A DNA stretch of 56,303 nt from Candidatus Iainarchaeum sp. GTDB lineage: Archaea > Iainarchaeota > Iainarchaeia > Iainarchaeales > GCA-2688035. Both the position numbers and the translations under genes were made by a program. Every line of letters starts with the position of its first letter. The first letter of the stretch is position 1. Positions 1 through 56,303 of this stretch are shown here, in pieces. The stretch covers positions 1 to 56,303 of the forward strand of contig JAFCCO010000007.1 of NCBI GenBank assembly GCA_017610175.1. Reading direction: 5' to 3'. The notes beneath the pieces are model-generated. The model made no database searches. It was not told the DNA's origin and saw only the letters and a program-made list of their open reading frames with translations.

Positions 1-1
1 A

Positions 2-91
2 TTCGTGACAACCCCATTCGAGTGCAGCCCATACGAAACATTAGAAGAAGCCAAACAACTCATCAAAAAGTTTGTGGAAAAATACTTGTAG
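2..91 (+). CDS. C-terminal end of an unidentified protein (partial)
   Basis: An open frame enters from the left edge and stops at TAG 89-91, giving about 29 residues that include the stretch ECSPYETLEEAKQLIKKF. The tail looks like a normal amphipathic C-terminal helix with alternating Leu/Ile and Lys/Glu. The 5' part lies outside the window, so no family can be assigned. It runs in the same direction as the TBP gene that follows after about 100 bases containing the TBP promoter. Confidence 0.55.
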   Translation, partial: FVTTPFECSPYETLEEAKQLIKKFVEKYL

Positions 92-137
92 CAGCAAAGC
101 CCCGCCCTCCGGCTCCTTTTTAAATCCCTTTTTAAAC

Positions 138-190
138 CTTTTTAAATGGTTTATATATTTAACGCATTTATAAACGATGTGAGGAGTGAT
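138..190 (+). promoter_or_regulatory. Promoter and ribosome site of the TBP gene
   Basis: An AT-rich stretch holds a good archaeal TATA box (TTTATATATTTA, 150-161), preceded by TTTTTAAA-type runs. About 25 bases downstream lies GGAGTGAT (183-190), a strong match to the archaeal anti-Shine-Dalgarno. It stands five bases before the TTG at 196 and decides that start: the ATG at 189 and GTG at 186 are in another frame, and the TBP frame has a stop at 187. Confidence 0.75.
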
Positions 191-195
191 GCCTT

Positions 196-783
196 TTGAA
201 GTATACAGTTGTGAATTTGGTTGCGAGCGCGAACTTGAATGCGACTCTTGACTTGTATAATTTAGCTATTACTATTCCTAATGTAGAGTATGAGCCGGAG
301 CAGTTTCCTGGTGCGATTTTGAAACTGAAGGAACCGAAGGTTTCAATGCTTTTGTTCAAGAATGGAAAGGTAATCTGTTCAGGGGCAAGCAATGAGAAGG
401 AAATTGCGCTTGCGATTAGAAAGGCAAGCAAGTTAATCCACGAGATTCAAAAAAGTGTGAAGGTACAGAAGAACGTTAGCTACACTGTTGTGAACATTGT
501 TGCCACAGCAAACTTGAACACTTCACTTGACCTGTTCCAGATCGCAATGAAGCTTGACAATGTTGAGTACGAACCGGAGCAGTTCCCTGGAGCAATTCTC
601 AGGCTCTCGGACCCAAAGCTCACGCTTTTGCTTTTCAAGAACGGAAAAATGATTTGCGCAGGAGCCAAGAAAGAAAACCTGCTTAGGAAAGGTCTGAAAG
701 TAACGCAGGAGCTTATTCTTGGAAAGAAGAAAAAGCCTGCGGCAAAGAAGGCAAAAGCCAAAACAGCCAAGAAAAAGAAGTAA
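196..783 (+). CDS. tbp: TATA-binding protein with a lysine-rich C-terminal tail
   Basis: General transcription factor that binds the TATA box and recruits TFB and RNA polymerase. The two tandem TBP repeats are plain: residues 1-95 and 96-175 both open with YTVVN and both carry YEPEQFPGAIL (about 32-42 and 125-135), including the DNA-inserting Phe residues. The core has normal family length. Residues 176-195 form a tail almost entirely of Lys and Ala. Many archaeal TBPs instead end in a short acidic tail, so this one is unusual. The start is TTG with a strong upstream GGAGTGAT. The stop is six bases before the next gene, so the two are probably co-transcribed. Confidence 0.97.
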   Translation: MKYTVVNLVASANLNATLDLYNLAITIPNVEYEPEQFPGAILKLKEPKVSMLLFKNGKVICSGASNEKEIALAIRKASKLIHEIQKSVKVQKNVSYTVVNIVATANLNTSLDLFQIAMKLDNVEYEPEQFPGAILRLSDPKLTLLLFKNGKMICAGAKKENLLRKGLKVTQELILGKKKKPAAKKAKAKTAKKKK

Positions 784-789
784 TCGCAT

Positions 790-1404
790 ATGGCCGAAGC
801 TACTCTGCACGGGGCGCAGGTATTTATTTTCCTTGGAAGAACCGGAAGCGGAAAGTCCAAGATAGCTGACGCAGTAAAGAAAAAACTTGGGCTCCCTTCA
901 GTTTCCCTTGGAAAGATTGTGCGGGCAGAAATTAAAAAAGGCAGCGAGCTTGGGAAAAAGGTTGAGCCGTTTGTAAAGGCAGGACAGGCTTTTCCAACAA
1001 ATGTTGCAATAAAACTGATTGAAGACACTTTAATTGGAAACGCCCGCAAATTCAGAAAGGGATTTGTGCTTGACAATTTCCCAATGACCTCAAGGCACAT
1101 TCCGCGGTTTGAAATTCTGCTCAGAAAGCACGGAATGAATGTAAACACCGTTTACCACGTCCACGCCCCAAAAAGCGTTTCAGATGCAAGAAGGGCAAAA
1201 GAACCAAGGGGAAAAGCAGGAGCAAAGACCGCTGAAAGGGAAAAAACATTTAAAGCGGAAACAATGCGTGTTTTAATGCATTACCGAAAGAAGGTAAGGA
1301 CCTTACCATCCACCCAGTCTGTCGCAAAGAACGTTGCAACAGTAAGAAAAGCGTTTAAGGCTGTTGAAAGAAAGAAAACAAGGGTTAGAAGGGGCAAAAA
1401 GTAA
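790..1404 (+). CDS. Adenylate kinase-like P-loop nucleotide kinase, divergent
   Basis: A P-loop kinase of 204 residues. GRTGSGKS at residues 16-23 is the Walker A loop, and GFVLDNFPMT near 91-100 matches the adenylate-kinase signature GF(I/V)LDGFPRT, but the usual Gly and the nucleotide-binding Arg are replaced by Asn and Met. Family knowledge predicts NMP phosphorylation by ATP; the substitutions make the substrate uncertain. The C-terminal 60 residues are rich in Lys and Arg and end RVRRGKK, echoing the basic tail of the neighbouring TBP. The ATG lies six bases after the TBP stop, so the pair looks like one operon. A regulatory or RNA-binding relative of adenylate kinase is also possible. 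Confidence 0.75.
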   Translation: MAEATLHGAQVFIFLGRTGSGKSKIADAVKKKLGLPSVSLGKIVRAEIKKGSELGKKVEPFVKAGQAFPTNVAIKLIEDTLIGNARKFRKGFVLDNFPMTSRHIPRFEILLRKHGMNVNTVYHVHAPKSVSDARRAKEPRGKAGAKTAEREKTFKAETMRVLMHYRKKVRTLPSTQSVAKNVATVRKAFKAVERKKTRVRRGKK

Positions 1405-1405
1405 C

Positions 1406-1415
1406 CTTTTTAAAC
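1406..1415 (+). promoter_or_regulatory. TATA-like element ahead of the 5S rRNA gene
   Basis: TTTTTAAAC lies 23-32 bases upstream of the inferred 5' end of the 5S rRNA, the correct distance for an archaeal TATA box. This suggests the 5S gene has its own promoter. Confidence 0.5.
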
Positions 1416-1437
1416 ACTCGCACTTAGAAATATGTCT

Positions 1438-1555
1438 GATTACCGGCCATACCGCAGGGGAAACACCTGGACTCATCTCGAACCCAGAAGTTAAGACCTG
1501 GAGGGTTTGGTTTGGCAGTGGCTTTTTAGTTGCAGCCTATCTGGCGCTGGTAATC
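1438..1555 (+). rRNA. 5S ribosomal RNA, stand-alone gene
   Basis: The ends pair: GATTACCGGC at 1438-1447 pairs with GCTGGTAATC at 1546-1555 (one G-U), forming helix I. Inside are the conserved 5S segments ACACCTGGACTCATCTCGAA and CCCAGAAGTTAAG (about 1463-1495). The length is 118 nt, normal for 5S. No 16S or 23S rRNA lies next to it in this window, so it is unlinked on both sides as far as visible. A T-run follows at 1573-1579. The assignment rests on sequence and pairing; exact ends are accurate to a base or two. Confidence 0.93.
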
Positions 1556-1562
1556 ACTTTCC

Positions 1563-1580
1563 ACTTTTAATATTTTTTTC
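1563..1580 (+). terminator. T-run terminator after 5S rRNA
   Basis: A run of seven T (1573-1579) preceded by TTTTAATA follows the 5S gene. Archaeal RNA polymerase terminates at such U-tracts without needing a hairpin. The rest of the gap to the next start (1581-1643) shows only an A-rich leader with a ribosome site. Confidence 0.5.
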
Positions 1581-1643
1581 TAGGGAGCCAAGGCAACCGT
1601 TCAGAAGAAAAAGGTGAATTTTTTTAAAAAGAAAGGTAATTGC

Positions 1644-1862
1644 ATGGCCCTGATGGATTTTTTAATTTACTCAAACATAAAAACCGTTCTCGGTTTGACT
1701 GTTTCATTCTGCACATTTGTGGGGCTGTATTTGCACCTTGCGGCTGCAGGCCTCTCCCACGACGAGTTTTTTGCGGTTGGAAAGAATGCAATGAAGTTTT
1801 GGGGCACAATTTTGCTTGTCCCGCTAATTTTACTGATACTGTTCTTTGCAAAGTTAGGGTAA
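1644..1862 (+). CDS. Small two-helix membrane protein, unknown function
   Basis: Seventy-two residues with two strongly hydrophobic segments (about residues 12-32 and 50-70) separated by a polar loop with HDEFFAVGKNAMK. The ATG at 1644 follows AAAGGT by about seven bases; a GTG at 1614 would add ten lysine-rich residues with no better ribosome site, so the shorter form is chosen. I considered SecE and similar small translocase subunits but see no diagnostic motif and the helix pattern does not match. It lies between the 5S gene and aglB on the same strand. Membrane location is inferred from composition. Confidence 0.65.
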   Translation: MALMDFLIYSNIKTVLGLTVSFCTFVGLYLHLAAAGLSHDEFFAVGKNAMKFWGTILLVPLILLILFFAKLG

Positions 1863-1863
1863 G

Positions 1864-1898
1864 TTTAGTACAATCTGCAGTGTTCATCTTTTAAAAAA
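1864..1898 (+). promoter_or_regulatory. aglB promoter with ATTG-YAC-CAAW operator copy (reverse orientation)
   Basis: TTTAGTACAAT (1864-1874) is a copy, in reverse orientation, of a near-palindrome found at eight other intergenic sites here. CTTTTAAAAAA (1888-1898) is the TATA-like box; the centre of the operator (T1869) is 19 bases upstream of it. The aglB TTG start at 1940 has AGAGGGG (1928-1934) as ribosome site. Confidence 0.55.
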
Positions 1899-1939
1899 CT
1901 AATGCAACTTATTTCTTCATTACTTAAAGAGGGGTTTTT

Positions 1940-4039
1940 TTGGACGTTAAGGGAGTTTTGCAGGGAATTGACAAAAAGCAGATTTTTCTGGTTTTAATAC
2001 TGTTTTTGTTTGCTTTCGGAATACGCGGACACTTGGCCAAGTACGACCTTATTTTTGGATTTGACTCATACTACCACGCAAGAATGAACGCGTTTGTAAT
2101 TGAGAACGGTTACGTTCCCGAAATTGACCAAATGGGATGGTACGACCGGCCCGGAGGCGGAGCCCCTGTTTCAAACACAGGAGACTTTTTCTGGCAGTTT
2201 AACTCGGTTGTGTACAAAGTGTTCACACTTGGAGGCGAATACGACAAGGGTACGTGGATTGAATTTGTGAAAATACTGCCCGCGCTTTACGGTGCGCTGA
2301 TTGCGATTGCAATGTTCTTTTTTGGAAAGGAACTCTACGGAAAGAAGGCAGGATATGCAATGGCTTTCTTTGCCGCCGTTATTCCGGCTTTTGTCTATAG
2401 GACCATGGCCGGATTCTTTGAGGAGGACGCGCTTGGATTCCTCTGGATGGTAATCGGGCTGGTTTTCTTTGCAAGGGCAATCAAAGAAGCCGAACTTACA
2501 AAGAACAAAATCGGCTACGCAATTTTAAGCGGAATTTTCTTTGGAATCATGGCTTTTACGTGGGAGATGTTCCTGCTAATCCCGCTTGTGCTCACAACTT
2601 ACTTGGTATTTGGATTACTGAACAACTATGCTGAAAAGGGACTAAAGGCGGTTGTTCCGTTTGTTGGAATCTTCGCAATCACAATGGCAACGTTCACAGC
2701 AATGACCTACCTCTTTGACCCAAGGATGTTGTGGATTAAGAGTTCATTAAACTACCTTACCGGAAGCATCCCTTCATCACTCGGACTCCTTGTGTTGGGC
2801 GGGGGACTGGTATTCCTTGCAGGAATTGCATACCTCGTTTATCTTGGGGAAAACAGCAAGAATCCTGAATCAACCAGAAAAACAGTAAAGCTTGTTTCAA
2901 TGTTCCTTTTGTACGGAACACTTATCCTTCTGATAACAATACTGCTCACCGCACCAAACCTCTGGAAATCGTCCGGAGTGCATGGAACAAGTGTTGGGGA
3001 AGAAAACTTTGGAAAGTTCTATTTTGGGGAAAAGTACAACGCACTGATTGTGCTTCCATTCCTTGCACTAATACTTATTCCTTACAGGATTTACAGAAAC
3101 AAAAACGACCACATGAGCGCGCTGGTGTTCTTCTGGGTGTTTGCAACCTTCTTCATGGCGTGGTACAAGCTGAAATTCACTTACACCTTTGGATTGCCCA
3201 TAGCAGCAGCCGCAGGCTTGGTAACTGTTGAACTGTTCCATTTCATGAAAAACAGAAGCAGCTTCGAAAAGAAAATTGTTCTTCTTGCACTGGGAACAAT
3301 GTTTTTGATTGGGGCATCGGCAGGTACGCTGTTTGTGGAGGACAAGGTTCCAAATATTGAACAGCCTGTTCCGGACTGGAAAGGGGCACTTGAATGGCTC
3401 AGAACAGAAACGCCAGAGGGCACAAAGATGTTCAACTGGTGGGACTACGGGCACTGGATAAGCTTCCTAGGGGAAAGGGCAGTACTTACAGACAACAGAA
3501 ACATTTATCTTGAAGAGCTTCAGGACGTGGCCAAATTTATGATTACATCCGATTTGGACGAGGGTATTGAAATTATCGGCAGGTATGACGCAGACTACAT
3601 TATTTTCGGATTTGACACCTTCCAGAAAGAAGTTAGCTTTGCAAGATATGCATTTGGAACAGTTAACGTGGATGACCCGAGAATAGTCCCTTACAGGCTT
3701 GGGCCAAGCTTTGCATCGGTATGCAATCAGACAATGGAGAACGGGGAAAGGAAGTTTGTTTGCGGGGGAAATGTTTTGAATGAGGCGCAGGCAAGCATTC
3801 TTAGAAGAAACTGGTCAACCCAGGCAAACCAGCTTTTTGAGGACAGAATCCCAATATACATTTACCTGGACCAGGACAATTACGCGATGTACATCCTCAA
3901 CCCGGGGACAAACGCAAGCATGGCGGCAAAACTCTGGTTCCACGAAACCGAAACCATAAAATACTTTGAGGAAGTTTACGGTGAAAGAGGTATAAAGATT
4001 TTCAGAATAAAAAGAGAAGTAATCAACTCCGCAACCTAG
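1940..4039 (+). CDS. aglB: Oligosaccharyltransferase AglB (STT3 family)
   Basis: Transfers lipid-linked glycans to Asn in Asn-X-Ser/Thr on the outer face of the membrane. The 699 residues hold an N-terminal multi-helix membrane domain and a soluble C-terminal domain. Seen: the first acidic loop motif GFDSYYHAR (D42), a second acidic patch FFEEDALG, and the hallmark WWDYGHW at residues 500-506, which reads the acceptor hydroxyl residue; SVGEE near 351 is a candidate for the TIXE-type loop. The start is TTG with an AGAGGGG ribosome site. It heads an operon with the enzymes that build the first two sugars of a lipid-linked glycan. Length and motifs are typical of archaeal STT3. Confidence 0.97.
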   Translation: MDVKGVLQGIDKKQIFLVLILFLFAFGIRGHLAKYDLIFGFDSYYHARMNAFVIENGYVPEIDQMGWYDRPGGGAPVSNTGDFFWQFNSVVYKVFTLGGEYDKGTWIEFVKILPALYGALIAIAMFFFGKELYGKKAGYAMAFFAAVIPAFVYRTMAGFFEEDALGFLWMVIGLVFFARAIKEAELTKNKIGYAILSGIFFGIMAFTWEMFLLIPLVLTTYLVFGLLNNYAEKGLKAVVPFVGIFAITMATFTAMTYLFDPRMLWIKSSLNYLTGSIPSSLGLLVLGGGLVFLAGIAYLVYLGENSKNPESTRKTVKLVSMFLLYGTLILLITILLTAPNLWKSSGVHGTSVGEENFGKFYFGEKYNALIVLPFLALILIPYRIYRNKNDHMSALVFFWVFATFFMAWYKLKFTYTFGLPIAAAAGLVTVELFHFMKNRSSFEKKIVLLALGTMFLIGASAGTLFVEDKVPNIEQPVPDWKGALEWLRTETPEGTKMFNWWDYGHWISFLGERAVLTDNRNIYLEELQDVAKFMITSDLDEGIEIIGRYDADYIIFGFDTFQKEVSFARYAFGTVNVDDPRIVPYRLGPSFASVCNQTMENGERKFVCGGNVLNEAQASILRRNWSTQANQLFEDRIPIYIYLDQDNYAMYILNPGTNASMAAKLWFHETETIKYFEEVYGERGIKIFRIKREVINSAT

Positions 4040-4067
4040 GCGGAAATCAACTCGGAGCAATCAAAAA

Positions 4068-5111
4068 ATGGTCTCATTCCTACTGAGTCTGGCACTTTCA
4101 TTCACATTCTCAATTGCAATAACACACCTTGTTTTGCCGTTCATAATCAAAAGGATGCACGCGAGAAAAATCGTGGGCATGGACATGAACAAACGTGAGA
4201 AGCCACTAGTTGCGGAAATGGGGGGCATAGGAGTATGGATTGGTTTCTCGGCAGGAATTCTTGCGGCAATATTTGTATTCTCTTACTTAAACGGAATAAA
4301 CCTAAACCTGACACACCTGCTTGCAGGCTTTAGCACAGTAATCCTTGTCGGCTTTCTTGGGGTAATAGACGACCTGATTGGATGGAGAAAAGGGATAAGG
4401 CAGTGGCAGCACGCGCTGATTCCAATCTTTGCAGCACTCCCCCTGATGGCTGTTAAAGTAACAAACCCGCCAATCACAATCCCATTTTTCGGGGTTGCCC
4501 CAGCAGAATACATCATCCCGCTTGTGGGAATCGTGTCCTTTGGGCTGCTTTACTCGCTGATACTTGTTCCCGTTGGAGTTACTGGGGCAAGCAATGCGGC
4601 AAACATGCTTGCAGGGCTAAACGGGCTTGAAGCCGGGCTTGGGGCAATAATGGCAGCAACACTTCTTGCAATTTCGGCGTTGGAGGGGAAAATTGAATCC
4701 GCAGTTATTGCAGCGGCAATGCTTGGGTCTCTTCTTGCATTCATGCGGTTTAATTGGAAACCGGCAAAGATTTTTGGCGGGGACTCGCTTACGCTTATGA
4801 TTGGAGCAAGCATCGCAACAATTGTAATTCTCGGAAACATGGAGAAGATAGGAGTAATCCTAATGGCTCTCTATTTTGTGGAGCTTTTACTCAAATCAAG
4901 AAGCTGGTTCCAGGCGCAAAGCTTTGGGATTCCAACAAAGGGCGGTTTCCTTAGGGCGCCTTCAAAAAGCCACAGCCTCACACACATTGTAATGAAACTT
5001 GGAAAATTCAGGGAAGAACAGGTTGTTCTCACACTGTTTGCCGCGCAGGCAGTTGTAAGCATAACAGTTTTCGCTATTTATTATTTTAAGTTATTCAGGT
5101 TTTTGTTATGA
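4068..5111 (+). CDS. Alg7/GPT-like polyprenyl-phosphate GlcNAc-1-phosphate transferase
   Basis: Membrane enzyme of the PNPT family (MraY, WecA, Alg7) that moves a sugar-1-phosphate from a UDP-sugar to dolichyl phosphate, the first step of lipid-linked glycan assembly. About ten hydrophobic segments in 347 residues. The catalytic pair DD at 101-102 lies in IDDLIGWRKG; the next loops carry NAANMLAGLNGLEAG and the metal-binding FGGDSLT motif. The Alg7-like form (rather than MraY) is supported by NMLAGLNGLE and by the following Alg14/Alg13 genes. It starts 28 bases after aglB and overlaps alg14 by ATGA. UDP-GlcNAc as donor is inferred from the family. Confidence 0.92.
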   Translation: MVSFLLSLALSFTFSIAITHLVLPFIIKRMHARKIVGMDMNKREKPLVAEMGGIGVWIGFSAGILAAIFVFSYLNGINLNLTHLLAGFSTVILVGFLGVIDDLIGWRKGIRQWQHALIPIFAALPLMAVKVTNPPITIPFFGVAPAEYIIPLVGIVSFGLLYSLILVPVGVTGASNAANMLAGLNGLEAGLGAIMAATLLAISALEGKIESAVIAAAMLGSLLAFMRFNWKPAKIFGGDSLTLMIGASIATIVILGNMEKIGVILMALYFVELLLKSRSWFQAQSFGIPTKGGFLRAPSKSHSLTHIVMKLGKFREEQVVLTLFAAQAVVSITVFAIYYFKLFRFLL

Positions 5112-5554
5112 AGATTTGTCTGGCAGCGTCCGCAGGCGGGCATCTAACAGAACTGCTTCAGCTTGAAAAGGTTTGGAGCGGAACGGAACACTACTTTCTG
5201 TCAAATAAAAGGTCAAACGCATTGGAACTTGCAAAAAAAGAGAAAGTTCACTTTGCGGTCTGTCCGCGCAGAAATCCACTAAAATTTATTGCAAACTTTT
5301 TCCAATCACTCTGGCTTTTTGCAAAGGAAAGGCCGGACTATGTAATCAGCACCGGGGCGGATACGGCAATTGCAACATGCCTAATTGCAAAGCTTTTTGG
5401 AAAAAAAGTTGTGTTCATCGAGTCGTTCTGCAGAATCAAGGGCCCAAGCCAGAGCGGAAAAATAATGTACAAAATTGCCGACCTTTTCCTCGTGCAGTGG
5501 AAAGAAAACTTTGAATTTTTCCCTAAAGCAGAATACGCTGGGAGCGTGTTTTAA
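5108..5554 (+). CDS. Alg14/PssD-like membrane anchor of a UDP-GlcNAc transferase
   Basis: Matches the Alg14 family, the membrane-bound half of the split GT28 enzyme that adds the second GlcNAc to GlcNAc-PP-dolichol. It is 148 residues. The N-terminal MKICLAASAGGHLTELL contains the family signature SAGGH.TE; later VISTGADTAIATCLIAKLFGKKVVFIESFCR is the acceptor-side Rossmann region. ATGA overlap with the preceding transferase and direct abutment with the Alg13 gene (TAA then ATG) indicate tight coupling. In bacteria, the same pair (PssD/PssE) makes exopolysaccharide, so the sugar specificity is inferred from the aglB context. Confidence 0.9.
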   Translation: MKICLAASAGGHLTELLQLEKVWSGTEHYFLSNKRSNALELAKKEKVHFAVCPRRNPLKFIANFFQSLWLFAKERPDYVISTGADTAIATCLIAKLFGKKVVFIESFCRIKGPSQSGKIMYKIADLFLVQWKENFEFFPKAEYAGSVF

Positions 5555-6031
5555 ATGAAAATCTTTGTAAGTGTTGGAACACATCCGCAGCCGTTTGACC
5601 GGCTCCTAAAAGAGCTTGACTCACTGATTGCAGCAGGAAAAGTGAAAGCAGAAGTTTTTGCTCAAACAGGCAATTCAAGGTATAAACCAAAAAATTTTGC
5701 AACAGAGAAATTTGTTTCAGGAACGGATTACGAGAACAGTTTCAAGAACGCAGACATTGTGGTAAGCCACGGCGGGGCAGGAACAATAATCAATGCATTA
5801 AGGCAGGGAAAAAAGCTTGTTGTTGTCCCAAGGCTTGAAAAGTTCGGGGAGCACACAAACGACCATCAGCTGGACCTTGCAAAAGCGCTTGAAAATGAAG
5901 GGAAGTGCCTTTCCGTATACGAAATTTCCAAACTGGGTGAAACCCTTGCAAAGGCTGTGCGCTTTAAACCAAAAGTTGCTTCAAACAGGAATCTGCTTGT
6001 CGCAAGAATAAGCAAATTTATTTCGCCCTGA
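5555..6031 (+). CDS. Alg13/PssE-like catalytic subunit of a UDP-GlcNAc transferase
   Basis: The 158-residue protein fits the catalytic, donor-binding half of the Alg13/Alg14 glycosyltransferase. MKIFVSVGTHPQPFDRLL is the Alg13 start signature (VGTT..FD), and VVSHGGAGTIINALRQGKKLVVVPR is the GT28 UDP-sugar binding motif, followed by EHTNDHQLDLA. Alone it would be soluble; it needs the Alg14-type partner encoded just upstream. Its last 14 bases overlap the end of the minus-strand methyltransferase gene, marking the end of the AglB operon. Confidence 0.92.
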   Translation: MKIFVSVGTHPQPFDRLLKELDSLIAAGKVKAEVFAQTGNSRYKPKNFATEKFVSGTDYENSFKNADIVVSHGGAGTIINALRQGKKLVVVPRLEKFGEHTNDHQLDLAKALENEGKCLSVYEISKLGETLAKAVRFKPKVASNRNLLVARISKFISP

Positions 6032-6626
6032 TTTTGCACACAATAAAGGCGGCGCGCTCGTTCTCAAACAAATCAAACACCTTCCCCACAAGCCAGAAGA
6101 TGGGGTTTGAAATAAAGCGGGGAATGAAATTGAAGAGCTTAAGGGGCAGTATTCTGTTTGAGCCAAAGGGGAAAGCCTCCACAAAGAACATTTCAAACTT
6201 TTCTCCCTTAAGAAGTTCGGCAAGTGTTTTTGGGGAAAAATGGTGGTGCACTTTCTTGTCAACAACCGCAGCCATTACACCGTTATTCAGGTTCGCCTCA
6301 ACTAAAATCACTTCCTTTCCCGCAACGCGCTTCATTTCGGCAATTGCCTTTTTCTTATCATCAATATGGTGGACTGCGTCCTTTTCAAAAACAATGTCAA
6401 AGCTGTTCGCCTTGAACGGAAGCTTCTCACCCGTGCCCTTGTAAATTTTGATTCCCTCCATCTCGGTTGTAAAAATGTCAAGCCCTGCAACATTTCCCTT
6501 TCCCATTGATTCCGCAAAAATTGCAAGATAATCACCTATCCCGCAACCCATATCAAGAATGCTTTTGTCCGAAACATTGAGCTTTTTTACAATGCGGCGC
6601 TGCTGGTACTCAACCCACCTATCCAA
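6018..6626 (-). CDS. Class I SAM-dependent methyltransferase
   Basis: A 202-residue methyltransferase of the type-11 kind. ILDMGCGIGDY (about 24-34) is motif I, which binds S-adenosylmethionine; GLDIF is the acidic end of strand 2; FDIVFEKDAVHHIDD is motif II/III. The substrate is unknown; position after a GT4 gene suggests a sugar or lipid-linked glycan. The start is TTG, eight bases inside the end of the preceding glycosyltransferase gene. The 3' end runs 14 bases into the end of the Alg13-like gene on the other strand. A C-terminal hydrophobic region (PIFWLVGKVF) may contact the membrane. Confidence 0.85.
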   Translation of the reverse strand: MDRWVEYQQRRIVKKLNVSDKSILDMGCGIGDYLAIFAESMGKGNVAGLDIFTTEMEGIKIYKGTGEKLPFKANSFDIVFEKDAVHHIDDKKKAIAEMKRVAGKEVILVEANLNNGVMAAVVDKKVHHHFSPKTLAELLKGEKFEMFFVEAFPFGSNRILPLKLFNFIPRFISNPIFWLVGKVFDLFENERAAFIVCKIRAK

Positions 6627-7776
6627 GCGAAGACCTCCGGGAAATCAGCTCTGCATAAATGTGTTCAAAACGGTCAGCAACGCTTTCAATTGAATAATTG
6701 TTTTCAGCAACCTCTCGCGCTTTTGCCGCAAGTTTTTTTGCAAGAGCGGGGTTCTCAATTAAGGTTACAAGGCCTTTTGCAATACTCTTCTCGTCCCTTG
6801 GCTTGACAAGGACAGCAGATTGCTTAACTGTGTTGGAAACTTCCCCCGTGTCTGTTGCAACAATTGCCTTTCCCGCCGCCATTGATTCAATAAGCGCGAT
6901 TGAAGTTGTTGCCTTGAATGCAAAGCTGTGCGCAACAATTGAGGCTGATGCATAAATCTCAGGGGCACGGCTGTTGTCGACCGCGCCTGCAAAGAAAACA
7001 TTGTTACGCAAAGCAAGCTGGTCAACAAGCGCCTCAAGTTCAGCCCTTGATTTGCCGTCTCCAAAAATCACGTATTTGAAATCAGGGTATTTTACAGCAA
7101 CGTGCTTCATTGCACGAATGATGTAGGAAATTCCCTTTGCGTTTGTTGAGTGAAGCGGCTTGATTGAAACAATCAGGTTTTCGCCAAATGCTTTTTTGGT
7201 TTCGCCGGCGTTTGGAAGTTTCTTGAAACGGCTTAAGTCAAGCCCTCCCGGAACTGTTTCAATCTTTTCGGCTGGAATCCCCCACGGAATCAAAAAACTC
7301 TCGTTTACAAAAGTACTCCACGAAACAAGCTTGTCAAATGCAATTCTTGGGAGAAAAAACTTGTTGAGTGCAAAAACCAGCTTCAGGTTAAGGGAGACTG
7401 CGGCATCACTCAGATATTCGACTGCGAGAACAAGCGGAATGCTCAGCTTTCTGCTAATTTTTTGCCCAATCAAGCCGGGAAATGCATCGTTTTGGGCGTG
7501 AATTATCTGCGGCTTGAACTCCTCCGCAAGTTTAAGGGCTGTGCCTGCCTGCGCAACATACTCAAACTTGTGGAAAGCGTGGTGCCCGAAGCATTTTGCG
7601 CGATGCACCCTGATTCCAAGCTCTTTCTCCTGCTTGGAATAGTTTGGCCCTGCAGTTGTGAAAACGAGAATTTCGTGGCCCCGCTTGCTAAGCTCTTTCA
7701 AATAGGATGAAACAAATTGCTCGCCACCACCTGACCCACCCAGTGAATAGGTGTGGGTGATGAAGAGTATTCGCAT
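6619..7776 (-). CDS. Glycosyltransferase family 4
   Basis: A retaining GT-B glycosyltransferase of 385 residues. The N-terminal domain opens with RILFITHTYSLGGSGGGEQF, a typical acceptor-domain start with glycine-rich loop; the C-terminal domain has VSIKPLHSTNAKG and the nucleotide-sugar E-x7-E region around TTSIALIESMAAGKAIVATDTGE. The sugar donor cannot be read from sequence. It starts with ATG 114 bases from the divergent SDR gene, with a TATA-like CTTTTAATA on its strand (7807-7799). The downstream methyltransferase overlaps its stop. Confidence 0.9.
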   Translation of the reverse strand: MRILFITHTYSLGGSGGGEQFVSSYLKELSKRGHEILVFTTAGPNYSKQEKELGIRVHRAKCFGHHAFHKFEYVAQAGTALKLAEEFKPQIIHAQNDAFPGLIGQKISRKLSIPLVLAVEYLSDAAVSLNLKLVFALNKFFLPRIAFDKLVSWSTFVNESFLIPWGIPAEKIETVPGGLDLSRFKKLPNAGETKKAFGENLIVSIKPLHSTNAKGISYIIRAMKHVAVKYPDFKYVIFGDGKSRAELEALVDQLALRNNVFFAGAVDNSRAPEIYASASIVAHSFAFKATTSIALIESMAAGKAIVATDTGEVSNTVKQSAVLVKPRDEKSIAKGLVTLIENPALAKKLAAKAREVAENNYSIESVADRFEHIYAELISRRSSLG

Positions 7777-7796
7777 GCACGCATAGCAGTAAAAAA

Positions 7797-7858
7797 CCTA
7801 TTAAAAGGCTTTGCAGGAATTTAAAGTGAGGATTGTACCATAAGGGTTTTTTATAGTT
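7797..7858. promoter_or_regulatory. Divergent promoter region with ATTGTACCA operator copy
   Basis: ATTGTACCATA (7832-7842) is one copy of the recurring near-palindrome. To the right lies a TATA-like TTTTTTATAG (7847-7856) for the plus-strand SDR gene; to the left a minus-strand CTTTTAATA (5' end at 7807) for the GT4 gene. The motif centre (A7837) is about 10-13 bases from the plus TATA and 30 from the minus TATA. One site could therefore serve both genes. Confidence 0.5.
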
Positions 7859-7890
7859 ACTCCATTTACTTCCATTAAAGAGGGATTATT

Positions 7891-8904
7891 ATGAGCGGAA
7901 AAAACATTCTTGTAACAGGAGGGGCAGGCTTTATCGGAAGCCACCTTGCCCAGGAACTTGAGAAAAGAGGCAATAATGTAAGGATATTAGACAATTTTGT
8001 TGGCGGAAAGCAGAACCTTAACTACTTTGATGACAAGATTGAGGTAATGGAGGGTGACTGCTGCAACAGAGATGACTGCAAAAAGGCAGTTAAGGGAATT
8101 GACCAAGTGTTCCATCTTGCGGCGCACGCAGCAGAGGGGCAGAGTGTTTTCATCCCCGAATTTAATGCCCAAACAAACATAATGGGCAGCATTGTAATGC
8201 TTACCGAAGCAATCAACGCAGGCATTGAGGAGTTTGCATTCACGAGCAGCATTGCAGCCTACGGAAAGCCGGAAAGCGTCCCGATTAAGGAAATTGCAAA
8301 GCTGAACCCTGAAGACCCGTACGCTGTTACAAAGAAAACTTTTGAGGATTACCTGCGCGTTTACTACGAGATAGGGCAAATCAAACCCTACATCGTGAGA
8401 TTCTTCAACGTTTACGGGCCAAGGCAAAGAATGGACGACCCATATAGGGGAGTTGTCCCAATTTTTATCAACAAATGCCTTAAGGGAGAAAGACCCCTAA
8501 TTTTCGACGATGGCTTGCAGAAGAGGGCATTTACCTACATCACAGATGTAGTTGAGCCAATCTGCGACCTTGTGGGCAAGGAAAAGCTTGTAAACAACCC
8601 AATCAACATTGGAACAGAGGAAGTTTACACCGTAAAAGAGCTTGCCGAAATGACAATTGAAAAAATGAAAGCAGACGTTGAGATTGAATTTATCAACAAA
8701 AGAACCTCTGACGTAAAAGTAACTTATTGCGACACCTCAAAGGCAAAGGAATTGCTCGGATACAAGGCAAAGGTTTCGCTCAGCGAGGGCATGGACAAAA
8801 CAATCGAGTGGGCAAAGGAAGTTGGGGCACAGGACTTCAAATACTTTGACTACACCGAAATTCCAAAGCTGACCCACAAAAGCTATACAAGCAAAAAAAT
8901 CTGA
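7891..8904 (+). CDS. Extended SDR NAD-dependent sugar-nucleotide epimerase/dehydratase
   Basis: The NAD-binding motif TGGAGFIGS sits at residues 9-17, and the catalytic Y144-x3-K148 in YAVTK with an upstream TSSIAAYG provides the Ser. FFNVYGPRQ and the C-terminal NIGTEEVYTVKELA are standard in UDP-glucose 4-epimerase relatives. It has 337 residues, slightly longer than usual. It therefore likely epimerises or dehydrates a nucleotide sugar; GalE-type 4-epimerase is the simplest guess, but no residue fixes this. AAAGAGGGA (7877-7885) is the ribosome site. Only five bases separate it from the following GT2 gene, so it opens the first plus-strand glycan run. Confidence 0.88.
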   Translation: MSGKNILVTGGAGFIGSHLAQELEKRGNNVRILDNFVGGKQNLNYFDDKIEVMEGDCCNRDDCKKAVKGIDQVFHLAAHAAEGQSVFIPEFNAQTNIMGSIVMLTEAINAGIEEFAFTSSIAAYGKPESVPIKEIAKLNPEDPYAVTKKTFEDYLRVYYEIGQIKPYIVRFFNVYGPRQRMDDPYRGVVPIFINKCLKGERPLIFDDGLQKRAFTYITDVVEPICDLVGKEKLVNNPINIGTEEVYTVKELAEMTIEKMKADVEIEFINKRTSDVKVTYCDTSKAKELLGYKAKVSLSEGMDKTIEWAKEVGAQDFKYFDYTEIPKLTHKSYTSKKI

Positions 8905-8909
8905 TTTGC

Positions 8910-9800
8910 ATGGCTTTTTCTTTTCCAAACGCAAGCATTGTTATTGCGACATTCAACAATGCAAAAGTCCTAAGGCGTACACTCAACGGAATGCTGAAGC
9001 TTGACTATCCTGCACGCTACGAAATCATCGTAATTGATGACGGAAGCAGGGACGGCACAGTTGAAATGATGCAAACAGAGTTTGCAAAGGAAAAGAAAAT
9101 TACATTCAAAGCCCTGGGAAAAAACTCAGGAGTTTGCCGCGCACGCAACACAGGAATTGCACTTGCAAAATACCCAATTGTTGTCAACATGGACCACGAC
9201 TGCATTCCTGAAAAGAACTGGCTCAGAAACTTAATGAAGGGGTTTGAGAACGAGGAAGTCGGGGTTGTAAGCAGTTTTGGGGGGTATGGAGGGACATCCA
9301 CTGCATTCAGGAAAGAGGTGCTTGACAAGATCGGAGGATATGACGAGAAATACTTCTACTACAGGGAAGACACTGATTTGACCTTTGGAATAATGGATTT
9401 GGGCTACAAGTACAAAAAGGTTAAGGCAGATTACCTGCACGACCACAAGGAAGTTGCCCCAAAGGGAATCCTGCAGAGCATTAAGTATGTGATTAAGAGG
9501 TTACTATATCATGAAAACGACGTGCTGCTGTTCAAAAAGCACCCAAAGCTTGCGGGAGAATTCCTGCAGGTGAAATTCGGCTTCATGATAAACCCTGTTT
9601 CAGACTTCAAGGTTGTCGCAAACCTCTGGGATGGAAGCAGCAAAGAGCTAAAACTCGGCTCGCCACGCGGAATTACATTTATTGAGAACAAAACCCCCCT
9701 TCATACAGCCTTAATAATTTTTGCTGGCTTAGTTTATGTTGTTGCAGTAAAACTATTCAGGCTGTGGGGCAGCATAAAGTTTAGAAAGTTGTTGATATGA
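8910..9800 (+). CDS. Glycosyltransferase family 2
   Basis: An inverting GT-A fold transferase of 296 residues. ASIVIATFNNAKVLRRTL opens the nucleotide-binding half, VIDDGSRDGT follows, NMDHDC is the metal-binding DxD-type motif, and YREDTDLTFGI is the base-acidic ED motif. A single hydrophobic segment near the C-terminus (LIIFAGLVYVVAVKLF) may anchor it in the membrane. It overlaps the next SDR gene by ATGA, indicating translational coupling. Donor and acceptor are unknown. Confidence 0.9.
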   Translation: MAFSFPNASIVIATFNNAKVLRRTLNGMLKLDYPARYEIIVIDDGSRDGTVEMMQTEFAKEKKITFKALGKNSGVCRARNTGIALAKYPIVVNMDHDCIPEKNWLRNLMKGFENEEVGVVSSFGGYGGTSTAFRKEVLDKIGGYDEKYFYYREDTDLTFGIMDLGYKYKKVKADYLHDHKEVAPKGILQSIKYVIKRLLYHENDVLLFKKHPKLAGEFLQVKFGFMINPVSDFKVVANLWDGSSKELKLGSPRGITFIENKTPLHTALIIFAGLVYVVAVKLFRLWGSIKFRKLLI

Positions 9801-10735
9801 GCTGGAAAGGGAAAAAAGTGCTCGTAACCGGAGCAAACGGTTTTATCGGGGCGTGGCTGTGCAGCAAACTGCTTGAGAAAGAAGCAAAAGTAATTGCGAC
9901 AGTGCACGAAAACGATGGACTGCTTGGCGTGCACGGAATCCAGGACAAGATTAAGACAGTTCTATTTGATGTGGCAGACGCTGAGAGCGTGAACAAAGCC
10001 TTTGAGGAAGGGCCTGAAATCTGCTTTCACCTTGCGGCAAAAAGCTCAACAAGGGACGCATCAAAGGACTTAACCGACACATTCAAAACAAATGTAATGG
10101 GCACGCTTAACATTGCAAACGCAGCAAAAGAAAAAGAATGTGCGCTTGTGTTTGTTTCAAGCGTGAAAACCTACGGCGGGCAGACGGAAAGCTGCTTCAA
10201 CGAGGATGAGCAGTTGAAGGGAACAAGCGCTTACGCCACCAGCAAGATTGCGGCAGAGGCAATCTGCAAAATGTTTTCAAATTACCCCGAAACAAACATT
10301 GCAATCGCAAGGCTTAGCAACATCTTTGGCGGAAAGGACAACAACTATTCAAGACTTGTTCCGGGGGCAATAAAAAAAGTGAAGGAAGGAAACGCACCGC
10401 AGGTTCTTGGAACCGGGGAAAGCATGCTTGACCTGCTTTATACAGAGGATGCGGTTAATGGGCTTCTTCTTCTTGGGGAAAAAATGCTCGCCGAGGAAAT
10501 GAAGGCGGAAACATTCAATTTTGGGTCAGGAAAATGGCACTCTGTGCGGGAAATTGTTGGAAAAATCTCAGAGTTAATGGGTTCAGAGATAAAGCCTGAA
10601 TTTTCAGGAACAGAAAACCCATGCAAGGAATGCATGTGCATTGAAAAGGCCAAAAAAGAGCTCAACTGGGAGCCAAAATACACATTTGAAAGCGGCCTGG
10701 AAAAAACAATTGAATACTTTGAAAAAGTGCTTTAA
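9797..10735 (+). CDS. Extended SDR, CDP-glucose/GDP-mannose dehydratase-like
   Basis: A 312-residue extended SDR with TGANGFIGAWL at the N-terminus (the TGANGFxG form of the NAD(P) loop), AAKSST, and the catalytic Y146-x3-K150 in YATSK. The arrangement resembles CDP-glucose 4,6-dehydratase and related dehydratases more than GalE. The Ser of the triad is in VSSVKTYGG. It overlaps the preceding GT2 by ATGA. It likely makes a 4-keto-6-deoxy sugar nucleotide, but the substrate is not set by what can be seen. Confidence 0.85.
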   Translation: MSWKGKKVLVTGANGFIGAWLCSKLLEKEAKVIATVHENDGLLGVHGIQDKIKTVLFDVADAESVNKAFEEGPEICFHLAAKSSTRDASKDLTDTFKTNVMGTLNIANAAKEKECALVFVSSVKTYGGQTESCFNEDEQLKGTSAYATSKIAAEAICKMFSNYPETNIAIARLSNIFGGKDNNYSRLVPGAIKKVKEGNAPQVLGTGESMLDLLYTEDAVNGLLLLGEKMLAEEMKAETFNFGSGKWHSVREIVGKISELMGSEIKPEFSGTENPCKECMCIEKAKKELNWEPKYTFESGLEKTIEYFEKVL

Positions 10736-10747
10736 ACGGCTTCGACG

Positions 10748-10771
10748 AATGCACCAAACCCCATATATAAA
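10748..10771 (+). promoter_or_regulatory. rmlB promoter with operator variant AATGCACCAAA
   Basis: AATGCACCAAA (10748-10758) is followed directly by CCCCATATATAAAGG. The TATA box (TATATAA, 10764-10770) lies at the same spacing from the motif as at 20974 and 34860. It lies 54 bases before the rmlB start, so the TSS would fall near 10790-10795. Confidence 0.55.
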
Positions 10772-10823
10772 GGTTATTTGAATAATTCTATTAGCGATAT
10801 CTAGCTGTTTATGGTGTGTTTTA

Positions 10824-11783
10824 ATGAAGATTTTAGTGACTGGGGGCGCAGGGTTTATCGGAAGCAATTACATAAGAATGCATCTTGAAAAAAAACCCGA
10901 AGACCACCTAATCAACCTTGACAAACTGACTTACGCCGGCAAAAAAGAAAACCTTGCAGATTTAGAAAACAAAGGAAATTACGAATTTGTGCAGGGAGAC
11001 ATCTGCAATCCAAAAGATGTTGAGAAGGCAATGCAGGGATGCGAAGCCGTGATAAATTTTGCCGCAGAAAGCCACGTTGACCGCAGCATTGAGGACAGCC
11101 GGCAATTTGCCGAAACCAACTTTTTTGGCGTAAGGGTTTTGTGCGAGCAGGCAAAGAAGCAGGAAGTTAAAAAGTTCATTCAAATCTCAACCGATGAAGT
11201 TTACGGGCAGATTGCAGAGGGAAGCTTTAAGGAAACAGATGTTCTCAGGCCAAGAAACCCTTACAGTTCTGCAAAGGCTGCGGGAGAATTGCTTGCAATG
11301 TCATACTTTGAAACATTCGGACTGAACGTAACGGTTACAAGAAGCAGCAACAATTACGGCCCCTACCAGTTTCCGGAAAAAGTGATTCCGCTGTTTGTAA
11401 CAAATCTAGCCCGCGGAAAAAAGGTTCCGCTCTACGGAGAGGGACTGAACATAAGGGACTGGCTTTTTGTGGAGGACAACTGCGAGGGAATCAAGGGAGT
11501 TCTTGACGGGGGAAATGCCGGTGAAATTTACAACATAGGCGGAAACAATGAGATTGCAAACATTGAATTGACAAAAATTATTCTCAAAGAGATGGGTAAG
11601 GGAGAGGAAATGATTGAAAGGGTCCAGGACAGGCTCGGGCACGACCTTAGATACAGCCTTGACATAAGCAAAGCTGAAAATGAGCTTGGCTGGAAACCAA
11701 AGAAAAGTTTCAGCAAAGGGCTGCACGAAACAATTGAATGGTACAAAGAGAACGAAAACTGGTGGAAACCGCTGGTGGAATGA
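10824..11783 (+). CDS. rmlB: dTDP-glucose 4,6-dehydratase
   Basis: Converts dTDP-glucose to dTDP-4-keto-6-deoxyglucose. TGGAGFIGSNY is the NAD loop; AAESHVDRSI, STDEVYG (D124 and E125 are the dehydratase acid/base pair) and Y147-x3-K151 in YSSAK are diagnostic of RmlB; NNYGPYQFPEKVIP and NIRDWLFVEDN are further family signatures. Length 319 matches the family. ATG at 10824 opens the reading frame after a promoter with the recurrent operator. rmlA follows after 13 bases. RmlC and RmlD, needed for dTDP-rhamnose, are not in the window. Confidence 0.95.
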   Translation: MKILVTGGAGFIGSNYIRMHLEKKPEDHLINLDKLTYAGKKENLADLENKGNYEFVQGDICNPKDVEKAMQGCEAVINFAAESHVDRSIEDSRQFAETNFFGVRVLCEQAKKQEVKKFIQISTDEVYGQIAEGSFKETDVLRPRNPYSSAKAAGELLAMSYFETFGLNVTVTRSSNNYGPYQFPEKVIPLFVTNLARGKKVPLYGEGLNIRDWLFVEDNCEGIKGVLDGGNAGEIYNIGGNNEIANIELTKIILKEMGKGEEMIERVQDRLGHDLRYSLDISKAENELGWKPKKSFSKGLHETIEWYKENENWWKPLVE

Positions 11784-11796
11784 GGAGATGATGTAA

Positions 11797-12534
11797 ATGG
11801 CACTTAAGGGAGTAATTCTTGCAGGCGGAACGGGAAGCAGGCTTCTGCCGCTGACAAAGGCAACAAACAAGCACCTGCTGCCTGTTTACAACAAGCCAAT
11901 GATCTATTACCCAATTGAGATGCTGAAGTCCGCAGGATGCAAGGAAATCCTGGTTATTACTGGAATCTACCACGCAGGAGACATATTCTCACATCTTGGC
12001 TCAGGAAAGGACTTCGGGGTCAAGTTCACCTACAGGGTCCAGGATGAGGCGGGCGGAATTCCAAGCGCAATAGGTCTTGCAGAGGAATTTGTCGGACAGG
12101 ACAAATTCATCTCAATCAACGGAGACAACATTGTTTTTGAATCGCTCAAACCGTTTGCGGAAGAGTTTGAGAAAAGCGGTGCAGAAATGCAGATTCTCCT
12201 CTACAAGGGAACAGAGGAAGAAGCAAAAAAATCAGGGGTTGCCGTTGTAGAGGGAAACAGGGTAACAGAAGTTGTTGAAAAGCCTCCACAGCCGCCAAGC
12301 AACAACATAATTATTGGAGTTTACTTCCTTTCACCAAGCGCGTTTGAAGTAATAAGAAAACTAAAGCCGTCAAAGAGAGGGGAAACAGAGGTAACAGATG
12401 TACAAAGGCACTACCTTGAACAGGACTCGCTTGTTGCGCAAAGCCTTAAAGGAAAGTGGCTTGATGCAGGAGATTTTGAGGACCTGTTGCACGCAAACAT
12501 CGAAACAAAAAAGCTAGTGGAAAGTGAAAAGTGA
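11797..12534 (+). CDS. rmlA: Glucose-1-phosphate thymidylyltransferase
   Basis: Makes dTDP-glucose from glucose-1-phosphate and dTTP, the substrate of the RmlB encoded just upstream. LAGGTGSRLLPLT is the intact nucleotide-binding loop with catalytic Arg; NKHLLPVYNKPMIYYPI is the RmlA hallmark; GDN supplies the metal Asp; VEKPPQPPSN is the sugar-binding EKP segment; GKWLDAGDFEDLL closes the fold. At 245 residues it is the short form that lacks the C-terminal allosteric extension. GAGGAGATGATG precedes the start. It overlaps or abuts the radical SAM gene after it. Confidence 0.94.
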   Translation: MALKGVILAGGTGSRLLPLTKATNKHLLPVYNKPMIYYPIEMLKSAGCKEILVITGIYHAGDIFSHLGSGKDFGVKFTYRVQDEAGGIPSAIGLAEEFVGQDKFISINGDNIVFESLKPFAEEFEKSGAEMQILLYKGTEEEAKKSGVAVVEGNRVTEVVEKPPQPPSNNIIIGVYFLSPSAFEVIRKLKPSKRGETEVTDVQRHYLEQDSLVAQSLKGKWLDAGDFEDLLHANIETKKLVESEK

Positions 12535-12539
12535 GCGAC

Positions 12540-13991
12540 ATGCGAATTCTTCTTCTAAATCCTCCGTTTTTCCCAAAGTACAGCAGGAGCAGCAGAAGCC
12601 CGGCTGTAACAAAGGGAGGAACACTTTACTACCCATTATGGCTGGCTTACACAACAGGGGTTCTTGAAAAAGCAGGCCACGAATGCAGTCTGGTTGATGC
12701 ACCTGCAACACTCAAAACCCAGAAGGACGTTGAGAAAATTGTAAAAGATTTCAAGCCGGAAATGGTTGTGTGTGATACAAGCACCCCCTCAATCAAGAAC
12801 GATGTGCAGGTTGTTGAAAAGCTTAAAAAAGTGCAGAACTTCTTTGCCGTACTTGTTGGAACACACGCAAGCGCGCTTCCAAAAGAAACACTGAAGCTGA
12901 GCAAAAGCATTGACGCGGTTGCTGTCCATGAATATGATTACACAATTCGGGAACTTGCAAACAAAATGCAAAAGGGAAAGCTGACGAAAGCCGGCGTGGC
13001 AAAAATTAAGGGACTTGCATTCATGCAACGCAAGAAGTTTGTTTATTCAGGCGAAAGAAAGCCAATTGAAAACCTTGACGAACTTCCGTTCGTGAGCAAA
13101 GTTTACAAAAAGCACTTGGACATAAAGGATTATTTTTACAGCGCAAACCTCTACCCTGAAGTGACAATTCTTACAGGAAGAGGTTGCCCGTTCAAATGCA
13201 AATTTTGCCACTGGGTACACGTTCTGAACCGCGGGGGCTACAGGACAAGAAGCGTTGAAAACGTGATGGAAGAGCTTGAGTTCATAAAGCAGGAGTTCCC
13301 CGAAGCAAAGGAAATTTTTATGGAGGACGACACGTTTACCGCAAACTCGGAGCGGGTAAACAGGTTTTGTGATGAAAAAATAAGGCGCGGGCTGGACATT
13401 GCATGGAGCTGCAATGCAAGGGCGGATGTTCCCCTCAAAACACTGCAAAAAATGAAGAAAGCCGGGTGCCGCCTTATGTGTGTTGGATTTGAAAGCGGAA
13501 CGCAGGATATTCTGAACAATGTAAGCAAGGGAACAACTGTTGGGCGAATGAAGCGATTTATGCAGAATGCAGAAAAGGCAGGGATTATGATTCACGGCTG
13601 TTTCATGGTTGGAAACCAGGGGGAAACTACAGACACAATAAAAAGCACAATAAGGCTTGCAAAGGAACTTAACCCGGACACCGCACAGTTCTTCCCAATA
13701 ATGGTTTACCCTGGGACACCAACATATGAATCCTTCAAGCAGCAGGGTTGGCTTGTGACAGAGGACTACAGCAAATGGGTTGATGAAAAGGGATGGCACA
13801 ACTGCATGGTTTCAAGGCCAGGGTTGAGCAACATCGAACTCGTTAAATGGTGCGACAAGGCAAGAAGGGACTTTTACCTGCGCCCAAGCTATATTGTGGG
13901 AAAGGTCGTGCAGGTTATTACACACCCAAAAGAGGCAGTAAGGATATTCAAAGCAGGCAAAGTGTTTGCAAGGTCATTGATTTTTGGATAG
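12540..13991 (+). CDS. B12-binding-domain radical SAM protein
   Basis: Residues 1-150 form a B12-binding-like Rossmann domain (MRILLLNPPF; GHECSLVDAP), then the radical SAM core with the 4Fe-4S motif CPFKCKFC, preceded by LTGRG. VGFESGTQDIL and MVGNQGET are the later core strands. The C-terminus has YLRPSYIV. Relatives of this family methylate or rearrange unreactive carbons in lipids, antibiotics and cofactors; here a sugar or polyprenyl substrate is inferred from context. I take ATG 12540 with AGTGAG in front; GTG 12531 overlapping the rmlA stop is the alternative. Two similar proteins (34938, 36515) and one wreck (33902) lie in the window. Confidence 0.88.
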   Translation: MRILLLNPPFFPKYSRSSRSPAVTKGGTLYYPLWLAYTTGVLEKAGHECSLVDAPATLKTQKDVEKIVKDFKPEMVVCDTSTPSIKNDVQVVEKLKKVQNFFAVLVGTHASALPKETLKLSKSIDAVAVHEYDYTIRELANKMQKGKLTKAGVAKIKGLAFMQRKKFVYSGERKPIENLDELPFVSKVYKKHLDIKDYFYSANLYPEVTILTGRGCPFKCKFCHWVHVLNRGGYRTRSVENVMEELEFIKQEFPEAKEIFMEDDTFTANSERVNRFCDEKIRRGLDIAWSCNARADVPLKTLQKMKKAGCRLMCVGFESGTQDILNNVSKGTTVGRMKRFMQNAEKAGIMIHGCFMVGNQGETTDTIKSTIRLAKELNPDTAQFFPIMVYPGTPTYESFKQQGWLVTEDYSKWVDEKGWHNCMVSRPGLSNIELVKWCDKARRDFYLRPSYIVGKVVQVITHPKEAVRIFKAGKVFARSLIFG

Positions 13992-14000
13992 GTAGATGGA

Positions 14001-14900
14001 ATGAAATTGTTAATTACAGGAGCAGGCGGTTACATCGGAAGCAAAGTGGTGGTCGATGCGCTGGCGCAAGGGCACTTAGTGCAGGCAGTTGACAACTTCA
14101 GCGAAAGCCAGGTTGAGAAAATCAACGGAAACAAGATTGCAAACGTCGACATTAGAAAGCTTGAGGGAATGGATGGTCTTGTGAAAAACTGTGATGCTGT
14201 TCTTCACCTTGCTGCAATTTCAGACGTTGACACAGGGGAAACAGACAGGGAACTTACGTACTCAACAAACGTTACCGGAACCGCAAACATCGCGTTCCTG
14301 TGCCACAAGTACGGCAAGCCGCTTGTGTTTGCTTCATCTATGGCAATATTCGGAACAATTGAAAAATTCCCGATTAAGGAGAACAGCCCAAAGACCCCGC
14401 TGAACTTTTACGGCCTTACAAAGCTGATGGACAACAGCATAATAAGCGATTTTGCAAAGGACGGTTTTCCGGCGTGCTCGCTCATCATAAGCAACCTTTA
14501 CGGCACACACAAGATAGGCGGAAAGAAAATCGTAAAGAACGTCGTACTCAGCAAGTTTGTTGAACTGGCAAAGGAAGGCAAGCCCCTTCCGGTCTACAAG
14601 CCAGGAACACAGAAAAGGGACTTTATCCATGTAAGCGATGTCTCAAGAGCGTTCATTCTTGCAGCGGAAAAGTTGCAGGGTGCTGAAAACGGCAACCGGG
14701 TATACAACCTTGCATCAGGCAAGTCATATTCAGTAAAGGACCTTGCCGAAATGGTTTCAAAGAAATACAACGTAGAGGTTGAGCTTGTAGAGAATCCGAG
14801 GAACGAGGCAGTTGACGAAATGTTTGACGTGGACGTTGAAAATATCAAAAACGCGCTTGGTTTTGAAACCAAGGGAAAGATTGAGGAAAACATTGAGTGA
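14001..14900 (+). CDS. Extended SDR sugar-nucleotide epimerase/dehydratase
   Basis: NAD(P)-dependent SDR of 299 residues. TGAGGYIGSK is the dinucleotide loop, LHLAAISDV the strand-4 motif, ASSMAIFG the Ser region and YGLTK (Y137, K141) the catalytic pair. NLYGTH and RDFIHVSDV are typical of UDP-glucose 4-epimerase relatives. AGGTAGA is the ribosome site, nine bases after the preceding stop. This is the third SDR of the plus-strand cluster; its role could be the next step on a keto-sugar made upstream, which is inference. Confidence 0.87.
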   Translation: MKLLITGAGGYIGSKVVVDALAQGHLVQAVDNFSESQVEKINGNKIANVDIRKLEGMDGLVKNCDAVLHLAAISDVDTGETDRELTYSTNVTGTANIAFLCHKYGKPLVFASSMAIFGTIEKFPIKENSPKTPLNFYGLTKLMDNSIISDFAKDGFPACSLIISNLYGTHKIGGKKIVKNVVLSKFVELAKEGKPLPVYKPGTQKRDFIHVSDVSRAFILAAEKLQGAENGNRVYNLASGKSYSVKDLAEMVSKKYNVEVELVENPRNEAVDEMFDVDVENIKNALGFETKGKIEENIE

Positions 14901-14921
14901 ATTTTTCAGGAGGAGAATGAA

Positions 14922-15839
14922 ATGAAGGATAGAAAAGAAGGGCCTTTGATGCTCGCAAAAAGGCTTATTAAGATATTGCTGCTTAGGGCAGAGGAAGCAA
15001 AACGCGGAGCCTATATGAAAGCAGTTGCCCTTACAAACAAGGGGCTTGTGATTAGGGAAATTCACGGAAGCAAAATGTACCTCAACCCAAAAGACGGCGG
15101 ACTCTCAACAGACCTGTTCATTGACAAAAGCCGTGAAATCATGGCAACGAACGAGTTCCAAAAAATACTGAAACCAGGAATGGTTATAGCCGATGCAGGA
15201 GCAAACATCGGATACTATGCATTAATGGAAGCAAAAGCCGTCGGAGAAAATGGGGCGGTTTATGCAATAGAGCCTGTCCCTGAAAACGTTGAACTCCTGA
15301 AAAAGAATGTCACTACAAACACCTACAAGAACATAGAGGTAATTAAGGCCGCTGCAGGAAGCAAAAAAGGCAAGGCAAAGTTCTTTGTTTCAACAAAATC
15401 AAACCTCGGAAGCATGGTTGAGTCGGCAAACGAAAAAGACATTGAAACAGAAATGGAAGTGGATGTATTGCCGCTTGACACCATCCTAAAGGGAAAAAGG
15501 AGTCCTGACTTTGTAAGAATGGATGTTGAGGGATACGAGCTTGAAATTCTCAAGGGAATGACGCAAGTTCTGAAGAAAAAGAAGCTCGGGCTGTTTATTG
15601 AGGTTCACGCTGAATTCATGGGCAAAGACAAAACAATTGAGTTCTTCAAGCTGCTTAAGGCAAACGGCTTTAAGTCCTGCAAGATATTCCACGACCTTCC
15701 AGGAAAAATGAGGGCAATAAACTGGCTTGTTTCAAATGATGTAATGCCTGAATTTGGCGAAGAAACAAAAACCATTGACGCAATCATAAGGGAACAAAGC
15801 CCGCTTGAGGGTGTATTCCACATGTTTGCACAAAAGTAG
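14922..15839 (+). CDS. FkbM-family SAM-dependent methyltransferase
   Basis: IADAGANIGYYAL (about residues 87-99) is the AdoMet-binding motif of the FkbM family, followed by AIEPVPENVELLKKN, and later FVRMDVEGYELEILKGM, a family hallmark. FkbM enzymes O-methylate hydroxyl groups, often on sugars of polysaccharides. It has 305 residues with a basic N-terminal helix that could lie on the membrane. AGGAGGAG (14908-14915) is one of the best ribosome sites in the window. The preceding SDR ends 21 bases upstream, and a GT2 gene follows after ten bases. Confidence 0.9.
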   Translation: MKDRKEGPLMLAKRLIKILLLRAEEAKRGAYMKAVALTNKGLVIREIHGSKMYLNPKDGGLSTDLFIDKSREIMATNEFQKILKPGMVIADAGANIGYYALMEAKAVGENGAVYAIEPVPENVELLKKNVTTNTYKNIEVIKAAAGSKKGKAKFFVSTKSNLGSMVESANEKDIETEMEVDVLPLDTILKGKRSPDFVRMDVEGYELEILKGMTQVLKKKKLGLFIEVHAEFMGKDKTIEFFKLLKANGFKSCKIFHDLPGKMRAINWLVSNDVMPEFGEETKTIDAIIREQSPLEGVFHMFAQK

Positions 15840-15849
15840 GTCCGGCAAA

Positions 15850-16818
15850 ATGAAAGCTACTGTAATAATCCCCGCATACAACGCGGGAAAAACTATTGAA
15901 AAGTGTCTTGCATCCTTAAGGGAGCAGTCATTCAAGGACTTTGAAACAATAGTTGTAGACGACGGCAGCAAAGACAAAACCCCTGAAATTGCAAAATCGT
16001 TTAGGGGCGTAAATCTTTTGCAGCAGGAAAATGCAGGGCCCGCAAAAGCAAGGAACAAGGGTGCGGCAAAAGCAAGGGGCAAAATACTTGTGTTCCTGGA
16101 CAGCGACTGCGTTCCGGAAAAAAACTGGCTAAGGGAGATGCTTGCACCCTTCAGCGACAAGACCATTGCGGGAGTGCAGGGCAAGTACTTGAACAGCCAG
16201 CGCGAACTGATTGCAAGATTCACCCACCTCGAAATAGAGCAAAGGTATGAGAAGATGGCAAAGAGTGAGTTTATTGACTTTATTGGAAGCTACAGTGCGG
16301 CTTACAGGAAAAGCGTCTTCAATGAAATGAATGGCTTTGACACAGGATTCCCAATGGCAAGCGGGGAGGACACAGACCTGAGCTTCAGGATAAGTGAGGC
16401 AGGGCACAAAATGAAGTTCAACCAGAACGCAAGAGTTTACCACTTCCACCCAATTTCATTCACAAAATACCTAAAAGTAAAATTCTTCAGGGCCTTTTGG
16501 AGGACAAAGATTTACAGGAAGCACGCAGGAAAGATGCTAAAAGACAGCTACACAAGCCAGCTAATCAAGATTCAGACCCTTCTCTTCTACATAATTACTT
16601 TTGCTGCATTGCTCTCCCCCTTTGTACCGCAAGCAGCTTTCACAGCCCCAATTGCAGGAATACTTCTTGTTGCAGCAACACTGCCGTTTGCAATCTGGGC
16701 GCTCCCAAAAGACCGACTAGTCGCAATTGTTTCCCCAATAATCATCATTCTCAGAACAATAATGTTCGGTTTAGGCCTTGCATTTGGAACAATCAACCAG
16801 TTGGTGGGATTCAAATGA
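15850..16818 (+). CDS. Glycosyltransferase family 2 with C-terminal membrane helices
   Basis: MKATVIIPAYNAGKTIEKCL starts a standard GT-A domain; VVDDGSKDKT, FLDSDC (DxD) and SGEDTDLSFRI (acidic base motif) follow. After the catalytic domain there are about three hydrophobic segments (roughly residues 240-320), so the enzyme is membrane-bound with the active site probably in the cytoplasm. The ATG at 15850 is chosen because it matches the family start; an in-frame GTG/ATG further upstream would overlap the FkbM gene by 35 bases. It overlaps the next GT4 gene by ATGA. Confidence 0.9.
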   Translation: MKATVIIPAYNAGKTIEKCLASLREQSFKDFETIVVDDGSKDKTPEIAKSFRGVNLLQQENAGPAKARNKGAAKARGKILVFLDSDCVPEKNWLREMLAPFSDKTIAGVQGKYLNSQRELIARFTHLEIEQRYEKMAKSEFIDFIGSYSAAYRKSVFNEMNGFDTGFPMASGEDTDLSFRISEAGHKMKFNQNARVYHFHPISFTKYLKVKFFRAFWRTKIYRKHAGKMLKDSYTSQLIKIQTLLFYIITFAALLSPFVPQAAFTAPIAGILLVAATLPFAIWALPKDRLVAIVSPIIIILRTIMFGLGLAFGTINQLVGFK

Positions 16819-17918
16819 ACATAGTCCACGTTTCACACCACTACAAGCCATGCAGAGGCGGAGTGGAAACGGTAATTGAGGAACTCAACAAGAACCTCAG
16901 CGCAAAGGGAGACAAATGCAACGTTCTCTGCCTGGACAAATGCCACGGCGGAAAAAAGCTTGCGGCAAAAGAAAGCTACCCCGAAGCAGATGTTGAAAGG
17001 ATTTCATTCACCGACCTAAAGTACTACAAGTTTGCCCCCTTTGGCTTGAGAAAAGTTGCCGAAGCCGACATAATACACGTGCACGGCCTTGGGTTCTTTG
17101 CAGACTGGCTTGCAATAACAAAACCGCTGCATAGAAAGCCACTTGTGTTCTCAACCCACGGGGGAATATTCCACACAAAGAACATTTCACTTCTGAAAAA
17201 AATATATTTCCAGATTGCAGGGAGATTTCTTGGACTTGCATTTGACAAAGTGATTGCGGTCAGCGAGAACGACAAAGAATTGTTTGAGAAGGTTGTAAGC
17301 AAAAACAAGATTGTTACGGTTGAAAACGGGGTTGACTGGAAAGGCTTTTCAAAAACCAAAAGGGCACAGGAGAAGAATTCCTTCCTGTATTTTGGGAGAC
17401 TCAGCAAAAACAAGGGGCTCAGCGAATTGATTGACGCATTTGCCCTGTTCTGCAAAGCAAACAAGACAGGCAAGCTTGTGATTGCAGGGTCGGATTTTGA
17501 AGAAATACTCCCTGAGTTAAGGGAAAAAGTAAAAGCGGCAGGCATTAAAGCAAGAGTTAACTTTACAGGCGAAGTGAGCGACAAACAGCTTGGACAGCTT
17601 CTCTCCAAAGCAGAGTTCTTTGTCAGCGCATCAAAATATGAGGGGTTTGGAATTACAGTAATTGAAGCGATGTCAGCAGGGCTAATTCCATTACTGAACC
17701 AAATCCCTACATTTCAAAAGTTTACACAAGGGAGAAAAGGGTTTATTGTTGATTTTTCAGAAATTGAAAAGGCAGCCGCACAAATGCAGAAAATTGCCTC
17801 GCTCAGTGCAGCTGAGAAAAAGAAGCTGTCGGATAATTCAAAAAAGTTTGCATCCCAATTTGATTGGAGCAGCAAAGCAAAGCAATATGAAAACGTTTAC
17901 AAGGAGTGCATAAAATGA
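16815..17918 (+). CDS. Glycosyltransferase family 4
   Basis: GT-B retaining transferase, 367 residues. NIVHVSHHYKPCRGGVETV is the acceptor-domain start with the GG loop; FSTHGGIFH and FYFGRLSKNKG mark the domain junction; YEGFGITVIEAMSAG carries the E-x7-E donor motif. The start at ATG 16815 overlaps the preceding GT2 stop (ATGA); the frame stays open upstream, but that stretch reads as out-of-frame GT2 sequence. Its own stop overlaps the next gene by ATGA. Four genes in a row are coupled this way, suggesting one assembly unit for a repeat oligosaccharide. Confidence 0.92.
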   Translation: MNIVHVSHHYKPCRGGVETVIEELNKNLSAKGDKCNVLCLDKCHGGKKLAAKESYPEADVERISFTDLKYYKFAPFGLRKVAEADIIHVHGLGFFADWLAITKPLHRKPLVFSTHGGIFHTKNISLLKKIYFQIAGRFLGLAFDKVIAVSENDKELFEKVVSKNKIVTVENGVDWKGFSKTKRAQEKNSFLYFGRLSKNKGLSELIDAFALFCKANKTGKLVIAGSDFEEILPELREKVKAAGIKARVNFTGEVSDKQLGQLLSKAEFFVSASKYEGFGITVIEAMSAGLIPLLNQIPTFQKFTQGRKGFIVDFSEIEKAAAQMQKIASLSAAEKKKLSDNSKKFASQFDWSSKAKQYENVYKECIK

Positions 17919-18805
17919 GCCTTACATCAATAATCATCCTGAACTGGAACGGAATCGACTTTACAAAAGAGTGCATTGCCTCGCTGTACAATCTCACAAA
18001 GGAAAAGTTTGAAGTAATTGTAGTGGATAACGGAAGCAAGTCCGGCGAGATAACGGAATTGAGGGCACTGAAGAAAAAAGGACTTATTAAAAAGCTGATT
18101 GAAAACAAATCCAACATCGGATTCAGTGCGGCAAACAACCAGGGATTGAGAAAGGCAAAAGGAGATTATCTGCTGCTGCTGAACAACGACACAATTGTAA
18201 CAAAGGGATGGCTAAGCGAAATGATTAAGGCCACCAAAGCAGATCCAAGCATAGGAATTGTAGGACCGCATCTCCCTGAAAGCGAGGGAAGCGAAACCAT
18301 TTATGGCGGGGGCTTTGTGGACGTGAGTGGGGTTGCAAGGCACAGTTTCAACAAGAATGCAAGCGAAGCTGAACAGGTTGGCGGCGCGGCAATATTCTTC
18401 AAGAGAGAAGTGTTTGAAAGAATCGGGGAGTTGGATGAGGGATTCAGCCCGATTTACTTTGAGGAAACAGACTACTGCAGCCGCGCCAGAAAAGCGGGCT
18501 TCAAGGTTTGGTTCACCCCAAAAAGCAAAGTAATCCATTTCGGATCAAAGATTACAAAAAAACAGCCAACAAGATGGTTATATGTTGTAATGAACAAAAA
18601 CAGGCTTCGCTACATGCTGCTACACTTCCCACTGTACAAGCTGCTGCTTGCAACTCCATTCGAGCTTGCAAGGGCATTGAAAAGCATTTTTACACTCAAA
18701 ATTCACTGGCTTGCAGAAGCACATCTCATCACACTGCGTAGTTTGGGCGAGATACTTGAAAAAAGAGCAAGGTACGGCAAGAAGAACCTGAAGGTGGTAA
18801 ATTGA
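17915..18805 (+). CDS. Glycosyltransferase family 2, rhamnosyltransferase-like
   Basis: SIIILNWNGIDFTKECIASL is the start typical of the WbbL/rhamnosyltransferase branch of GT2; VVDNGS, NNDTIV (DxD-type), and FEETDYCSRARKAGFKV follow. 296 residues. AAGGAG (17901-17906) is the ribosome site for ATG 17915, whose TGA overlap closes the previous gene; a GTG three codons earlier is less likely. With RmlA and RmlB encoded upstream, a 6-deoxyhexose donor is plausible but not shown. The C-terminus has no clear membrane helix but is rich in aromatic and basic residues. Confidence 0.9.
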   Translation: MSLTSIIILNWNGIDFTKECIASLYNLTKEKFEVIVVDNGSKSGEITELRALKKKGLIKKLIENKSNIGFSAANNQGLRKAKGDYLLLLNNDTIVTKGWLSEMIKATKADPSIGIVGPHLPESEGSETIYGGGFVDVSGVARHSFNKNASEAEQVGGAAIFFKREVFERIGELDEGFSPIYFEETDYCSRARKAGFKVWFTPKSKVIHFGSKITKKQPTRWLYVVMNKNRLRYMLLHFPLYKLLLATPFELARALKSIFTLKIHWLAEAHLITLRSLGEILEKRARYGKKNLKVVN

Positions 18806-19902
18806 AGAAGATTTCAATCGTTCTCGGAACAAGGCCTGAAATCATTAAACTCGCAGAACTTATTAAGATCCTGAAAAGCAAAAAAGACATTGAAACAGAG
18901 ATTATTTTTACAGGACAGCACTACGACTACAACATGTACCGCGTGTTTATGGAAGAGCTTGCCCTGCCCAAACCAAACATTAACCTCGGAATTAACGGGG
19001 GAAGCAACGCCGAACAGGTTTCAGCCATGCTAAAAATTCTTTCCAGGCACTTTTCAAAAAATCACGCAGATATAGTTGTTGCACAGGGCGACACAAACAG
19101 CGTACTTGCGGCGGCAATGGCGGCATACTATTCGGGAATAAGGTTTGCTCACGTTGAAGCAGGTCTTAGAAGCTTCGACTGGAAAATGCCAGAGGAAGCC
19201 AACAGGGTTCTTGCAGACCAGCTTTCAAGCCTTGCATTTGCCCCGACAAAAGTGTCAGAGGGGCACCTGAAAAAAGGCGGCTGCAGGAAAGAAGCAATCT
19301 ATCTGACAGGCAACACAATTGTTGAAGCTGTTGAAAAGAACCTTGAGAGTTCGGGCAAGTCAAAAATCCTTGAAAAATTTGGGCTTGAAGCTGAAAAATA
19401 TGCGGTGTTAACAGCACACAGGCAGGAGTATGTTGACAAAAAAGAAAATTTGGAGGAATTGCTTTTCGCGCTGGAAAAAATAAGTGCAAAAATTGTTTTC
19501 CCCGCCCACCCGAGAACAATAAAGAACCTGAAAAAGTTCGGCTTGCGGGATAAAGCAAACAAAATTAAGAACCTGCAGATTGCAGAACCTGTCGGATACT
19601 TTGACTTTCTGCAACTTGCAAGCAACAGCATGTTTTTGCTAAGCGACAGCGGTGGAATCCAGGAAGAGGCAAGCGTTTACAAAAAATGGGTTATTGTCTT
19701 AAGGGACAACACCGAAAGGCCTGAAATTATAGGGAAGTTTGGATGCATAACAGGATACAACGCTGAAAAGATTCTGAAGGAAAGCCGCAAAATAATTGAA
19801 AACTATGCTGAAACAAAGAAACGCCTGAAGAAACTTGCTTCTCCGTTCGGGGATGGAACAGCAAGCAAAAAGATTGCAGACATTCTGGTGAAAAGCCTAT
19901 GA
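18802..19902 (+). CDS. wecB: UDP-GlcNAc 2-epimerase (non-hydrolysing type)
   Basis: Interconverts UDP-GlcNAc and UDP-ManNAc. KISIVLGTRPEIIK is the family start; AQGDTNSVLA, HVEAGLRSFDWKMPEEANR, LTAHRQE and SDSGGIQEEA are the conserved UDP- and sugar-binding blocks. 366 residues, usual length. TTG start with AAGGTGGT in front; overlaps both neighbours by four bases. WecC (42139) would oxidise UDP-ManNAc to UDP-ManNAcA. The adjacent neuB-type gene could instead draw on ManNAc if this enzyme were the hydrolysing NeuC kind, which the SDSGG block does not exclude. Confidence 0.94.
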   Translation: MKKISIVLGTRPEIIKLAELIKILKSKKDIETEIIFTGQHYDYNMYRVFMEELALPKPNINLGINGGSNAEQVSAMLKILSRHFSKNHADIVVAQGDTNSVLAAAMAAYYSGIRFAHVEAGLRSFDWKMPEEANRVLADQLSSLAFAPTKVSEGHLKKGGCRKEAIYLTGNTIVEAVEKNLESSGKSKILEKFGLEAEKYAVLTAHRQEYVDKKENLEELLFALEKISAKIVFPAHPRTIKNLKKFGLRDKANKIKNLQIAEPVGYFDFLQLASNSMFLLSDSGGIQEEASVYKKWVIVLRDNTERPEIIGKFGCITGYNAEKILKESRKIIENYAETKKRLKKLASPFGDGTASKKIADILVKSL

Positions 19903-20957
19903 GCAAACTAAATATCCTGTTTAACACATCACCCGGCGCATTCAAAGATGCGGGCGGGGGGGAAATACAGCTGCTTGAAACAAAAAGCGAGCTGGAAAAA
20001 GCAGGGCACTCCGTAACAATTCTCGAAAAAGAGAACTACAAGGTAAACTTTTCAGATTTTGACTTGTTTCACAACTTCAACATCCACCGGGACAACTACA
20101 ATTATGTAATAAAAGCAAAGAACGCAGGCCTGCCTGTTGCAATAAGCACCATTTATTGGCCCTCTCTAAAACACGCCCTGCTTTGGAACAGGGGAATTGT
20201 TTCGAAAACAAAAGCGGTTGCATCAGAGGGATTAAAGAGGCTGGACTTTTTTAGATTGGACAAGGTTGCAAAGATACTCGGCAATGCAGACGTTCTGCTC
20301 CCAAACAGCAAAGCGGAATCTGCTGTGCTTCAAACGCAATTTGGAATTGAGGAGAAAAAGATTCATGTTGTTCCAAACGGGGTTGAAAAAAGATTTGCAA
20401 ACGCAGCACCCGGTCTCTTTAACCAAAAATTCGGGCTAAGGGACTTTGTTCTCTATGTTGGGCGGGTTGAGGAAAGGAAAAACGTTATCGGGCTTGTGAA
20501 AGCATTGAAGAAAACAGGGCAAAAACTTGTTGTGATTGGAAATGCAACATCCAAAAGCAAGACTTATTATGAAAAGTGCGTGAATGAAGCCGCTGCAGAC
20601 ACTGTGTTCATTGAATCAATCCCGCACAACAGCAAGATGCTGGAAGCAGCTTACGCAGCATGCAAAGTATTTGCACTGCCAAGCTGGTATGAAACCCCTG
20701 GGCTTGCCGCACTGGAAGCGGGCCTTGCCGGCGCAAACGTCGTGGTAACAAACGAGGGCTGCACAGGAGAATACTTTGGTAAACATGTGCTTTACGCAAA
20801 CCCCTCGAGCATTGATGACATTAGGGTAAAGATTTTGGCCGCAATGAACAAGCCAAAGAGCAGGGATTTAAGCAATCACATTGAAAAAAACTTTTTGTGG
20901 AAAAATGCCGCAATTGAAACAATAAACGCATATGAAAGCATTAAACGATTGGAGTGA
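19899..20957 (+). CDS. Glycosyltransferase family 4
   Basis: GT-B transferase of 352 residues with the glycine-rich start NTSPGAFKDAGGGEIQLL, the linker VLYVGRVEERKNV, and the donor motif LPSWYETPGLAALEAGLAG (E-x7-E). HNFNIHRDNYNYV is unusually Asn/His-rich. The start ATG overlaps the wecB stop. It is the last gene of the first plus-strand run; the next gene has its own promoter with the recurrent operator, 17 bases after this stop. Donor unknown. Confidence 0.9.
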   Translation: MSKLNILFNTSPGAFKDAGGGEIQLLETKSELEKAGHSVTILEKENYKVNFSDFDLFHNFNIHRDNYNYVIKAKNAGLPVAISTIYWPSLKHALLWNRGIVSKTKAVASEGLKRLDFFRLDKVAKILGNADVLLPNSKAESAVLQTQFGIEEKKIHVVPNGVEKRFANAAPGLFNQKFGLRDFVLYVGRVEERKNVIGLVKALKKTGQKLVVIGNATSKSKTYYEKCVNEAAADTVFIESIPHNSKMLEAAYAACKVFALPSWYETPGLAALEAGLAGANVVVTNEGCTGEYFGKHVLYANPSSIDDIRVKILAAMNKPKSRDLSNHIEKNFLWKNAAIETINAYESIKRLE

Positions 20958-20973
20958 ACAAAAAACTATCAGC

Positions 20974-20998
20974 ATTGTACCAAAAACACTATATAATT
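20974..20998 (+). promoter_or_regulatory. Promoter of radical SAM/SPASM gene with ATTGTACCAAA operator
   Basis: ATTGTACCAAA (20974-20984) is followed by AACACTATATAATT; the TATA box (TATATAA, 20990-20996) is 11 bases from the motif centre. The expected start of transcription near 21018 lies before ATG 21031 but after the TTG at 21007. This supports ATG 21031 as the real start. Confidence 0.6.
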
Positions 20999-21030
20999 AG
21001 CGCAATTTGAATCTATTAGGACGAAACAAT

Positions 21031-22098
21031 ATGGATAAATACACTAAACCGAATTTGAAGCAGTTCAATCCCCTGAAAATACTCAACCACTGGGATGTTA
21101 TAAACAAAATTATCGAGGGAGAGAACACCCCCCCAATTACGGGAGAAATTGACTTAACCAACGCATGCAACCACCGGTGCGCATGGTGCACTTACGGCGA
21201 CCTCCGCACAAAAGGGGAAACCATTCCGATTGAAAGCATTAAGACCACAATAAAGGACCTTGCAGAAATGGGAACAAAAGCAATTACATTTACAGGAGGC
21301 GGAGAGCCACTTGTGCACAAGCACTTTGCAGAAATCATAAGATTCACGCATGAACAAGGGCTTGAGATTGGGCTTATTTCAAACGGCGGCAAACTAAACG
21401 AAGAGCTCTGCAAAGTCATTGTTGAAAACTGCAGCTGGATTAGACTAAGCCTTGACGCCGGCACAAATGAACTGCACCAGAAGCTTCATAACCCCGTTCA
21501 CCCAGGGGAGGACAATCTTGACAACATATTCAAAAACCTGGAACTTCTTGCAAAAATAAAGAAGGAAAAGGAGACCAATATTGAAATCGGAGCGGCTTAT
21601 TTGGTTGCGCCTGAAAACTTTCAGGAAATTGCATTGTGCACAGAACGCTCAAAGAAAGCGGGCGCACAGTACATTCAGATAAGGCCTGCCTACAACTACA
21701 AAGACTTCGATAAAAAATGCATCGACGGGATTAACGAAAACATTGTTGAGGCAAGGAAGTTTGCTTCAGATGAGTTTATGGTGATTCCCCTGCTTTACAG
21801 GTTTGACAAAATAGAGCGGTACGGAAGGAGTTACCACCAGTGCCTTGCACACAGGGTTAACGCAATCATTGGCGCCGATGCAAAAATGTATCTCTGCTGC
21901 CAGCTTAAGCTCAACCCAAAATTTGCTATTGGGGATTTGAACGAAAAAAGCGTTAAGGAAATTTGGAACAGCGAAGAAAGAAAGAAAATATGTGACAAAA
22001 TTGATGTTTCAAACTGCCCGCCCTGCAAGTACGACAAGTACAATGAAATTCTTGACTACCTCAATGACAAGGAAAGGCGCCACAAAAACTTTTTGTAA
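21031..22098 (+). CDS. Radical SAM/SPASM-domain enzyme
   Basis: ITGEIDLTNACNHRCAWC holds the CxxxCxxC cluster motif; TFTGGGEPLVH is the GGE-type AdoMet motif. The C-terminal third has the cysteines of a SPASM/twitch auxiliary cluster region (LYLCCQL..., NCPPCKYDKY). 355 residues. Such enzymes carry out dehydrogenations, epimerisations or peptide modifications. Located before a GT2 and the neuB-spsF pair, action on a sugar or sugar-lipid is inferred; a peptide substrate cannot be excluded. The TATA box rules out the TTG at 21007. A related enzyme is encoded at 26839-27858. Confidence 0.88.
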   Translation: MDKYTKPNLKQFNPLKILNHWDVINKIIEGENTPPITGEIDLTNACNHRCAWCTYGDLRTKGETIPIESIKTTIKDLAEMGTKAITFTGGGEPLVHKHFAEIIRFTHEQGLEIGLISNGGKLNEELCKVIVENCSWIRLSLDAGTNELHQKLHNPVHPGEDNLDNIFKNLELLAKIKKEKETNIEIGAAYLVAPENFQEIALCTERSKKAGAQYIQIRPAYNYKDFDKKCIDGINENIVEARKFASDEFMVIPLLYRFDKIERYGRSYHQCLAHRVNAIIGADAKMYLCCQLKLNPKFAIGDLNEKSVKEIWNSEERKKICDKIDVSNCPPCKYDKYNEILDYLNDKERRHKNFL

Positions 22099-22113
22099 AG
22101 CGAGAGTGTTGTT

Positions 22114-22764
22114 GTGAAAACATTTGCAGTCATACCCGCTCTGAACGAAGAAAAAACAATTGCGGAAGTACTCAAAGGACTTATGCCCTATGCGTTTAAG
22201 ACAATCGTTGTTAACGACAATAGCACAGACAACACGGCAACCGCCGCAAAGAACGCGGGCGCAATCGTACTAACCAACAGCAAACGCGCAGGATATGAGA
22301 AATCGCTTGAAAGGGGAATTCTTGAAGCGGTTTCAAGAAAGGCAGATGCAATATTCACTTTTGACGCGGACGGACAGCACAGTGTAACCGACATTCCAAA
22401 AATGCTTGCCCCCATTGAAAAGGGAGAGGCAGACATTGTTGTCGGGGAAAGGGAGGAAAGATTCAGGAGGCCAAGCGAGGCGCTTTTCAAGCTCTATTTT
22501 AAGGGTAAAACAGGACTCAACGACCCCGTGTGCGGACTGAAAGCATACAACGCAGAGGTATTCAGAAAAATTGGGTTCTTTGACAGGGTTGGTTCAATCG
22601 GGACAGAAATTGTGCTGGTTGCAGCAAGAGCCGGTTTTAAAATTGCACAGAAAAAGATAAAGATAAGGGCGAGAAGAGATTCCCCCCGTTTTGGAAACAG
22701 GATAAGCGGAAACCTAAAAATGGTTGCAGGCCTGTTCAAATTAATCTTAAAATATGGTTTGTAA
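22114..22764 (+). CDS. Glycosyltransferase family 2 (Dpm1/Alg5-like)
   Basis: A 216-residue GT2 without membrane helices: FAVIPALNEEKTI, VVNDNSTDNT, FDADGQHSVTDI (DxD) and GLNDPVCGLKAY are all typical of dolichyl-phosphate mannose/glucose synthases. It would attach a sugar to polyprenyl phosphate for later use by GT39-type enzymes (two are encoded here). GTG start 15 bases after the radical SAM gene. The C-terminal MVAGLFKLILKYGL helix could lie on the membrane. Confidence 0.88.
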   Translation: MKTFAVIPALNEEKTIAEVLKGLMPYAFKTIVVNDNSTDNTATAAKNAGAIVLTNSKRAGYEKSLERGILEAVSRKADAIFTFDADGQHSVTDIPKMLAPIEKGEADIVVGEREERFRRPSEALFKLYFKGKTGLNDPVCGLKAYNAEVFRKIGFFDRVGSIGTEIVLVAARAGFKIAQKKIKIRARRDSPRFGNRISGNLKMVAGLFKLILKYGL

Positions 22765-22782
22765 GCAATTAAGGTGATGACA

Positions 22783-23829
22783 ATGAACTCAATAGATATT
22801 GGAAACAGGAAAATTGGAAAGGGAGAACCTACCTACATCATTGCAGAGATTGGCAGCAATTTTGACGGAAGCCTGGAGCAGGCAAAGAAACTGATTGACC
22901 TTGCAAAAGAATGCGGGGCAGATGCGGCAAAATTCCAGCACTTTACCGCAGAAAAAATACTGTGCAGGGAAGCATTCGAAGGATTGAAAACAAGCTTCCA
23001 GAAAAAATGGAAAAAACCTGTTTTCCAAGTGTACAAGGATTCGGAATTTCCAAGGGAGTGGACCAAAGAGCTTGCAGATTACTGCAGGGAAAAGGAAATT
23101 GATTTTCTCTCAGCCCCGTATGACAAAGAGGCAGTGAACCTTCTTGAGGAGGTGGGAGTGAAATTTTTCAAGATTGGTTCGGGCGAAGTTACAAACCCAA
23201 AGTTTTTGAAGTATGTTGCAGAAAAAGGAAAGCCAATTGCAATGGCTGTTGGCTCAACAACAATGGAAGAGATAGAGGAAGCTGTAAATGCAATAAAGGA
23301 AACAGGAAATGAAAACATTTTGCTAATGCAGTGCGTTACAAACTACCCATCCCCCCTGGAGGATGCAAACATCAGAGTTATTGAGACACTTGCAGAAAAG
23401 TTTAAGGTTCCGGTTGGGTACTCCGACCACACACCGGGAACTCTTGTTCCTGTTGCTGCGGTTGCGATGGGAGCCTCAATAATCGAAAAACACTTCACTT
23501 TCGACACCTCCAGAACAGGCGCAGACCACAGCTATGCGCTTGATACAGATGTGTTTGCAAAGATGGTAAAAGAAATACGGGAGCTTGAAAAAGCACTTGG
23601 GGATGGCATCAAAAAGATACAACCAAGTGAAAAAGACACACAAATACTGCAGAGAAGGGGTATTTTCGCGGCTAAAAACATAAAGTCCGGCGAAAAGGTA
23701 ACCGCTGAAATGCTTGCAGTCCTAAGGCCCCAGCACGGCCTAAAGCCCAAATTTTTCGATGAAGTGGTGGGAAAGGAAGCAAAAAAAGACATTAAGAAAG
23801 GCGACCCTGTCACCTGGGACAATGTATAG
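22783..23829 (+). CDS. neuB: N-acylneuraminate/nonulosonate synthase (NeuB/SpsE family)
   Basis: Condenses phosphoenolpyruvate with an N-acyl hexosamine to form a nine-carbon acid. YIIAEIGSNFDGSLEQAKKLI, GADAAKFQ, FLSAPYDKEAV, FKIGSGEVTN, VGYSDHTPG and IIEKHFTFD are the conserved barrel motifs; a SAF (antifreeze-like) domain fills the last 60 residues (RRGIFAAKNIKSGEKVT). 348 residues, normal. AAGGTGAT (22771-22778) selects ATG 22783. The next gene is a SpsF-type cytidylyltransferase, as in bacterial spsE-spsF pairs. Sialic, legionaminic or pseudaminic product cannot be told apart here. Confidence 0.94.
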   Translation: MNSIDIGNRKIGKGEPTYIIAEIGSNFDGSLEQAKKLIDLAKECGADAAKFQHFTAEKILCREAFEGLKTSFQKKWKKPVFQVYKDSEFPREWTKELADYCREKEIDFLSAPYDKEAVNLLEEVGVKFFKIGSGEVTNPKFLKYVAEKGKPIAMAVGSTTMEEIEEAVNAIKETGNENILLMQCVTNYPSPLEDANIRVIETLAEKFKVPVGYSDHTPGTLVPVAAVAMGASIIEKHFTFDTSRTGADHSYALDTDVFAKMVKEIRELEKALGDGIKKIQPSEKDTQILQRRGIFAAKNIKSGEKVTAEMLAVLRPQHGLKPKFFDEVVGKEAKKDIKKGDPVTWDNV

Positions 23830-23838
23830 GTGTTTTTG

Positions 23839-24597
23839 GTGAGCGAAAAAGCGGTTGCAATAATTCAGGCAAGATTTTCCTCAACAAGGCTCCCTGGAAA
23901 GGTTCTGAAAAAGCTTGCAGGCAAGGAAATGCTATGGCATGATGTTGAACGGCTGAAACAATGCAAAAACCTCAGCGAAGTTGTTATTGCAACAAGCACA
24001 TCAAAAGAGGACGATGCAATCGAGGAGTTTGCAAAGAAAAATAACTACAGTTTATTTCGCGGAAGTGAGAACGACGTGCTTTCAAGGTATGCGGGAGCTG
24101 CAGAAAAATTCAACGCCAAGACAGTTGTAAGAATTACTTCAGACTGCCCGCTTGTCTCCCCCAAAATTGTTGACAGGACAATTGAGCTTCACTTCAGCTC
24201 CAAAGCAGACTACACTAATGCAAACAGGCTTGAAAAAACTCTGCCGCGCGGGGAAGAGGTGGAAGTTTTTTCACGGGAACTGCTTGAAACTGCGGCGAAG
24301 AATGCTTCAAAGCAATCGGAGAAGGAACACGTTACCGTTTATTTCTACCACTCCCACCCTGAAGACTTCAAAATTGTTTCATTTAAGGGGGCGGGCAAAA
24401 TTGCAAGGCCTGAGCTGAGGCTGACCGTTGACACAAAGGAAGACTTTGCAATGCTTAAAGCAATTTACAACGCACTCTACAAACAGGGGGAAATAATTTC
24501 TCTCGAAAATGCGATAGACTTCCTTGACAAGCACCCTGAAGTAAAGGCACTCAACAAGGATGGTGAGCAAAAGTTTGTTGAGGGAAAACAGTACTAG
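23839..24597 (+). CDS. spsF: SpsF-type cytidylyltransferase
   Basis: AVAIIQARFSSTRLPGKVLKKL is the SpsF/KdsB-type nucleotide loop (QARxxSxRLPGK); RITSDCPLVSP is the Asp-containing metal site; LPRGEEVEVFS follows. 252 residues. It probably activates the acid made by the NeuB-type enzyme as a CMP-sugar; that substrate is inferred from the pairing. AGGTG (23828-23832) fits GTG 23839; GTG 23830 has no ribosome site. The last four bases overlap the end of the minus-strand DUF4910 gene, so the two transcription units meet here. Confidence 0.88.
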   Translation: MSEKAVAIIQARFSSTRLPGKVLKKLAGKEMLWHDVERLKQCKNLSEVVIATSTSKEDDAIEEFAKKNNYSLFRGSENDVLSRYAGAAEKFNAKTVVRITSDCPLVSPKIVDRTIELHFSSKADYTNANRLEKTLPRGEEVEVFSRELLETAAKNASKQSEKEHVTVYFYHSHPEDFKIVSFKGAGKIARPELRLTVDTKEDFAMLKAIYNALYKQGEIISLENAIDFLDKHPEVKALNKDGEQKFVEGKQY

Positions 24598-25838
24598 GCC
24601 GGGTTCTTTTCAACCAAGCCCTTTTTGTAAAACTTGTTCACATAATTGAAAACATCTTCAAACTCAAGCCCGAGTTCCTCCGCAATGTCAAATACGCTTT
24701 GGTCCCCCTCAAGCCTGAGCATAATCTGCTCTATATTGCGGTTCAACTCCCGGTTCTCTCTCCAGTCAACCCACAGGTCACATCCTGACAAAAACACCGG
24801 GCCCTTAAACTTCCTTTTGGGGGTGTAATCGCTGTCAATTACTTTCAGCATTTCCAAAACAAGATTCTTTGATTCAATCAATCTCTTTTCAGAAATAATG
24901 CTTGGGTTGTCGTCACTTGTGTGGTACTCAGGGTATGGCCACCTGCTCACTGAAATCATCGGAACATTAACCCCAGGGCCGTTAAACACCATTTCATCAT
25001 TTCCAACAACTTTTCTAAATGCGCCCTCGTTAAATCCCTTTAGCTTGCGCTTCATTACACTGCGCGCAATGCGGTCAAGCCTTGTATTACCCTGCCTTGT
25101 TAGCTGAAGCGCGTGAACATTACTATTGCCAAGCATTTCGAGGAACAAACCGTATTTTAGCTTTGGAATAATTTTTTCGTTTTGGCTTAAGTATGCAATT
25201 GAGCCGATTGTTTCAGGCAAGATCAGAAACTTGTAGGTGAAGTGGTTCTTTCTTTTGCTTAGATCCTTTGCAATGTCGACCAGAACCGCAACCCCAGCCA
25301 AATCATCGTTTACCTGCGCAGGATGGCAAATGTGCCCAACAAGAACAATTGTTTTATCTGTCTCCCCCTTAATTGTGTACTCACCAACTTTCAAGGAGCC
25401 TTTTTCAAACTTTGAATCAATGAAAACTTTGAATTCACTGCCCTTAAAGTTTTTGAGCTTGTTGTGCTCTATGCAAAAACCCCAGTCCTTCTCATAGTAC
25501 TTGAACTCGAACGGGATTGCGCCAGGCCTCTTTGGGTTTGAGTGCAGGTGCGCCATCAATTCCTCTTTTGAAACAACCCTGTCGATTGGAAGTGAATATG
25601 AAAGAATGTGAAGCGGGTGGTCCTTAAGGTCAAGAAGCCTTTTCCCCTTTGAGTCCTCAATGTACGCTTCGTTAACGCTCCACTTTTCAGGAACTGTCCA
25701 GGTCCAGCACTTTGTCCCGCAGGGAATTGAGTGAATTTTTAGCGGAATTATTCTCCCGATGTATTCAAGCGACCGGTCAAGCCCATCCGAAATCAAATCA
25801 CGCCTTGAAAACCAAAGGTCTTCGATTAACTTCATCAT
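24594..25838 (-). CDS. DUF4910/DUF2172 aminopeptidase-like protein with winged-helix tail
   Basis: A 414-residue relative of M28 metallopeptidases. Candidate zinc ligands are visible: GHICHPAQVNDDLAG (His and Asp), LPETIGS (Glu), and EYHTSDD (His). The last 50 residues (SVFDIAEELGLEFEDVFNYV) look like a winged helix. This family recurs beside spsE/spsF-type genes in polysaccharide clusters, where it may act as a deacetylase or amidase on amino sugars rather than on peptides; that role is inference. It follows the oxidoreductase gene with ATGA-type coupling (25835-25838). Confidence 0.85.
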   Translation of the reverse strand: MMKLIEDLWFSRRDLISDGLDRSLEYIGRIIPLKIHSIPCGTKCWTWTVPEKWSVNEAYIEDSKGKRLLDLKDHPLHILSYSLPIDRVVSKEELMAHLHSNPKRPGAIPFEFKYYEKDWGFCIEHNKLKNFKGSEFKVFIDSKFEKGSLKVGEYTIKGETDKTIVLVGHICHPAQVNDDLAGVAVLVDIAKDLSKRKNHFTYKFLILPETIGSIAYLSQNEKIIPKLKYGLFLEMLGNSNVHALQLTRQGNTRLDRIARSVMKRKLKGFNEGAFRKVVGNDEMVFNGPGVNVPMISVSRWPYPEYHTSDDNPSIISEKRLIESKNLVLEMLKVIDSDYTPKRKFKGPVFLSGCDLWVDWRENRELNRNIEQIMLRLEGDQSVFDIAEELGLEFEDVFNYVNKFYKKGLVEKNPA

Positions 25839-26842
25839 TTCCAGTACCCCTTAAGGCTCTTCATGTCAACCACTTTGTGCTTTGAACTGCTTTGGTAGCT
25901 TGCTTCAATTACTGCAAGTGCGTTAAGCCCTTCCCTGAAGCCTGTTTCCACCTTGTCCTTTCCGCGCATTGCCTTGCAGAACTCGCGCAGTTCCTCGTCA
26001 ATGCTGTCGGTTTTCCTGAATTTAACAGGCTTTGGCTTTGAGTGGATGTATCTCCCTTTCTTTGTGGTGTCACGACCCATTCTAAGCAATAGCTTGTCCC
26101 GGTCAATGTAAATTGCACCTTCTGTCCCGTAAATTGTGCAAATCTTTTCGCTTGGCATGTTGTAATTTGACTGCAGGAAAACCGTTGCGCCATTTTTAAG
26201 CGTCAAAAGCAGTGCATTGCAGTCCGGAGCCTGGGTCTTGCGGGTTAAATTGCTTATTACCGCACTAACCGACTTAACAGGCCCGAAAAGGTAGTGAATT
26301 ACGTCAATAAAGTGAATTCCAAGCGTTATTAACGGGCCTTCCCTGTGCCTTTTTGCACTCCACCTCCACTGGCTTGGCACAAACTTGAATGCCCCGCCGT
26401 GTGAAAAATTAAAGCTTACGTTAACAATCTTGCCGAGTTTCCCGCTGTCAATAATTTGCTTTGTTTTTCTGAAGCAGCCGTCCCTTCTCTTGTTGTGACC
26501 CGTCATGAAAACCTTTCTGTGTTTCTTAACAAGCGGCTTTAGTGCAAGGGTTGTTTTGTAAAGGTTTGTGACCGGCTTTTCAACAAAAATGTGCTTGCCT
26601 GCCTTGATTGCTTTCTTAATGAATTCAGTGTGCATGTCGTTTGGGGTTGCGATGATAACTCCGTCCACTTCGTTGATTGCTTTCTTCAAATCAGAGGTTC
26701 CCTTTTTCGGGTGGAACTTTTTTGCCTTTGCCTCTTTTGGGTGGTAGCAGTAAACTATTTCGCAGCCGGGAATCTTTTCCACTTTGCTGAAAATTATTTT
26801 TCCAAAATTCCCGGTCCCAATAAGCGACAGTTTCAGAGTCAT
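25835..26842 (-). CDS. Gfo/Idh/MocA-family oxidoreductase
   Basis: NAD(P)-dependent sugar oxidoreductase, 335 residues. LSLIGTGNFGK is the Rossmann loop, VIIATPNDMHTEFI and HIFVEKPVT carry the catalytic Lys (EKP), and GIHFIDVIHYLFG supplies the conserved His of the second domain. Members oxidise the 3-position of UDP-sugars, epimerise, or dehydrogenate inositols. Here it lies with NeuB/SpsF-type genes, so a modified amino sugar is likely. It overlaps the genes on both sides by four bases. Confidence 0.92.
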   Translation of the reverse strand: MTLKLSLIGTGNFGKIIFSKVEKIPGCEIVYCYHPKEAKAKKFHPKKGTSDLKKAINEVDGVIIATPNDMHTEFIKKAIKAGKHIFVEKPVTNLYKTTLALKPLVKKHRKVFMTGHNKRRDGCFRKTKQIIDSGKLGKIVNVSFNFSHGGAFKFVPSQWRWSAKRHREGPLITLGIHFIDVIHYLFGPVKSVSAVISNLTRKTQAPDCNALLLTLKNGATVFLQSNYNMPSEKICTIYGTEGAIYIDRDKLLLRMGRDTTKKGRYIHSKPKPVKFRKTDSIDEELREFCKAMRGKDKVETGFREGLNALAVIEASYQSSSKHKVVDMKSLKGYWK

Positions 26843-27858
26843 TTGCTTTCCCCTTTGGCAAGCTCTTCAAGAATTATGTCCGATTCGTCCAAGTTGCTCA
26901 GGCAACCCTTGCACTGCGGATTTTTTTCAAAGTTTCCATCCGCAAACGAACGCCTCAGTGCCTGCATTTTTTCGTTATTCCAGGCTTTTGCCATGCTCTC
27001 CTCTTTTATGTTGCCGTAAATTAATTCTCCCTCAAAGTCCTCTGAACAAATGGTGTACTTTCCGTCAAATGTTACAATTATTCTGTTCCAGAGAAGGTCG
27101 CAGAACCTTTTCTCGCTGTGCATTGAAGCCATTCTTTTCCTGATCCTTTCAGGAACAAGCTCAACAAATTCCTGATCCTGGTGCCCTGACTGGTTTGTTG
27201 CAACAGAAATAAGCATCTCGTCAATTATGCCGCCCCAAAACTTCTTAACCTCTTTAAGCTCAGAATAATTTTCATTTGTCAGCACAAAAGAGCCGTAGAT
27301 TTTCAGCTTGCTTTTTCTCTCGTCGCGCTCTTCCCTTAGCATCTTGATGTTTTTGTAAAGCAAGTCAAAGTTTCCGCCAGGCCTGAGCTTTTCATAAACC
27401 TCTTTGGATGTTGAGTCAATTGAGAACTTTATGCTGTCCAGCCCCGATTCAAAAATTCGGCCGATTTTGCCCTTGTCCAAAAGAACTCCATTGGTTGTGA
27501 TGTAAACATATCCAAAGCCCTTTTCCTTTGCAAGCTTGATGAAGTCAAAAATATGGTAGTGCAGAAAGGACTCGCCTGTTGTGTAAAGCCCAACCATTTT
27601 TATCCCGATTTCCTTTGCATTGTCAAGCACGGTGCCGTATGTTTCCATGCTCATGTATCCCTTTGGCCTTTTCATGAGGCGGTTTGTGCACATTATACAC
27701 TTTAGGTTGCAGGCGTTTGTAACCTCAACCATTAGGTTCATTGGATATTTTGCTTTGAGCGGATAGCTGTCATCAACAGGTTTACTGCACACATTGAACA
27801 TATGGTTAATGCCCTTGTCAAAGTCCACTTTTTTCGGATTTTTTTCAGTATCAGTCAA
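26839..27858 (-). CDS. Radical SAM/SPASM-domain enzyme
   Basis: NLMVEVTNACNLKCIMC contains CxxxCxxC; GLYTTGESFLH and SIDSTSKEVYEKLRPG are core strands. The C-terminal part has spaced cysteines (RFCDLLWNR, YTICSEDFEG, NPQCKGCLS), the SPASM pattern for auxiliary iron-sulphur clusters. 339 residues, TTG start with no strong ribosome site. It leads the three-gene minus operon 27858-24594 and has its own TATA box (5' end near 27923) and operator variant at 27937. Substrate unknown; it resembles the enzyme at 21031 in layout but not closely in sequence. Confidence 0.88.
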   Translation of the reverse strand: MTDTEKNPKKVDFDKGINHMFNVCSKPVDDSYPLKAKYPMNLMVEVTNACNLKCIMCTNRLMKRPKGYMSMETYGTVLDNAKEIGIKMVGLYTTGESFLHYHIFDFIKLAKEKGFGYVYITTNGVLLDKGKIGRIFESGLDSIKFSIDSTSKEVYEKLRPGGNFDLLYKNIKMLREERDERKSKLKIYGSFVLTNENYSELKEVKKFWGGIIDEMLISVATNQSGHQDQEFVELVPERIRKRMASMHSEKRFCDLLWNRIIVTFDGKYTICSEDFEGELIYGNIKEESMAKAWNNEKMQALRRSFADGNFEKNPQCKGCLSNLDESDIILEELAKGESK

Positions 27859-27913
27859 TTCAGGTCACAGCCGCAAGTCGGATAACTGGGTAGAAAACAT
27901 GTGTTTGGTCAGA

Positions 27914-27947
27914 TTTTTAATAGGTCTCATATGATGATTGCACCAAA
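27914..27947 (-). promoter_or_regulatory. Promoter of minus-strand radical SAM operon with operator ATTGCACCAAA
   Basis: ATTGCACCAAA (27937-27947, read on the plus strand) sits right after the stop of the upstream gene. On the minus strand CTATTAAAAA begins at 27923, 19 bases from the motif centre A27942. The start codon at 27858 is about 65 bases further. Confidence 0.5.
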
Positions 27948-27948
27948 A

Positions 27949-29700
27949 CTAAAGCATTTTTTTAATCAATTCAACAACGCGGGCCGTCGCCTTTCCGTCC
28001 TGCCTAAAGGTTGCATCAAAGACAAACTTTGTCATTTTCTTCTCCAAAAGCCTTCTTTTGCCGCCATCCAAGGCGTCCGAAAGCAAGTTTTCAAGTTTTG
28101 TTGCGTCCCTTACCCTAAGCACAGGATCGGAATCGTAAATTGATTTAATTGGCAACCGCTTGCCGTAAACAACAACCGGCTTTCCAAGAATCATTGCCTC
28201 CAGTCCCACAGAGGAACGCTTCACAATTATCGCGTCAGAGGCATGCAGCAGGTCGGTTAGATTAATCTTTTTCCTAATCTCAACTTTGTCGCCAGCCCAA
28301 GTGAAGTTTGAAAGGTCCTCAAGCGGATGAGGTCTTAATATAAGCCTGTTTTCCGGCCTTGCAGTTACAGCCACTGCAATGTTCTCCAAATCCCGCTTGT
28401 TGAAGTCAAGCGAGCTTGCAAGAACAACAACCCTTTCCTTTGGCTTAATTCCAAGCTCGCGCCTTACTGCTGCCCTGTTGACCTTTTTTGTTATAAGCCT
28501 GTCAAATCTTGGCGCGCCTGTGACAATAACGTCCTTGCCGGGAACCCCGTGCTCTACAAGGTCCTTTTTGAAGCGATTTCCCCACACCGCAATCTTGTCT
28601 GCGGTAAGCGGACAAAAACCCCTAATCCAGTCGCTTCCCCCGACAATTGACTTAAATACCCCGTGCATTAACACAATGCTTTTTGTACCCGCCTGCTTTG
28701 CAAGCAGCGCGCAAATTCTTTCAAACGGAACAAAGTCCTCCCATAGAATGACAAGTGCTGGCTTTTGCGACTTGAAAACTTTGGCCAGTTCCGTGATTGA
28801 GAAAACAAACTCGGGCCAGTCGCGTTCCGCGCACTGGCTAAACTGTACCGCCATAAGGTTAGAAAAGTTTACCCCCTCAAAAACAAACCTTTTTCTAAAA
28901 GCCTGTGAGGACATTAACCTATTAAACTGTTTTTTGAATCTGGAGCGCATTGCTTTTCTTATGGAAATAAATTTAAGCAGCTTGAGCGGGTTAAGCAGCC
29001 TTGTTAAGAGGAATTCGTCCAGTGAAACAATGTTTAGGTTTGAGTCTTGCCCAAGAACCTGCTTGAGGTTTTCAAAATAGCCCCTGCTTCGGATAAAAAT
29101 TGTTTTCTTTCCCCTGCCCTTGAAACCGGAGGAGAGTTCGCTCCAAACAGCGGGAAGCTTTTTCTTTATCTCTGAAAGTTTTCTCGTTGAAATGTTTGGA
29201 TTCCTTGCATAGCTTTCAACAGGTGGCAAGTCAAACTGAAAAACGCGGTTGATCTTCTTTGCCTTGGACAGCGCGGCGATGTATTGGGTTGCTGAACCGT
29301 TTTTGTTTACCATAATCAGTTCAGGGTTGTATTTTTTGTAAGCATTAAGCACGGCCTTGATCATTATGAATATTTTTTTGAAGAACGCGTGAAACTCGGT
29401 TTCGTGAACCACTCCAAGGCTCAATCCACCGAAGGAAATGCTGTTTCCAAAGCTCTTGTCAAAGCCGTACCAGTGCCTTGCAAAAAAGTCAGCTCTGTCC
29501 TCAATCATGCGCAGTTCTGAATCAGGCACAAGGTCAAACGAGTTCACTGCGGTAATTCTTTTTGAGTCAAACTCAAAGTTTGGGGTGAAAAAATCGCACA
29601 AAACAATGAGTTCGCCTCCCCCTGTAAGCTTGTCTGTGTCCATTCTATTCAGGGCAAGCAATTCCCTTTCGCTTGAAACTACTGCAATTCGCTTTTTCAT
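27949..29700 (-). CDS. Capsule/surface-carbohydrate transferase-like protein (CDP-glycerol transferase-like C-terminus)
   Basis: A 583-residue soluble protein. The C-terminal half has the GT-B-like layout of capsule polysaccharide and CDP-glycerol glycerophosphotransferase families: LMHGVFKSIVGG, VTGAPRFDRL, LRPHPLEDLS (the HP motif), HASDAIIVKRSSVGLEAMILGKPVVVYG. The N-terminal half (LCDFFTPNFEF, NPELIMVNKNGSATQYIA) is a second Rossmann-like domain. Transfer of a sugar or polyol phosphate is the likely role; the exact activity is not known from sequence. It abuts the flippase gene upstream with no gap, and AGAGG precedes its ATG. Confidence 0.75.
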   Translation of the reverse strand: MKKRIAVVSSERELLALNRMDTDKLTGGGELIVLCDFFTPNFEFDSKRITAVNSFDLVPDSELRMIEDRADFFARHWYGFDKSFGNSISFGGLSLGVVHETEFHAFFKKIFIMIKAVLNAYKKYNPELIMVNKNGSATQYIAALSKAKKINRVFQFDLPPVESYARNPNISTRKLSEIKKKLPAVWSELSSGFKGRGKKTIFIRSRGYFENLKQVLGQDSNLNIVSLDEFLLTRLLNPLKLLKFISIRKAMRSRFKKQFNRLMSSQAFRKRFVFEGVNFSNLMAVQFSQCAERDWPEFVFSITELAKVFKSQKPALVILWEDFVPFERICALLAKQAGTKSIVLMHGVFKSIVGGSDWIRGFCPLTADKIAVWGNRFKKDLVEHGVPGKDVIVTGAPRFDRLITKKVNRAAVRRELGIKPKERVVVLASSLDFNKRDLENIAVAVTARPENRLILRPHPLEDLSNFTWAGDKVEIRKKINLTDLLHASDAIIVKRSSVGLEAMILGKPVVVYGKRLPIKSIYDSDPVLRVRDATKLENLLSDALDGGKRRLLEKKMTKFVFDATFRQDGKATARVVELIKKML

Positions 29701-31254
29701 CTACAAAAACCTCTGAAGCATTTTGCTTAAAACCGGTTTCTTCAATCCAAACCTTGACTCCGCCAACCGCATCATTTCAACGTCCTCTTCCATTACTCCC
29801 TTCATCAAAACTAACAGTGTGAGGTAGACTGCCATAAACAGCCCTGATGCAACAAGCAACTGTAGGAATGAATTAAAGTAAACCAGACCCATAAGGTAAA
29901 CTGTTACCGCTGCTGTTGCAAAAGAGGCGATTATTGGCTTGAAAAAGCTTGAATTGTAGGGGTGTATCTTAACAAGCACCAGCACCTCAACCAGGGTTAA
30001 GATGTTCCACACTGCAAGGGAGATTGCTGTCGCAATTGCAGCGCCCACAATTCCCTGCCCTGCCCCTATTGATTCAAACAGGGGAATCAGAAACCAGTTA
30101 AGACCTATGTTTACTATTGCGGCCACAACTGTATTAATCAGGTCGTATTTTGTTTTTCCAACCGCCCTAAGCATGCTTTGTGTTGGCCCAACCGCAACAA
30201 CCAGGAAGAAACCGATTGAAAGAATTGCAAGTGACATAAACCCACTTACATACTCTGCACCGTATAAAACTGAGAGCATTTGCTGTGAGAAAAGAATCAG
30301 AAAAAGAAGCATTGGAAGTGAAACAACAAAGATCCATCGTGTAATTGCCTTGAAGAAGAATGACATTTCCCCCATTTTGTTTGCCACAAAGTACCCGGTT
30401 ACAATTGGAACGAAGAGGATTGAAATGCTGTTGTATGCAATTAATTGCAACCTTGCAAGTGTTTCCGCAACGCTGTAAATTCCAACTGCCGCTGAATTAA
30501 CAAAGTATCCGAGCATAAAGGAGTCCAGTGTTGTAAGCAGAAGGGAGAAAAATGTTGCAGCAAGCAATGGAATTGAAAATTTGAATAGCTCTTCGAGCTC
30601 AAACTTTGGCTTAATCTTTGTTTTAACAAAGGGGTAAACCTTTTTCTCCAACAGGTAAAATGCAACAAGCAGTGCAAGCGAATAGCTTAGCAGGAATGCA
30701 AAAACAACCCCGAACAACCTGAACCCGAGTGCGAACAGAATTAACACAAAGAAGAGTTTTGAAGCGGTTTCAAGAATGTTTCTGACGAAAACAAAGTGCT
30801 TCACCTGCTTGAAGCCGAGAATTGCAAGCATTATTGTGCTAAGAAGGGTTCCAATCGGCACTGCGGCGGCGTAATACTTTATCACAAGACTTATTTTTGG
30901 CTCGTTGTAGATTCCAATCCCAATAAAGTCGGAGAGAAGGAACATAATTACCGCAAACACTGTTGCGGAAGCAAGGGTTATTGCAATTGAACCAATCAGC
31001 ACCCCCTTTACACGGGGTTCGTCCCCCTTTTCCCTGTAGAATGGAATAAATCTTGTTACCCCAGATGGCAAGCCAAGGTTTGCAAACATCATTATAAACC
31101 CCAGAATGTTTGCAGCAATAACAAGAATTCCGAGGTTTTCAGGGCCAAGTGTTCTTGCGGTAATAATGCTGTAAAAGTATGCAAAAAACTTGCTTGCAAC
31201 AAACCCAAACAGCGAAATGCCCGCTCCCTTCAACGCAAGAGATAAGTCCTTCAC
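29701..31254 (-). CDS. Oligosaccharide flippase (Wzx/RfbX, MOP superfamily)
   Basis: Multi-spanning membrane protein, 517 residues with about 14 hydrophobic segments. Typical MOP features: GAGISLFGFVASKFFAYFYSIITARTLGPENLGIL at the first helices (the conserved ARxLGPExxG patch) and VGPTQSMLRAVGKTKYDLI in the second half, where family members have a helix-breaking Gly. It would flip a lipid-linked oligosaccharide across the membrane. GTG start. Lies between a GT39-like gene and the capsule transferase. A second flippase is at 40003. Confidence 0.92.
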   Translation of the reverse strand: MKDLSLALKGAGISLFGFVASKFFAYFYSIITARTLGPENLGILVIAANILGFIMMFANLGLPSGVTRFIPFYREKGDEPRVKGVLIGSIAITLASATVFAVIMFLLSDFIGIGIYNEPKISLVIKYYAAAVPIGTLLSTIMLAILGFKQVKHFVFVRNILETASKLFFVLILFALGFRLFGVVFAFLLSYSLALLVAFYLLEKKVYPFVKTKIKPKFELEELFKFSIPLLAATFFSLLLTTLDSFMLGYFVNSAAVGIYSVAETLARLQLIAYNSISILFVPIVTGYFVANKMGEMSFFFKAITRWIFVVSLPMLLFLILFSQQMLSVLYGAEYVSGFMSLAILSIGFFLVVAVGPTQSMLRAVGKTKYDLINTVVAAIVNIGLNWFLIPLFESIGAGQGIVGAAIATAISLAVWNILTLVEVLVLVKIHPYNSSFFKPIIASFATAAVTVYLMGLVYFNSFLQLLVASGLFMAVYLTLLVLMKGVMEEDVEMMRLAESRFGLKKPVLSKMLQRFL

Positions 31255-31262
31255 AACAACAC

Positions 31263-32822
31263 CTAATTCACAGTATACAAAACAGCGCAGTCCTGAATAA
31301 AAACCTGTTCAAGCAAGCCCTGCTGTTCCATCTCCCCAATTACTGCCCGATCCCACGGGTCATCCACACAGGTGAGCGCAAGGTGGCTTACCTTGCTTTG
31401 GGTAATTCCCAAATAAATTTCCTGCGCAGAAAGCCCCCTTACAAACGGGCCGGGTTCCTCCCCCTTTGGAATTCTGAAAATTTCTTCCGGGCCTATTGAT
31501 TCGCGCTTTGCAATCCAGCGCACAGCCCTGAAATGGTTTCCTGAAAGCACTATCTTGCTGCCCTCCGGAAGTGATGAGATTGAATCGTAAAGCCCAGCAC
31601 TCTTCTGGAAACTCAGCTGGTAATAGCCTGCAAAGAAAACCATGTTGAGGAAAGAGTATGCCGCAACAACAACGACTAAAGCAAGAACTGCCTTGCGCCA
31701 GTTTGCGGAAATTGTTTTGATCCCCTGAACAAAGCTTATTGAAAGCAATGGCATTACGGGAAGAATCATCCGTGCAGAAACATACTGCTTGCTTCGTGCG
31801 ATAACAATTATGAAAGCAAAAGCATAAAGCAGGAGAAGCATTAGCGAGTACGGCTCTTTGTTCTTTGCGGAGCGAAGAATTGCAAATGCAAGAAAGAAAG
31901 TTAAGGGGATTGTGATTAGCGAAAGCAAAGCCGCAAGCCCCGCTGGACCAATTGCTTCAATCAACGGCAGCATTTGCTTAACCTGTGCATTCGAGAACAC
32001 ATTGTCAGGCGGAAAAGCCCAAAAGCCTTTGTTAAACTCATACACAAACCCAACAGCCCCAAAAACCGGATTTGAACCTGCAACCCACTGGGGGTAATCA
32101 ACAAGCTGCTGCACGTCCCCCGCATTTGAGGAAAACAATTCACCTGTTCTGAAGAACTCAAAGACAAACCACGACCCCGAAAATAAAAGGGTTACAACTA
32201 TAAAGAGTGGAATCCAAGAGCGGAGTTTTTTCTCCCTTGCGCCAAGCGCAAAAAACAGGATAAATACGGGAAGCAGAATTGTTGCATTTAGTTTTGAGAT
32301 TGCCATTGCAGAAAGGGGAAGTGCGCTGAAAAGCAGGAATTTCTTTTGCTTTGTTTTATGGAATGAAACAAAAAAGTAAACCGACGCAACCACAAGAATG
32401 CTTGAAAATGTTTCAACATAACTTACCCCCGCATACTTTGTCAGCAAAGGCATTACAGTAAAGAATACGCCGCCGTAAACCCAGTTTTTTGGGAAAAGTT
32501 TTTTGAGAAGAATTAGTATTGCGGCAAGCTGGATTGCAGAAACAAGAAGGGTTAAAGGAAGTGCAATCTGGCTAACAGCAAGGCCTGAAATGATTGCAAC
32601 CGATGCCACAAAAATGTGAAACATTGGAGGGGGGACTGTGCTAACACGCAAAAGTTCAATGCCTTCAAACGGCAAAAAACCAGTCTCAGCAATGTGTTCC
32701 GCTATTGCAAGGTGGTACAAGCTGTCGCTTAAAACCGAGTCAGGCAGCGTTATAGCTACGAAAAGCCGGACTAAGACCCCAATAATAAAAAGTGCTAGAA
32801 ACAGTTTTTTATAACTTAACAT
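31263..32822 (-). CDS. GT39/ArnT-like membrane glycosyltransferase
   Basis: A 519-residue protein with about 11-12 hydrophobic segments and a short soluble tail. After the first helix, LPDSVLSDSLYHLAIAEHI carries the acidic loop residues (D/E near 35) where GT-C enzymes bind the metal and polyprenyl-phosphate sugar; VPPPMFHIFVASV and KYAGVSYVETFSSIL follow as in PMT/ArnT members. It should take a sugar from dolichyl-phosphate-sugar on the outer face. The Dpm1-like GT2 genes could supply that donor. It starts opposite the GT2 gene at 32939. Confidence 0.8.
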   Translation of the reverse strand: MLSYKKLFLALFIIGVLVRLFVAITLPDSVLSDSLYHLAIAEHIAETGFLPFEGIELLRVSTVPPPMFHIFVASVAIISGLAVSQIALPLTLLVSAIQLAAILILLKKLFPKNWVYGGVFFTVMPLLTKYAGVSYVETFSSILVVASVYFFVSFHKTKQKKFLLFSALPLSAMAISKLNATILLPVFILFFALGAREKKLRSWIPLFIVVTLLFSGSWFVFEFFRTGELFSSNAGDVQQLVDYPQWVAGSNPVFGAVGFVYEFNKGFWAFPPDNVFSNAQVKQMLPLIEAIGPAGLAALLSLITIPLTFFLAFAILRSAKNKEPYSLMLLLLYAFAFIIVIARSKQYVSARMILPVMPLLSISFVQGIKTISANWRKAVLALVVVVAAYSFLNMVFFAGYYQLSFQKSAGLYDSISSLPEGSKIVLSGNHFRAVRWIAKRESIGPEEIFRIPKGEEPGPFVRGLSAQEIYLGITQSKVSHLALTCVDDPWDRAVIGEMEQQGLLEQVFIQDCAVLYTVN

Positions 32823-32847
32823 CTAAGGAATTTTTTGGCTAACAAAG

Positions 32848-32912
32848 TATATAAACCAAGTCAGGATTTTGCTAGTACAATGGTCGAATCCCGCGCTTGA
32901 GAAGCTATTTAT
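32848..32912. promoter_or_regulatory. Divergent promoter with operator GCTAGTACAAT
   Basis: GCTAGTACAAT (32871-32881) lies between the minus GT39-like gene and the plus GT2 gene. A minus TATA (TTTATATA, 32855-32848) is 21 bases from its centre T32876; a plus TATA-like CTATTTAT (32905-32912) is 29-30 bases away. Both genes start 25-30 bases past their boxes. Confidence 0.5.
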
Positions 32913-32938
32913 TGTTTTCGCAATCTATTTGGTTCAGC

Positions 32939-33901
32939 ATGATTGTAAAGAAACTTGTTGTACTAATTCCCGCACTCAACGAGGAAAGGAAAATCGGCGC
33001 CGTTATTAAATCGGTCCCAAGAAAAATTCGGAGGGTAAAGAAAGTCGAAGTGCTTGTTCTGGATGACGGAAGCACGGATGAGACCGTGCAAAAATCAATC
33101 AAGGCAGGAGCAGACAAAATAGTTTCACACACAAAAAACGAGGGGCTTGGAATTGCATTTAGAGACGGAGTATGGGCTGCACTGAAAATGAACGCAGACC
33201 TTATTGTGAACATTGATGCGGACGGCCAGTTCAACCCAAACGACATTTCAAAAATTATTGAGCCAATTTTAAGAGGACGGGCTGACGTTACAACCTGCAC
33301 CCGCTTTAAGGTAAAATCACTTGAACCAAAAATGCCTGCGATTAAAAAATTTGGAAACAAGCTGTTTACAAAAATGATTAACATCCTAACCAACAGCAAC
33401 TTTACCGATACGCAATGCGGGTTCAGGGCATACACAAAAGAAGCCGCATTGAGAATGAACCTGTTTGGAAAGTTTACCTACACCCAGGAAGCGCTGATGG
33501 ATTTTGTAAACAAGGGAATGGTGGTTGAAGAGGTTCCGTGCAAGGTTGCAGGGGAGCGCGAGGGAAAAAGCCGCATTGTAAAGCACTGGTACAGCTACGG
33601 GCTGAAGGCACTTTTGATTATTATTAGAAGCATCCGCGACTACAAGCCGCTTAGGTTTTTTGGTGGATTAGGACTTTTGTTTGCAGGCGTTGGAATAACT
33701 TATGGGCTGCTTCAGTGGGCAATTTCGCTAACTCCCGGAGTTGACATTCCGCTTTGGAGAATTATTCTGGCATTCCTGCTTATTTTGGTCGGTGCCCTGA
33801 TGATGGTGCTTGCCCTTCTCGCAGACATGCTTGACCGGCAGAGAAAGATCCAGGAAGAGATTCTGTACAAAGTCAAGAAGCAGGAACTTGAACGCAGGTA
33901 A
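32939..33901 (+). CDS. Dolichyl-phosphate sugar synthase-like GT2 with C-terminal helices
   Basis: KLVVLIPALNEERKIGAV, VLDDGSTDET, NIDADGQFNPNDI (DxD) and FTDTQCGFRAYTKEA place it with Dpm1/GtrB-type GT2 enzymes. After the soluble domain two hydrophobic segments (about residues 240-265 and 275-302) end in a basic coiled tail. It would make a polyprenyl-phosphate sugar. ATG 32939 is chosen because the TATA at 32905 puts transcription start near 32930, after the in-frame TTG at 32897. Its stop is one base before the remains of a radical SAM gene on the other strand. Confidence 0.9.
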   Translation: MIVKKLVVLIPALNEERKIGAVIKSVPRKIRRVKKVEVLVLDDGSTDETVQKSIKAGADKIVSHTKNEGLGIAFRDGVWAALKMNADLIVNIDADGQFNPNDISKIIEPILRGRADVTTCTRFKVKSLEPKMPAIKKFGNKLFTKMINILTNSNFTDTQCGFRAYTKEAALRMNLFGKFTYTQEALMDFVNKGMVVEEVPCKVAGEREGKSRIVKHWYSYGLKALLIIIRSIRDYKPLRFFGGLGLLFAGVGITYGLLQWAISLTPGVDIPLWRIILAFLLILVGALMMVLALLADMLDRQRKIQEEILYKVKKQELERR

Positions 33902-34228
33902 CTATTTCCTGAAAATCTTGGAGAAGTAGTTCAGCCCGGTCAAAAGAAGCTTTGGTTCTTGATTAGCCTCTTAATTGCATAGCCCGGTCTGAAATAAATT
34001 TCCCTGTAGACCTTTTTATACATCTTTTCAACAAGTTCGCTGTCAAGTTTTCCCTACTCCTAATATGCCTTGCCCCGAGGCATCCATTCCCGCGGTCTCA
34101 TCAATTAGAACACACCTAATTCCTTTTCCCCTCAGGGCGGCGTTAATGTAAGCTATTCCAAGAGGCGGCGAAGGGTGTGCAACGTAAACCCCGAATGCTG
34201 AGTTGACAAGAGTTATTGAGTGATTCAT
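33902..34228 (-). pseudogene. Wrecked B12-type radical SAM gene (internal deletion and frameshift)
   Basis: Read on the minus strand, ATG 34228 begins 57 good residues of a B12-binding radical SAM protein (SPPLGIAYINAALRGKGIRC, LIDETAGMD). After GILGVGKT comes a stop, and in the next frame the C-terminus of the same family appears: LDSELVEKMYKKVYREIYF, RPGYAIKRLIK. A further frameshift leads to KLLLTGLNYFSKIFRK and a stop at 33904-33902. The whole radical SAM core with its CxxxCxxC is missing, roughly 370 residues compared with 12540-13991. A TATA-like ATTAAAAAAC upstream (34260-34251) remains. RP-Y motifs match those in the intact paralogues. Confidence 0.8.
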
Positions 34229-34250
34229 TAAAGATAATGAAATGGAACAT

Positions 34251-34295
34251 GTTTTTTAATGCAATTTGCACATATATTCTTTGCAAAAATGGGGA
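34251..34295. promoter_or_regulatory. Divergent promoters of radical SAM wreck and APS-kinase-like gene
   Basis: On the minus strand, GCATTAAAAAAC (34262-34251) lies about 25-30 bases before ATG 34228. On the plus strand, CACATATATTC (34269-34279) lies about 25-30 bases before GTG 34302, with GGGGA (34291-34295) as ribosome site. No copy of the recurrent operator is seen here. Confidence 0.45.
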
Positions 34296-34301
34296 ATTAT
34301 T

Positions 34302-34838
34302 GTGAAAGCAAAGGGGGGAACAGTCTGGTTTTCGGGCCTGCACTGCGCAGGAAAAACAACTATATCCAACAAGCTTGTGAAGAGGCTTCGGGAGAATGGA
34401 GTGCAGGTTGTAGTGCTTGAGGGGGATATTGTGCGAAAGGCAATTTCATCAGATTTGGATTACACAATAGAGGACCGGAACAAGCACATCAAGAGGGTTG
34501 CCGACATTTGCGAACTAATTTCAAAGAATGGTGTGCTAAACATTGCATGCGTCGCATCGCCCTCAAAAGAAATCGGGGAATACGCAAGGAAAAATATTCC
34601 CGAATTTATTGAGGTTTTTGTCGACTGCCCGCTGGAAGTTTGTGAAAAAAGGGGCGTTAAGGGGCACTACAAAAAAGCAAGGGCCGGGGTGGATGGCTTT
34701 GACAAATTCCTCGGAATAAGCATACCGTATGAAATTCCTAAAAACCCGGATCTTGTTCTCAAAACAAACAATGAAAGCGAGGAAAAGTCCGTTGAAAGGC
34801 TGTTTAGCAAACTCGTTGAAGAGAAATGGCTTTGCTGA
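34302..34838 (+). CDS. APS kinase (CysC)-like P-loop kinase
   Basis: GTVWFSGLHCAGKTTISNKL is the P-loop; CysC proteins normally read GLSGAGKST. EGDIVRKAIS, DRNKHIKRVADICELISKNG and FVDCPLEVCEKRGVKGHYKKA match further CysC blocks (LDGDxxR, RxxNxRR, VxxPLxVCExRDxKGLYxxA). 178 residues, normal. CysC phosphorylates adenylylsulphate to PAPS for sulphation; no ATP sulphurylase or sulphotransferase is seen in the window, so another small substrate is possible. The GTG start follows GGGGA by six bases. Confidence 0.8.
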   Translation: MKAKGGTVWFSGLHCAGKTTISNKLVKRLRENGVQVVVLEGDIVRKAISSDLDYTIEDRNKHIKRVADICELISKNGVLNIACVASPSKEIGEYARKNIPEFIEVFVDCPLEVCEKRGVKGHYKKARAGVDGFDKFLGISIPYEIPKNPDLVLKTNNESEEKSVERLFSKLVEEKWLC

Positions 34839-34859
34839 CTGAAATCCGGATTTTCTAGC

Positions 34860-34885
34860 ATTGTACCAATTTGCTTAATAAAAGA
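34860..34885 (+). promoter_or_regulatory. Promoter of radical SAM gene with perfect operator ATTGTACCAAT
   Basis: ATTGTACCAAT (34860-34870) is a perfect ATTG-TAC-CAAT palindrome arm pair. CTTAATAAAAG (34874-34884) starts at the same spacing as the TATA boxes at 20974 and 10748. The ATG at 34938 follows TGGTGA (34925-34930). Confidence 0.6.
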
Positions 34886-34937
34886 AACGCATTTCAAATA
34901 CTTACACAGAAATGAAACGATTTTTGGTGAATTGCAG

Positions 34938-36356
34938 ATGAATATTGCCTTTTTGAATCCTCCCTTCAGGGGAACTTACAACCGGGAAGTAAGATTTCAG
35001 GCAGTGTCGCCCCAAAAAGCACTGCACCCCCCAATAATGCTTGGCTATGCAACGGCAGTCTGCAGGGATGCGGGTCACAGGGTTGACTTGATTGATTCCC
35101 CCGCGCTCGAAATAGGCGCAGAGGAAACAATGGCAAGGATTGTGAAATTCAAGCCAAAGTATGTTGTAATGCTTACTTCAACGGCATCGGTTATAAGTGA
35201 CGGAAAACTTGCAAAGGAGATTGCAAAGAAGACAGGCGCAAAGACAATCGCCGTCGGAAACCATGCCACAGCCGTTCCGGACGACACTTTGGAGAAGGGC
35301 TTTGACTTCATTGCAAGAGGGGAATATGACTTAACAATCAACAAGATGGCGAATGCAAAAAATGCTGAAAAGGTTGAGGGAATTTCATTCAAAAAAGGCA
35401 AGAAGTTTATACATAATACACATCCGCCACTCATAAAAAACCTCGACGATTTGCCATTCCCTGCAATTGAATTTTTACCTAACGACCAGTACTACTCTGC
35501 ACTTTACAAAAACCCGTTCACTTTTGTGTTGGCGGGAAGAGGCTGCCCACACCAATGCATTTACTGCGCAGGCCCGCAGCTTATGTCCGGCAGAGGTTAC
35601 AGGTTCAGGAGCCCGGAAAACATTGTGAAAGAGCTTAAGCATCTTAAGGAAAAATACGAATTCAAAAGCGTGCTATTCAACGACGATACAATGAACGTTA
35701 ACAAAAAGCACATTCTTGAACTCTGCGACTTAATGGTTAAGGAAAAGGTAAACCTGCCTTGGGCAGCTTACAGCCGTGTTGACTCTGTTGACGAGGAAAT
35801 TGCAAGAGCAATGAAAAGGGCAGGATGTTTCCTTGTGAAGATTGGATACGAGTCGGGCTGTGACGAATTACTCAAGTCAATGAAGAAAGGAGCTAGGGCA
35901 ACAACCGCACAAGCAAGGAAAGCAACCAAGTTCTTCAATGACGCGGAAATCCAGATTCACGGAACCTTTGTGTTCGGAATGCCTGGGGAAACAGTTGAAA
36001 CAATCAAAAAAACAATTAACTTTGCAAAAGAACTTGACCTTGACTTTGTCCAGTTCAGCATTGCACAGCCATATCCTGGCACGGAATTTTACAATTACTT
36101 GAAAAGCAAGGGCTACATGCACTTTGAAAACTGGGAAGACTACCTTGATGACTGCGGCTGCATAAAACCAATCTTCGAATACCCCAATCTCAGCATGGAT
36201 GAGATGAAGCACTGGATTAGACAGGCTTACAAGGAATACTACCTAAGGCCACACTATGTCCTCAAGGCAATAAAGCAGCGCCTCACAAACTGGAACCTTC
36301 TCAAGACAAGCCTGAGAAGCGGTTGGAGCCTGCTGCAGTACATAAAAGAAGATTAA
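34938..36356 (+). CDS. B12-binding-domain radical SAM protein
   Basis: 472 residues. The N-terminal B12-binding-like domain opens MNIAFLNPPFRG, with GHRVDLIDSPALE and ARGEYDLTINKM; the radical SAM core has AGRGCPHQCIYCAGPQ with CxxxCxxC; VKIGYESGCDELLKSM and FVFGMPGETVETIKKT follow. The C-terminus YLRPHYVLKAIKQR matches the paralogue at 12540. Function within the glycan cluster is unknown; methylation or C-C/C-H chemistry on a lipid or sugar is inferred from the family. The TTG at 34932 lies too close to the ribosome site TGGTGA, so ATG 34938 is preferred. Confidence 0.88.
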   Translation: MNIAFLNPPFRGTYNREVRFQAVSPQKALHPPIMLGYATAVCRDAGHRVDLIDSPALEIGAEETMARIVKFKPKYVVMLTSTASVISDGKLAKEIAKKTGAKTIAVGNHATAVPDDTLEKGFDFIARGEYDLTINKMANAKNAEKVEGISFKKGKKFIHNTHPPLIKNLDDLPFPAIEFLPNDQYYSALYKNPFTFVLAGRGCPHQCIYCAGPQLMSGRGYRFRSPENIVKELKHLKEKYEFKSVLFNDDTMNVNKKHILELCDLMVKEKVNLPWAAYSRVDSVDEEIARAMKRAGCFLVKIGYESGCDELLKSMKKGARATTAQARKATKFFNDAEIQIHGTFVFGMPGETVETIKKTINFAKELDLDFVQFSIAQPYPGTEFYNYLKSKGYMHFENWEDYLDDCGCIKPIFEYPNLSMDEMKHWIRQAYKEYYLRPHYVLKAIKQRLTNWNLLKTSLRSGWSLLQYIKED

Positions 36357-36377
36357 GGTGATTAAAGGATTAAACAG

Positions 36378-36518
36378 TTGGTTCACGGCATAACTGGTGG
36401 CCGGAAATATCGAAACGGCAAAATTGAAGATTTTGCATCAAATTATTCAGGTAAACAAATACTTGAGCGTGGTTTAGAAATTAAAAATAAATTCGAAGGC
36501 AAGAGTGTTAAAATATGA
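36378..36518 (+). pseudogene. 5' remnant of a methyltransferase gene
   Basis: The frame reads GGRKYRNGKIEDFAS and KQILERGLEIKNK before stopping at TGA 36516-36518. It matches the start of the intact methyltransferase at 38181 (GGWKYRNGKIDNFAS, KRILEIGSG). Over about 46 bases (GGTGGC..GGAAATATCGAAA) nearly nine in ten positions agree by eye. The similarity fades just where the AdoMet motif should appear. The AT-rich radical SAM gene overlaps its stop (ATGA). It looks like the left half of a recombination event. Confidence 0.7.
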
Positions 36519-38280
36519 AAATTGCTTTAATTTCTACTAATGAACGTTTAATTGAACATGGATTTAGAACTATTTCTTCCATTTTACGTAATAATGGTTT
36601 TGAAACTATTATGGTTTTTATGCCAACAGGAAATAGATATTCTCTTTCTTTTTATTCCAAAGATAATTTAGAAGAATTGTTTAAGTTAGTTAAAGACTAT
36701 GACATGGTATGTTTATCTTGTATGAGTGGAACTTTTGAAAGGACCATTCAAGTTATCGACTTTCTAAAAACTAAAATGAATGCTTTTTTTGTTATAGGGG
36801 GGATTCATGCCACTTTAATGCCAGAAAATTGTATTAAACAAGTTGATGCAGTGGGGATTGGCGAATGTGAAGATGCGATAGTTGAGTTATGTAAACGAAT
36901 TGAAGGCAAACGTAGTTTTTATAAAACTAAAAATTTTTGGTTTAATAAAAAAGGCAAGATCATTAAAAACGATATTAGGCCATTGGTAAATAATCTTGAT
37001 TTATTACCTTTTCCAGATTATGAACTTGAACATCAGTTTATTTTAGATAAAAACAAGTTTGTTTGCGCAACTAATTTCTTTAAGGAGAATTTTTGGAAGC
37101 TTTATAATGGGCGAATTTTAATTCTTTCAGCCAGAGGATGTCCTTATAGTTGTACTTATTGTAGTAATAACTATTTGAATAAAATTTACAAAGGAAAGAG
37201 TTGTTCTGTTAGAAAAAAAAGTGTTGACGGCACTATTGCAGAATTAAAGTATTTAGTTAATAAGTTTCCTGAGACCGTTGAGGTTTTGATTGATGACGAT
37301 GTATTTCTTGTAAGAGATATTAAAGAAATAAAAGACTTTGCTAAAAAATATAAAAAAGAAATTGGCCTGCCTTTCAAATGCAATTGCACCCCCGTTGCAG
37401 TTTCAGAAAAAAAGATTGCTACATTAGTTGATGCAGGATTATCTAATTTAATTGTAGGGGTTCAATCTGGAAGTGAACGAGTAAATTTTGAAGTTTACAA
37501 ACGCTTTTTTTCAAAGAAATGCTTAGTCAATGCAATGAATATTTTAGCAAAGTTTCCAAAGTTACATGCTCATTTTGATGTAATTGTTTCCAATCCTTTT
37601 GAAACGCCAGAAGAATTGAAAGAAACTATTAACTTTTTTTATGGATTGAACTTTTCTTTTTCTTTATCTGTTTTTAATTTGATTTATTTTCCAAAAACTG
37701 AGTTAAGACAGAGAGTTATTGAAAAATTTGGCAAGGATTTTGAGAATAGAATTAATATTGAGTATTTTGATGATTTTTCTCATATTAAATATGATTTAGG
37801 TGACAAGTATCTAAATACCATTTTACGCTGTATGTCTGGAAAAGCCAACAAAAAGAAGATGGGTTGGTTACCTCGTTTTGTTATAAAGCCTTTAATTAGA
37901 TTGTACGATTCTCCGATTAAGTGGATTGGGTGGATTTATTTATATTCAACAATTTTGTTTAAGACTTTTATAAAACAAAGTTATTTTTATTTTATGCCAT
38001 TGTTTCCTCAACGCGTAAAGTCTTTAATTATTAATTTAGTTGTATCTAATAAAAAAACAAGAAAAATAAAAAAAGATGTGGTTGAAAAATGAACCTTAGG
38101 TTTAAATGTATTTTTATTGATTATTTAAGTTTTGCAACAGAGTTACTTATTGAGTGAACACTTTGTAGGTTTGGTTTAATATGTATATAACACAAAAGTT
38201 AATGCATTTAATTTCAGGTGGCTGGAAATATCGAAATGGCAAGATTGACAATTTTGCATCTACCTGCCACACAAAAAGAA
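36440..38280. other. AT-rich segment, probably horizontally acquired
   Basis: From about 36440 to 38280 the base use changes sharply. Codons end mostly in A or T (AAT, TTA, GAT, ATT), T-runs and A-runs are common, and the CTT/AAG/GCA-rich style of the neighbours disappears, returning inside the methyltransferase near 38285. The segment holds one radical SAM gene and the start of the methyltransferase. No transposase or terminal repeat is seen. The duplicated methyltransferase 5' ends at both edges suggest homologous recombination. The gap 38093-38180 holds only AT-rich leader with a TTTAAATG box. Confidence 0.65.
36515..38092 (+). CDS. B12-binding-domain radical SAM protein, AT-rich and probably foreign
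   Basis: 525 residues. KIALISTNERLIEHGFRTISS is a B12-binding-type start, VIGGIHATLMPENC the expected later part, and LSARGCPYSCTYCSNNYLNK the CxxxCxxC cluster motif; IVGVQSGSERVNFEVYKRF and VSNPFETPEELKET belong to the core. The C-terminal 100 residues are basic and aromatic (WIGWIYLYSTILFKTF), perhaps a membrane-contact region. Base use is far more AT-rich than in the flanking genes. It is only distantly like the other two B12-type radical SAM proteins. It lies between two methyltransferase 5' copies. Confidence 0.87.
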   Translation: MKIALISTNERLIEHGFRTISSILRNNGFETIMVFMPTGNRYSLSFYSKDNLEELFKLVKDYDMVCLSCMSGTFERTIQVIDFLKTKMNAFFVIGGIHATLMPENCIKQVDAVGIGECEDAIVELCKRIEGKRSFYKTKNFWFNKKGKIIKNDIRPLVNNLDLLPFPDYELEHQFILDKNKFVCATNFFKENFWKLYNGRILILSARGCPYSCTYCSNNYLNKIYKGKSCSVRKKSVDGTIAELKYLVNKFPETVEVLIDDDVFLVRDIKEIKDFAKKYKKEIGLPFKCNCTPVAVSEKKIATLVDAGLSNLIVGVQSGSERVNFEVYKRFFSKKCLVNAMNILAKFPKLHAHFDVIVSNPFETPEELKETINFFYGLNFSFSLSVFNLIYFPKTELRQRVIEKFGKDFENRINIEYFDDFSHIKYDLGDKYLNTILRCMSGKANKKKMGWLPRFVIKPLIRLYDSPIKWIGWIYLYSTILFKTFIKQSYFYFMPLFPQRVKSLIINLVVSNKKTRKIKKDVVEK

Positions 38281-38684
38281 TTTTGGAAATTGGGTCAGGA
38301 ACCACATCCTGCAAGCAGTTCTTTGACGAGTCAAACGAGTTTGTCTGCTCCGACTACGAAGGCCGGCATGGACACATGAAACTTGATGCGGCAAGCTTCA
38401 AAGTTAAAGAAAAATTTGATGTTATTTTGTTAATGTCTGTGCTGGAGCATGTGCCAGACTTCTGGAAAGTGGTTCCAAACTGTTTTAATGCTTTAAACAA
38501 CGGTGGAATGCTGTTTATTTTCTCCCCAATGTTTTACCCGCTTCATAATGAACCGGAAGACTTTTGGAGAATAACTGTGCATGGGTTCAAACATCTTCTT
38601 AAAGACTTCAAAAGCACAGAGTTTGACTATAAAGGATTTCACAAAAAGATTCCATTTTTCTACTGCGTTAAGGCAACAAAATAA
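38181..38684 (+). CDS. SAM-dependent methyltransferase (type 11), probable chimera
   Basis: A short class I methyltransferase of 167 residues: RILEIGSGTTSC is motif I, FVCSDYEG the strand-2 acidic end, FDVILLMSVLEHVPDFWKV motif III, and NNGGMLFIFSPMFYPLHNEPEDFWR the post-core, typical of glycan-cluster methyltransferases. The first 30 or so codons are AT-rich like the radical SAM gene before it, while the rest has the GC-richer style of the region, as if a foreign 5' end were joined to a native 3' part. The remnant at 36378 would be the displaced native start. The full fold seems intact. Confidence 0.85.
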   Translation: MYITQKLMHLISGGWKYRNGKIDNFASTCHTKRILEIGSGTTSCKQFFDESNEFVCSDYEGRHGHMKLDAASFKVKEKFDVILLMSVLEHVPDFWKVVPNCFNALNNGGMLFIFSPMFYPLHNEPEDFWRITVHGFKHLLKDFKSTEFDYKGFHKKIPFFYCVKATK

Positions 38685-38725
38685 ACCAGGAATTGTTACC
38701 GTTCAAAATAATTCTATGTCGCAAG

Positions 38726-39916
38726 TTAGCTGAGGCTTCGATATATCTTTAGTGTTTTTTTTACAGCATAGTGCCAAGAAAAGTTTTGTTCACACCTGGT
38801 TCTTGCATTCTGCCCTATTTTTTTCAGCTTAGCCGGACTCTTAAAGATAAAATCTATTTTTTCAGCAAGCTCTATTGGGGACTTTTGTTTTACAAGAAAT
38901 CCGTTAAATCCGTTTTTTACCACGTCAACTAAACCGCCAACTTGTGAGACAATTACCGGTTTTGCACAAGCCGTTGCTTCAATGGCAAAAATGCCAAGGG
39001 TTTCAGTTTCTCCTTTTGAATCAACTATGGATGGAATAACAACAACGTCCGCTTCATTAAGCCAAAGCGGAACATCTGCATTTGGAATTCTTTCAACAAA
39101 AGTTATTTTCTTCTCAAGGCCACGCTCCTTCACAAGCTGCTTAAGCTTTTCCTCCTCCGGACCATAACCTGCAATTACACAAACAGCGTCCCTTGTCTTA
39201 ACATGCTTCATTGCCTCAATCAGATAAGGAAAGCCCTTCTTCTCAACAAACCGTCCGGCGGAAAAAAGCATTTTTTGTTTTGAGGAAATTCCCAACTTTC
39301 TCCTAATCCCAGGCTTTGGCGTTTGCTTGAATAGGTTGAGGTCAATACTTGGCGCAACAATCCCAAACGCATTCATGTTTGCAATTGCCTGTGCCTTCTT
39401 CATTGTGTAAGATGAGTTGAACGCAACGTAATCGCAATTCTCCAAAACAAATTTATTAAGGGCCTTTGTAACAAAATTTGAGTGGACCATCCGGTGAATC
39501 CACAGCACAACAGGTTTGCCTGTCAGCTTTTTTATCGCAACAGCAACAAGCCCACTTGGAATCCACTGTGCATGAAGAATGTCTTTCCCGCGGGTGTTTA
39601 AAATTGCCTTTGCAAAGAAGGAAAGCATGAAGAAAGGAAACTGAAGCCTTGCGACCCAGCTGTTCGCAAGATTGAAAGCGACGCCACCGTGGTAAGCGAT
39701 TCTCTGCAGGCTCTTTGGAAAAAAGTACTGGAACCTGTGAATCCTTATGTTGTCAATTACCTCAAACCCAAGGCTGTTGTCCCGGTCATGCGGAACAACA
39801 ACATCAATGGAAACGTTTTTTTCCGAAAGAAGTTGCATATATTTGTGATTAAAACTGTCATCTCCCTTGAAGCGGAGGAATGAAGTTACCAATTGAAGCA
39901 CCCTTATTTCAGGCAT
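38726..39916 (-). CDS. Glycosyltransferase family 4
   Basis: 396-residue GT-B enzyme. IRVLQLVTSFLRFKGDDSFN starts the acceptor domain; WIPSGLVAVAIKKLTGKPVVLWIHRM, LFSAGRFVEKKGFPYLIEAM and ETLGIFAIEATACAKPVIVSQVGG (E-x7-E) are the expected blocks, and a C-terminal TRCEQNFSWHYAV ends it as in many GT4 proteins. It has its own promoter with a perfect operator copy and little or no leader. It is the last gene of the long minus-strand run. Confidence 0.92.
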   Translation of the reverse strand: MPEIRVLQLVTSFLRFKGDDSFNHKYMQLLSEKNVSIDVVVPHDRDNSLGFEVIDNIRIHRFQYFFPKSLQRIAYHGGVAFNLANSWVARLQFPFFMLSFFAKAILNTRGKDILHAQWIPSGLVAVAIKKLTGKPVVLWIHRMVHSNFVTKALNKFVLENCDYVAFNSSYTMKKAQAIANMNAFGIVAPSIDLNLFKQTPKPGIRRKLGISSKQKMLFSAGRFVEKKGFPYLIEAMKHVKTRDAVCVIAGYGPEEEKLKQLVKERGLEKKITFVERIPNADVPLWLNEADVVVIPSIVDSKGETETLGIFAIEATACAKPVIVSQVGGLVDVVKNGFNGFLVKQKSPIELAEKIDFIFKSPAKLKKIGQNARTRCEQNFSWHYAVKKTLKIYRSLS

Positions 39917-39939
39917 AAGATTAAATGAAAACGGTTCAT

Positions 39940-39985
39940 ATTTTAAATTTTTGCGGAATTATGGTTTCAACTATTGTACCAATAG
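39940..39985 (-). promoter_or_regulatory. GT4 promoter with perfect 15-bp palindrome CTATTGTACCAATAG
   Basis: CTATTGTACCAATAG (39971-39985) is a perfect inverted repeat around a three-base centre, the best copy of the recurrent operator. On the minus strand, ATTTAAAATATG starts at 39948, 30 bases from the centre A39978. This places transcription start almost at the ATG (39916). Confidence 0.6.
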
Positions 39986-40002
39986 AATATTAAATAAGTT
40001 TT

Positions 40003-41436
40003 TTACAGGAAGGCGTTGGCTGCAAGAGTTAAATCTTCTTTCTTGAACTCACCCAAAACGAAAAGAAGCAATGCAAACAAGCCAAAAAGCAAAATTACCT
40101 TCACAACCAGCAGCAGCCCCGCAACAGGGTAGGCTAGCGAAGCAACTGCAACAAGAATTGCAGCAATCGATATTCTTACAATTGCTTTGAAAGGAAAAAT
40201 TGGAAAATGCGTAAAAACCCATCCTCCAGCAAGAATTGACGCAACGAACATCGAAATAAGAGTCGCATACGCAGCGCCCAGCAGGGAAAAGGCAGGAATT
40301 AGATAAAACAGCAAACCCACATCAAGCACAAGTGCCAAGAACCCTATTAGCGCAGCAAGATGCGGCTTACCCTTCGCAGCTAAGGCTGTAGCCGAAATCA
40401 AAAACATTGTGAAGAAAACAAAACCCACCGAAAGAAAGCTTAGGGCTGTGGATCCGGGCAGGTATGCCTCACCGTAAAAAAGGGTGATTAACGATGGGGC
40501 TGTGGAAAAAATAATCGCCGCAATCGGTGCAACAAGCATAAATGAATATCGGTAAGCATTTCGCAGGTAAAACAGAGTTTTGTCACGTTGTTTACCATAA
40601 ACGGCAGCACTCATTAAAGGCAGCAGGACAACTGAGAAAACCCCTGCGAGATCAAAGGGTATTCTTGAAATTGTCTGGGCCGCAACGTAATGTCCTACAA
40701 AAAGATTCGCGCTGCCAACAGGACTCAAGGCCTTAAGCAGAAATAAGTCAGTTACCATAAAAGCATTCAGAACTACCGCAAATACAGTTAAGGGCACTGC
40801 AAAAAGAACAAAAGCCCGCATTGGAAATTTGCCCCCTTTGCCAACACCAAGCAGGGGAAAAGCAAAAAGTAAATAAACAAACAAAGCTATGGAAAGTCCC
40901 GCAATCGCCCCAAAAAGGGAGGCACCCAATAGCACAAGGGCAATTGGAAAAATCATCCTGCAAACCCTGTAAAAAATTGAGTGCAGTGCTTGCTCTTTAA
41001 AGCGCTTCATTCCATTCAGGTAACCAAAGAAGACACTAACAATCGGCTGAAACAACGGGACAAATGCGGCCATCTGAATGTAGGGTATAAGGGACGAGTC
41101 ATTCAAAGCAAGTGCAATTGTGGGAGCCAATAAAAAAACTGCAAGAAACAAAAACAGTGAGAGTACAAAAGCAAACTTTAAGACCTGCCTTTTTATTGTG
41201 CCAGCAGTCGCATTTGACTCTGAAACAAACTTTGAAACCGACTGTTGCAAACCCGTTGTAAAAACCATGCCCAGAAGAAAGAGCATTGAAACCATTAATC
41301 CAAAAACACCAAATTGTTGGGGAGTGAGAAGAAATCGGCCGAGTACAATGTAAAGCGCATATCCTGTGACAAAAAGCATCACACGGTTCAGAAAAAGCCA
41401 AACCACCCCCCTTTCAACACTAGCCAATGCAGTCAC
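40003..41436 (-). CDS. Oligosaccharide flippase (MOP superfamily, polysaccharide biosynthesis)
   Basis: 477 residues and about 14 hydrophobic segments. LYIVLGRFLLTPQQFGVFGL is the conserved first-helix loop (GRxLxPxxFGxxGL), and ATALAAKGKPHLAAL the second-half counterpart with a Lys-Gly turn. The GTG at 41436 overlaps the TGA of the methyltransferase (GTGA) and follows AAGGAAG; an upstream extension of 28 residues within the methyltransferase gene is rejected. It exports lipid-linked glycans; only weakly similar in sequence to the flippase at 29701, so the two may serve different glycans. Confidence 0.9.
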   Translation of the reverse strand: MTALASVERGVVWLFLNRVMLFVTGYALYIVLGRFLLTPQQFGVFGLMVSMLFLLGMVFTTGLQQSVSKFVSESNATAGTIKRQVLKFAFVLSLFLFLAVFLLAPTIALALNDSSLIPYIQMAAFVPLFQPIVSVFFGYLNGMKRFKEQALHSIFYRVCRMIFPIALVLLGASLFGAIAGLSIALFVYLLFAFPLLGVGKGGKFPMRAFVLFAVPLTVFAVVLNAFMVTDLFLLKALSPVGSANLFVGHYVAAQTISRIPFDLAGVFSVVLLPLMSAAVYGKQRDKTLFYLRNAYRYSFMLVAPIAAIIFSTAPSLITLFYGEAYLPGSTALSFLSVGFVFFTMFLISATALAAKGKPHLAALIGFLALVLDVGLLFYLIPAFSLLGAAYATLISMFVASILAGGWVFTHFPIFPFKAIVRISIAAILVAVASLAYPVAGLLLVVKVILLFGLFALLLFVLGEFKKEDLTLAANAFL

Positions 41437-42194
41437 TTCCTTGCCCTGACACAGATCCTGTATCCAAAGAACTGCCCAAACCAGGGAATGTGAATTAGAA
41501 TTGCTTCGAGCAAATTCCACACAAGGAAATGGCTTCTTGCAAGGTAAGCCAGTTCTATTTTGAAACCATGCCTTTCAAGTGTCCCTGTGATCTCAGCCAT
41601 TGTCTTGAGCCCAAAGTGTGAAGGGTTTTGCTTGAGAATAAAGTTGTACTTTTTGAGCTTTTCAATCAGGTGAAGCGGGTTTGGGGTGTAAATTGAAACT
41701 GTTCCCCCCTTTTTCAGCACGCGGAATGCTTCAGCGCACATTTTTTCGTAATCCTCTTGACTAATGTGCTCAACAAGATCTGCACTAACCGCCTTGTCAA
41801 ATGAATTGTCCCTTACACCTGAAAGCTTTGAAACACTTTTTACCGCAAAGGAAAGGTTCTTCTGAGTGAATGCCTTTTTTGCAACATCAATAGCACGCTT
41901 TGAAAGGTCAACTCCAAGCACGTTGGCCCCAAAGGTTGAACAGAAATGTGAAATTGCCCCTGCAGCACAACCCAGATCAATTATGCTCTCTCCCCTCTTG
42001 GGCTGCACAAGCCGCTTTATGTGCCCCAGCCTCAACCTTGTCCAGGGATCGTTCCTGATGTATGCCCCAAGCATGTCATCAAAGAAGGGCTGTGAGTATT
42101 CAAACTCGCCTTCCTTAAATTTGCCCCGCCAGCCGACTTTATCTTCCGATTCCCTTATACAGAACGCCTCTTTCAGCAATTGATTGCCTGTCAA
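41433..42194 (-). CDS. Class I SAM-dependent methyltransferase
   Basis: IIDLGCAAGAISHFCSTFG is motif I, VLGVDLSKRAIDVAKKAF strand 2, FDKAVSADLVEHISQEDY the motif II/III region, VLKKGGTVSIYTPNP the post-core. 253 residues if the TTG at 42194 is used, which puts 56 bases inside the wecC gene; a second TTG at 42180 and an ATG well inside the protein are other options. The C-terminal hydrophobic stretch (LVWNLLEAILIHIPWFGQFF) may lie on the membrane. The substrate is unknown; it is embedded in the wecC/flippase unit. Confidence 0.85.
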   Translation of the reverse strand: MTGNQLLKEAFCIRESEDKVGWRGKFKEGEFEYSQPFFDDMLGAYIRNDPWTRLRLGHIKRLVQPKRGESIIDLGCAAGAISHFCSTFGANVLGVDLSKRAIDVAKKAFTQKNLSFAVKSVSKLSGVRDNSFDKAVSADLVEHISQEDYEKMCAEAFRVLKKGGTVSIYTPNPLHLIEKLKKYNFILKQNPSHFGLKTMAEITGTLERHGFKIELAYLARSHFLVWNLLEAILIHIPWFGQFFGYRICVRARK

Positions 42195-43422
42195 GCGAGT
42201 TTCTCAAATCAAGAACCGCGCCCACTCCCTTTGACTCAATGAAATCTGCAGTAAGGGACTTTACAAATTCAGAGTGATGTGTTGCGAGAACAACAAGGTC
42301 GGCATCTTCAACCGCTTCCTTCAATGTTTTTACAGTGCTCTTGGATGGAATGAACGGGTCAAATATTCTGAGTACCGCCCCCTTTTCCTCAAGCAATTTG
42401 ATGATTTTAATTGCAGGGCTCTCCCTTGAGTCATCCACATCTGGCTTGTAGGCAATTCCCAAAACAGCAATCTTTGCCCCATTAATCGAAACGCCTTTTT
42501 TCCTTAAGAGCTCCTCTGCTAGCTCAACAGAGAATGCAGGCATACTTTCGTTAATCTCTCTTGCAAGCTTCAGGAATTCGTGTTCAAAGCCTGCTTTTTG
42601 CGCACGCGCAATGAGATAATATGGATCCTGCGCAATGCAGTGCCCTCCAACCCCCGGCCCGGGATAGAAAGGCATGTAACCAAACGGCTTTGTTGATGCT
42701 CCCCTGATTACCTCGCTTAAGTCAATTCCCATTTTCTCAAAGCTCTTTGCAAGCTCGTTTACAAAAGCAATGTTTACATCCCTGAAAGTGTTTTCAACAA
42801 CCTTAACTGCCTCCGCCGCCTTAACACTTTTAAGAACCGTTATCTCTGCATCAATTATTGACTCATAAAATTCCTTCGCCTTGCGGTTCCCCTTTGCTGA
42901 AAGGCAGCCCAGAACGCGCGGGATTTTGTCTATTGTGAATTTTTTATTGCCTGGGTCTATTCTTTCAGGGCAGTGCCCCAGAAAAAAGTCTTCCCCAGCC
43001 TTTAGCTTGGATCCTGTTTCAAGAATCGGCTGCACTACCTCTTCAACGGTTCCAGGATAAATAGTTGATTCAATTATCACAAGTGTTTCCTTGGAAACAA
43101 CTGGCGCAACGGTTTTGCACGCGTTCTCAACAAAGCTTAGGTCCGGCTTGTCGCCAATTGCAGGGGTTGGAACGCACACAATAATTACATTCGCATTCCC
43201 AAGTACTTCACTTGGATTTGTGGAAGCCCTGATTCCCTTGCCATATTTTTTAATATTCTCTTCAATAAACTCGTCCTGCAGCGGGCTCTTTCCCAGGTTA
43301 ACCAAATCAACTTTTTCATTGCTCAAATCAAAGCCTGCAACGTCGTAACCGTTCTTTGCACAAATGCAAGCAAGAGGCAGACCAACGTATCCCAAGCCAA
43401 CTATTGCTATTTTTTGCTTCAT
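42139..43422 (-). CDS. wecC: UDP-N-acetyl-D-mannosamine dehydrogenase
   Basis: Oxidises UDP-ManNAc to UDP-ManNAcA in two NAD-dependent steps. IAIVGLGYVGLPLACICAKNG is the NAD loop; VCVPTPAIGDKPDLSFV, VIIESTIYPGTVEEVV, CPERIDPGN, FRDVNIAFVNELA and PGPGVGGHCIAQDPYYL (active-site Cys in GGHCI) are diagnostic of the WecC/WbpA branch rather than Ugd. 427 residues from ATG 43422; GTG 43437 is a possible earlier start. WecB at 18802 supplies its substrate. Overlaps the methyltransferase at its 3' end. Confidence 0.94.
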   Translation of the reverse strand: MKQKIAIVGLGYVGLPLACICAKNGYDVAGFDLSNEKVDLVNLGKSPLQDEFIEENIKKYGKGIRASTNPSEVLGNANVIIVCVPTPAIGDKPDLSFVENACKTVAPVVSKETLVIIESTIYPGTVEEVVQPILETGSKLKAGEDFFLGHCPERIDPGNKKFTIDKIPRVLGCLSAKGNRKAKEFYESIIDAEITVLKSVKAAEAVKVVENTFRDVNIAFVNELAKSFEKMGIDLSEVIRGASTKPFGYMPFYPGPGVGGHCIAQDPYYLIARAQKAGFEHEFLKLAREINESMPAFSVELAEELLRKKGVSINGAKIAVLGIAYKPDVDDSRESPAIKIIKLLEEKGAVLRIFDPFIPSKSTVKTLKEAVEDADLVVLATHHSEFVKSLTADFIESKGVGAVLDLRNSLDRQSIAERGVLYKGIGR

Positions 43423-43446
43423 AATAACCACTAACACTCAAAATAT

Positions 43447-44718
43447 TTAAAACAACGCAATTGCCCTCATTATTGAAATCTTTTCAACAAGCGCGGGAAT
43501 GAAAACTGCCGCATTCCCCGAAAGCCAGTAAGCAATCAAGCTTGTGAAATTAAACGGATCCGCAAGTGCTGGAGTTGACGCAAGGAACAGGAGGGAGAGC
43601 AGGAAAGTGTAAACTCCCAGCAATGCAAGCGGAACCCTAAGCTTTGGCTTTTGTTTAATTAGGGACGCTATTCCAAGCACGAAAAGCGGAAAAAGAATTA
43701 TGAAAAATCTGTTTCCAAACCCCCATGCGCTATGCCACGAACTCCACGCCGAATAAATCCATATGTTCAACGCAACAAATGAAAGTGACAGAAGTTTTTC
43801 ATTTCGTGGCAGGTAAAACAGCCCAGCAATTGCAGCAATCACCGCAGGGGTCCACAAAAGAATTCCCCTGTTCAGGTCAAAAAATAATTCAATCAAATGA
43901 ATCGGCAGGAATGAATCAAATGCGTTTGTATAACCGCTTGAGAACGGGCTTCCAAACTGCGTTTGAAAGTAAAGCATTAGCAAAAGCACGAATGGCGCAA
44001 AGAATGCCCCAAACTTTACAGCATCTTTCCTCTCTCCCTTAAGCCAGTGGAACGCAAGCAATGGCAATACAAAAATTCCCGCTGAATACCTTGTAAGAGT
44101 AAGCAATCCAAGAAAAACCCCCTGAAGCCTTGCGTCCTTTTTTACAAAGGTTGCATAAACAAGCAATGCCATCAGCCCCGCTTCAAACGCATGACTGTAC
44201 CCAAGGTCCGCACTCGCATACCAGAGAAGCGGGCTTCCAAAGAATGCAATTGCAAGCGCAACCGATTCGTTTCCAGGGAAATATTTTTTTGTAATTTTTA
44301 CAGAGAAGAACAGTGCGATTGCAACAAATGCAAGCGCGGTCAGGGTAAATGCAAGCTGGTTTACGAGAAGAGCGCCCCTTTCATTAACAAAGAAATCGTC
44401 CGCAATATGGAAAGCAGGAATCTGCGCAAGAAACTCTGACACCAGGTATGCAGGCAGGGAAATTATTGCTGGACCCGGCGCATATTGCGAAACATGCTTC
44501 TGTGTTGCTTCGTTGAATTCAACCACCGGCATGCCGCTTACTTCGTTGAAATGCTGCTGTTCAACCAGGTCAAGAGAGCTGTCCTTTCCGATTCCCTCAA
44601 GAATTGCATAGTACCCAAATCCATCCCCTGAAACAACCGGCGAAAAGAAGAGAAAGATAAACGCCGCAATTAAGCCAAGCGAAATCTTTGCCTCGCGGGA
44701 AAGGTTTTTGAAGCACAT
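43447..44718 (-). CDS. Multi-spanning GT-C-like membrane glycosyltransferase
   Basis: 423 residues, about ten hydrophobic segments. The first outer loop holds SGDGFGYYAILEGI with an acidic pair, then FNEATQKHVSQYAPGPAIISLPAYL, an arrangement common to GT39-like/DUF-type GT-C membrane proteins (P-G-P loop after a long acidic segment). ATASADLGYSHAFEAGL-like helices follow. It probably uses polyprenyl-phosphate sugar made by the Dpm1-like GT2 encoded immediately upstream; its ATG overlaps that gene's stop by one base. Family assignment is moderate. Confidence 0.7.
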   Translation of the reverse strand: MCFKNLSREAKISLGLIAAFIFLFFSPVVSGDGFGYYAILEGIGKDSSLDLVEQQHFNEVSGMPVVEFNEATQKHVSQYAPGPAIISLPAYLVSEFLAQIPAFHIADDFFVNERGALLVNQLAFTLTALAFVAIALFFSVKITKKYFPGNESVALAIAFFGSPLLWYASADLGYSHAFEAGLMALLVYATFVKKDARLQGVFLGLLTLTRYSAGIFVLPLLAFHWLKGERKDAVKFGAFFAPFVLLLMLYFQTQFGSPFSSGYTNAFDSFLPIHLIELFFDLNRGILLWTPAVIAAIAGLFYLPRNEKLLSLSFVALNIWIYSAWSSWHSAWGFGNRFFIILFPLFVLGIASLIKQKPKLRVPLALLGVYTFLLSLLFLASTPALADPFNFTSLIAYWLSGNAAVFIPALVEKISIMRAIALF

Positions 44719-45404
44719 TATGAAAACCTCACCTTAACCAAGGTCCATGCCGCCCTGATTCCGTCCATTACATTGATTTTCTTCTCCGCCTTCTCCCTTG
44801 CCTTGTAAGGGATTGGGATCTCCTTTATTTTAAAACCGGCCTTGATTGCCTTCCCGGTAAGCTCCGGCTCAATATCAAAACCGTTTGCACTAAGTTCAAG
44901 CTTCTTCAGCGCGTTTTTGCTGAAAACCTTTTGGCATGTTTCCATGTCCGTTATTTTCTGGCCGAAAAGAACTGTTGTCAGAACCGAGAGGAACTTGTTT
45001 CCAAAGTAGAATGTAAAGGACATGTTCTTCGGCTTTGCAAGAAACCTTGAGCCATATGCAACCTCTTCCCCTTTGTTGATTTGCTCCAAGAGCAGCGCAA
45101 TGTTTTTGGGGGCATATTCAAGGTCCGCGTCCTGCACCGCAATTACCTCCCCTTTTGCCCGCGCAAAGCCTTGCCTTAACGCAAAACCCTTCCCTCTGTT
45201 TTTGGGGGATGAAATCAGGCTGATTCCCTTAATTCCCTGCAGCACCTTGAGCGTGTTGTCCGTGCTCCCGTCGTTTACAACAATGATTTCCTTTCCAAAG
45301 CCCTGCTTTGCAAACGAGACCTTTTTCAGCTCTTCAACAGCCTGCCTTATTCTGCTTTCCTCGTTAAAGGCAGGCATCACAATTGAAACAAGTTTATTAC
45401 CCAT
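44718..45404 (-). CDS. Dolichyl-phosphate glucose/mannose synthase-like GT2
   Basis: LVSIVMPAFNEESRIRQAVEEL, VVNDGSTDNT, AVQDADLEYAPKNI (DxD) and ITDMETCQKVFSKNALKKL match Dpm1/Alg5-type transferases without membrane anchors. 228 residues from ATG 45404, which has GAGTGA in front; GTG 45413 is a possible start directly after the upstream stop. The next gene downstream is a GT-C-like enzyme and the gene upstream an LPG-synthase-type membrane protein, a set that together could make, flip and use a lipid-phosphate sugar. That teamwork is inference. Confidence 0.9.
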   Translation of the reverse strand: MGNKLVSIVMPAFNEESRIRQAVEELKKVSFAKQGFGKEIIVVNDGSTDNTLKVLQGIKGISLISSPKNRGKGFALRQGFARAKGEVIAVQDADLEYAPKNIALLLEQINKGEEVAYGSRFLAKPKNMSFTFYFGNKFLSVLTTVLFGQKITDMETCQKVFSKNALKKLELSANGFDIEPELTGKAIKAGFKIKEIPIPYKAREKAEKKINVMDGIRAAWTLVKVRFS

Positions 45405-45413
45405 TTTTTTCAC

Positions 45414-46361
45414 TCAGATTGGTTTCTCCGTTGAATTGAAAACTGCAAACCCAACCGCTGCAAGCAGCAAGTTAAACACAAGAACCGTGAGGGAAAATGA
45501 AACTGCAAGCGCTGCCGGAACCCCAATCAGGCCAAGCATTACAACTGATGCAGCCTCCCTTGTCCCAAGCCCGGAGAATGAAATTGGAAGGGCCTCAACC
45601 AAAAGAATTATGGGAAGAACAGCAACCAATGCAATCGGGTCAATGTTCATTGAGAGAGCAACCGAGATTGCATAAAATACCGCAAACACAACAAGCCACG
45701 AAATAACTGTGAAGAATCCTATCGCAAGCAAGGGAACTGCATTGCTCTTGAAATCACTGAACGATTTGTAAAAATCGTTGAACCCTTCCTTCAAACTTTC
45801 CTTGAATTTTTCCGGAGCAAACACGTTGAAGAACGGCCTTGCGATTTTGCGCAGGATGTTCTTTCTTGTGAACACAAAGAGTGCGGCAACAAACAAGGCA
45901 AAGAATGCTCCAAGCGAAAGCATTATGCCATCGTCCGCAATTTTTGGAATTACCACAAAGTAAAGCCCGAGGAATGCGAAAGCAAACAGGAAAGCAATGT
46001 CCAAAACCCTTTCAACAAACACAACCGCAAGCCCCTGCCCAAGGCTTAAATCAAATTTTCTTTTCAGGTAAAGCGACCTGATTGAGTCCCCTGATTTGGC
46101 GGGGGAAGCCGTTCCAAAAAAGAACCCAATTGTCCAGATTTTTGTGTGCTCAATCCACTTTGTTCCAGGCTTAAAAACTGAAACCAGAATCTGCTGCTTG
46201 AACCCCTTCACCCCAAGGCTTGCAAACTGAAGCGCAAGAACTACCGGAAGCATTGCGGGATTCAGGCCTGAAAAGCTCTGCAGAATTTTGTCTACTCCAA
46301 CGGACAAAATTATCAGCAGAAACAAGGCCAGCCCAAAAAGGGACAATAGTATTTTCTTCAT
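45414..46361 (-). CDS. LPG-synthase-TM (UPF0104) family membrane protein
   Basis: 315 residues with about eight helices. GTASPAKSGDSIRSLYLKRKFDLSLGQGLAVVFVERVLDI is the conserved core of this family (PxRxGexxR...SxxxxxxxxERxxD), and VEALPISFSGLGTREAASVVML is the second signature. In bacteria relatives belong to MprF-type lysyl-lipid synthases; in archaeal glycosylation clusters they are thought to move or bind polyprenyl-phosphate sugars. It starts the minus-strand run that continues to 38726, with CTTTTTAAAAAC (46405-46394) as promoter. Confidence 0.85.
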   Translation of the reverse strand: MKKILLSLFGLALFLLIILSVGVDKILQSFSGLNPAMLPVVLALQFASLGVKGFKQQILVSVFKPGTKWIEHTKIWTIGFFFGTASPAKSGDSIRSLYLKRKFDLSLGQGLAVVFVERVLDIAFLFAFAFLGLYFVVIPKIADDGIMLSLGAFFALFVAALFVFTRKNILRKIARPFFNVFAPEKFKESLKEGFNDFYKSFSDFKSNAVPLLAIGFFTVISWLVVFAVFYAISVALSMNIDPIALVAVLPIILLVEALPISFSGLGTREAASVVMLGLIGVPAALAVSFSLTVLVFNLLLAAVGFAVFNSTEKPI

Positions 46362-46391
46362 CTAAGACAGTAAAAACTAGGAAATTAAGTT

Positions 46392-46406
46392 TTTAAAAAG
46401 AGGCTG
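46392..46406 (-). promoter_or_regulatory. TATA-like promoter of the 46361-41433 gene run
   Basis: On the minus strand CTCTTTTTAAAAACTT occurs about 30-45 bases before ATG 46361, matching an archaeal TATA box. No copy of the recurrent operator is seen in the 71-base gap to the UDP-xylose synthase gene. Confidence 0.45.
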
Positions 46407-46432
46407 ATGCATTCATCGAAAACTGGCTCTAA

Positions 46433-47371
46433 TTACGTGTTCTTCTTAAACCAGTCAATCGTTATTTTCAGCCCGTCTTCCCAGTTTACCTTCGGTTCCC
46501 AGCCAAGCTGCTGCCTTGCAAGGGTGAGGTCCGGCTTTCTTCTGGTCGGGTCATCTTTGGGGAGAGGATTGTGCACAATTTTGCTCTTGCTGCCGCAGAA
46601 TTCAATTACCTTTTCCGCAAGCTGCAGAATTGTCATCTCAACCGGGTTCCCGATGTTTACAGGGTTTGTGTAAGAGGACGCCATCAGGGCAATTTGCCCA
46701 CGAATGTTGTCGTCAACGTAACAAAAGCTTCTTGTCTGGTCACCGTCCCCAAAAACGGTTATTGGCTCGTCCTTAAGCGCCTGCTTTACAAAGGTTGGAA
46801 TTACCCTCCCGTCATCAGGCCTCATTCTGGGGCCGAATGTGTTGAAAATTCTTGACATTCTGATGTCAATGTCGTGAACGCGATGATACGCCATTATCAA
46901 CGCCTCTGAAAACCTCTTGCTTTCGTCATAGCATGACCTTAGCCCGATTGGGTTAACGTTTCCCCAGTATGTTTCCTTCTGCGGGTGCTCCAGCGGGTCT
47001 CCGTAAACTTCGCTTGTCGAGGTCTGCAAAAACTTTGCCTTGTGCTTCAAAGCCAAGTCAAGCATGTTTTTTACACCGTAGCTTCCAGCCATAAGCGTTT
47101 CAATCGGAATCATTTGGTAGTCGATTGGAGAGGCAGGGCATGCGAGGTTGTAAATCTCATCCAGGTCATCTGAAATATCCAAGGGGCGTGTGATGTCGTG
47201 GTTCATGAAGGTAAACTTTTCGTTCTCCATAAATTCCTGAATGTTCTTTTCCTTCCCGGTTACAAGGCTGTCAACACAGATTACTCTTTCTCCCTGCTTC
47301 AGAAGCGTTTCAACCAAGTGCGATCCAAGAAAACCCGCACCACCTGTTACCACAATTGTTTTTTCACTCAT
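46433..47371 (-). CDS. uxs: UDP-glucuronate decarboxylase (UDP-xylose synthase)
   Basis: Converts UDP-glucuronate to UDP-xylose with bound NAD. TGGAGFLGSHL is the NAD loop; LACPASPIDYQ, TSTSEVYGDPLEHPQKETY (E121), GLRSCYDESKR (Y148, K152), NTFGPRMRPDDGRVIP and NPLPKDDPTRRKPD are the specific signatures of UXS enzymes. 312 residues, the soluble form. Last gene of the operon ugd-kinase-nucleotidyltransferase-uxs, whose earlier products supply UDP-glucuronate. ATGs and stops overlap by four bases with the gene upstream. Confidence 0.95.
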   Translation of the reverse strand: MSEKTIVVTGGAGFLGSHLVETLLKQGERVICVDSLVTGKEKNIQEFMENEKFTFMNHDITRPLDISDDLDEIYNLACPASPIDYQMIPIETLMAGSYGVKNMLDLALKHKAKFLQTSTSEVYGDPLEHPQKETYWGNVNPIGLRSCYDESKRFSEALIMAYHRVHDIDIRMSRIFNTFGPRMRPDDGRVIPTFVKQALKDEPITVFGDGDQTRSFCYVDDNIRGQIALMASSYTNPVNIGNPVEMTILQLAEKVIEFCGSKSKIVHNPLPKDDPTRRKPDLTLARQQLGWEPKVNWEDGLKITIDWFKKNT

Positions 47372-48108
47372 TCAAACCCGTCCTTTACCTCGTTGTACAT
47401 TTCCAAACTTCCTATATCAAACCATTTGTCTTCATCTTTCTCAAACACGAAACCGTAAACTTCCTCGTTCTTGTAAAGCCAGTCAACAAACTCACCTGTT
47501 TTGTCTGCCGAATTCCCCTCATCCAAATACTGCTTTAATTTTGGGACAACCTCTTTTGGGTAAAGATAAACTCCAATGCTGCAAACCGTGCCCTTGGGTT
47601 CAGGCGGCTTTTCAACAAAGCCAACAACGCGAAGGGACTCGTCAAGCTCCAGGTTTCCCATTTTCTTTGCCTGCTCCAGGCTGCCGCAATCATAAACCCC
47701 TATGATTGCTTTCTTCTTTTCCTTGAAGAGGCCAACCAAGTCGGAGAGTGCAAAAGTAAACAAATTGTCTGAGTTGACAATTATTACGTCGTCGTCAATC
47801 TTTTCCTGCGCAATCACAAACTGGATGTCCCCAATGCTTCCAAGCCGGTCTTCGTTGCTTGTTGTCCCGTCATTGATAACTTTCACAGGAACTTTGCATT
47901 CAAAAGTCTTAGCCCATTCCCTGAACTGTTCGAAGAACTTTGCGTTTGTTACGACAAAGATTTCGTCAACTTCCTGAATCGTAAGGATTCTGCCGATTAC
48001 GTACTCCATCATCGGCTTTCCACCCACTGAAAGCAAGCCCTTTGGCTTGTCTTTTGTTAAAGGGTACATTCTTGTCGCATAACCTGCTGCTGGAACAATC
48101 GCTTTCAT
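47368..48108 (-). CDS. Sugar-1-phosphate nucleotidyltransferase (UTP-type likely)
   Basis: AIVPAAGYATRMYPLTKDKPKGLLSVGGKPMM is an intact nucleotide loop with the catalytic Arg and Lys (PAAGxATR..PLT..KPKxLL); IIVNSDNLF gives the metal Asp; VGFVEKPPEPKG is the sugar-binding EKP. 246 residues. It sits between uxs and a glucuronokinase-like gene, so the natural guess is glucuronate-1-phosphate plus UTP giving UDP-glucuronate; this is inferred from context, not from residues. Confidence 0.88.
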   Translation of the reverse strand: MKAIVPAAGYATRMYPLTKDKPKGLLSVGGKPMMEYVIGRILTIQEVDEIFVVTNAKFFEQFREWAKTFECKVPVKVINDGTTSNEDRLGSIGDIQFVIAQEKIDDDVIIVNSDNLFTFALSDLVGLFKEKKKAIIGVYDCGSLEQAKKMGNLELDESLRVVGFVEKPPEPKGTVCSIGVYLYPKEVVPKLKQYLDEGNSADKTGEFVDWLYKNEEVYGFVFEKDEDKWFDIGSLEMYNEVKDGFE

Positions 48109-48116
48109 TCAATCAC

Positions 48117-49043
48117 CTACAAAATTATTTTTGGTTTAAAACAATAGAATTTCTCGCTTAACACATTAAAAGCATTTTCATTGTCGAAAAGCACCGCAAC
48201 AGCGCCTCCGCTTCCCGCAAATTTCGCCCCAAGAGCGCCTTCTTCCAAAGCGGTTTTTACAATCTCCAAATCGGTTTCGTTGACATTGAAGTGCTTTTTT
48301 CTGAACCCAAAGTTCTTGTTCATCAAGGAGCCAAACTTTTTCCAGTCGGAATCAAGCAATGCGTCCTTTCCCTCAATGCAAAGGCCTGCAACCTTGTCCA
48401 TCTCGTCCTTCACCCAGCCTTCGCCCCTCAAAAACCTGTTCCTCAAATCATTGTGCACAAGCGAGCTTTTTTTTGGAAGGCCACTGCAGGCAATAAAGAA
48501 GGGAACCTCTTTTACGTCCAGCTTTTCAACGCGCGCAAACGGGTCATCTTTTTTCAAAAACTCTTTTCCGGTAAAGTCCATGAATGCAATTCCCTGGTGG
48601 GAGATAATGTAACGGTCCTGCGGCCCGCATGCAATTCCCAACTCAAAGTTTTCAAGGTGCATTGCAATTTCCGCAACGTCGTTTTTGCTGAGCATTACAT
48701 TAAACTTTTTCTGGAATGCGCGGATTGTTGCGATTATTATTGCAGTACTTCCGGCAAGGCCTGATTCGCGCGGGATGTCTGAGTTGTACTCCACCTCAAA
48801 TTGTTTGTTTTGGAATCCAAGGTAATTAATGCATGCCTTAACCAAATCGTGCTTGCCGTTGTAGTGGGTGTTGTTTTTTTCAACACCGCCGTAATCTGAT
48901 TTCAGCACAAGTTCACTGCTTTCACGCATTGAAAGCTTTACTCCCTTGTCAATTGTGCAGCTTATTCCCTTGCCGCCGTATATGTCGCTTGGATTTCCAA
49001 GCAATCCAACCCTTGCAAAGGCCTGTGTTTCAACTGAATTCAT
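48117..49043 (-). CDS. GHMP kinase, glucuronokinase-like
   Basis: 308 residues. FARVGLLGNPSDIYGGKGISC is GHMP motif 1 and closely resembles the start of plant glucuronokinases as I remember them; IPRESGLAGSTAIIIATI is motif 2, the ATP loop (PxxxGLxGSxA); GAKFAGSGGAVAVL is motif 3. It would phosphorylate free glucuronate at C1. With the nucleotidyltransferase downstream this gives a salvage route to UDP-glucuronate beside the Ugd route. Galacturonate or arabinose as substrate is possible. Confidence 0.85.
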   Translation of the reverse strand: MNSVETQAFARVGLLGNPSDIYGGKGISCTIDKGVKLSMRESSELVLKSDYGGVEKNNTHYNGKHDLVKACINYLGFQNKQFEVEYNSDIPRESGLAGSTAIIIATIRAFQKKFNVMLSKNDVAEIAMHLENFELGIACGPQDRYIISHQGIAFMDFTGKEFLKKDDPFARVEKLDVKEVPFFIACSGLPKKSSLVHNDLRNRFLRGEGWVKDEMDKVAGLCIEGKDALLDSDWKKFGSLMNKNFGFRKKHFNVNETDLEIVKTALEEGALGAKFAGSGGAVAVLFDNENAFNVLSEKFYCFKPKIIL

Positions 49044-50332
49044 TTGCCTACTCCCTTGTAGATAAAGCCCTTTTCCTTAAGCTTGGCTTCATCAAAAAAG
49101 TTTCTTCCGTCTATTACAAACTTGCCTTTCATAAGTTCTTTAACCTTTTCGAAGTCAATTTCCCCAAACTCTTTCCACTCGGTGAGCAAAATCAGCGCTT
49201 CCGCGTCCTTCAGGGTTTCGTATATTGAATCGCATAATTCAATCTTGTCCCCAAAAATTTCTTTTGCGTTCTCCCTTGCCTGCGGGTCGTAGGCTGAAAC
49301 GCTTGCGCCCTCTAAAAGCAGGTTGTTGATTATGTCAATGCTTGGCGCAAACCTCATATCGTCCGTGTTTGGCTTGAATGCAAGCCCGAGAACAGCAACC
49401 TTCTTTCCCTTCAAAATCCACATGCTGCTCTCAATCTTTTTCACAAACGCTACCCTCTGCGCCCGATTAACGTTCTGCACCTCTTTCAAAATCGCAAAGT
49501 CGTACCCGTTCTTTTCGGAGAGTCTAACAAACGCATCCACATCCTTTGGGAAGCAAAAGCCACCGTAGCCAATTCCTGCGTTGAGAAAGCTTTTTCCAAT
49601 CCGATTGTCCAAACCCATCCCCTTTGCAACGTGCTCAATGTTTGCGCCTGTTTTCTCACAAACGTTTGCAACCGCATTAATGAATGATATTTTTGTTGCA
49701 AGGAAGCTGTTGCTTGCGTGCTTGATAATTTCAGCGCTCCTTATGTCTGTAAAGAGAATATTTTCGGTTAGGGGCTTGTAAATTTCCCTCATTGTGTTTC
49801 TTGCGTCCTCACTGTCGGTCCCAATAACTACCCGATCAGGGTTTGAAAAGTCCTCAATTGCGGAGCCCTCCCTCAAAAACTCGGGGTTGCTCACAACCTC
49901 AAACTTTACATTGTGGGGGTTGTAATGTTCAAGAACCTGCTTAATCTTCTCGCCTGTTTCAACCGGAACCGTGCTTTTTTCAACAACAATCTTTGTTTCG
50001 GTTGCAGCTTCTGCAATCCCGCGCGCAACATTTTCAACGTAACTCAAATCAGCTTCTCCGTTGTCTTTTGGGGGGGTTCCAACTGCAATAAAGATTACCT
50101 TGGATTTTTTGACGGCGTTAGCAAAATCGGTTGTAAATGACAGGCGTCCGGCTTTTGCATTTTTTTCAATAAGTTCCTCAATCCCCGGTTCGTAAATCGG
50201 TGAAATGCCCTGGTTGAGTTTCTCAATCTTGCTTTCGTCGATATCAACGCAGGTAACATTGTGCCCTACATCACTGAGGCACGCCCCGGTGACCAATCCC
50301 ACATAACCTGTTCCAATAACCGCTAAATCCAA
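49040..50332 (-). CDS. ugd: UDP-glucose 6-dehydrogenase
   Basis: Oxidises UDP-glucose to UDP-glucuronate. LAVIGTGYVGLVTGACLSDVG (NAD loop), PIYEPGIEELI, VGTPPKDNGEADLSYV, EKSTVPVETGEKI, NPEFLREGSAIEDF, ATKISFINAVANV, GIGYGGFCFPKDV (catalytic Cys in GGFCFPKD) and LGLAFKPNTDDMR are diagnostic of Ugd. 430 residues from TTG 50332, preceded by GGAGGGATTT, an excellent ribosome site; the frame's 44-residue upstream extension crosses the promoter and is rejected. First gene of the operon, divergent to the RHH fusion gene. Confidence 0.95.
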   Translation of the reverse strand: MDLAVIGTGYVGLVTGACLSDVGHNVTCVDIDESKIEKLNQGISPIYEPGIEELIEKNAKAGRLSFTTDFANAVKKSKVIFIAVGTPPKDNGEADLSYVENVARGIAEAATETKIVVEKSTVPVETGEKIKQVLEHYNPHNVKFEVVSNPEFLREGSAIEDFSNPDRVVIGTDSEDARNTMREIYKPLTENILFTDIRSAEIIKHASNSFLATKISFINAVANVCEKTGANIEHVAKGMGLDNRIGKSFLNAGIGYGGFCFPKDVDAFVRLSEKNGYDFAILKEVQNVNRAQRVAFVKKIESSMWILKGKKVAVLGLAFKPNTDDMRFAPSIDIINNLLLEGASVSAYDPQARENAKEIFGDKIELCDSIYETLKDAEALILLTEWKEFGEIDFEKVKELMKGKFVIDGRNFFDEAKLKEKGFIYKGVGK

Positions 50333-50373
50333 TAAAATCCCTCCTTTCTGATAATAAAAAGGAGAATGGAAAG

Positions 50374-50413
50374 CTTTTAATATATGAATGAGTAATACAT
50401 AGTATGATAGTAT
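50374..50413. promoter_or_regulatory. Shared divergent TATA and repeat operator for ugd and RHH fusion gene
   Basis: CTTTTAATATATGAA (50374-50388) reads as a TATA box in both directions, for ugd on the left and the fusion gene on the right. TAGTAT-GA-TAGTAT (50400-50413) is a direct repeat with an 8-base period ending at the fusion gene ATG (50414), and ATAC-ATA-GTAT (50395-50405) is an inverted repeat overlapping it. Such short spaced repeats fit a ribbon-helix-helix operator. Binding here would block the start of the fusion gene. Confidence 0.55.
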
Positions 50414-51229
50414 ATGACACGCGAGAGAGTTACAATCACAATAAGGGGTGATTTGCTCAGGCAAGTTGACCGGCAGGTTGATGGATTAACCATCAGAAGC
50501 AGAAGCCAGGCAATTGAGTACCTTCTCAGCAAGTTTCTCAGCGATTTTCGCCTTGGAAAAGCGTTAATTCTTGCAGGTGGCAAGAGGAAGGATATTCTGA
50601 TTGGAAAGCAGCCGAAGTTTATTGCGGACATCAATGGAAAGCCATTGCTTGAAAGGGTAATGGATAGCATTAACGAGTTCAATGTCGCAAGCTTCCTCAT
50701 TTACACTGACAATTTTTCGGACAAAATAATTGATTCGCTCTCAGGAAAGCCTGTCCCCTACCACCTCGATTTTATCACAGGAAAGGAGCCAAGCGGGACA
50801 ATCCAGCCGATGATGCTTGCAAAAGGGCAGCTGAATGACACTTTCCTTCTGGCCTACGGCGACACAATAACAAACCTGAACATTAACGACATGCTTGCAT
50901 TCCACCGAAAAAACAATGCAATTGCAACAATCGCACTGACAACTGTAAGCAACCCGAAGGAGTTTGGTGTCGCAATGCTTCAGGGCGACAAGGTTGCCGA
51001 GTTCCAGCAAAAGCCAAAGAAGGAAGCGCACAGCTTTTTGGTCAATGCAGGATACTTCCTTTTCGAGCCGGAAATATTCAGGCACATTTCAAGGGACATG
51101 AAGAATTTGGAGCGCGACCTCCTTCCAAAACTTGCGCAGAAGGGCCTGCTTTTTGGATACACTTTCCACGGAAAATATTTTAACATAAACAGTGAAGAGG
51201 ATTTGAATAAAGCGCGCGCCCTACTCTAA
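50414..51229 (+). CDS. Ribbon-helix-helix DNA-binding domain fused to a degenerate sugar nucleotidyltransferase
   Basis: Residues 3-45 are a ribbon-helix-helix domain: strand RVTITIRGD, helix LLRQVDRQVDG, turn and helix IRSRSQAIEYLLSKFL. From 48 to 271 it is a nucleotidyltransferase-like GT-A domain: LAGG at 53-56, PKFIADINGKPLL, AYGDTIT (D150), NAGYFLFEPEIF. The loop that normally reads GxGTRLxPLT is replaced by GGKRKDILIG and shortened by about two residues, and the EKP motif is QKP, so catalysis is doubtful. It is divergent to the ugd operon with repeats at its start codon. I infer a repressor that senses a sugar nucleotide. It overlaps the end of the TIM-barrel gene by nine bases. Confidence 0.88.
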   Translation: MTRERVTITIRGDLLRQVDRQVDGLTIRSRSQAIEYLLSKFLSDFRLGKALILAGGKRKDILIGKQPKFIADINGKPLLERVMDSINEFNVASFLIYTDNFSDKIIDSLSGKPVPYHLDFITGKEPSGTIQPMMLAKGQLNDTFLLAYGDTITNLNINDMLAFHRKNNAIATIALTTVSNPKEFGVAMLQGDKVAEFQQKPKKEAHSFLVNAGYFLFEPEIFRHISRDMKNLERDLLPKLAQKGLLFGYTFHGKYFNINSEEDLNKARALL

Positions 51230-52081
51230 AGATTCAATGAACTGCTCAAGCCCTTTCTTTTCGCGCAGCACTTCGCTTTCCGAAACGTTTGTGCCGTGTT
51301 CAAAAATCAGGGGAAGTTCCTTCAAATGCCTTATCCCCCTCAGAATTGAAAAATCATACCCCTCCGGAAAGGCATGGTGGTCAGCCATCCCGTTAACCAT
51401 TTCCCCGCTGCTGTAGTGCACATGCATTTCACAGACCCTTGCCCTGAGATTCATCATCTCATTCAGGTTCCCGGCAAGCAGTGCATGCCCAAAGTCAAGC
51501 AGGAGCTTAATGTCTGGAAGCTCGTGGAAAATTTCCTTGAACGCATCCGCAGAATCAAGAACACATTCAACATGGCCTGACGGCATGTTTTCAATCGCAA
51601 AAGTTGCCCCTGAATTCGCTGCAAGCATTGTTCCGTAAACAAGAACCTCTTTTAGCCCGGCAATTGCCTTTTCCTTTTCAATTCGCTCACCAAACTCCAT
51701 TTTGCTAAAGCCGTGCGGTCCCTTTGCAAAGCCAAGCCTGAACGGAAAGCCGGGGTGGATTCCCACAACCTCTGCCTCAACAATTTCAGCAGCTCTGAAC
51801 ATCTCATCAAGGACACGCCTGTTCTGTTTTGTTAGCCCAAGTGCCGCATTGAACCAGAATCTTTCCTCCAACGGGGGAAACAGGCCGTGCACTGTGTAAT
51901 TCAAATCAGGAAAGTCGTGCTTGATTTTTTTGATTGTTTCCCACAAGCCTTTCTCAAATTTGTGTGCCGCCCCAAGCTCAACCTGCTTAAAGCCAAGTTC
52001 CCTTGCTTTCTCAACAGATTCATAAATTCCGATTCCGCGAGTCGCAAAATAACTGCTGCTTAATCCAACCTTTGAAGCCAT
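51221..52081 (-). CDS. Sugar phosphate isomerase/epimerase-like TIM-barrel protein (AP endonuclease 2 family)
   Basis: 286 residues. KVGLSSSYFATRGIGIYESVEKARELGFKQVELGA is the start of a xylose-isomerase-like barrel; VVGIHPGFPF, FAIENMPSG (Glu), LLLDFGHALLAG (Asp, His), MHVHYSSG and PLIFEHGTNVSESE (Glu) supply candidate metal ligands. ATG 52081 lies about seven bases past the expected transcription start set by the TATA box at 52117-52108, so the mRNA is almost leaderless; TTG 52090 is less likely. Substrate unknown, probably a sugar of this pathway. Confidence 0.8.
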   Translation of the reverse strand: MASKVGLSSSYFATRGIGIYESVEKARELGFKQVELGAAHKFEKGLWETIKKIKHDFPDLNYTVHGLFPPLEERFWFNAALGLTKQNRRVLDEMFRAAEIVEAEVVGIHPGFPFRLGFAKGPHGFSKMEFGERIEKEKAIAGLKEVLVYGTMLAANSGATFAIENMPSGHVECVLDSADAFKEIFHELPDIKLLLDFGHALLAGNLNEMMNLRARVCEMHVHYSSGEMVNGMADHHAFPEGYDFSILRGIRHLKELPLIFEHGTNVSESEVLREKKGLEQFIESLE

Positions 52082-52104
52082 GCCAATCAATTTGTGTAAC
52101 GGAT

Positions 52105-52117
52105 AAATTATATAAAG
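52105..52117. promoter_or_regulatory. Shared divergent TATA box
   Basis: AAATTATATAAAG lies between the divergent TIM-barrel and nucleotidyltransferase genes and reads as a TATA box on both strands. Distances of about 30 bases to each start codon predict near-leaderless mRNAs in both directions. Confidence 0.5.
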
Positions 52118-52146
52118 CGTTTAGTGCCTTATTTTAATGATTGTAA

Positions 52147-52875
52147 ATGACTATTGGAATCAAAAAAGCATTTATTCTCGCGGGTGGCGAGGGCACAAGG
52201 TTAAGGCCCATAACTTACGAAATGGCAAAGCCCCTTATTCCTGTTCGCGGAAAGCCTGTTTTGCAGTGGAACCTTGAACTCTGCGCAATGTACGGAGTGG
52301 AAGAGGTAATTATTGCAGTCGGCTACAAGCACGAGCAGATTGAGCAGGCATTCGGAGACGGTAAAAAGCTGGGCCTGAAAATTAAGTACAATGTTGAGGA
52401 GCAGTTCCTTGGAACCGCGGGAGCGCTCAAGTTTGCAGAGGAAGCCTTCAGGGGCGAAAAAAAGTTCATCATGATGAACGGGGACGAGTGCAAGGACATT
52501 GATTTTATTTCACTGGACAGAGTGTTTGAAAAAAATGATGCGGTTGCAGCAATCGCATTAACAGAGGTTGATTACATGGCCGCCGGTGGAATTGTCAAAG
52601 TTGACGGGGAAAAGGTCACTAACTTTGACGAAAAGCCTGTTGCAGAGGGGCAGGGGAAGAAAACAATCAACGCAGGCGCGTACATTCTTTCCCCAAGAAT
52701 TTTTGATTACATCATGCCTGGCGAAATGGTTTCAATCGAAAAAATCACATTTCCAATGCTTGTTAAAGAGGGCAAGGCATTTGCACTGCCCTGCGTAAGC
52801 CAATTTTTCCAGACTGACACCTTTGAAAGGTATGAAAACGCTATTTTTGGCTGGAAGGGCTTTGGAAGCATCTAA
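52147..52875 (+). CDS. Sugar-1-phosphate nucleotidyltransferase
   Basis: AFILAGGEGTRLRPITYEMAKPLIPVRGKPVLQW is the complete nucleotide loop with Arg and Lys; FLGTAGALKFAEE is a base-recognition loop; MMNGDECKD carries the metal Asp; VTNFDEKPVAEGQ the EKP motif; INAGAYILSPRIF follows. 242 residues, the short form without a left-handed-helix domain. Glucose-1-P, mannose-1-P and others are possible substrates. It is a good catalytic contrast to the degenerate domain encoded at 50414. ATG with a very short leader. Confidence 0.9.
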   Translation: MTIGIKKAFILAGGEGTRLRPITYEMAKPLIPVRGKPVLQWNLELCAMYGVEEVIIAVGYKHEQIEQAFGDGKKLGLKIKYNVEEQFLGTAGALKFAEEAFRGEKKFIMMNGDECKDIDFISLDRVFEKNDAVAAIALTEVDYMAAGGIVKVDGEKVTNFDEKPVAEGQGKKTINAGAYILSPRIFDYIMPGEMVSIEKITFPMLVKEGKAFALPCVSQFFQTDTFERYENAIFGWKGFGSI

Positions 52876-52899
52876 GCCAAGGCAAATGTCCCCACCACA

Positions 52900-52915
52900 A
52901 AAAGATTTAATAATC
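52900..52915 (+). promoter_or_regulatory. TATA-like promoter of the basic protein gene
   Basis: AAAGATTTAATAATCCC (about 52903-52919) lies some 30 bases before ATG 52942, consistent with a TATA box and an almost leaderless mRNA. Confidence 0.4.
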
Positions 52916-52941
52916 CCAAAAGCATAGTTTTATTGATAACA

Positions 52942-53445
52942 ATGCCTAAAAGAACGGGACCAAAATCAATAAGGCCTGCCGCAAAAAAGCAGGCCCTGCA
53001 AATTCTTGGAAAGAAAAGGCTTTCCCCGACAAAAACACAGAGGCGTGCAGAGCACGCAACGCTAGAAAAGGCAGTTGGTTACAAAATCCCAAAGCTAAGC
53101 GATGTTGTTTCAAAACCAAGCAGGCACACGATTAAACGAAGAATCACCCTTTACAAAACCGAAAGGCACCAGCTGCCCGCAGGATATGTTCCAAGCGCCT
53201 TTGGATGGAGTGGAGAGCGTGCCCCAAACGAGGTGGTTGTTAAGAGAACCGCAACTGGAGAAAGCATTATAATAAAGAGAATAACCAAGAGTGGAAGCGG
53301 CAAGTCGGGCGGAAGCGGCGGAGAGCGCGTAAGCCGCAAAACCGGAACAATGCATGCCAAAAAAGCAAGGGCAAAGGCCGCAAGAAAAAGCGGCAAGAAG
53401 GGCGCACGGGCAGGAAAGGAAACTAGAAAGAAGAAAAAGAAATAG
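52942..53445 (+). CDS. Very basic protein, unknown function
   Basis: 167 residues, not recognised as any family. Residues 1-30 are rich in Lys/Pro (MPKRTGPKSIRPAAKK). A middle part (KAVGYKIPKLSDVVSK, TLYKTERHQLPAGYV, NEVVVKRTATGESIIIKRI) could fold as a small beta domain. A Gly/Ser linker (SGSGKSGGSGG) follows, and the last 45 residues are Lys/Arg/Ala, like histone H1 or ribosomal tails. It may bind nucleic acid. It has its own promoter and precedes apt by 52 bases. ATG 52942 is preferred to TTG 52933. Confidence 0.7.
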   Translation: MPKRTGPKSIRPAAKKQALQILGKKRLSPTKTQRRAEHATLEKAVGYKIPKLSDVVSKPSRHTIKRRITLYKTERHQLPAGYVPSAFGWSGERAPNEVVVKRTATGESIIIKRITKSGSGKSGGSGGERVSRKTGTMHAKKARAKAARKSGKKGARAGKETRKKKKK

Positions 53446-53497
53446 TGCTTTGAAGAAAGCGATAAAAAGCTAATGCCTCCAATTCTTATCGGTTAAA

Positions 53498-54028
53498 ATG
53501 AATCTCGACGAAAAAATCAGAACTGTCCCAAACTTCCCGAAAGAGGGAATAATGTTCAAGGACATCACAACACTGTTAAAAGATTCGGTTGCATTCAGGA
53601 ACGCGATTGACAGCATGGTAGAGCACTTCATGAAAAAAGACATGCACTTTGACAAGGTTGTAAGCACGGAAGCACGCGGATTCATCCTCGGCTCTGTTCT
53701 CGCCTACGAATTCCACGCAGGCTTTGTGCCATTGAGAAAACCGGGAAAGCTTCCGGCCGAAACAATAAAGCAGGAGTTTGAAACAGAATACTCAACAGAC
53801 GCTTTTGAGATTCACAAAGACGCGATTGAAGAGGGAGAAAGCGTCCTGATATGTGACGATTTGATTGCAACAGGCGGAACCCTAAAGGCAGGGGTTGACC
53901 TTGTTGAAAAGCTTGGCGGAAAAGTCAACGGAATCGCAGCCCTCGTTGAATTAACCTTCCTTAAAGGCAGGGACAAGGTAAAGGGTTACGATGTGTTTTC
54001 CCTGATAAAGTACGATGAAGAGAAATGA
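53498..54028 (+). CDS. apt: Adenine phosphoribosyltransferase
   Basis: Makes AMP from adenine and PRPP. IRTVPNFPKEGIMFKDITTLL is the Apt start signature; EARGFILG the adenine-side loop; LRKPGKLPAETI the flexible loop; and VLICDDLIATGGTL (D120, D121) the PRPP-binding motif. 176 residues, normal length. It is the first of three salvage genes: apt, a PfkB-type kinase and mtnP, in which mtnP releases the adenine that Apt recycles. Confidence 0.96.
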   Translation: MNLDEKIRTVPNFPKEGIMFKDITTLLKDSVAFRNAIDSMVEHFMKKDMHFDKVVSTEARGFILGSVLAYEFHAGFVPLRKPGKLPAETIKQEFETEYSTDAFEIHKDAIEEGESVLICDDLIATGGTLKAGVDLVEKLGGKVNGIAALVELTFLKGRDKVKGYDVFSLIKYDEEK

Positions 54029-54042
54029 TTTTTGGTGGGCAA

Positions 54043-54948
54043 ATGGTTAAGGCAGTAATTCTCGGATCAATCGCACTGGACTCCCTTGAGACACCGTTTG
54101 GCAAGGCGGAGAACGCACTTGGGGGAAGCGCAACATATGCTTCAACCGCGGCCTCGCTTTTTACAGATGTTGGAATAATCGGAATAGTTGGCCGGGATTT
54201 CCCCGAGGAACACGTAAAGTTTCTTGAAAGCAGGGGAATTGACCTCAAGGGAATGGAGAAGGCGGAGGGAAAAACCCTTTACTGGAAGGGCAAATACGGT
54301 TTTGACATCAACGCCCCGGAAACTCTTGACATTCAGCTCAACGTGCTTGCGGACTTCAAGCCAAAGGTGCCGGACGAGTACAAGGACGCTGACTTTTTGT
54401 TCCTTGGAAACCTTGACCCCTCAATTCAAAAATCGGTTCTAGAGCAGATGAACAAGCGCCCAAAGCTCGTTGTCTCAGACACAATGAATTTCTACATTGA
54501 AAAGGACCGCGAGGCGGTTCTCGAAATGGTTAAGCTCTCAGACATCGCCTTAATGAATGACGGGGAAGCAAGGCAACTCTTTAAGACAACAAACCTGATT
54601 AAGGCGGCGCGGGAAATTCTCAAGCTTGACTCAGGCCTTGCAATAATCAAAAAAGGAGAGCACGGGGCGGTTTTTCTTACAGAAAATGAATTCTTCTCGG
54701 CGCCGGGATACCCGCTTGAAAACGTCAGGGACCCGACAGGGGCGGGAGACAGCTTTGCAGGAACCCTTACAGGATACCTTGCAAAGACAGGTGACTTAAG
54801 CCCTGAAAACATCCGCAGGGCATTGATTTACGCTTCAAGCGTTGCAAGTTTCAATGCAGAGGGCTTCTCCCTCGAGAAGCTGAAGACCATTACCCTCGAG
54901 GACGTTGAAGCAAGATTTAATGAGTTCAAAAAAATTGTGCAGTTTTAG
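54043..54948 (+). CDS. PfkB-family carbohydrate/nucleoside kinase
   Basis: 301 residues. KAVILGSIALDSL is the family start; ENALGGSATYASTAASLF the substrate loop with GG; DPTGAGDSFAGTLTGYL the C-terminal signature with the catalytic Asp in GAGDSF. Ribokinase-fold enzymes phosphorylate sugars or nucleosides. Between apt and mtnP a nucleoside, adenosine or a pentose derived from methylthioribose is a fair guess. ATG 54043 follows GGTGGG; the ATG at 54025, overlapping the apt stop, is the alternative start. Confidence 0.92.
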   Translation: MVKAVILGSIALDSLETPFGKAENALGGSATYASTAASLFTDVGIIGIVGRDFPEEHVKFLESRGIDLKGMEKAEGKTLYWKGKYGFDINAPETLDIQLNVLADFKPKVPDEYKDADFLFLGNLDPSIQKSVLEQMNKRPKLVVSDTMNFYIEKDREAVLEMVKLSDIALMNDGEARQLFKTTNLIKAAREILKLDSGLAIIKKGEHGAVFLTENEFFSAPGYPLENVRDPTGAGDSFAGTLTGYLAKTGDLSPENIRRALIYASSVASFNAEGFSLEKLKTITLEDVEARFNEFKKIVQF

Positions 54949-54957
54949 GTGATTGAA

Positions 54958-55749
54958 ATGATTGGAATAATCGGCGGCTCAGGCCTTGAGGACCCAAAAA
55001 TTCTGAAGAATTCAGAGGAAATACTTGTTGAAACGCCTTACGGCAAAACAAGTTCCCCCCTTACAATTGGGGAAATTGCCGGCAAAAAGATTGCATTAAT
55101 CTCAAGGCACGGCAAAAAGCACGAAATCATGCCGTCAAACGTTAACAGCAGGGCAAACATCTGGGCTTTGAAAGAATTTGGTGTTAAGCAAGTTCTTGCA
55201 ACAACCGCGTGCGGTTCACTGCGCGAAGAAATAATGCCAGGCCAGATAGTTTTTCCAAAGCAGTTCATTGACTGGACAAGCAAGCGCTCAAGCACTTTCT
55301 TTGACAAGGGCAAGGTCTGCCACATCCCAATGGCCAACCCGTTCTGCCCAAAGCTAAGCGAATTGCTGTGCGAAACCGCAAAGAAGCTGAAAATTCCGCA
55401 CCACGACCACGGAACTGTTGTGACAATTGAGGGCCCGCGGTTCTCAACAAGGGCTGAATCGCACATGTTCAGGACAATTGGCGGGGACATAATAAATATG
55501 AGCACTGTTCCGGAGGTTGTTCTTGCGCGCGAGGCAGGAATGTGCTATCAGGCGATTGCCATGGCAACAGACTACGACTGCTGGAAAGAGAGCGAAAGCG
55601 TTGACATCTCAAAGGTTCTTGAAACATTCAAAAGCAATGTGGAGCGTGTAAAAAGGCTGCTTGTTGAGGCAATTCCAAAAATTGAATCAAAGGAATGCGC
55701 CTGCCAAAAGCACATTGATTCCTCAATAATTAACCTCAGCGAAGACTAA
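54958..55749 (+). CDS. mtnP: S-methyl-5'-thioadenosine phosphorylase
   Basis: Cleaves methylthioadenosine with phosphate to methylthioribose-1-phosphate and adenine. [81 protein letters not shown] and ATDYDCWK are diagnostic of the MTAP branch of PNP family II. 263 residues. AGGTGAT (54947-54953) selects ATG 54958. Its product adenine feeds the Apt encoded just upstream. Cysteines near the C-terminus (ECACQKH) recall the disulphides of hyperthermophile enzymes. Confidence 0.95.
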
Positions 55750-55750
55750 T

Positions 55751-56227
55751 TCAAAGAAAGAAGCCGTTTAGCACCCCAAGGGAGAGTGCGGTAACAATAA
55801 TTCCCGCAATGGTTACACCGATTGCGCTTGCAACGGCAAATTTTCTAAACCTAACACCCAAAAGGTATGCCGCAAGCGCTCCTGTCCACACACCGGAGCC
55901 GGGAAGGGGAACGGCAATAAACAGCGCAAGCCCGATTGTCCCAAACCGCTCAACATAGGGCTCAACCTTTCGCTGGGTCCTTGCAACAAACCACCCATAT
56001 ATATCTTTTATTATAGAGACTTTTGTGAACAGCTTCACAAGAGCGTCAAGAAACGCGTAAAGCACCAGCCCAAACAGAATGTTCACAATTACCGCAATAA
56101 GGAAGACTTCAATCCAAGGAGCCTGCAGCACAAAGAGCCCAAAAGGGATGCTTGCCCTTAATTCAAGGCCGGGCATCATGGTCAGCAGAATAAAGTTAAT
56201 CAGAGTATGTAGTTCCAAAAAATTCAC
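55751..56227 (-). CDS. COG2426 family small membrane protein (small multidrug export-like)
   Basis: 158 residues with four to five hydrophobic segments. LLTMMPGLELRASIPFGLF is the family N-terminal motif (PGxELRxxIP), and ALFIAVPLPGSGVWTGALAAYLLGVRFRKF the second conserved repeat (PLPGTGxWTG). The family is annotated as small multidrug export-related; transport substrate is not known. GTG start, tail to tail with mtnP (one base between stops). Upstream on the minus strand a TTTTTAATAC box (from 56271) and a partial operator copy at the window end are seen. Confidence 0.85.
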   Translation of the reverse strand: MNFLELHTLINFILLTMMPGLELRASIPFGLFVLQAPWIEVFLIAVIVNILFGLVLYAFLDALVKLFTKVSIIKDIYGWFVARTQRKVEPYVERFGTIGLALFIAVPLPGSGVWTGALAAYLLGVRFRKFAVASAIGVTIAGIIVTALSLGVLNGFFL

Positions 56228-56260
56228 CGCAAATCTATGAATATTAGGTGAACCGAAAAA

Positions 56261-56303
56261 AGTATTAAAAAGACTTATGTTGAATATACTATTGCCTAGT
56301 ACA
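56261..56303 (-). promoter_or_regulatory. Promoter of the COG2426 gene with partial operator copy
   Basis: On the minus strand a TATA-like TTTTTAATAC begins near 56271. TAGTACA (56297-56303), cut by the window end, matches the TAGTACAAT form of the operator at 32873; its centre T56300 would be about 30 bases from the box. Confidence 0.35.

Follow-up and report, generated by a model that had tools for sequence, protein, structure and literature searches.

A ribbon-helix-helix domain fused to a degenerate nucleotidyltransferase: a candidate nucleotide-sugar-sensing regulator in DPANN archaea

The window analysed here is a stretch of 56,303 nucleotides from a Candidatus Iainarchaeum sp. whose genome assembly comprises 34 contigs and 1.24 Mb. 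It contains a single open frame in which a ribbon-helix-helix (RHH) domain is followed by a domain resembling NDP-sugar nucleotidyltransferases (NTases), flanked by genes of nucleotide-sugar metabolism (Table 1). At 51221-51229 the fusion gene shares its last 9 bases with the 3' end of the convergent TIM-barrel gene. Between the genes for UDP-glucose 6-dehydrogenase (ugd) and UDP-glucuronate decarboxylase (uxs) lie a GHMP kinase gene and then an NTase gene. By analogy with the glucuronokinase system of animals (PMC3938481), the two may form a salvage pair of sugar-1-kinase and pyrophosphorylase. After the sugar locus, at 53498-55749, phosphoribosyltransferase, PfkB-like kinase and nucleoside-phosphorylase-like genes were found, which recur beside the sugar locus in related genomes.

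Table 1. Features of the fusion locus and of related RHH-NTase genes. Positions refer to the window unless a locus is named.
Feature	Position	Strand	Basis or remark
RHH-pseudonucleotidyltransferase fusion gene, 271 aa	50414..51229	+	single open frame; orthologues; alignment
RHH DNA-binding domain (predicted), residues 1-46	50414..50551	+	strand RVTITIR, then helices 12-21 and 30-44 in model
NDP-sugar nucleotidyltransferase-like domain, catalytically degenerate, residues 49-271	50558..51226	+	Pfam; model pLDDT mostly 90 or more; Foldseek
Degraded NTP-binding loop, residues 57-67 (KRKDILIGKQP), replacing GxGxR..P	50582..50614	+	alignment
N257-I-N259 at the place of the second metal Asp of active relatives	51182..51190	+	Asn in 18/18 orthologues
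UDP-glucose 6-dehydrogenase (ugd), divergent presumed target	49040..50332	-	TTG start after AGGAGG; strong match to UDP-glucose dehydrogenase structures
GHMP-family sugar kinase	48117..49043	-	Pfam
NDP-sugar nucleotidyltransferase, intact loop (ATR..PLT)	47368..48108	-	ORF and Pfam
UDP-glucuronate decarboxylase (UDP-xylose synthase, uxs)	46433..47371	-	UXS1 match, 6e-100
Xylose-isomerase-like TIM barrel (AP_endonuc_2), convergent neighbour in part of the family	51221..52090	-	
Stand-alone active-looking NTase	52147..52875	+	counterpart by position of the RHH-fused intact NTase in related genomes
Predicted operator array: TATGA 50383-50387, TAATA 50393-50397, TATGA 50403-50407, TATGA 50413-50417	50383..50417	.	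10-bp phase; last half-site holds the start codon
AT-rich TATA-like element (TTTTAATAT), preceded by purine-rich GGAAAG	50375..50383	.	18 bp upstream of the three-site operator; TATA-like hexamer in 16/17 loci
RHH + intact NTase	L041:12249-13088; L044:6896-7738; L017:1045-1887; L059; L018	L059: minus	

An earlier, sequence-only reading had described the 271-residue frame as an N-terminal RHH joined to an NTase domain, and had named, as one of two refutations, homologues in which the first 45 residues are not an RHH. The frame was as described. Scanned alone, the first 42 residues of the window protein matched RHH_1 weakly (E = 0.003), a match that falls short of the Pfam cut-off. The N-termini of 15 of 19 relatives matched RHH_1 (best 8e-7), the opposite of the refuting outcome, and a PDB profile search with the relatives' N-termini retrieved E. 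coli NikR (E = 3.7e-4) in a strand-to-strand alignment of RVTITI of the fusion with RVTITL of NikR. The relatives' matches and the NikR hit thus resolve the weak score of the single sequence. NikR presumably contacts its half-sites via Arg3, Thr5 and Thr7; the corresponding residues of the window protein are R5, T7 and T9. Both RHH helices were present in two single-chain models, one of the window protein and one of a Woesearchaeotal member. Confidence was low in the RHH part of both, as expected when an obligate-dimer fold is modelled as a lone chain. By sequence and model the N-terminus meets the beta-alpha-alpha pattern of RHH (MetJ/Arc/CopG) proteins, and DNA binding by the fusion protein is strongly supported on this basis, in the absence of binding data. 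A chance fusion or an assembly artefact was rejected in view of 18 full-length orthologues on independent contigs. The reading as an RHH antitoxin of a toxin-antitoxin pair was also set aside: the fusion is partnered with a sugar gene, and no toxin was seen as partner.

The remainder of the protein is assigned to the NDP-sugar nucleotidyltransferase fold by profile and by model. Pfam NTP_transferase (PF00483) matched residues 49-234 (E = 1.3e-18), the AlphaFold model (pLDDT 85) displayed this fold, and the nearest solved structures in Foldseek include GMPPA/GMPPB as top match, VTC1, glucose-1-phosphate cytidylyltransferase and HddC. The roles of the active-site motifs are established knowledge of RmlA-type enzymes. 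Residues were counted on one alignment of 18 orthologues, 39 Woesearchaeotal relatives and 31 stand-alone NTases. The loop Arg was present in all 31 stand-alone enzymes, in none of the 18 orthologues and in none of the 39 Woesearchaeotal relatives; a GxGxR loop with catalytic Arg is thus absent throughout the orthologue set. From the loop Gly to the Lys the fusion counts 13 residues versus 15, two fewer. The loop was the least conserved part of the orthologues, with a mean column identity of 0.40 against 0.81 in the RHH and 0.67 in the remainder, and it varied freely in sequence and length. The pair of metal-binding Asp residues is not intact either. The second metal Asp, found in 31/31 stand-alone NTases at one of two positions, was missing from all 18 orthologues and all 39 Woesearchaeotal relatives, and in the orthologues both candidate positions are Asn without exception. 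This C-terminal change from Asp to Asn had been overlooked before and is equally telling. Retained are the first metal Asp and the Lys of the EKP motif in all fusions, and the GT and NAG glycines in 18/18 orthologues. The Glu of EKP is replaced by Gln in 7/18; the sugar pocket is therefore not fully conserved and has diverged in detail. Judged from the alignment, the orthologues have lost the triphosphate-handling side of the site and retain a good part of the sugar-phosphate side. Loss of catalysis is strongly supported by these replacements; activity data are not at hand. The sequence-only reading had anticipated much of this: a degraded loop without Arg and about two residues shorter, a remaining site with D150 and the NAG segment, and three other NTases in the window that keep GTR, ATR or GSR together with PIT or PLT. 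These points were confirmed.

A protein-only scan of genome contigs gave nothing; an alignment-based scan succeeded. The orthologue set consists of 18 proteins from 18 genomes, the window protein included, all from the same Diapherotrites (Iainarchaeota) order. The 17 others share 47-72% identity with the window protein and are spread over several families of the order. One further, partial fusion copy was found at a contig end. In the G012 copy of the fusion (L008/L037) there is no ATG, GTG or TTG at the expected start, where ATA follows a TGA; this may reflect a sequencing error, an unusual start or a frameshift. The fusion is divergent to a UDP-glucose-dehydrogenase-type gene at each of the 17 loci whose contig extends to the neighbour, and every contig of sufficient length also has a UDP-glucuronate-decarboxylase-type gene further on. 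The genes in between vary, so the conserved unit is the pair of regulator and ugd.

The gap between these two genes, exactly the intergenic region that the earlier reading had named, contains a conserved, phased palindromic operator. The predicted motif TCATA-N5-TATGA-N5-TATGA was exact at 12/17 loci and present with no more than two mismatches at 17/17; 100 dinucleotide shuffles gave none. The prevailing distances between half-sites are 10, 20 and 30. The window's own site has one mismatch. When 75 genomes were searched allowing one mismatch, the genomes with an RHH-NTase yielded 19 sites, every one of them positioned at the 5' end of such a gene. A wide regulon is not indicated: at one mismatch the window's genome has no second site. 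An exact single pair at 37780 of the window was rejected as a site, being inside a gene and looking like chance. Start-codon bias was rejected as the full source of the third half-site, since the array persists in G008, G012, G014, G028 and G034, where the RHH start is further downstream; among these the third half-site is degraded only in G034. The phased half-sites fit an RHH dimer that inserts its strand into the major groove of DNA, with the reservation that groove insertion is inferred and only single chains were modelled.

In archaea the distance from the TATA element to the transcription start is about 25 bp. At 16/17 loci a TATA-like hexamer starts 16-19 bp ahead of the three-site operator, so that the operator would span the regulator gene's predicted start of transcription. 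This placement directly supports autoregulation of the fusion gene, on sequence grounds and without binding or expression data. Relative to ugd the array is upstream of the promoter, and the AT element is possibly shared by both genes. Because the array is upstream of ugd and over the regulator's own predicted start, the sign of ugd regulation remains open, be it repression, activation or none.

Fusions of an RHH with an NTase domain were also found in about 40 genomes of Woesearchaeota/Nanoarchaeota, where the loop and the C-terminal metal site are gone altogether. All 23 proteins of this clade that were tested matched NTP_transferase, and the model of one has the same fold as the window protein. 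Most of these fusions stand divergent to an operon that encodes a SIS isomerase or a cupin, a PfkB kinase, a HAD phosphatase and a CTP_transf_like nucleotidyltransferase, with a GT9 heptosyltransferase nearby; from its gene content the operon is assigned to an ADP-heptose-type pathway. The sequence-only reading had placed the fusion divergent to ugd, kinase, nucleotidyltransferase and uxs, identities that are supported, and had asked whether the domain pair occurs elsewhere in archaea, always next to UDP-sugar genes. It does so at the visible Diapherotrites loci; the generalisation fails in the Woesearchaeotal clade with its mostly ADP-heptose-type neighbours. GTATGA-N5-TCATAC with both hexamers full occurs in 30/40 Woesearchaeotal upstream regions, while for a shorter core 0.06 occurrences were expected from shuffles. 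In the sugar operon, the site comes immediately after the TATA-like element and covers the predicted start. By its predicted placement this is a repressor's position, and the case for the sugar operon being repressed is stronger here than the case for repression of ugd in Diapherotrites. The strand residues of the Woesearchaeotal RHH are KIAIS, unlike RVTITI, yet the half-site is identical. Two near-identical Woesearchaeotal loci (L113 and L114) on two contigs of one assembly (ARS106) are probably an assembly duplicate.

In a tree of the NTase domains the Diapherotrites and Aenigmatarchaeal proteins formed one clade (support 99/99) and the Woesearchaeotal proteins another (100/100). Both are apart from the stand-alone enzymes, and the branch that would unite the two to the exclusion of all others has weak support (92/32). 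In a third set (L017, L041, L044, L059 and, separately, L018) the RHH is joined to an NTase whose loop and metal Asp are intact, in one case with Lys for Arg. These proteins cluster with the stand-alone enzymes and occupy the position of the window's downstream stand-alone NTase; in four genomes a site like TCATA-N5-TATGA-N5-TATGA precedes the gene. They are possible bifunctional enzyme-regulators. In the Aenigmarchaeal orthologue (L110:6001-6822) the loop has full length (GGNRKEMGALTKNIPRS) and the catalytic residues are replaced. On sequence evidence, the third set and this protein look like stages between enzyme and sensor. Another RHH-NTase (G026; L032:1498-2229 and L053:9198-9929) has a still shorter loop, no second metal Asp and a very long branch. 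Phage records contained NTase matches, none of which reached the RHH part.

We interpret the fusion protein as a one-component regulator with a dead NDP-sugar NTase as sensor which adjusts transcription of its own gene and of the adjacent nucleotide-sugar genes; we assign this reading a probability of roughly 0.7. RHH dimers would bind (G)TATGA half-sites, one helical turn apart, across the promoter of their own gene, in the gap between it and ugd. The pseudo-NTase would not use nucleoside triphosphates and probably still binds a nucleotide sugar or sugar-1-phosphate of the adjacent pathway. Ligand binding would alter how the RHH pairs are spaced or oriented, and the altered geometry would affect transcription of the regulator and of the adjacent sugar genes, i.e. 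ugd, kinase, NTase and uxs in the window and the ADP-heptose-type operon in most Woesearchaeota. The sequence supports the fusion, the loss of catalytic residues, the operator and the gene pairing. The earlier reading had likewise inferred a repressor that senses a sugar nucleotide or sugar phosphate; its interpretation is supported as regards the RHH and its operator, the catalytic decay and the divergent pairing. Without binding, expression or ligand data, the sensing itself, the identity of the ligand, the allosteric coupling and the sign of ugd regulation are inferred. So is the direction of the response, for which product-dependent repression is most likely; the protein would most likely be an autorepressor with feedback on nucleotide-sugar synthesis through its pseudo-NTase sensor.

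Other explanations were weighed. The RHH may bind the operator while the dead NTase senses nothing, being a dimerisation platform or docking on the nearby active NTase (Table 1) as GMPPA does on GMPPB, so that regulation would track occupancy or level of the enzyme. In many genomes the active NTase gene is found beside the fusion or close to it, with direct adjacency in L063, L064 and L065, and the top fold match is GMPPA/GMPPB, GMPPA being a non-catalytic partner subunit. A scaffold, however, would not need the first metal Asp, the EKP Lys and the GT and NAG glycines that all 18 orthologues keep, and docking on an NTase of like fold cannot be general as most Woesearchaeotal sugar operons use the other, CTP_transf_like fold. 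We consider this explanation unlikely. A bifunctional trigger enzyme, in which a weakly active NTase or one with another reaction is coupled to transcription by the RHH, is clearly more doubtful. It would account for the retained first metal Asp and EKP Lys, and the sister group L017, L041, L044 and L059 combines RHH, intact loop and metal Asp with the same operator type. Against this, the loop Arg is absent and the second metal Asp replaced in 18/18 orthologues and 39/39 distant relatives, and the loop varies freely. Slightly less probable again is a ligand-independent autorepressor, or one with its true target elsewhere and a merely inherited gene order next to ugd: the operator does overlap the regulator's own predicted start and is the only site at up to one mismatch in its genome, but the ugd pairing persists across several families while neighbouring genes change, and the Woesearchaeotal site covers the sugar operon start, not the regulator's alone. 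The kept pocket residues, the fixed loss of catalysis and the second clade make all three less likely than a sensing pseudo-NTase, though none can be excluded without biochemistry.

If the sensor reading holds, nucleotide-sugar-sensing transcription factors of this kind may make up a DPANN-wide family. A single RHH-pseudoNTase architecture would have been re-paired across phyla with different operons, of UDP-xylose and ADP-heptose type, each member reading its own end product; the sister form with intact NTase, possibly bifunctional, would indicate the route from enzyme to sensor. We favour this wider view with less assurance than the reading of the single protein. In the open-licence full-text literature, subscription papers and preprints being outside the scope, no description was found of an RHH-nucleotidyltransferase regulator, its operator or its pairing with nucleotide-sugar operons in DPANN. 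Such a regulator is likely, not certainly, absent from the literature; its building blocks are of familiar types, and deriving sensors from enzymes is an established principle. For few DPANN regulators are a target, an operator and a likely ligand all predicted; the fusion offers all three, down to base pairs. How archaea control the supply of nucleotide sugars for their surface is little known. Related genomes allow the path from enzyme to sensor to be followed, with the RHH joined to an intact enzyme in L041 and its relatives, a loop in partial decay in L110 and a fully decayed site in the Woesearchaeotal clade. With small proteins and explicit operators the proposal is directly testable.

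Known systems share parts of this design, and GMPPA and NrtR/AraR between them set a precedent for each step of the proposed mechanism. NikR, the nearest RHH of known structure, likewise has an N-terminal RHH, a separate C-terminal ligand domain and a palindromic operator with GTATGA/TCATAC hexamers, a half-site type which the fusion operators match. Its half-sites in E. coli are GTATGA-N16-TCATAC (PMC7055735), whereas the fusion operators have one helical turn (N5); its ligand domain is nickel-binding and ACT-like instead of NTP_transferase; and the targets of the fusion are nucleotide-sugar genes. NTases of the HddC, glucose-1-phosphate cytidylyltransferase and GMPPB type (NTP_transferase) have their fold in common with the fusion, and also most of the pocket on the sugar side. 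From these the fusion differs by loss of the catalytic loop and of the second metal ligand and by gain of the RHH. GMPPA, a non-catalytic GDP-mannose pyrophosphorylase paralogue, still binds GDP-mannose and gives feedback (PMC11228364). Like the fusion it is a degenerate NDP-sugar NTase, and its family is the top fold match; the fusion too has no catalytic residues and keeps part of the pocket, product binding being inferred. GMPPA, however, acts on a partner enzyme, not on DNA, is eukaryotic and has a left-handed beta-helix tail. In NrtR and AraR, inactive Nudix domains fused to DNA-binding domains are ligand sensors (PMC4666351). There, as here, the sensor derives from a nucleotide-handling enzyme without its catalytic motif and adjoins the genes of its pathway. 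The pair of Nudix-like domain and winged HTH is not present in the window protein according to Pfam; enzyme fold, DNA-binding domain and pathway are all different, and the fusion is archaeal. Only the logic is similar. As Nudix did in NrtR, the NDP-sugar nucleotidyltransferase fold would join the enzymes that were turned into transcriptional sensors.
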